A stretch of 21,057 nucleotides of DNA from a virus. Location: the IMG/VR virus record IMGVR_UViG_3300035459_000126, positions 1 through 21,057 of that record; one strand, given 5' to 3'. The notes beneath the pieces are model-generated. The model was not told where the DNA came from and did no database searches. It worked only from the letters and a program-made list of their open reading frames with translations. Shown one piece after another: positions 1 to 21,057 of the stretch. How positions within the stretch are numbered: position 1 is the stretch's first letter; every line of letters begins with the position of its first letter. A program made the position numbers and the translations under genes.

Positions 1-251
1 GCATCAAGGCTGGCACGGGCCTCAAGGCTGGCACGGGCATCGAGGCTGGCTGGGGCATCGAGGCTGGCTGGGGCATCAAGGCTGGCGAGGGCATCAAGGC
101 TGGCTGGGGCATCAAGGCTGGCACGGGCATCGAGGCTGGCTGGGGCATCGAGGCTGGCTGGGGCATCGAGGCTGGCTGGGGCATCGAGGCTGGCGAGGGC
201 ATCAAGGCTGGCTGGGGCATCGAGGCTGGCTGGGGCATCAAGGCTGGCACG
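1..251 (+). repeat. 14 tandem 18-bp units coding hexapeptides
   Basis: Fourteen head-to-tail 18-bp units run from the window edge to 251 (the first lacks its leading G). Each reads GGC ATC RAG GCT GGC NNN and encodes G-I-(K/E)-A-G-(T/W/E). Only two codons vary: AAG or GAG at the third position, and ACG, TGG or GAG at the sixth. One unit has Leu for Ile. Synonymous positions are otherwise constant, which points to recent expansion or homogenisation by slippage or unequal recombination and not to long divergence under protein selection alone. The array lies in frame within the partial gene that ends at 464 and continues upstream of the window. Confidence 0.95.
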
Positions 252-464
252 GGCATCTCTTGTAAAACGGGCTTGACCGTAGCCTTCCGCATCTTTGCGG
301 GAATAGCCATCTGGTTGAAAGCTCCGACTCCGGAGCAGCGGAGAATCAGTTGTGGTAGACTGACCTCCGGCGAAGTCTGCTCCGGTGACTTAGTTGAGAT
401 TGCCAAACAAGAGCAGTCGACTGAGTCGGCGCCTGCGGACCAGGCCTCTCAACCCACTACTTGA
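1..464 (+). CDS. Hexapeptide-repeat beta-solenoid protein (5' partial)
   Basis: The reading frame (codons begin at position 3) is open from the window edge to the TGA at 462-464. It holds 14 G-I-(K/E)-A-G-(T/W/E) hexapeptides followed by a non-repeat C-terminal domain of about 70 residues, with a segment I-S-C-K-T-G-L-T-V-A-F-R-I-F-A-G and a Ser/Gln/Pro-rich tail. Regular Ile every six residues with small Gly/Ala between is the pattern expected of a beta-helix or solenoid, where each hexapeptide forms one face of a coil. From memory, similar repeat-plus-cap proteins occur in bacterial and phage genomes as uncharacterised proteins; I cannot name a family. The N-terminus and any signal peptide lie outside the window. 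The TTG at 273 is in frame but falls inside the repeat-proximal cap and is not a credible start. Confidence 0.85.
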   Translation, partial: IKAGTGLKAGTGIEAGWGIEAGWGIKAGEGIKAGWGIKAGTGIEAGWGIEAGWGIEAGWGIEAGEGIKAGWGIEAGWGIKAGTGISCKTGLTVAFRIFAGIAIWLKAPTPEQRRISCGRLTSGEVCSGDLVEIAKQEQSTESAPADQASQPTT

Positions 465-478
465 TTCCAGGTGCTTCG

Positions 479-754
479 ATGATCCAGTTTGTTCTGGTGT
501 TGAAGATAACTCGACCAGAGAAGCCGCAGAAGGCAACTCGTAAGGTTGAACTGCCGTGGATACCACGCTTCGGTGACACCTTACGAGTTGCCGGGAAGGC
601 GTATCAGGTTGACCATCTGGAGTTTACCGAGGGTGAGGAGGTCATTGCCGTTCGTTTGGATAACGACAACCGCCACTACAAAGAGACACTGATGGCGGTG
701 GATCGGTATTGTGAGCAGCTTCATAACCAGGGTTGGGAAGTCGGAGATTGGTGA
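479..754 (+). CDS. Small hypothetical protein, 91 aa
   Basis: ATG 479 is chosen over the in-frame TTG at 461 because an AGGTG sequence at 468-472 sits six bases upstream of it. The product (starting M-I-Q-F-V-L-V-L-K-I) is soluble, with a mixed beta-rich pattern, no signal peptide and no membrane segment. A central stretch with alternating hydrophobic residues and a W-x-P-R-F-G-D segment suggests a small beta-barrel-like fold, but I recognise no family. Only four bases separate its stop from the next start, and the following genes are coupled by overlaps, so it is probably co-transcribed with the DNA-metabolism genes downstream. Confidence 0.75.
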   Translation: MIQFVLVLKITRPEKPQKATRKVELPWIPRFGDTLRVAGKAYQVDHLEFTEGEEVIAVRLDNDNRHYKETLMAVDRYCEQLHNQGWEVGDW

Positions 755-757
755 GTC

Positions 758-1093
758 GTGGAAGTAGACAAAGCGCTAGAAGCCGTGCTCCGCGAACCTG
801 ACGACTGCCAATGTGCCTTCTGCATTGGTGCCAAAGCCCCGGCCCGAGAAGTGAAGCGGCTCCGGGAGATCATTGGTGCAACTGAGGACGGTGTACTGAT
901 ACCAGACTGCGAGCACTTCTTTTGTCCTAAGTGCTGCAACGAGTTGGAGAATGTAGACCTTGTTTTTGATACGGGAAGTTGTTGGCACTGCGGCAACCCA
1001 GACTCGTTCGGGGAACCGCCACTAGGACTGTTCCTATCATCTTGCTATAGTACGCAGGAGGCTGCCAGGACGGCGAAGGAGAAGATTCCATAA
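758..1093 (+). CDS. Cys-rich putative zinc-binding protein, 111 aa
   Basis: GTG 758 follows the previous stop by three bases, with GGAG at 743-746 as a possible ribosome site. The protein carries three cysteine clusters: C17/C19/C22, C51/C56/C59/C60 (with H53) and C75/C78 with H77. The arrangement C-x4-C-x2-C then C-x2-C is what one expects of a zinc ribbon or small treble-clef-like domain. There is no signal peptide, so it should act in the cytoplasm, perhaps in nucleic-acid or protein binding. Its stop TAA overlaps the next ATG by one base, indicating translational coupling with the DUF3820-like and SbcC-like genes. Family assignment is not possible from sight. Confidence 0.75.
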   Translation: MEVDKALEAVLREPDDCQCAFCIGAKAPAREVKRLREIIGATEDGVLIPDCEHFFCPKCCNELENVDLVFDTGSCWHCGNPDSFGEPPLGLFLSSCYSTQEAARTAKEKIP

Positions 1094-1491
1094 TGGAGCC
1101 TGTCGACGATGTTGTAGTAGGTCGAATACAAGCCAGGATCAAAGCCCGCGAGAGGGCGAAGGTCATCTGCGAGTTGATTCTCGACGAGCAAAAGCAGTTC
1201 GTTGACGTGGTAGGGCTGTCGCAGTTCTGGGAAACCATCCGAGGCATTCTGCCTTCCAAACCTGAACCACCAGCAAAGCCGAACGCTGTCAAACCGTTCA
1301 CGGACGACGAGGCTACCGGGTTTGGTAAGACTCCTGTACCCTACGGTGAGTTCGAGGGACTTCCTGTAGATCAGGCTCCACTGGACCGCTTGGAGTGGTA
1401 CGCTGACCAGAAGTTCGTGGACAACCTGCGGCGGTATCTGGCCAGCCGCAGGATACGGACGGAACCCCGAGCCGAGCAGGAGGACGATTAG
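1093..1491 (+). CDS. DUF3820-like small protein, 132 aa
   Basis: The start ATG (1093-1095) overlaps the previous TAA. Residues about 81-120 contain P-Y-G-E-F-E-G-L-P-V-D and then a Leu/Trp/Tyr helix ending in an Arg-rich segment. This fits the short domain I know as DUF3820, also found at the C-terminus of exonuclease X-like proteins: F/Y-G-K/E-x2-G-x2-(I/V)-x2-(L/V/P)-x2-(D/Y)-L-x-W. The N-terminal 70 residues are helical and Pro-rich and do not match a nuclease. Known context for such domains is replication and recombination, which agrees with the SbcC-like ATPase directly downstream (stop TAG overlaps GTG by one base). Function is inferred; family assignment is moderately sure. Confidence 0.7.
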   Translation: MEPVDDVVVGRIQARIKARERAKVICELILDEQKQFVDVVGLSQFWETIRGILPSKPEPPAKPNAVKPFTDDEATGFGKTPVPYGEFEGLPVDQAPLDRLEWYADQKFVDNLRRYLASRRIRTEPRAEQEDD

Positions 1492-3206
1492 TGCCGCTGC
1501 TAAAGGTTACACTAGATGGGTTCCGCACATTCTCGACCGAGCAGTCGATCAAGCTGCCGCAGGCTCCTGGTTTGTACTTGATGCGAGGCATCAACGAAGT
1601 TGACAGGAACTTGGCAGGTAACGACGTTGGCAAGAGTACGTTCTTCGATGCCGTGTTCTGGGGACTCTATGGCGAAACCACCCGGGGCCTGCGAGCCGGC
1701 CAGGTAATCTCGTGGGGTGCTGACTCGGCGATGGTCGAGCAGCAATGGCTGGTTGGCGACCGACAGATTACGGTACGGCGCCAACAGAACCCCAACGGCT
1801 TGTGGTTGGATGGTGCCCGAGTCGAACAGCCCGCCATAATGGAAGCCTTAGGGCTTAACGACCAGGAGTTCTTGCACTGTGTGTTGGTTGGACAGTTCAC
1901 ACCGTACTTCTTGGACCTGTCACCAACGGCTAAGTTGGACATGTTCAGCGAGGTGTTGGGGTCGGCCTACTGGGAGGACAGGTCCGCAGCCGCGTCGAAG
2001 CGAGCAGCAGAGTTTGATGGTCAGGCTGCGGACCTACTGGGCCAGTTGCAGACGGTCAAAGGCAGGCTTGATAGCCTGAAGAGTCAGGAGCAGGAGGCGG
2101 ACCGCAACAGCGACCTGTGGCAGGAACGATGCGAGCAGGAGCGGCAGCAGCAGAAGCGAGAGCTAGCCAAGCTGCAACGCCACGAGTATGGTCTGGAGAA
2201 ACTACTGGACGAGCAGCGCCAGGCACTCCGTACCGCATCTGAGCGTGTATCGAAGCGAACAAGCAACTGGCAGCAATTCATCAATGAGGTATCGAAGCTG
2301 GCGACGGCCATCGACAACCTCAACAAAGACCTACGCCTGGACCGCTGCCCGTACTGCAAGAGGTCTTTTGGCACCGACTGGCGAGACAAACTGCAAGCAG
2401 AGTTGTCTAAGCTGCGTGAGGAGCACGAGTCTGCTGTGGAGGGCTTCGAGGCCGCCCGCAAAGGTCGTAAGACGGCTGTCGAGCGTGAGAAGGTCATCAA
2501 CGAAGAGGTCCGCAAGCTATCGTCCGAGCTGGCTGAGTTGCGAGGTACGATCAAGGCAAAGAAGGCTGAGTGTATTGAGGACGAGAATCCCTACCGGTCG
2601 ATGCTCCGGTCGTTGCGTACCGATATACTAACATGCAACGGTGAGCGGCGTAGGCTGGAGGCCGAGCACGCCAAGGCGGTGACAACTCAGCAGCGGTGGC
2701 GGTACTGGGTTCGCGGGTTCCGTGACTTGCGGCTATGGGTCTTGGATTCGACCTTGGCCGAGTTGGAACTGCGTGTCAACAACAGCCTGGTCCAGTTGGG
2801 CCTGGAGGACTGGGCTGTCCATCTAGCCGTAGAACGTGAGAACAAAAGCGGTGGTGTGAGTAAGGGATTCATAGTGGACGTGCGGTCGCCCACTTCATTG
2901 GAGGGTGCCCCGTGGCGGGGTTGGGGTGGTGGCGTGACACAGCGGCTGCGGGTGGCGGCGGAGATAGGCTTGAGCCACTTGATTGCTGACCGCAAGGGTA
3001 TCGACCTTGGTATAGAGGTATTCGATGAGCCAGACTGCCACTTGTCGAAGAATGGTATCGAGGACTTGCTGGTCCATCTACAGGCCCGGAGCCGAGAAGA
3101 GCAGAGGCAGATATGGGTGGTGACCCACACAGCGCTGGACTTTCCGTTCGACGTTGTGGCGACCGTGCGAAAGACAGACAAGGGTTCGTTCATTACGTTC
3201 GATTAG
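1491..3206 (+). CDS. SbcC/Rad50/T4 gp46-like SMC ATPase, 571 aa
   Basis: GTG 1491 overlaps the upstream TAG, so the start is set by coupling. The N-terminal ATPase lobe has the P-loop G-N-D-V-G-K-S-T at residues 43-50. A long coiled coil spans roughly residues 175-420 and is broken at its middle by C286-P-Y-C289, a zinc-hook CxxC lying at the exact centre of the 571 residues, as in Rad50/SbcC. The C-terminal lobe has a degenerate signature (G-G-G-V-T-Q-R-L-R near 480), Walker B F511-D512-E513-P and a T-H switch histidine (V-V-T-H-T). Such proteins pair with an Mre11/SbcD (T4 gp47) nuclease to process DNA ends; no such nuclease is visible here, so it may lie upstream of the window. The length is close to T4 gp46. 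The role in recombination or replication-coupled repair is inferred from the family. Confidence 0.9.
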   Translation: MPLLKVTLDGFRTFSTEQSIKLPQAPGLYLMRGINEVDRNLAGNDVGKSTFFDAVFWGLYGETTRGLRAGQVISWGADSAMVEQQWLVGDRQITVRRQQNPNGLWLDGARVEQPAIMEALGLNDQEFLHCVLVGQFTPYFLDLSPTAKLDMFSEVLGSAYWEDRSAAASKRAAEFDGQAADLLGQLQTVKGRLDSLKSQEQEADRNSDLWQERCEQERQQQKRELAKLQRHEYGLEKLLDEQRQALRTASERVSKRTSNWQQFINEVSKLATAIDNLNKDLRLDRCPYCKRSFGTDWRDKLQAELSKLREEHESAVEGFEAARKGRKTAVEREKVINEEVRKLSSELAELRGTIKAKKAECIEDENPYRSMLRSLRTDILTCNGERRRLEAEHAKAVTTQQRWRYWVRGFRDLRLWVLDSTLAELELRVNNSLVQLGLEDWAVHLAVERENKSGGVSKGFIVDVRSPTSLEGAPWRGWGGGVTQRLRVAAEIGLSHLIADRKGIDLGIEVFDEPDCHLSKNGIEDLLVHLQARSREEQRQIWVVTHTALDFPFDVVATVRKTDKGSFITFD

Positions 3207-3215
3207 GAGCCGATC

Positions 3216-3311
3216 ATGTTACGACGACTGGTGTTTGAGTTGTCAAGGTTCGCGTTAGCGCTGCTGGCTGTGTATGCCGCCTACAGGGCCTGCATTGCCT
3301 ATCCTAACTAG
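3216..3311 (+). CDS. 31-residue single-pass membrane peptide
   Basis: A short frame (start M-L-R-R-L-V-F-E-L, stop TAG 3309-3311) begins nine bases after the ATPase stop and has an AGGAG at 3205-3209, six bases before its ATG. It encodes a basic N-terminus and one hydrophobic helix (about residues 12-27, rich in Ala/Leu/Val). No partner is recognisable. The good ribosome site and membrane-helix composition argue for a real gene; its size makes this uncertain. Confidence 0.5.
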   Translation: MLRRLVFELSRFALALLAVYAAYRACIAYPN

Positions 3312-3346
3312 TGCTTAGCTGTGGTTGGTCAGATGGTACTTTGTGT

Positions 3347-3374
3347 TTGGCCGATGCGCATTGTGTGATATAAT
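3347..3374 (+). promoter_or_regulatory. Sigma70-type extended -10 promoter
   Basis: TTGGCC (3347-3352), a 16-bp spacer and a perfect TATAAT (3369-3374) with TG one base upstream (3366-3367) form an extended -10 promoter in the 113-bp gap after 3311. Expected transcription start is near 3381, giving a leader of about 45 bases that contains AAGGAGGTG before the ATG at 3425. It should drive the secreted-protein and peptidase unit that ends at the terminator near 6470. Confidence 0.75.
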
Positions 3375-3424
3375 CTAGGTGACTCACAAGTTGTGTTGTT
3401 TTTCCCATTTCAAGGAGGTGCGTG

Positions 3425-4345
3425 ATGCGACAGGTCTTTCCGGTTCTGTTGTGCGTGTGCCTGGCATTCGTCGGCGTTGCCGTCGTCCAGGCACAGTGTT
3501 GCCCTGGTGGTTGTGGTCCGCAGGATACTTGCCAACCGCCGAAGGTTGAGCAAGGCACTGCGGTCGAGGGTCCGGCACTTGATGTGATCAAGGGCGTTAT
3601 CAAAACTCGGCCGCTACGGACGATCATCAAGAAAGAGATTCACAAGTTCGTACCGCAGCCACAACCGGCTCCGGTGCCACCTGCTCCAGTCGTGCCACCT
3701 GCGGCGCCCGATACCAACGATGGTACTTATCGAGGCACCTACAGGTTGTACCACACGGACAATGGTACGTTGATCCTTACGCCGATTGTTCCTGACGTGA
3801 CGCCGGACGTCTGCAACAAGGTTGGAGACTTCCATGGTGGGCCTGGGCCGCGTCCTGGTCCTGGACCGATGCCTCACCCGCCAACGCCTTACGGTGGTGG
3901 TTACGGACACGGCTATGGTTGGCACCGGCCGTACTTCAATCCGTTGCCTTACATCGTTGGTCCGGTAATCAACTATGCAACCCAGCCTCGTATGGTTCCC
4001 AACCCGGTGACGGGTCAGATGGAATACCGCTCACCAGGTCGTTGGACACAGACGGCTGATGGTGCTTGGGCCTATATGCCGATGGCTGTTTGGCCTCTGG
4101 GTTCCAGCAAAGACGCGGAGACTTGTGGAGCAACCTTGGAGGTGCCAGTAATTGCTGTGTTTGCAGGTCCGGTGCACAAGGCCATTCATGCAATCCGAGA
4201 AGCCCATCCGGTTCGCCGGGTTGTAGGCTCCGTGGCGAAGCTGCTCAAGCACAAGCCCGTCCGCACGGCTGCGGCTGCGGTCGTCGAGAAGCATCCTGTG
4301 CGGAGTCTGCTTGGCCGATTGTTTCATCGCCACGGCAGCCGCTAA
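3425..4345 (+). CDS. Secreted Pro/Gly-rich protein with PVR repeats
   Basis: ATG 3425 lies six bases after AAGGAGG and is preferred to GTG 3422, which is too close. The 306-residue product has a signal peptide (hydrophobic residues 4-20, likely cut after V-Q-A at 21-23) and a mature N-terminus rich in Cys (C25, C26, C30, C36). There follow a Pro-rich linker (75-96), a Gly/Pro/Tyr-rich centre (138-180) and a basic C-terminus. Four P-(V/L)-R motifs recur: R62-P-L-R, H261-P-V-R, K277-P-V-R and H290-P-V-R, each followed by an amphipathic basic helix. I have the impression that such repeats occur in planctomycete secreted proteins, which hints at the host. It probably acts outside the membrane; the molecular role is unknown. 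First gene after the promoter at 3347-3374. Confidence 0.8.
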   Translation: MRQVFPVLLCVCLAFVGVAVVQAQCCPGGCGPQDTCQPPKVEQGTAVEGPALDVIKGVIKTRPLRTIIKKEIHKFVPQPQPAPVPPAPVVPPAAPDTNDGTYRGTYRLYHTDNGTLILTPIVPDVTPDVCNKVGDFHGGPGPRPGPGPMPHPPTPYGGGYGHGYGWHRPYFNPLPYIVGPVINYATQPRMVPNPVTGQMEYRSPGRWTQTADGAWAYMPMAVWPLGSSKDAETCGATLEVPVIAVFAGPVHKAIHAIREAHPVRRVVGSVAKLLKHKPVRTAAAAVVEKHPVRSLLGRLFHRHGSR

Positions 4346-4377
4346 CCCTCAACTCGTAGAAAGGATTGGTGGTTGCT

Positions 4378-4587
4378 ATGGACGAGAAAGTAACCGGCCC
4401 GATGGGCGCCGTGAGCGACGCTGCTGCGGCCGTCCGCGATCTTTGCAACAAGGCTTCCGAGAAGTTGGACAAGCTCGATGCCGGTGGCTTGTCTAGGCTG
4501 GTCGGACTGCTTGATCCTGATAAGGTCGAGCACCTGTTGCGTTCCAGGATTCAAGCCGGCGTTCTGCCTGACATTCTGAAAGACTAG
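4378..4587 (+). CDS. Small helical hypothetical protein, 69 aa
   Basis: ATG 4378 is favoured over the in-frame TTG at 4366, which would leave no room for a ribosome site; AAAGGA at 4360-4365 and GGTGG at 4368-4372 precede the ATG. The protein is predicted all-helical and amphipathic (M-D-E-K-V start, Ala-rich then Leu/Asp/Lys-rich), with no signal peptide or membrane helix. It lies 32 bases after the secreted PVR-repeat gene and 10 bases before the next secreted protein, in the same transcription unit. No family recognised. Confidence 0.65.
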   Translation: MDEKVTGPMGAVSDAAAAVRDLCNKASEKLDKLDAGGLSRLVGLLDPDKVEHLLRSRIQAGVLPDILKD

Positions 4588-4597
4588 GAGGTGCGAT

Positions 4598-5275
4598 ATG
4601 CGAAAGCGGTATCTGATGCTTTGGGTGTTGCTGGCCGCGTGGCCGGCAATGTTGCTTGCGGGCGACCAACCAGTTGCACCGCAGAAGATTCTCGACCTAT
4701 TGGCTAAGGTCGAAGCCAGCCAAGCGGCTGCGGCTGCGTTGGACAAGTCGATTGCGGTCGACAAGGCCAAGCTCGACGAGGATACGAAGGCCCGCCAAGA
4801 TGCTGTCGTTGCGATGGCAAAGGATAGGGCCGCCTTCCGTGCTGCATGGCAGGAGGTCTACGGTGACATCGACGATCTGATTCCGACGCCGAAGCCCGCG
4901 CCAACGCCACCGCCTAAGCCTGTGCCCGAGCCGCAGCCACCTGCTCCGGTACCGGTAGTTAAATACACGGCAACACTGGCTTTGATCCTGGAGAATCCCG
5001 ACGAGCGGACTCCTGCCCAGGCTGCTGTTAACGATTGGATGTCAACTCATCTGCGTAAGGCCGATGGTACATCCAGTTATCTGTGGTACGACTCGCGTGA
5101 GGAGGGCATACCGGCCAACGCGAAGAAGTACCTTGACAATCCGCCACCTCCGAAAATGGTCATCTTTGGCAAGTCGCCGGGCAAGGACAAGTGGTCCGTG
5201 TTGTACAACGGACCTCGGCCAGCGACGGTCGATGAGTTCAAGAAGGTATGGACCGAGAAAGGAGGTGCTCTGTGA
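4598..5275 (+). CDS. Secreted coiled-coil / Pro-linker protein, 225 aa
   Basis: An AGGAGGTG just upstream of ATG 4598 gives a confident start. Residues 1-21 are a signal peptide (M-R-K-R-Y then a hydrophobic core, likely cut after L-L-A). The mature protein begins G-D-Q-P-V-A, close to the A-D-Q-P-V-A after the signal of the thioredoxin-CAP protein at 7397. Residues about 28-85 form an Ala/Lys/Asp-rich coiled coil, 96-118 a Pro-rich linker, and 122-225 a compact alpha/beta C-terminal domain without a CxxC. The last domain has K-M-V-I-F-G and V-L-Y-N-G-P segments, which could be a thioredoxin-like fold lacking active cysteines, but that is a guess. The stop overlaps the start of the papain-like peptidase (GTGA), so the two are translationally coupled and may work together outside the membrane. 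Confidence 0.8.
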   Translation: MRKRYLMLWVLLAAWPAMLLAGDQPVAPQKILDLLAKVEASQAAAAALDKSIAVDKAKLDEDTKARQDAVVAMAKDRAAFRAAWQEVYGDIDDLIPTPKPAPTPPPKPVPEPQPPAPVPVVKYTATLALILENPDERTPAQAAVNDWMSTHLRKADGTSSYLWYDSREEGIPANAKKYLDNPPPPKMVIFGKSPGKDKWSVLYNGPRPATVDEFKKVWTEKGGAL

Positions 5276-6117
5276 GCGAGCAACAATACCAGACTATCAA
5301 TGCTGGTGGTGAGTTGCGGGTGTTTGCCTGCAAGCCACGTACTATGCCTATTGGCGACGAACGTTGCTGCACGGGCGTAGTTGGCGTAGGTGCCGCTCCG
5401 GCCGTGATCCAGCGTAAGGATTGGCCGAAGTGCGTGGACCTCTCGGTTGGCGTGACGGAGATTCTCAACCAGAAGTCTACGTCGTTGTGTCATTCGTTTG
5501 CCGGCACGCAGGTCAACGAAGTGGCCCATCATCTTGCCGGCCGCAAGGATGTGCAACTCTCGGCCGGACAGCTTGCCGGCCAAGTGACCGGCTATCAGAA
5601 CGAGGGTGCCGGTGTCGACGAGGTACTGGCTGTCCTGCTGAAGGCTGGCCAGTGCAGGCGGGATACCGTCAGCCAGTTCGATTACGGCGGAGGATGGCCA
5701 GCCGAGGCAAAGCAAGAGGCCCTGGAGTACAGGTTGCTCGACGCCTGGGACTGCGGCCATGACAGGGTGTTCGATGCTGCTGTGAGCAACCTCATCGTTG
5801 CCAACCCTGTTGAGATTGGCACCTACGCGTTTGGTGGCGGACATGCCGTTGCCAAGTTGGGCTACTTTATCAGCCGGCGAGGTCTCTACTCGTTCGGTGC
5901 CAACAGTTGGGGCGACTGGTCGAACTGGAGTGACGACCTGCTCGAAGCGTTTGCCTCGTTGTGCCCTGACCTTGACCATTCGCACCTGCTGAAGGTCAAG
6001 GGGCGAGGCTACTGGGTGTTCAGCGAGAGCCAGATCAGCAATGGTCTGGGTATGTTTGGAGCGTTCGGCGTGCAGAGTACGGTCGCCAACAAAGACGACA
6101 GCGTACCGGAGGCTTGA
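5272..6117 (+). CDS. Papain-fold (C1-like) cysteine peptidase, 281 aa
   Basis: GTG 5272 overlaps the previous TGA and follows AAAGGAGGTG by a normal distance, so it is preferred to upstream in-frame starts. The papain residues are present in order and spacing: Q67 exactly six residues before C73 (Q-K-S-T-S-L-C-H-S-F-A), as Q19 precedes C25 in papain; H191 in G-G-H-A-V-A-K-L-G-Y; and N211 in A-N-S-W-G-D-W. This is a complete Q/C/H/N set of the C1 family. There is no obvious propeptide, and the N-terminus shows no signal peptide, so export would need another route such as a membrane hole. Substrates are unknown. The setting among secreted and membrane proteins upstream of terminase suggests cleavage of envelope proteins or processing of a phage protein; this is inference. 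Confidence 0.85.
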   Translation: MSEQQYQTINAGGELRVFACKPRTMPIGDERCCTGVVGVGAAPAVIQRKDWPKCVDLSVGVTEILNQKSTSLCHSFAGTQVNEVAHHLAGRKDVQLSAGQLAGQVTGYQNEGAGVDEVLAVLLKAGQCRRDTVSQFDYGGGWPAEAKQEALEYRLLDAWDCGHDRVFDAAVSNLIVANPVEIGTYAFGGGHAVAKLGYFISRRGLYSFGANSWGDWSNWSDDLLEAFASLCPDLDHSHLLKVKGRGYWVFSESQISNGLGMFGAFGVQSTVANKDDSVPEA

Positions 6118-6133
6118 AGTCTAAAGGTCATAG

Positions 6134-6159
6134 GAGCCGGCCTTTTGTAGAATCGGCTC
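6134..6159 (+). other. Weak hairpin between peptidase and small membrane gene
   Basis: GAGCCG (6134-6139) and CGGCTC (6154-6159) are perfect inverted repeats around a 14-base loop in the 77-bp gap 6118-6194. A T-rich tract follows but not immediately, so this is at best a weak terminator or mRNA-processing or stabilising hairpin. Confidence 0.35.
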
Positions 6160-6194
6160 TAACTGGTTTGTGTTTTCCTATAGGAGATGTTGCG

Positions 6195-6392
6195 ATGGGA
6201 ACGATTGCGATTAGTGCGTTGGACATTGGCGCTTTGATCCTCGGTGGCATCATCGGCAAGGTGTTGCCGAAGGTCGTCTCCGGTGGCGAGTGTGGCCCGG
6301 ACTGTGTGTGCTCGACCGACGAGAAGGCCGCCATCAAGGCCAAGATCGCCGAGGTCCGCGGCTTGCTCGACAAGCTGGAGGCTGGCCTGTAG
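6195..6392 (+). CDS. Small membrane protein with Cys cluster, 65 aa
   Basis: ATG 6195 has AGGAG at 6182-6186, eight bases upstream; in-frame codons further 5' lack a ribosome site and would overlap the peptidase stop. The protein starts M-G-T-I-A-I-S-A-L and has one N-terminal hydrophobic helix (about 5-27, Gly/Ile/Leu-rich), then C-G-P-D-C-V-C, then an amphipathic Ala/Lys/Glu helix to the end. One membrane helix plus a helical tail would suit a small holin-like or membrane-anchored partner, but nothing is diagnostic. It is the last gene before the terminator at 6429-6473. Confidence 0.7.
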   Translation: MGTIAISALDIGALILGGIIGKVLPKVVSGGECGPDCVCSTDEKAAIKAKIAEVRGLLDKLEAGL

Positions 6393-6428
6393 TCCAAGGA
6401 GTTGCAGCCCGCGGGCTCACAACCTCCG

Positions 6429-6473
6429 GCCCTTCTGCCGAGTCTTGCATGGAGGCCGGCAGGAGGGCTTTTA
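6429..6473 (+). terminator. Strong intrinsic terminator
   Basis: GCCCTTCTGCCG (6429-6440) pairs with CGGCAGGAGGGC (6457-6468) to give a 12-bp stem with a single G-U pair, a 16-base loop and TTTT directly after. A 12-bp perfect palindrome AGCCCGCGGGCT (6406-6417) lies just upstream. Together with the promoter at 3347-3374 it defines a transcription unit of about 3.1 kb. Confidence 0.8.
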
Positions 6474-6491
6474 CTAATTCACGGAGGAGCC

Positions 6492-7142
6492 ATGAACATT
6501 CTGTTCAAACGAGGTGACCACAAGCACGCCGATATGTGGGACCGGATTATCATGGCGGCTACAGGTGGTCCGTGGGTCCATACGGAGTTGGAGTTCAGCG
6601 ACGGTCGGTGCTTCAGTTCGCAGGCACCGGCCGGTGTGCATCTGCTAGACAGCATCGACACCACTGACAAGTCCGTGTGGGAGGTTGTAACTCTGCCTTG
6701 GTCCGAGACCGCCACATTAGTGGCTTGGGCTGAGTCGATCATCGGTTTGCCCTACGACTACGTGGGTGCAATCAGCAGTGGAATTGGGTTGGCTGTGCAA
6801 CTTGCCGGTCGTTGGTTCTGCTCTGAGTCGTCGATCGAAGGTGTGAGTCGGGCGGGAGCGTTGGGCATCCCGCCGCTGTTGTGTCCAATGGCCTTGCATT
6901 GCTATCTAACCTCGATGCTTCGGGGCGACGAGGTGGAGGACTTGCAACTGCACGCCCAGCAACACTATGCTACCCGTGCAAAGCAGGTGACGCAGGTTGA
7001 GCGGGCGACTAGCCACGAGGAGTCTATCGTGCAAGGTTGGCAGGTCCAGTTACGTCAGGGCCGGCCGCAGGTTGATCTAGCCAAGGACATCGAGCGGTGG
7101 TACAACGCTAGCCAGCAGGAGGTGTATGGTGCTAGAGCGTGA
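6492..7142 (+). CDS. YiiX-like permuted NlpC/P60 hydrolase, 216 aa
   Basis: ATG 6492 is preceded by GGAGGAG; upstream in-frame codons lie inside the terminator and are rejected. The order His then Cys is that of the circularly permuted papain-like (YiiX/YebB, LRAT-like) NlpC/P60 group: H30 in W-V-H-T-E-L-E-F and C110 in W-F-C-S-E-S. The G-L-P-Y-D-Y segment before the Cys also fits this group (usually G-x-x-Y-D-x). Family members are thiol amidases, peptidases or acyltransferases. Residues after about 150 are helical and Gln/Glu-rich with no known domain. No signal peptide. Set in the lysis-gene position, it may cut peptidoglycan peptides or acyl groups, but permuted members have varied substrates, so the role is open. 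It is the first gene after the terminator and I see no own promoter. Confidence 0.8.
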   Translation: MNILFKRGDHKHADMWDRIIMAATGGPWVHTELEFSDGRCFSSQAPAGVHLLDSIDTTDKSVWEVVTLPWSETATLVAWAESIIGLPYDYVGAISSGIGLAVQLAGRWFCSESSIEGVSRAGALGIPPLLCPMALHCYLTSMLRGDEVEDLQLHAQQHYATRAKQVTQVERATSHEESIVQGWQVQLRQGRPQVDLAKDIERWYNASQQEVYGARA

Positions 7143-7560
7143 TCCCAGGACGGGACGTTTCTTTTCTAAGACAAGTTGGATGGAAATAGTCCGGGCAGTA
7201 TCGAATCTACTGTTGGCCGTGGCCGTTATCATCTTGGCCTCGTCGGACTACCAACTGCGATTCATCAAGGGGCACTACGACAAGCCGTGTGAGGTTGTCG
7301 TAGTGCCTGTCTGTACGCACGGCCACCCCGTAAGTGGCTGTTGTGCCACGTGTGCTAACGAACGATACCGCTGGATGCGGGAGCATGGAGAGCAATATGC
7401 CACACCCAACAATTCTCCGAGTCGCCGTGGAAGTGATAGTAAGGTTGTCGATCCTAGCGATAGTCATAGGACTGCTAGCGTTGTGTACGTGCCGTGTGTT
7501 TGGTGCCGACCAGCCTGTTGCTGGTACCGTACCGGACTGCGGCGATACCGCTGCCGCTAA
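7126..7560 (+). CDS. Membrane protein with Cys cluster, long overlap
   Basis: ATG 7126 follows AGGAGGTGT by five bases and overlaps the upstream gene end. The N-terminus is soluble and basic, one membrane helix follows (about 20-41), then a Cys/His-rich segment C-T-H-G-H-P-V-S-G-C-C-A-T-C that could bind metal. After about residue 90 the frame runs 164 bases into the next gene, where the sequence becomes Arg/Ser/Cys-rich and looks like an out-of-frame reading. So the N-terminal part is well supported and the tail is doubtful: either a true overlap or a lost stop codon. The layout (one membrane helix, overlapping gene downstream) recalls Rz spanins, but the partner gene is not an Rz1-type lipoprotein. 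Confidence 0.6.
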   Translation: MVLERDPRTGRFFSKTSWMEIVRAVSNLLLAVAVIILASSDYQLRFIKGHYDKPCEVVVVPVCTHGHPVSGCCATCANERYRWMREHGEQYATPNNSPSRRGSDSKVVDPSDSHRTASVVYVPCVWCRPACCWYRTGLRRYRCR

Positions 7561-8281
7561 ACCACAGCAACCAGCACAGCAGGTAACGGCTGCCGACCCG
7601 CAGCCGTTGATCCTACTGGTGACGGCCAAGTGGTGCCCGGTCTGCCACGACGCAGAAGGTGCGCTAAGCAAGATGCGAGCCGCTGGAGAACTGGATGGCT
7701 TCTACATGATGAAGGTCGATTACGACGAGAACCGCAAGCTGGCTGAGGCAGTGATGCAGGGCAGTGGTTCGACAGGCATACCACAGCTTGTAGTCTACCG
7801 ACCTATCAAACGACTACTCGGTCGTGTGGACCGAACGCAGATTGGCAAGCAGCTAAGTGGTGTAGTGAAAGCCGGCGGGACGGCTGTGTCGGTAACGCCA
7901 CCCACGGTAATCGTGCCAATACCCTCTGTGGCTCCCGCACCGGTGTTCCGTTCGCCTCGGCACCCTATACTCGACCAAGCAGCCCAAGCCCACGCCGACT
8001 ATCAAGCCGCCCGCCAGGTGCAAAGCCACCAGGGCTTCGGCGAACGCTTTGCCATGTTCACCCGCGATATAGGTCAGGTGGAGTATGCCGAGATATGCAA
8101 CGAGAGTTGGCCCGAGCAGGTCGGGGCAAGCTATGATGAACTGTGGACTGATGCTGTAAGCGACTGGCGACAGTCACCTGGTCATTGGTCCGTAGCCAGT
8201 CGCGTCCACGCTGCCGCGGGCTTCGGGCTACAGCGTGGACGCAATGGTGTGTGGTACTCGTGTATTGACGTGAAAGACTAA
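7397..8281 (+). CDS. Secreted thioredoxin-CAP fusion protein, 294 aa
   Basis: ATG 7397 is chosen because GGAG (7387-7390) lies six bases upstream and the frame then starts with a signal peptide (hydrophobic 8-31, likely cut after V-F-G-A at 34-37). Residues about 68-165 are a thioredoxin fold with W-C80-P-V-C83 and the conserved cis-Pro P129 in G-I-P-Q. After a Pro/Val linker (166-188), residues 189-292 resemble a CAP/SCP (YkwD-like) domain: A-x-x-H-A helix, H211 in S-H-Q-G-F, E232 in A-E-I-C-N-E-S, D-A-V-S-D-W, and H263 in S-P-G-H-W, then G-F-G and W-Y. Both CAP histidines and a glutamate are present. I do not recall this fusion in phages. Likely acts on thiols and an envelope ligand or polymer outside the membrane; this is inference. 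Confidence 0.8.
   Translation: MPHPTILRVAVEVIVRLSILAIVIGLLALCTCRVFGADQPVAGTVPDCGDTAAAKPQQPAQQVTAADPQPLILLVTAKWCPVCHDAEGALSKMRAAGELDGFYMMKVDYDENRKLAEAVMQGSGSTGIPQLVVYRPIKRLLGRVDRTQIGKQLSGVVKAGGTAVSVTPPTVIVPIPSVAPAPVFRSPRHPILDQAAQAHADYQAARQVQSHQGFGERFAMFTRDIGQVEYAEICNESWPEQVGASYDELWTDAVSDWRQSPGHWSVASRVHAAAGFGLQRGRNGVWYSCIDVKD
8160..8242 (+). repeat. Two adjoining perfect inverted repeats in CAP region
   Basis: GCGACTGGC (8160-8168) matches GCCAGTCGC (8195-8203), a perfect 9-bp inverted repeat. GCGTCCACGCTG (8202-8213) matches CAGCGTGGACGC (8231-8242), a perfect 12-bp one with a 17-base loop. The two share bases 8202-8203 and lie within the CAP-coding sequence near the end of the gene. No T-tract follows. 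They could fold into tandem hairpins in mRNA or single-stranded DNA. Confidence 0.7.
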
Positions 8282-8314
8282 CCCTATTACCCTAACCCGA
8301 AGAAAAGGGCGACA

Positions 8315-8785
8315 GTGATCATGCAACTACTAGCTAACACGGATGTTAACGTAACAGCGGGTTCGATGCAGGAAGTGATTATCCAGGCGGTGCAGGAAGC
8401 TGTCCGCAACGCATCGTCCCGCGGTTGGGAGGCAGTGGTACTGGTACTAGTCATGCTTGGGCTTATCGGGCTGACAGGGTTCATCGTGAAGTGGTTGATC
8501 CGCTCGATGGACAAACGACTTGAGGAGGCCAAAGATCGCGAGGACAGGATGGCCAAACGACTCACCGAGCTAGAGACGTTTGCCCAAGTAACGCTATTGA
8601 AGGTCGTGAACGATACTAGTGCAATGGCTTGCAAGGTTCTTGGAGCCGTGGATGCCCTCACAGCAGCGTTGAGTTCAAAGCCTTGCTTGCTTGAACCAGA
8701 ACGGCAAGAGCAGTTTGTTGATAGGATGGCGGATCGTGTGGGCGAGCACATCATAGACCAGCGACGGCAAGAAGCAAAAACTTAG
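8315..8785 (+). CDS. Holin-like membrane / coiled-coil protein, 156 aa
   Basis: GTG 8315 has AAAGGG at 8304-8309, five bases upstream; ATG 8321 is a possible alternative with a longer spacing. The protein has a short polar N-terminal segment, one strong membrane helix at about residues 39-60 (Val/Leu/Gly-rich), a highly charged coiled coil (64-88), and a helical C-terminus rich in Glu/Arg. One membrane helix with a charged coil resembles some phage holins and haemolysin-XhlA-like proteins, but there is no diagnostic motif. Position between the secreted hydrolases and terminase supports a lysis or envelope role by lambda-like order. Confidence 0.75.
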   Translation: MIMQLLANTDVNVTAGSMQEVIIQAVQEAVRNASSRGWEAVVLVLVMLGLIGLTGFIVKWLIRSMDKRLEEAKDREDRMAKRLTELETFAQVTLLKVVNDTSAMACKVLGAVDALTAALSSKPCLLEPERQEQFVDRMADRVGEHIIDQRRQEAKT

Positions 8786-8811
8786 AAACCAAACTCAGGA
8801 AGGAGTCAGTA

Positions 8812-9099
8812 ATGGCATACCCACCTACATCAGTTATGGACTCGCCTATCACTGGTGAAGTTAAACGCATGATGGACGAGTACATTGGTGCCGTTAGCAT
8901 CACACCGTCCGACAGTGCAGCCTTGACGCCAGAGTACGTCCGAGCACTGCTTGTAGCGGTGACCGGCAACGTCAAGGTAACGATGCACGACGGTACCGTA
9001 GTCACGCTGCCACTCGTTGCAGGTATCGTCTACAAAGTGAGCGTGTCCCGCGTGTGGCTCAATGGTACCGCAGCCACCGGCATCGTGGGCTTGTACTAA
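8812..9099 (+). CDS. Small beta protein resembling phage spike-base proteins
   Basis: GGAAGGAGT just upstream of ATG 8812 marks the start. The 95-residue product has the pattern V-S-I-T-P-S-D-S-A-x-L-T-P, then G-N-V-K-V-T-M-H-D-G-T-V-V-T-L-P, then V-S-R-V-W-x-x-G-T-A-A-T-G-I-V-G-L-Y. This resembles the small all-beta phage proteins I know as spike-base or RCAP_rcc01079-like proteins of the tail or host-contact device. The final T-A-T-G-I-V-G-L-Y is especially typical. Here it lies upstream of terminase, away from the usual tail module, which is unusual. The family match is from memory and needs a profile search. Confidence 0.7.
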   Translation: MAYPPTSVMDSPITGEVKRMMDEYIGAVSITPSDSAALTPEYVRALLVAVTGNVKVTMHDGTVVTLPLVAGIVYKVSVSRVWLNGTAATGIVGLY

Positions 9100-9116
9100 A
9101 ACCAGAAAGGAATGCG

Positions 9117-9395
9117 GTGAGCGTGATGAACCATCCTCCAATAATGGGTCCAGCCGTACCGTTGATCGGACAGCAGCCCAGCGAAGAGCAGATGATACTG
9201 GCAACCTATCGCAGTATCTACTTCCAGCTCATACCGATCTGTGCTGCCAAGTTCCTGGACCGCGAGACGCTTAGTGACCCGATGCTCCAGGATAAACAGC
9301 AGCAACCGAGTATTGAGGACCAGATTGCCGCCGAAGCAGAAGCCATAGCCTTGGCTGCAATGAAACGCTTAGGCATAACGATCCGCAACCACTAA
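9117..9395 (+). CDS. Small hypothetical protein, 92 aa
   Basis: GTG 9117 is preferred to ATG 9126 because AAAGGA at 9106-9111 is five bases before GTG and too far from ATG. The protein is Pro-rich at the N-terminus, then helical with Gln/Glu/Ala, and ends A-M-K-R-L-G-I-T-I-R-N-H. No membrane segment or signal. It sits between the spike-base-like gene and the HTH gene with short gaps. No family recognised. Confidence 0.65.
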   Translation: MSVMNHPPIMGPAVPLIGQQPSEEQMILATYRSIYFQLIPICAAKFLDRETLSDPMLQDKQQQPSIEDQIAAEAEAIALAAMKRLGITIRNH

Positions 9396-9401
9396 ACTGT
9401 C

Positions 9402-9845
9402 ATGCTACCCGTAGCCAAAGAACGAGCAATCCTAGAACTGCTACAGCAAGGTACGCTGTCACAGCGGCAGATTGCTGTACAGGTAGGTTGCTCACAGGGG
9501 ACGGTCAATAGCATCTGCAACGGGAAACGACACCCGACAGCAAGCCAAGAGGACAACGGACAACTACCGCCCGACCCTAAGCTAACCGTCGGGTATTGCC
9601 CAGTCTGCGAACGATACCAATACCTGCCTTGCATCGTGTGTGCGGCAAAAGAGCATGACGTTCCGCTGCTACGAATCCAACGACAACAACTCGACCGTCA
9701 AGCAGAACGGAAACCAAAGATCGAGTTGATCAACGGAGAGCGAGAACGTTGGAAGCACTTGCGACTGTTGAAGCGACTTAACGGTGAACTAGCCACCTGC
9801 CCCCCCTCAGCAAACTCCCTTGAGTGTTACTGTCAGGCGGCATAG
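9402..9845 (+). CDS. HTH plus zinc-ribbon DNA-binding protein, 147 aa
   Basis: Residues about 8-42 form a helix-turn-helix (L-S-Q-R-Q-I-A-V-Q-V-G-C-S-Q-G-T-V-N-S-I) like those of homeodomain-like resolvase and terminase-small-subunit proteins. A zinc ribbon follows: C66-P-V-C69 and C77-I-V-C80. The C-terminal half is basic and helical. The start ATG 9402 lies six bases after the previous stop and lacks a clear ribosome site, so translation may depend on coupling. Position directly before TerS/TerL suggests either a late-gene regulator or a DNA-recognition factor in packaging; the next gene also starts with an HTH. Which of the two is the packaging subunit is not certain. Confidence 0.75.
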   Translation: MLPVAKERAILELLQQGTLSQRQIAVQVGCSQGTVNSICNGKRHPTASQEDNGQLPPDPKLTVGYCPVCERYQYLPCIVCAAKEHDVPLLRIQRQQLDRQAERKPKIELINGERERWKHLRLLKRLNGELATCPPSANSLECYCQAA

Positions 9846-9916
9846 ACTACTACTATCATAGGTTCATCATCTAACATCGACATTCAACTTCGCCTAACAA
9901 CATGTAGTAAACAGAC

Positions 9917-10624
9917 ATGCCTGGTATACTGAAAACACCCAGCGAACTGCGACGAGAGTCACGACGACTCAAGATTGCAATGTTGCTATTGAAGGGAATA
10001 ACGTGCCAGACACGTATAGCGGAAATGGTAGGCTGCTCCAGGCTTACACTGATGGGAGACCTGAAAGCAGTACGACAACAGTGGCGCCAAGACATGGTCC
10101 AGATGTTTGACCATGCCAAAGAGGAGCAACTGAAACGAATCGACCGAATCGAAGAAGAAGCCTGGCGTGCATGGGATAGGAGTTGCAGGACCTTTCGTAC
10201 CAAACCACGACTGCGATTGGACAGCAACGAGGTTGAGGTAGTGAACACCCAGGCTGGTGATCCGCGATTCCTTGACCTGGCACGTAAGTGCTGCGAGGAT
10301 CGGCGTAAACTGCTGGGATTGGACGAGCCGGAGAAGATCGACATCAAAGGTCAGGTAGTTGTGGCCTCTGTACAACTACAGCAGGCCATCGAGACGAATG
10401 GAGAGTATATTGAGTACCGCAGACAGCTTGCTTTTGGACGGAGCCCTGTCGCCAGGCTTCCTAGCCCTAACGACGAGCAATGGCCAGTGGCAGGCAGCAC
10501 GGCACTTGAGCCTGTTGGATACCCTGTTGGAGCGAATGGCAACGGGCAATCCACTGTTGCCCGAACAGCAGTGGCTAGGCCCCGTAATCGGCTTGCCCCA
10601 AGCGGCAATGGACAAGCCAATTAG
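9917..10624 (+). CDS. terS: Terminase small subunit (probable), 235 aa
   Basis: ATG 9917 begins a protein with an N-terminal helix-turn-helix (about 18-52; I-A-E-M-V-G-C-S-R-L-T-L), a charged helical region, and a segment R-F-L-D-L-A-R-K-C-C-E-D-R-R-K-L-L-G-L-D. That segment is typical of phage small terminase and HTH packaging proteins, which recognise the packaging site and feed DNA to TerL. The TerL gene overlaps it by 227 bases, and the last 75 residues are low-complexity Gly/Asn/Pro/Ala-rich, so the tail may be constrained mainly by the overlapping TerL frame. No clear ribosome site precedes the start in the 71-base gap 9846-9916, in which I see nothing else. Confidence 0.75.
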   Translation: MPGILKTPSELRRESRRLKIAMLLLKGITCQTRIAEMVGCSRLTLMGDLKAVRQQWRQDMVQMFDHAKEEQLKRIDRIEEEAWRAWDRSCRTFRTKPRLRLDSNEVEVVNTQAGDPRFLDLARKCCEDRRKLLGLDEPEKIDIKGQVVVASVQLQQAIETNGEYIEYRRQLAFGRSPVARLPSPNDEQWPVAGSTALEPVGYPVGANGNGQSTVARTAVARPRNRLAPSGNGQAN

Positions 10625-11927
10625 GCGGCTGTTCGTTGAGATGCCACCTCGACATGGGAAGTCCGAACTCGATAGCCGGTACTTCCCGGCTTGGCACGCC
10701 GGCCTCTACCCGCAGCGGGACTTGATCCTTACGTCTGCTACTGACGACCTGGTGATGGACTTCTCGCAGGCGGCACTGGACTTGGTCGTAGAGTATGGTC
10801 CGTCAGTGTTCGGACAACAGGCCCGGGTCCGCCGCGACGTGCGAGCGAGGCACCGCTGGCAGATGGAGCTTGGTGGTGCCGTACGTGCTGCTGGTATTGG
10901 TGGCTCGATTATGGGTCGTGGTGCAAACGGCTTGCTGGTCGACGACTACTTAAAGAACATGGAGGAGGCGTTGAGCGAGACGTACCGCGAGAAGATATAC
11001 CGCTGGTACCTATCGACAGCCTCAACCCGCTTGGCCCCCGATGCTTGGGTCGTGATAGTAGCCACCCGCTGGCACCGCAAGGACTTGATTGGTCGCCTGC
11101 TGGAGGATATGAACAACGGTGGTGAGCACTGGTGCCGACTGCGATTGCCAGCCCTGGCCGAGGAGAATGATCCGCTGGGTCGCAAGCCCGGTGAGGCACT
11201 ATGGCCCGAAAGGTTCCCCCAAGCATGGCTTGAGTCGGTACGTGACAAGTACCGTGCATCGGGCTACGAATGGATGTGGGAGGCCCTCTACCAACAGAAC
11301 CCGCCGGAGGTAATGGATGCCGAGTTCCAGGCAGACTACTTCCCCGAAAGCATGTGGTTCAAGGATTGGCCTTGCGAACTGGTGCATCGTATCCAGACCT
11401 GCGACCCGTCGTTGGGCAAGACTGACAAGAGCGACTACCAGGCCCATGTGCTAATGGGCCTGGACCGAGAAGGTGTGATGTGGGTCGAGGGGGACTTGCG
11501 ACGTAGGGACCGCGTGCAGATAGTTGGTGACATGCTGGACCTGGGTCGGTGGTTCAAGCCGGAGGCGGTAGGGATCGAATCGAACATGTGGCAGGTGCTG
11601 CTGGCCGACCAGTTGTACGAGCAGAGCAAGGCTAGCGGAATGAGCCTGCCAATCTGGCCCATGAACAACTGGGAGAACAAGATGGTGCGAATCCGTGCCA
11701 CCTTGACGCCATACCTATCGCGGAAGGAGTTCCGGTTCCGCGACACTCCAGGTACCAGGTTGTTGGTGGAACAGCTTCGAGGCTTTCCGACCTGCAAGTA
11801 CGACGATGGTCCTGATGCTCTGGAGTTGGCCGTGAGGTTGATGCGCGACGTGTTCCAACGTGGTGCAAACGGCCAGCCAATGGAGGACCCGGACAGCGAG
11901 TTGGTTTCCCACGGTATGTTGTTATAA
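10398..11927 (+). CDS. terL: Terminase large subunit, 509 aa
   Basis: The packaging motor ATPase-nuclease. Residues counted from ATG 10398: Walker A M-P-P-R-H-G-K-S at 82-89; Walker B L-L-V-D-D at 179-183; coupling motif A-T-R-W-H at 222-226. The RNase H-like nuclease has D336 (C-D-P-S), E394 (I-E-S-N) and the D469/D470...D473 group (D-D-G-P-D-A-L). All catalytic parts are present and the length is normal. The start is uncertain: the first in-frame start is TTG 10359, ATG 10398 gives the usual adaptor region before Walker A, and ATG 10611 would remove it. No strong ribosome site precedes any of these, so coupling to the small subunit is likely. The stop codon lies within the promoter-like TATAAT at 11923-11928. 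Confidence 0.95.
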   Translation: MESILSTADSLLLDGALSPGFLALTTSNGQWQAARHLSLLDTLLERMATGNPLLPEQQWLGPVIGLPQAAMDKPIRRLFVEMPPRHGKSELDSRYFPAWHAGLYPQRDLILTSATDDLVMDFSQAALDLVVEYGPSVFGQQARVRRDVRARHRWQMELGGAVRAAGIGGSIMGRGANGLLVDDYLKNMEEALSETYREKIYRWYLSTASTRLAPDAWVVIVATRWHRKDLIGRLLEDMNNGGEHWCRLRLPALAEENDPLGRKPGEALWPERFPQAWLESVRDKYRASGYEWMWEALYQQNPPEVMDAEFQADYFPESMWFKDWPCELVHRIQTCDPSLGKTDKSDYQAHVLMGLDREGVMWVEGDLRRRDRVQIVGDMLDLGRWFKPEAVGIESNMWQVLLADQLYEQSKASGMSLPIWPMNNWENKMVRIRATLTPYLSRKEFRFRDTPGTRLLVEQLRGFPTCKYDDGPDALELAVRLMRDVFQRGANGQPMEDPDSELVSHGMLL

Positions 11928-11928
11928 T
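11901..11928 (+). promoter_or_regulatory. Promoter-like site before portal gene
   Basis: TTGGTT (11901-11906), a 16-bp spacer and TATAAT (11923-11928) with TG one base upstream (11920-11921) lie across the terL stop. The spacer length and extended -10 match the site at 3347-3374. Transcription would start near 11935, giving the portal mRNA a leader of about 15 bases that includes GGAGGAAA. It may boost head-gene expression. Confidence 0.55.
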
Positions 11929-11949
11929 GGAAGGCATGGAGGAAACACA

Positions 11950-13791
11950 ATGGCTAACGACACACTAGAGTCTGCCGCTCCTATCGACGAACTGGAGCGG
12001 AAGTTCCGGGCCAACCGGCTTTCTATGGACATCCGCTTGCAGGAGGCCCAGATCAAACAACTGGACCGTGCCCTGGCCCTCGATGCCTCACGCCGCAGCT
12101 TTGGCAGCGCCGGCGACCAAGAGGTCATGGAAGGTTTGTACGCCCCGGAGGACTATGTTGATGTGATGGACTATCGCCGCGACAACTACGGCTACCAAGC
12201 CTATGCGGCGACCTTCACTACAAAGACAGACCGCCAGGACGGCCGCAACTGGCCCTACTGGGTCAGCGAGCCAGAGCTGGCTGCCATCCGTGGGACTGTT
12301 CGACTGCTGGCTGCCTACAACAAGACCTGCTTTGGGATTCTCAACAAACTCCGCAATTACACCGTCAGCAAGGGTTTCACTCGGAAGGTGGTATCCAAGC
12401 GAGGGGCACCAAAGAGCCTCACCAGCGCAATTGAAACCATTCTGGATGAGTTTGATGTACTCAACCAGATCACGGGCAACATGGACCAGGAAGCTATTAT
12501 CCGCGACATCCGCGATGGCGAGGTTGCACTGGGCTTGTGGCACCGCGGAGAAGGTCGCGTGGACCTACGGACCGTCGAGCCGGACCAGATCAGCGAACCG
12601 ACGAACAAAGGCGACCTCGAAGAGTGGCTGCGGACCGAGCACGCCATGGGCCTCGAAGGTGAGGACTGCGGACTGCCATTCGAGAGTAACTGGTCGTTTG
12701 GTATCCACACGACCAAGGGCGACGTGTGTAACAAGCATGGCTACTACGTCCAATGGGATGGCGACCCGTCCAACTGGGACTACCTGCCCGGAGGTAACAA
12801 CCCCTGCTACCCGCCTGCCGGAGGAGCCAACACGTGGCTTGAGTTCCGCAAGTCGAATACCGACAGGGTCATCAAACGTGGTGTGAGCGACTTTTGGCCT
12901 GTCACGGGTGATGTGGAGTTGGCTCGTAAGATGATCCGCAACCTGACCCACGCTGGTGCATTGCAAGCCGCGATTGCATGGATCAGGGAGATGGCACCCG
13001 GCACGACACAATCGCAGGTCAGTAGTGCTACGATGGCGACGGCCGACTGGCAGACGAGGACCGCAACGCAGAACGGTGGTACCAGGACCTCGTACCAGCA
13101 GACCTACCAACCAGGCAGCACATTGTACCTTGGCGCCAATCAAAAGTTTGTGCCGCCGCCGTGGGTGCAGCAGTCGATGGCAGCAGGCTTGGTCAACATC
13201 TTCGAGGCTATGCTGCGGAGCATCAGCCAGATATGGTCGATGCCGGAGCACATGATCACGGGCAGTGCCCAGAACAACAACTACGCAAGCATCCTAGAGG
13301 CTGGCAGTCCATTCGTCAAAGAGGTCGAGACGAGGCAGGGCTGGCACGCCAACCTATGGACCGCGGTCTACTGGAAGGTGGTATGGTTCAACTGGCGCTG
13401 TGGACGGTTGGGCAAGTATGCCTGGCGTGACATCCGCCAGGCTGTTGAGATTATCCTGACTGGACCGCAGGTGGACGTGAGGGACCGGATGAAGGAGACC
13501 CAGAAGAACATCCTGCTCCTGGATGCTGGCATCATGTCGCCAGTCGAAGCCGCTAGCCGCGAGGGTATGGACTACGACGATCAGGTCCGTCAGGGTGCCA
13601 AGCCGCGACAGGTACCCTTGAACGCTGCTAGTGCGGTTGGAGCTAGTGGTAAGCTGGGTCCGCAGAAGGGATTCACGCCTGAAGGTCCGGTTTCTGAGTC
13701 GTTAAGCGAGGATGAGAATGGTATAGTCCCAACAGGCGGCTTTGCCAAACTGGCTGGCGCCACAGGCTCACACTGGGGGACCTATCCATGA
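11950..13791 (+). CDS. Portal protein, 613 aa
   Basis: ATG 11950 follows GGAGGAAAC by five bases; longer in-frame starts overlap terL. Position right after terL, size of about 600 residues, and the sequence pattern support a portal, the dodecameric ring at the capsid vertex through which DNA enters. Near residue 100 there is W-P-Y-W-V-S-E-P-E-L followed by long helices. A C-terminal part has S-M-P-E-H-M-I-T-G-S and a segment E-A-G-S-P-F-V-K-E-V-E (about 450-460), typical of portal clip and stem regions. The C-terminal 60 residues are Gly/Pro/Ser-rich and probably disordered. The stop overlaps the next start by four bases (ATGA). I rely on family pattern and synteny, not on a signature motif. 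Confidence 0.88.
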   Translation: MANDTLESAAPIDELERKFRANRLSMDIRLQEAQIKQLDRALALDASRRSFGSAGDQEVMEGLYAPEDYVDVMDYRRDNYGYQAYAATFTTKTDRQDGRNWPYWVSEPELAAIRGTVRLLAAYNKTCFGILNKLRNYTVSKGFTRKVVSKRGAPKSLTSAIETILDEFDVLNQITGNMDQEAIIRDIRDGEVALGLWHRGEGRVDLRTVEPDQISEPTNKGDLEEWLRTEHAMGLEGEDCGLPFESNWSFGIHTTKGDVCNKHGYYVQWDGDPSNWDYLPGGNNPCYPPAGGANTWLEFRKSNTDRVIKRGVSDFWPVTGDVELARKMIRNLTHAGALQAAIAWIREMAPGTTQSQVSSATMATADWQTRTATQNGGTRTSYQQTYQPGSTLYLGANQKFVPPPWVQQSMAAGLVNIFEAMLRSISQIWSMPEHMITGSAQNNNYASILEAGSPFVKEVETRQGWHANLWTAVYWKVVWFNWRCGRLGKYAWRDIRQAVEIILTGPQVDVRDRMKETQKNILLLDAGIMSPVEAASREGMDYDDQVRQGAKPRQVPLNAASAVGASGKLGPQKGFTPEGPVSESLSEDENGIVPTGGFAKLAGATGSHWGTYP

Positions 13792-14045
13792 TCGCGTTAG
13801 TTCTACTGCTGGTGATTGTGTCGTTGGGTGTTGGGTTCTTCGCGGTACGTGCAATATGGTCCGACTACAAGGTAAGACATCCTGCCGCCGAGGGCACAGG
13901 ATGGCACTTGGTTGGACGGCTCGCACTAACAGGACCTCTCGGCTTGTTGTCCTACCGACTACGGTTGGTGGTGCTGTGTGTTTTGATGGGTGTTCTTGCA
14001 GTGCTTGCCGTGTTGGCAAACATGGTTAGGTACTGCCAATGGTGA
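13788..14045 (+). CDS. Small two-helix membrane protein, 85 aa
   Basis: ATG 13788 overlaps the portal TGA (ATGA), so translation is coupled. The product has a hydrophobic N-terminal helix (about 2-22) and a second one (about 58-80, Leu/Val/Ala-rich), separated by a basic, Trp-containing loop. A two-helix membrane protein between the portal and head-morphogenesis genes is unexpected. It could be a misplaced holin or a membrane-anchored assembly factor. No motif decides. Confidence 0.65.
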   Translation: MIALVLLLVIVSLGVGFFAVRAIWSDYKVRHPAAEGTGWHLVGRLALTGPLGLLSYRLRLVVLCVLMGVLAVLAVLANMVRYCQW

Positions 14046-14066
14046 TACCCTTCGGAGTTATGAGAC

Positions 14067-14294
14067 GTGGATGTCTTGGACCTCATTCCACTGGAGTTGG
14101 AGCCTGAAGAGCGGGCAAGGTATGAACCGCTCCACCGGCGGTACCTTTCGATGTCGTCCATGCCGAGTTGCCGGTTAGCAGCTACGGAGCAGTCGGATGA
14201 TGACGTGAGCTACCGCCACAAGGTGAACGTAGCCGCGCAAGAGATGAATCGCAAGGCTGACGAGATTGTTGGTAACGAGTTGGAGATGTGGTGA
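14067..14294 (+). CDS. Small hypothetical protein, 75 aa
   Basis: GTG 14067 has GGAG at 14054-14057, nine bases upstream. The product is acidic at the N-terminus (M-D-V-L-D-L-I-P-L-E-L-E-P) with a charged helical C-terminus (H-K-V-N-V-A-A-Q-E-M-N-R-K-A-D-E). No signal peptide or membrane helix. The stop TGA overlaps the next ATG (TGATG), so it is coupled to the head-morphogenesis gene and may assist it. No family recognised. Confidence 0.6.
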   Translation: MDVLDLIPLELEPEERARYEPLHRRYLSMSSMPSCRLAATEQSDDDVSYRHKVNVAAQEMNRKADEIVGNELEMW

Positions 14295-14932
14295 TGCCGG
14301 GACTGGATGACCGCAACCGCCGGGAAGCCGACTTAGCAGCGGCACTACTGTCGCTGTTCCAGGACTACGACGATGCAACGCAGATCGACTGGGCCGTGTT
14401 GCAGGGCGAGTTGGAAGCCATCCTGGGCCAACATCTGGCCGATACCTACCGAGCCTCATTCGAGCAACTACGCGACCAACTAGAGCTGGACTTGTCCGAC
14501 GCGGACTTGGAGCGTGGTGGTACAGGCTTGGACGCCAAGGCTACCGACTGGGCGGACAAGTACAGCAACGAGTTGGCTGCCTTGATCGTTGCGAACACAC
14601 AGGGCAAACTACAAGAGCAGCAGGCTGCTGGTGAAGAGATCGACCTCAGCAACCAGTTCGACAAGGCCCGTGCCGATCGCATAGCCATTACCGAGACAAC
14701 CCGGTCGATAACAGCAGGCGAGTTCGGCGTGGTGAGTACCGCGATAGGACTTGGCTTGATGACCGGCAACGAGGCCATCTGGCGGACGGCCGAGGACGAA
14801 CTGGTCTGTGAGGAGTGTGCTCCGCTGAACGGACAACCACAGGACGTGTGGAGCTTGGAGGCACCAGCCGGTCCACCGCTCCACGTCAACTGCCGCTGTG
14901 AACTAGACTACCAGATGGGTATGTTAGAGTAA
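14294..14932 (+). CDS. Head morphogenesis protein, Mu gpF / SPP1 gp7-like
   Basis: ATG 14294 overlaps the upstream TGA, with GGAG at 14282-14285. The 212-residue protein has a helical N-terminal part and a C-terminal domain with T-E-T-T-R-S (134-139), W163-x-T-A-E-D-E-L-V-C172-E-E-C175, L-N-G, and P-P-L-H197-V-N-C200-R-C202. This T-E-x-x-R ... W-x-x-x-x-D-x-x-V-C-x-x-C ... P-P-x-H-x-N-C-R-C pattern is that of the phage Mu gpF/SPP1 gp7 head-morphogenesis (minor capsid) family; the Cys/His set may bind metal. Members associate with the portal and capsid interior. Position after the portal fits. Confidence 0.88.
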   Translation: MPGLDDRNRREADLAAALLSLFQDYDDATQIDWAVLQGELEAILGQHLADTYRASFEQLRDQLELDLSDADLERGGTGLDAKATDWADKYSNELAALIVANTQGKLQEQQAAGEEIDLSNQFDKARADRIAITETTRSITAGEFGVVSTAIGLGLMTGNEAIWRTAEDELVCEECAPLNGQPQDVWSLEAPAGPPLHVNCRCELDYQMGMLE

Positions 14933-14955
14933 CCCTTAGCTTCGGGAGAATTGTG

Positions 14956-17373
14956 ATGGCAGATAAGATTGCGGACGTTACAGTAGAACTACCAAAGGTC
15001 AGCATCGTGGCCTGCATGCCTTGCGGCGGGGACGTGAACCCGATGGCTGCCAAGGCATACTTCGTTGAGATGTCGAAGACGTTGGTGGCCAGTGGTGCGG
15101 CGATCATGCGACTGGACCCAACGCCGACGAGCAACTTGGCTATGGGCTTCAACCGAGCACTCTGCTTCGCGTTGAACTTGAAAGCCAAGGGCCTGTGCAC
15201 CCACTTTGCGATGCTACACGCCGACATCCAACCGGACCCCTTCTGGCTTGACACCCTGTGGGACGAGATGCAGGCCACCAACGCACACTGGATTGCCGCT
15301 GCGTCGCCCATCAAAGACTGCCATGGGACGACCAGTACAGCCATCGGCCACCAGGACTGCTGGAACCCGTGGGCCAGGATCACGATGCACGAGTTGCATG
15401 AGTTGCCTGAGACCTTCTCGATCGACGACCTCGGCGACCAGGCTGCCCAGTTAGGCTACCACCTGTTGTTGAACACAGGTTGCATGTTGATCGACCTCCG
15501 GCCGGAGTACTGGGATCGTGTGGGCGACCGCGGTGAACTGGCACCCCACTTCGACATCCGCAACCGGATCGTATTCGTACCTGGTGACGGGTGGCAGGCG
15601 CAGACGGAGACCGAGGATTGGATGCTGAGCCGCATCCTGCATGGATTTGGAGCAAGGCTGTTCTGCACAAGGAAGGTCAAGGTGAAGCATTACGGCCAAC
15701 TGCCCTTTAGCTCGGCTATGCCCTGGGGTGATTGGTTGCAGGATCAGGCGGGCGGACGTGCTGCTCGGCAGTTCACTGGCAACGTTGCGATCCACGAGCA
15801 CGGCTACTGGCTTGAGAACCTACCAGACGGGGCAATCCATGATCCTGGGCTGGAGCAGGCCCTCGTTCGACTGTGTCAGGAAACCGACTCGAACATCGTC
15901 GACCTAGGCTGCGGTCGTGGTTGGTATGTGAACGCCCTGCATCGTGCTGGCGTAGAAGTGATTGGCTACGACGGCAACCCGAAGGTGAAGGAGCAGGGTG
16001 AGTTGTTCTTCCAGTGCGATCTGGTCGAACCGCAATCGTGGCCCCAGCAGTTCGACATTGCCCTGTGCCTTGAGGTTGGGGAGCACATACCGCTGAAGTT
16101 CGCTGACCAGCTACTCGACAACGTCTGCAATGCCGCACGGCGGCAGGTAGTCCTATCATGGGCCGTACCAGGGCAGCCGGGCCACGGGCATGTCAACTGC
16201 CAGGAGAACACTTGGGTCGAGGAGCGGATGGAGCAACGCGGGTTCCGCCGGAACACTGTTGTGGAGGCGGCAATCAAGAGCACCATAGCCTTGACGTACT
16301 TCCATAACACGCTGATGGTCTACGACCGCGTGGAAGGTGGAGCAGTCGTCATCAACCGCGATGCCTTCCTACGGAAGGAGCCCGGCACGGTCGAGGAGGT
16401 CCGCCGCCGCATGGCTGAGGGTGAGCCACTGCACCACATCCAAGACGACTTGGACTACCGGGAGAACCAGCATCGTGTATGGAATCGGATGTTCGTGGAC
16501 CACTACCAGATGGTCACGTTCGAGGACCTGACCAAGCAGACCTTAGTGCTGGCGGGCAAACTACCACCCAACCTGTCAGGTGTGCTGGGTGTTAGTCGCA
16601 AGGGGATGCTGCCCGCGACGATCCTGGCTACACGGTTGCACCTGCCGCTGGGCGATGCCGGCTCATACCTGACCAACGGGTTCTTCACGCCTGGTGACCG
16701 GACTCCGTTGTACGAGGTTGCCGGTCCTATCTTGGTTGTTGATGATGGTGTGGGTACCGGCAAGACAATGGCGGAGATGATGCAGTCGCTGCGGCAGCAT
16801 CGTCCACATGAGCAGTTCCTATCGGCCGCCGTCTACGTGTCCGATACGAAGCGGCCGGGCGTGGACTACTGGGCCCGGCCAATCAGCATCATGCAACCGC
16901 AGGAGACGGAGTTCCTCAACACCTTCAGTGCCCGGCAGTGGGCCGTGGACCTGGACGGTGTTATCTGCAAGCTGCCTGAGGACAACTGCGAGTCGGACGA
17001 CGAGGACTACTGGCGCCGGCACTTCGAGACCGTGCAGCCACTCTACCTGCCGAGGCTTGTGCCGGTGAAAGCCATCGTTACCAGCCGCCTGGAGAAGTAC
17101 CGCAAGGTGACCGAGGAGTGGCTTGACCGCTGGGGCGTGAAGTACGGCGAGCTTGTGATGCACTCCGCCACCAGTGCCGTGGAGCGGGACCGAGACCCAA
17201 CGAGCCACGGGATTCGGAAGGGCCACTGGTTCCGCAACCGCCGCGACACTACGCTGTTCGTCGAGAGTGAGCTGGACCAGGCCCGGCAGATCGTTGACAT
17301 CAGCGGCAAGTTGGTGTTCTGCACTGCAACCCACCGCCTGATGGGTGCCATAGCCATTGTCGAAGGTGACTAG
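14956..17373 (+). CDS. Four-domain enzyme: GT + SAM-MTase + PRTase + HAD, 805 aa
   Basis: ATG 14956 follows GGGAGAA; GTG 14953 is one codon earlier. Domain 1 (about 14-250) resembles a GT-A glycosyltransferase, with H-A-D-I-Q-P-D (88-94) as the metal-binding DxD-like site. Domain 2 (about 283-455) is a class I SAM methyltransferase, with V-D-L-G-C-G-R-G (315-322) and I-G-Y-D-G-N-P after strand 2. Domain 3 (about 518-650) is a type I phosphoribosyltransferase, with the PRPP loop V-V-D-D-G-V-G-T-G-K-T (594-604). Domain 4 (about 661-790) is a HAD phosphatase-like domain, with D665-L-D667-G-V, T709-S-R and an acidic F-V-E-S (768-771) where motif IV usually has Asp residues. All key motifs look intact, so a multistep sugar, nucleotide or modification pathway is likely; substrates are unknown. 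It lies between head and protease genes, in which no such enzyme is expected. Confidence 0.8.
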   Translation: MADKIADVTVELPKVSIVACMPCGGDVNPMAAKAYFVEMSKTLVASGAAIMRLDPTPTSNLAMGFNRALCFALNLKAKGLCTHFAMLHADIQPDPFWLDTLWDEMQATNAHWIAAASPIKDCHGTTSTAIGHQDCWNPWARITMHELHELPETFSIDDLGDQAAQLGYHLLLNTGCMLIDLRPEYWDRVGDRGELAPHFDIRNRIVFVPGDGWQAQTETEDWMLSRILHGFGARLFCTRKVKVKHYGQLPFSSAMPWGDWLQDQAGGRAARQFTGNVAIHEHGYWLENLPDGAIHDPGLEQALVRLCQETDSNIVDLGCGRGWYVNALHRAGVEVIGYDGNPKVKEQGELFFQCDLVEPQSWPQQFDIALCLEVGEHIPLKFADQLLDNVCNAARRQVVLSWAVPGQPGHGHVNCQENTWVEERMEQRGFRRNTVVEAAIKSTIALTYFHNTLMVYDRVEGGAVVINRDAFLRKEPGTVEEVRRRMAEGEPLHHIQDDLDYRENQHRVWNRMFVDHYQMVTFEDLTKQTLVLAGKLPPNLSGVLGVSRKGMLPATILATRLHLPLGDAGSYLTNGFFTPGDRTPLYEVAGPILVVDDGVGTGKTMAEMMQSLRQHRPHEQFLSAAVYVSDTKRPGVDYWARPISIMQPQETEFLNTFSARQWAVDLDGVICKLPEDNCESDDEDYWRRHFETVQPLYLPRLVPVKAIVTSRLEKYRKVTEEWLDRWGVKYGELVMHSATSAVERDRDPTSHGIRKGHWFRNRRDTTLFVESELDQARQIVDISGKLVFCTATHRLMGAIAIVEGD

Positions 17374-17424
17374 GCGGTGCTGGACCAACAGGAATTGGTA
17401 CGGACATGAGTTATGGTTTTGTGT

Positions 17425-17452
17425 TTGCCTTTCACCCAGGGTAGTTTACAAT
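17425..17452 (+). promoter_or_regulatory. Promoter-like site before protease leader
   Basis: TTGCCT (17425-17430), 16-bp spacer and TACAAT (17447-17452). The flanking sequence TTGTGTTTG before and at the -35 is shared with the site at 3341-3349, as is the ATC after the -10. Transcription would start near 17459. Confidence 0.5.
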
Positions 17453-17501
17453 CCTAACAGTGCCTGAAGAGTTCCGCTGGCCGGCGGGATGCTTCACAGC
17501 G

Positions 17502-17546
17502 AACACCCCTCTATCCTGTACAGGAGGGTAGAGGGGTGTTTTCTTT
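17502..17546 (+). terminator. Strong intrinsic terminator or attenuator
   Basis: AACACCCCTCTA (17502-17513) pairs perfectly with TAGAGGGGTGTT (17529-17540). The loop contains a further palindrome CCTGTACAGG (17515-17524), and TTTTCTTT follows. It lies 43 bases after the expected start of the promoter-like site and 22 bases before the protease ATG, so the head genes downstream would be transcribed by read-through or antitermination. Confidence 0.8.
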
Positions 17547-17568
17547 GGGTCCAGGAGAGAACCAAGCA

Positions 17569-18933
17569 ATGCCATTTGTAAGCGAAGCACAACGAGCGTT
17601 CATGCACGCCAAGCATCCCAAGCTGGCGAAGGAGTTCGAGGAGGCGACGCCGAAGGACAAGAAATTGCCTGAGCACGTCAAAGGCAGCAAGTCGCCCGTA
17701 GCGAAAGCCAAGACAAAAGCAGGCAAAACCATAGTGAAAGCCAAGGTCAAGGCCAAGAACGCCCAAGAGTCCGCTATCGACCCCACGAAGCTGCTGCCTC
17801 GCAAGATCGAGCGGGATGTACTGGAGTATGTGCAGGCCACCAAGCCCTGTCGCGTGGATCGTGACAAGGGTATCATCTACGGTTGCAAGCTCGTGGGACT
17901 GCAATCGAAGAACGGTGGCCGGTACACGCTTGAGGGTCTCCGCGAGGCGGCCCCGATGTTCGAGGGAGCCAAGTGCAACCTCAACCACCCGGACCGTGAC
18001 AAGCCTGGCAAGGACCGCGACGTGCAGGACCGGTTTGGCATCTTCCACAACTACATGGTTGGCGACGACGGTGCCTACGCGGACCTGCACTATCTGAAGT
18101 CCCACCCGTTCGCCGCCGTGGCTTGCGAGGCTGCAGAGAATCCCCAACTGGAGACGGCTCTGGGCTTCTCGCAGAATGCCCGTACGATCCAAGTTCCCGA
18201 CGGCAACGGCGGGATTATCCACGAGAGTATTACCCGGGTGCGGTCCGTCGACCTTGTGGCCGATCCGGCAACCACCTGTTCCATCTTTGAAAGCGAGAAC
18301 CAAGCTATGAACGACCCGCACACGCAGGGTATGGCTGGTGACGACGTGGTTCCCGATGCGACGACGGATACCGCAGCCGCCATCGAGCAAGACCCCGTCG
18401 ACATTGCGATCGACGCGTTGTTGGGCAAGTACCTGCCCGACATCAAGGCGGCCGACAAGGCCGGTCGTAAGCCGTTGCTGAACGACTTGCGGAAGAAGAT
18501 CGACGCCATCATCGACGCCCTCAGCGAGGAGCCGGAGAAGGCCGAAACCACGACCGAAGGTTCGGAGACCGAGGGCGAAGAGAAGTCGACCGAGGAATCC
18601 GTCAAGGAGGAAAAGACCGTGGAGAAGTCCAAGACGACCGAGCAGAAGGTCAAGCCCGATTACGAGCAGGCCCTCGACGTGCTCGAGTCGGCCAAGGTGC
18701 AGCCGACCTCGATCCGTATCAAGGCCCTGTTGGCTTTACCGGCCGAGGACCGTTCGGCGTTGGCCGAGAGCTGGCCCAAGATCGGTGCCACGACCGAGCA
18801 GAAGGTCAAGCCCAAGAGCAGCTCCGTGTTGGAGTCGTTCAAGGACAAGGACGAGAAAGCTGCGACGCTGCCGTTCCCGACAGCCGAGCAGTTGAAGGAC
18901 GATGCGATGTTGCTGATGGCCGGAGCACGCTAA
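17569..18933 (+). CDS. Prohead protease with C-terminal scaffold, 454 aa
   Basis: ATG 17569 has AGGAGAG upstream; the in-frame GTG at 17536 lies inside the terminator stem and is rejected. Residues 1-37 are a short domain often seen in phage proteins (M-P-F-V-S-E-A-Q-R-A-F-M). A Lys/Ala linker follows (40-65). The protease domain (about 85-245) has G-I-I-Y-G, N-H140-P and G-F-S201-Q-N-A, then R-S-V-D-L-V-A-D-P-A-T. This His/Ser pattern fits Mu gpI-like prohead serine proteases of the herpesvirus-assemblin fold. The C-terminus (from M247) is acidic, coiled-coil and repeat-containing, as scaffolds are. The protease should cleave scaffold and capsid arms during maturation. Gene order before the decoration and capsid genes supports this. 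Confidence 0.88.
   Translation: MPFVSEAQRAFMHAKHPKLAKEFEEATPKDKKLPEHVKGSKSPVAKAKTKAGKTIVKAKVKAKNAQESAIDPTKLLPRKIERDVLEYVQATKPCRVDRDKGIIYGCKLVGLQSKNGGRYTLEGLREAAPMFEGAKCNLNHPDRDKPGKDRDVQDRFGIFHNYMVGDDGAYADLHYLKSHPFAAVACEAAENPQLETALGFSQNARTIQVPDGNGGIIHESITRVRSVDLVADPATTCSIFESENQAMNDPHTQGMAGDDVVPDATTDTAAAIEQDPVDIAIDALLGKYLPDIKAADKAGRKPLLNDLRKKIDAIIDALSEEPEKAETTTEGSETEGEEKSTEESVKEEKTVEKSKTTEQKVKPDYEQALDVLESAKVQPTSIRIKALLALPAEDRSALAESWPKIGATTEQKVKPKSSSVLESFKDKDEKAATLPFPTAEQLKDDAMLLMAGAR
18295..18309 (+). promoter_or_regulatory. Internal translation start copying the protease start
   Basis: GAGAACCAAGC-T-ATG (18295-18309) repeats GAGAACCAAGC-A-ATG (17557-17571) at the protease start. Eleven bases are identical and the distance to ATG is the same. 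The internal ATG 18307 is in frame (codon 247) just after the protease domain. Confidence 0.65.
18307..18933 (+). CDS. Nested scaffold protein, 208 aa (in-frame)
   Basis: An in-frame internal ATG at 18307 with a copied translation-start sequence would give the C-terminal 208 residues of the protease gene as a separate protein. It is acidic and helical with long Glu/Lys/Thr-rich stretches and a helical end (F-P-T-A-E-Q-L-K-D-D-A-M). That is the composition of phage scaffolds, and the arrangement matches lambda C/Nu3 and Mu I/Z, where scaffold is made from an internal start within the protease gene. Expression of the short form is inferred from sequence only. Confidence 0.6.
   Translation: MNDPHTQGMAGDDVVPDATTDTAAAIEQDPVDIAIDALLGKYLPDIKAADKAGRKPLLNDLRKKIDAIIDALSEEPEKAETTTEGSETEGEEKSTEESVKEEKTVEKSKTTEQKVKPDYEQALDVLESAKVQPTSIRIKALLALPAEDRSALAESWPKIGATTEQKVKPKSSSVLESFKDKDEKAATLPFPTAEQLKDDAMLLMAGAR
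18634..18813 (+). repeat. 24-bp direct repeat in scaffold region
   Basis: The 24-bp sequence beginning ACGACCGAGC and ending TCAAGCCC occurs at 18634-18657 and again at 18790-18813. Each copy encodes T-T-E-Q-K-V-K-P. The copies flank a helical domain of about 45 residues (Y-E-Q-A-L-D to the second T-T-E-Q), suggesting a duplicated linker or module boundary. Confidence 0.8.
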
Positions 18934-19007
18934 CAGCTTGGTTGATGTGCTCCGATGGCTAAAGCCTGGCACCTCGCTGGGCTTGCCAAAGAGTTGACCT
19001 CTTGTAG

Positions 19008-19028
19008 GAAAGTGAGACCTGAACGATG
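19008..19028 (+). promoter_or_regulatory. Shared translation-start element, decoration gene
   Basis: GAAAGTGAGACCT (19008-19020) lies five bases before ATG 19026 and recurs exactly at 20074-20086, four bases before the capsid ATG at 20091. It contains a weak Shine-Dalgarno-like AAGTGAG. The gap 18934-19025 holds no other gene. Confidence 0.65.
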
Positions 19029-19943
19029 CCTTCTACTTATTGGCCCGATGCGGACCGTATCGAGTGCCCGTTCGCCGGCTCGCGTGCCATCTCGATCAAT
19101 GATCTGATGTGGCAGGATAGCGCGGCGTTGGTCACTACGGCCTACAACGTACTGCCCGCCAACGCGATGACAACGGCGGGTGGGTCGAAAGCCGGCAGTC
19201 AAGCCTACCTGGCGCCCAAGTTCATGGGCGTAGCCAAAGAAGCCCGGACTGCCAGTCAGACACAGACCGACCGTGGTCTGCTGATCGACCGAGTTTATGT
19301 TGGTCCTATGACCATCACCTCGGGAATCTACTACCAAGGTGACTTGGTCACGTTCTACTCTACTGTCAATGATGGCTCGGGTATCCTCAACGGCAGGGTG
19401 GAGAAAACCACGACGGCCTCCAGTGCGATCGGCTTCGTCGTGAAGGACACCGGCGGTGTTGCAGTGACGACCGTCACGGTTTGCTTGATCAGCCGCGTGC
19501 TGCCCAAGTACATGCCTGTGATGAGCACCACCAACAGTGCTGGTATGGTAATGGACGACGGCGCCAACATCGCCGCCAATACCACGACCGGCACCAAGAT
19601 CGGTACAGCCGCTGGTCAGAAGCTCGGCTTCTGGAACGCAACGCCTGTGATCCAACAGGCTAGCAACGCCCAGAACGCCGTTACCGCGACAATTGCCGCG
19701 ATGAATGCTACGGTAGGTTCAGCCTTGGCAACGAACGCTCCAGTGCAAAACACTGGCTACGGGTTCGACGCCCCCGGCTTGTTCAATACCGCCATCGCTC
19801 AACACAATGCTTTGCGTGTTGACGTGCTGGCTTTGAACACGCAGATCAATGCTGCCGCCGTGGACATTGCCGCCGTGAACACGTTGGTCAACCGGCTGCG
19901 TGCCGACTTGGTCACCGTGGGGATCATCAAGGGAGTAGCATAG
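19026..19943 (+). CDS. Capsid decoration / head-fibre-like protein, 305 aa
   Basis: Start ATG 19026 follows the shared element. The protein is Ser/Thr/Ala/Gly-rich with a beta-rich centre (Y-Y-Q-G-D-L-V-T-F-Y, G-T-K-I-G-T-A). It ends in a long Ala/Asn/Val helix region with N-A-L-R-V-D and V-N-R-L-R-A-D-L-V-T-V-G-I-I-K-G. The G-T-x-x-x-Q-K-L-G-F-W-x-A-T-P-V region and a C-terminal N-x-L-R-x-x-L-x-x-x-G-L/I-I-K-G match my memory of phage head-fibre or decoration proteins; the family assignment is moderate. Its place between protease/scaffold and major capsid equals that of gpD in lambda. Confidence 0.7.
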   Translation: MPSTYWPDADRIECPFAGSRAISINDLMWQDSAALVTTAYNVLPANAMTTAGGSKAGSQAYLAPKFMGVAKEARTASQTQTDRGLLIDRVYVGPMTITSGIYYQGDLVTFYSTVNDGSGILNGRVEKTTTASSAIGFVVKDTGGVAVTTVTVCLISRVLPKYMPVMSTTNSAGMVMDDGANIAANTTTGTKIGTAAGQKLGFWNATPVIQQASNAQNAVTATIAAMNATVGSALATNAPVQNTGYGFDAPGLFNTAIAQHNALRVDVLALNTQINAAAVDIAAVNTLVNRLRADLVTVGIIKGVA

Positions 19944-20073
19944 GCCGGATGCCGCAGCGCCCCGAAGCGCCAGGTGGTCCGGCCAACTAACGGCCACCGC
20001 ACGTCAGTGCCGGGCCGCCTGGTTATTCGTGGCAGAGAGTTTTTTGTGACAACTACGTTTCAACCCGTTTCTC
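19944..20073 (+). other. Structured 130-bp gap before capsid gene
   Basis: No gene is seen. GGCCGGA (19943-19949, including the stop G) pairs with TCCGGCC (19978-19984) around an inner GCGC...GCGC hairpin; GGCC repeats add further pairing at 19981-19995. A T6 run near 20040 follows a weak TGCC...GGCA stem, so a partial terminator or processing hairpin upstream of the capsid gene is possible. Confidence 0.45.
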
Positions 20074-20093
20074 GAAAGTGAGACCTAACAATG
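20074..20093 (+). promoter_or_regulatory. Shared translation-start element, capsid gene
   Basis: GAAAGTGAGACCT (20074-20086), identical to 19008-19020, ends four bases before the major-capsid ATG. Both of these virion genes use it in place of the AAGGAGGTG sites common elsewhere in the window. Confidence 0.65.
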
Positions 20094-21057
20094 GCGTTTT
20101 CCATCGACTACGCACGACGGATGTACGCCGACCGGGGCCCGGTCGGTTTCGTTCGCTCGATGCACAGCTTGCTTGGTCTTCGCAATGCGAAGGGCATCAA
20201 GCATCGTGACGCCGAGGGCCGACCGGTTCTGGAGAGTCAGACGATCCGGCCCGACAGCGTGTCGCTCAAAGCGCTCGCCACTGCAATCTTCGGAGAGCAG
20301 AACATCGAGCGCCGCTTGAGCTGTCCGGCTCCCCAGATTGCGGAGCTTGAAGGTGATGTCCTCGAAGCAGGGAACGACATCGTCCCCGGCAACTTCGCCG
20401 ACATCACGGCCTACAACGAGACAGTTGCCGGCCTGCTGGAAGTCAAGATTCTCGAAGCCTACAACCGGCCCGAGTTCATTGCTCCGCAGTTGGCGACGAA
20501 CATCCCCTCGAACAAGGTTCAGGAGAAGTTCATCGGTGTCTCGACGCCGGCCGACGCCGCCCAGGAGCGTAAGCCTGGTCAGCAACACCCGCGTGCCCAG
20601 TTGACGGAACGGTACGTGACCACCCCGGTTACCAAGAATCGGGCGAACGCCGTTGACGTGACCCGCGAGGCAGTGATGTTCGACCTGACTCGTCAGGTTA
20701 TGGAACACGCCGAGCTTGTCAGCCAAACGCTGGCTTTGCGGAAAGAGTACCTGATGTTGGACGTGGTGCTGGGGATCAGCAATTCCTACACCTACGACGG
20801 CACCTCGTACTACACCTACGTTGCCAGCGGCGGGAACTGGGTCAACGTCGTCAACAACGACCTGACCGACTGGACCTGCTTGGACACGGACTACGTGCTG
20901 TTCAGCAAGATGGTCGATCAAGAGACCGGCCAGCCGATCAGCGTCGATGCCCGTGACCTGTTGGTCATGCCTGGACGCCGTGCGTTGATGGACAAAATCC
21001 TCAGCGACACCCAAGTCCGCCATGGCGCCGCCGCTTCGACGACTACGGTTGGTCAGC
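20091..21057 (+). CDS. Major capsid protein (3' partial)
   Basis: From ATG 20091 the frame stays open to the window end (322 codons, stop not reached). The N-terminus (M-A-F-S-I-D-Y-A-R-R) leads into a charged helical region, then G-N-D-I-V-P-G-N-F-A-D and a long domain with E-R-Y-V-T-T-P-V-T-K-N-R, T-R-E-A-V-M-F-D and D-L-L-V-M-P-G-R-R-A-L-M-D. The last segment (V-x-P-x-x-x-x-x-L near an L-V-M strand) is typical of the P-domain of HK97-fold capsid proteins. Position after protease/scaffold and decoration genes is that of lambda E and HK97 gp5. HK97 fold is inferred from synteny and pattern. The first 60 residues could be a delta domain removed by the protease. Confidence 0.85.
   Translation, partial: MAFSIDYARRMYADRGPVGFVRSMHSLLGLRNAKGIKHRDAEGRPVLESQTIRPDSVSLKALATAIFGEQNIERRLSCPAPQIAELEGDVLEAGNDIVPGNFADITAYNETVAGLLEVKILEAYNRPEFIAPQLATNIPSNKVQEKFIGVSTPADAAQERKPGQQHPRAQLTERYVTTPVTKNRANAVDVTREAVMFDLTRQVMEHAELVSQTLALRKEYLMLDVVLGISNSYTYDGTSYYTYVASGGNWVNVVNNDLTDWTCLDTDYVLFSKMVDQETGQPISVDARDLLVMPGRRALMDKILSDTQVRHGAAASTTTVGQ

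Follow-up and report, generated by a model that had tools for sequence, protein, structure and literature searches.

Glycosylation of phage virions is a recent finding: few of the enzymes are known, and even fewer of the glycan structures. The passages of PMC12363180 and PMC11256854 that deal with it, citing Freeman 2023, describe the mycobacteriophages Che8, Corndog and Myrna as using phage glycosyltransferases (GTs) to glycosylate capsid and tail proteins. The archaeal virus STIV encodes A197, an essential GT proposed to act on the glycosylated capsid protein of this virus (PMC10551542).

In bacterial glycan assembly, PRPP-dependent ribofuranosyltransferases have been characterised that employ a phosphoribosyltransferase (PRTase) together with a HAD domain (PMC11127046, PMC10299916, PMC11231755). 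Examples are found in K. pneumoniae O4/O7 and in CriT/CrpP of Hib Bcs3, where a gPRT and a PRP occur in the same protein (PMC11127046, PMC10299916, PMC11231755). In the Hib capsule polymerase Bcs3, a single polypeptide combines both with another transferase (PMC10299916). PRP domains carry a helical cap (PMC11127046), and a methyltransferase that terminates O-polysaccharide chains has also been described in the ribofuranosyltransferase literature (PMC11231755).

Here we analyse an IMG/VR virus record, a linear fragment of 21,057 bp (the window), which encodes a protein composed of a GT-A, a methyltransferase, a PRTase and a HAD domain. With the mycobacteriophages it has phage-encoded GTs in common; in the passages cited above (PMC12363180, PMC11256854) no PRTase-HAD module is mentioned. 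Compared with the characterised ribofuranosyltransferases it adds the GT-A and methyltransferase domains and is located in a phage head module. We propose that this protein is a single-polypeptide glycan synthase of the head module, and give the scheme as a whole a probability of about 45%. The locus brings into view a GT-A family that is widespread, has neither a name nor a Pfam, NCBIfam or PHROG model, is found mostly in head modules and swaps its partners. A second indication is that phages possess a PRTase-HAD module like those by which bacteria transfer PRPP-based ribose to their glycans.

One gene within the head module

The right half of the window is a head module, in which a small terminase-like gene, the terminase large subunit, the portal and a MuF/gpF-like gene are followed by the four-domain gene, a predicted protease, one further gene and the major capsid protein (Table 1). 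The four-domain gene is a single stop-free frame that begins with ATG at 14956 and ends with TAG at 17371-17373. GGGAG is found upstream of its start, and an in-frame GTG lies at 14953. Codon-position GC is about 0.6/0.4/0.75-0.84 and similar across all four domains and the adjacent head genes, while the five other frames contain 13-29 stops each, which together argue for one coding gene and against a chance reading frame. These two measures were used instead of codon-usage correlation, which did not discriminate (0.84 in the frame +1 control).

An earlier note on this DNA had placed the gene between a gpF-like head gene and a protease, and this placement holds. The protease label is one that we infer: the only match of this gene is phrog_29592, which is annotated as 'unknown' and is also matched by protease-MCP fusion proteins.

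Table 1. The four-domain gene, its domains and the annotated head genes of the window
Feature	Coordinates	Strand	Basis
Four-domain protein (GT-A/methyltransferase/PRTase/HAD)	14956..17373	+	805 aa; frame, codon-position GC
GT-A glycosyltransferase domain	14995..15720	+	residues 14-255; 30-sequence alignment, model, fold search
Class I SAM methyltransferase domain (Methyltransf_23)	15802..16320	+	residues 283-455; Pfam E 7e-10
Type-I phosphoribosyltransferase (PRTase) domain	16507..16905	+	residues 518-650; Pfam E 7e-8; XGPRT fold Z 14.5
HAD phosphatase domain	16936..17355	+	residues 661-800; alignments; T4 Pnkp 3'-phosphatase fold Z 12.1
MuF/gpF-like head morphogenesis gene, upstream neighbour	14288..14932	+	PHROG head morphogenesis matches
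Downstream head gene, predicted protease	17536..18933	+	phrog_29592; same position in L002
Terminase large subunit	10359..11927	+	phrog_38 E 2e-77
Portal protein	11953..13791	+	phrog_21 E 4e-23
Major capsid protein (MCP), runs off window end	20091..21056	+	Pfam Phage_capsid_4 E 5e-6

Folds and catalytic residues of the four domains

The earlier note had read the gene product as an 805-residue fusion of four enzymes on the basis of the motifs HADIQPD, DLGCGRG, VVDDGVGTGKT and DLDGV. We find these motifs starting at residue 88, at 315 (as VDLGCGRGW), at 594 and at 665, respectively, and the uninterrupted frame and the folds of all four domains bear the reading out. Profile searches with the separate pieces, which the note had suggested, identified two of them. 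The methyltransferase, which contains the SAM motif DLGCGRG, matches Methyltransf_23 over residues 303-392 (39.3 bits against a cut-off of 27), and the PRTase piece matches Pribosyltran above the cut-off, but neither the GT nor the HAD piece matched any Pfam family. For these two, predicted structures and their solved counterparts provided the support.

The GT domain has no counterpart in Pfam, NCBIfam or PHROG, and a PDB sequence search with a two-member GT profile returned chance matches only. An AlphaFold model was generated from an alignment of 30 sequences (pLDDT 91, pTM 0.88). Its best match among solved structures is STIV A197, likewise a viral GT-A enzyme (Z 16.7 over 174 residues, 2.8 Å), although A197 is a single small domain from an archaeal virus and shares just 16% identity with the window protein. 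The collagen-modifying transferases LH3/COLGALT1, which are GT-A like STIV A197, follow with Z 14-16. H88 and D90 (within THFAMLHxD), E220/D221 of the ED motif and H245 are invariant in the 30 sequences. The metal motif is HxD and not the classical DxD; apart from this exchange, the invariant residues fit the pattern of metal-dependent GT-A enzymes.

The AlphaFold model of the C-terminal half has a pLDDT of 81. A structure search with it places the PRTase fold nearest to xanthine-guanine PRTases. The domain has a PRPP loop, VVDDGVGTGKT with D596 and D597, and a PPi-loop-like VSRKG. Model residues 157-293 match the 3'-phosphatase of T4 Pnkp, a HAD enzyme. In each of three alignments (plasmid, viral and combined), the HAD residues D665, D667, T709, K755 and E770 do not vary, with 44 residues separating D665 of motif I from T709 of motif II. 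A role as polynucleotide kinase was considered and rejected because no kinase domain is found and the full-length bacterial relatives are PRTase-HAD proteins; the shared HAD fold explains the matches to such kinases. Judged by motifs and folds, all four domains are real and appear intact.

Could such a set of enzymes act on DNA? Phage DNA glucosyltransferases exist, and a GT with its partners might attach groups to modified bases in the DNA of the phage. We regard this as very unlikely, given that the gene is placed in the head module and not with nucleotide metabolism, that Pfam detects no DNA-binding domain in the protein, and that 21 records (the window and 20 related ones, most of them fragments) contain no thymidylate-synthase-like gene.

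A head-module GT family with exchangeable partners

A two-sequence profile search recovered GT relatives at 54 IMG/VR loci, some of them near-duplicates. In cultured phages, a tblastn search of phage isolates gave weak matches and none that was convincing; Enterococcus matches at E 0.5 were set aside as chance. At no fewer than 31 of the 54 loci, the fetched flanks contain a portal, protease, MCP, terminase or connector gene (23 recognised through window-seeded profiles and PHROG spot-checks, 8 through direct PHROG matches), and the loci show several different head-module layouts.

The nearest relative (locus L002, 63% identity) has the gene order of the window, terminase - portal - MuF - GT - protease - MCP. 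Its GT is a stand-alone protein of 292 residues, with the protease gene starting a few bases later. The other three domains were therefore gained at, or lost from, the C-terminus, and by this comparison the GT apparently performs its function without them. In the same locus, a long intein-like stretch interrupts the portal ORF (L002:4429-7200); the portal of the window has none.

Fusion partners are found on either side of the GT. Among 30 members they comprise Methyltransf_24 (eight cases), SPASM of the radical SAM type (four), Methyltransf_23 (two) and DUF3431 (one). Elsewhere the enzymes are encoded separately: L026 (= L089) has GT, radical-SAM-like and Methyltransf_23 genes in succession with overlapping ends. 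The gene most similar to the window's methyltransferase domain, with 46% identity, stands by itself in the head module of L206 (also in L039); in L206 it is located between the head protease and the MCP, with a GT gene after the MCP. A scan for relatives of this methyltransferase gave six loci, three of which had been found before. The novelty thereby extends beyond the single protein to a GT-A family of head modules that has no name and changes its partner enzymes, and that is linked here to a PRTase-HAD unit otherwise found in glycan loci of bacteria. At L025:3880-5508, L036:5866-7437 and L037:5746-7431, the GT is extended by a C-terminal radical-SAM/SPASM-like domain and adjoins protease-MCP fusion genes.

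The complete four-domain order is a singleton within the data searched. Neither the 55 related viral records nor the phage collection contains a second case, in agreement with the earlier note, whose author knew of no phage enzyme with this order. The whole 805-residue query had no match in viral contigs; it was profiles of the halves that brought up relatives there, and single-sequence patterns of the PRTase-HAD half gave nothing. A unique copy, with a nearest relative in which the GT stands alone, raises the question of whether separate genes were joined during assembly. Such an artefact is scarcely credible in view of the uninterrupted frame, its uniform codon-position composition, and independent contigs with a GT-methyltransferase fusion (L053) and a PRTase-HAD-GT fusion (L106).

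The PRTase-HAD half and its bacterial relatives

When compared with plasmids, the PRTase-HAD half finds relatives in 41 records, with 30-35% identity over both domains and E-values down to 6e-34. They come mostly from Rhizobium, Sinorhizobium and Paracoccus, and most of those annotated are named 'phosphoribosyltransferase family protein'. The proteins of Paracoccus, Rhizobium and Mesorhizobium share both domains, their order and all HAD motif residues with the window protein, yet in the loci read they stand alone, fused to neither a GT nor a methyltransferase. Several of the plasmid genes adjoin genes for a polysaccharide flippase, GTs, a nucleotide sugar dehydrogenase and acyltransferases; at L092 the flippase is a Polysacc_synt_3 protein (E 1e-83). 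In Rhizobium etli a GT28 gene follows two genes on, in an otherwise mixed neighbourhood. A scan of genomes gave 468 relatives, and the best 80 of these 468 are nearly all from Alphaproteobacteria. Of 12 such genome loci examined, most have a flippase-like gene next to PRTase-HAD. On the strength of this homology, the PRTase-HAD half is one known bacterial unit.

In viral contigs, a profile search found the two-domain unit over most of its length at 11 loci. L100 and L104 share the order GT2 - methyltransferase(s) - PRTase-HAD - GT, and one methyltransferase of L100 belongs to the rhamnosyl-O-methyltransferase/CmcI family. In L102 a terminase is followed by methyltransferases, PRTase-HAD and GTs. 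An unrelated phage contig encodes a 623-residue fusion of PRTase-HAD with a GT (Glyco_trans_1_4) between the MCP gene and a head-tail adaptor (L106:5950-7821). In L109 and L110 the unit is preceded by tail-type genes and followed by sulfotransferase-like ones, from which a radical SAM gene separates it in L110, and in L103, L105 and L108 no glycan genes are evident in the neighbourhood. The sulfotransferase-like genes (L109:6653-7240 and L110:5718-6479) might add a further glycan decoration; a corresponding Pfam match is seen in L110 only and lies below the cut-off.

These neighbourhoods bear on a proposal of the earlier note, which likened the PRTase and HAD domains to the nucleoside-like metabolite modules of Ter stress systems. 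Such a synthase would convert a base and PRPP to a nucleotide, which the HAD domain dephosphorylates and the GT and methyltransferase decorate. Ter modules do combine PRTases and HAD phosphatases (PMC7824862), and among solved structures it is xanthine-guanine PRTases that the PRTase domain resembles most. The likeness gains no support otherwise: the nearest PRTase-HAD homologues are located in polysaccharide and not in Ter loci, PRTase_2 (PF15609) reaches 19.5 bits against a cut-off of 28.8 and over the motif region only, and TerD is absent from the 21 records, mostly fragments. We therefore consider a nucleoside-like product quite improbable.

How does the unit relate to the characterised ribofuranosyltransferases? 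A PRTase fold with a PRPP loop and a HAD domain in the same protein are found in both, and the unit looks to work like the gPRT-PRP enzymes. The helical cap is where they part: in Hib CrpP it spans residues 393-490 (about 98 residues; PMC10299916), whereas the window's HAD domain has no large cap. The window has the order PRTase-HAD, Hib the order HAD-PRTase, and the window's PRTase keeps the canonical DD motif that CriT lacks. A PRTase-HAD profile found no chain named ribofuranosyltransferase at E <= 10 in the PDB, in which some characterised members are absent, and no entry so named was among the best 50 listed in a structure search with the PRTase-HAD model. Because of the missing large cap, the domain order opposite to Hib and the lack of a named PDB match, the unit is not filed in the gPRT-PRP family; it is a distinct bacterial family, for which no characterised member was found.

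A proposed glycan synthase for the virion

The computed evidence consists of four folds with catalytic motifs, the placement in the head module, the exchange of partners and the homology of the PRTase-HAD half to glycan-locus proteins. We favour a glycan synthase because of the PRTase-HAD kin in polysaccharide loci, the GT and methyltransferase neighbours in phages and the characterised ribofuranosyltransferases with PRTase and HAD. That the product is of the glycan type is probable, and that it contains a PRPP-derived ribofuranose is somewhat less so, though still rather likely. Counting against the scheme are the lone GT of L002, the differences between the PRTase-HAD unit and the characterised ribofuranosyltransferases, and the phage PRTase-HAD genes of L103, L105 and L108, which belong to no evident glycan cluster.

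In the proposed scheme, the GT-A domain would use an NDP-sugar to glycosylate either a head-protein side chain or a sugar that this protein already bears, and could thereby supply the acceptor for ribose addition. The PRTase domain would then add ribose-5-phosphate, presumably with PRPP as donor, and the HAD domain would remove the 5-phosphate to leave a ribofuranose. Finally, the methyltransferase might cap the glycan by O-methylation. This sequence of steps is suggested by the chemistry; in the domain order, the methyltransferase comes second.

As in virion glycosylation, the GT is encoded among structural genes. The position of the gene, the structural neighbours of the GT, the virion glycosylation of mycobacteriophages and the proposal for STIV together make a head protein a reasonably likely acceptor. 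The earlier note had left a choice between DNA, capsid and a small molecule as the target of a modified sugar or nucleotide. A sugar on the capsid is now the best-supported of these, while DNA gained no positive support.

The same chemistry could nevertheless be directed at host LPS or capsule precursors, for receptor masking or superinfection exclusion, in which case the location in the head module would reflect nothing but late transcription. Against this modification of the host surface stands the GT family itself, which stays with head genes across different phage lineages and whose nearest folds include protein-modifying enzymes; nor is there a flippase, polymerase or membrane component among the annotated genes of the window. 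The bacterial PRTase-HAD homologues in LPS/capsule-type loci, the viral PRTase-HAD genes found outside head genes and the described phage clusters for capsular-polysaccharide modification (PMC7824862) do fit it, and we rate it as unlikely.

Returning to the virion, the fullest version of our proposal is a tentative one: a self-contained, PRPP-dependent machine that places a methyl-capped ribofuranose glycan on a phage head protein and whose GT-A domain belongs to a new, partner-swapping family of head-module transferases. If true, PRPP would serve as an activated donor for virion glycans without an NDP-sugar pathway, and the domain architecture would allow a testable guess at the sugar on a capsid.

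Other features of the window

Outside the head module, the window starts with 14 tandem copies of an 18-bp unit (positions 1-257, at the start of the contig) that is open in three forward frames. A short ORF at 758-1093 shows CxxC motifs in pairs, with a RING-like match below threshold, and the phage ORF at 7334-8281 combines a thioredoxin/glutaredoxin-like domain with a subsequent weak match to a CAP domain.
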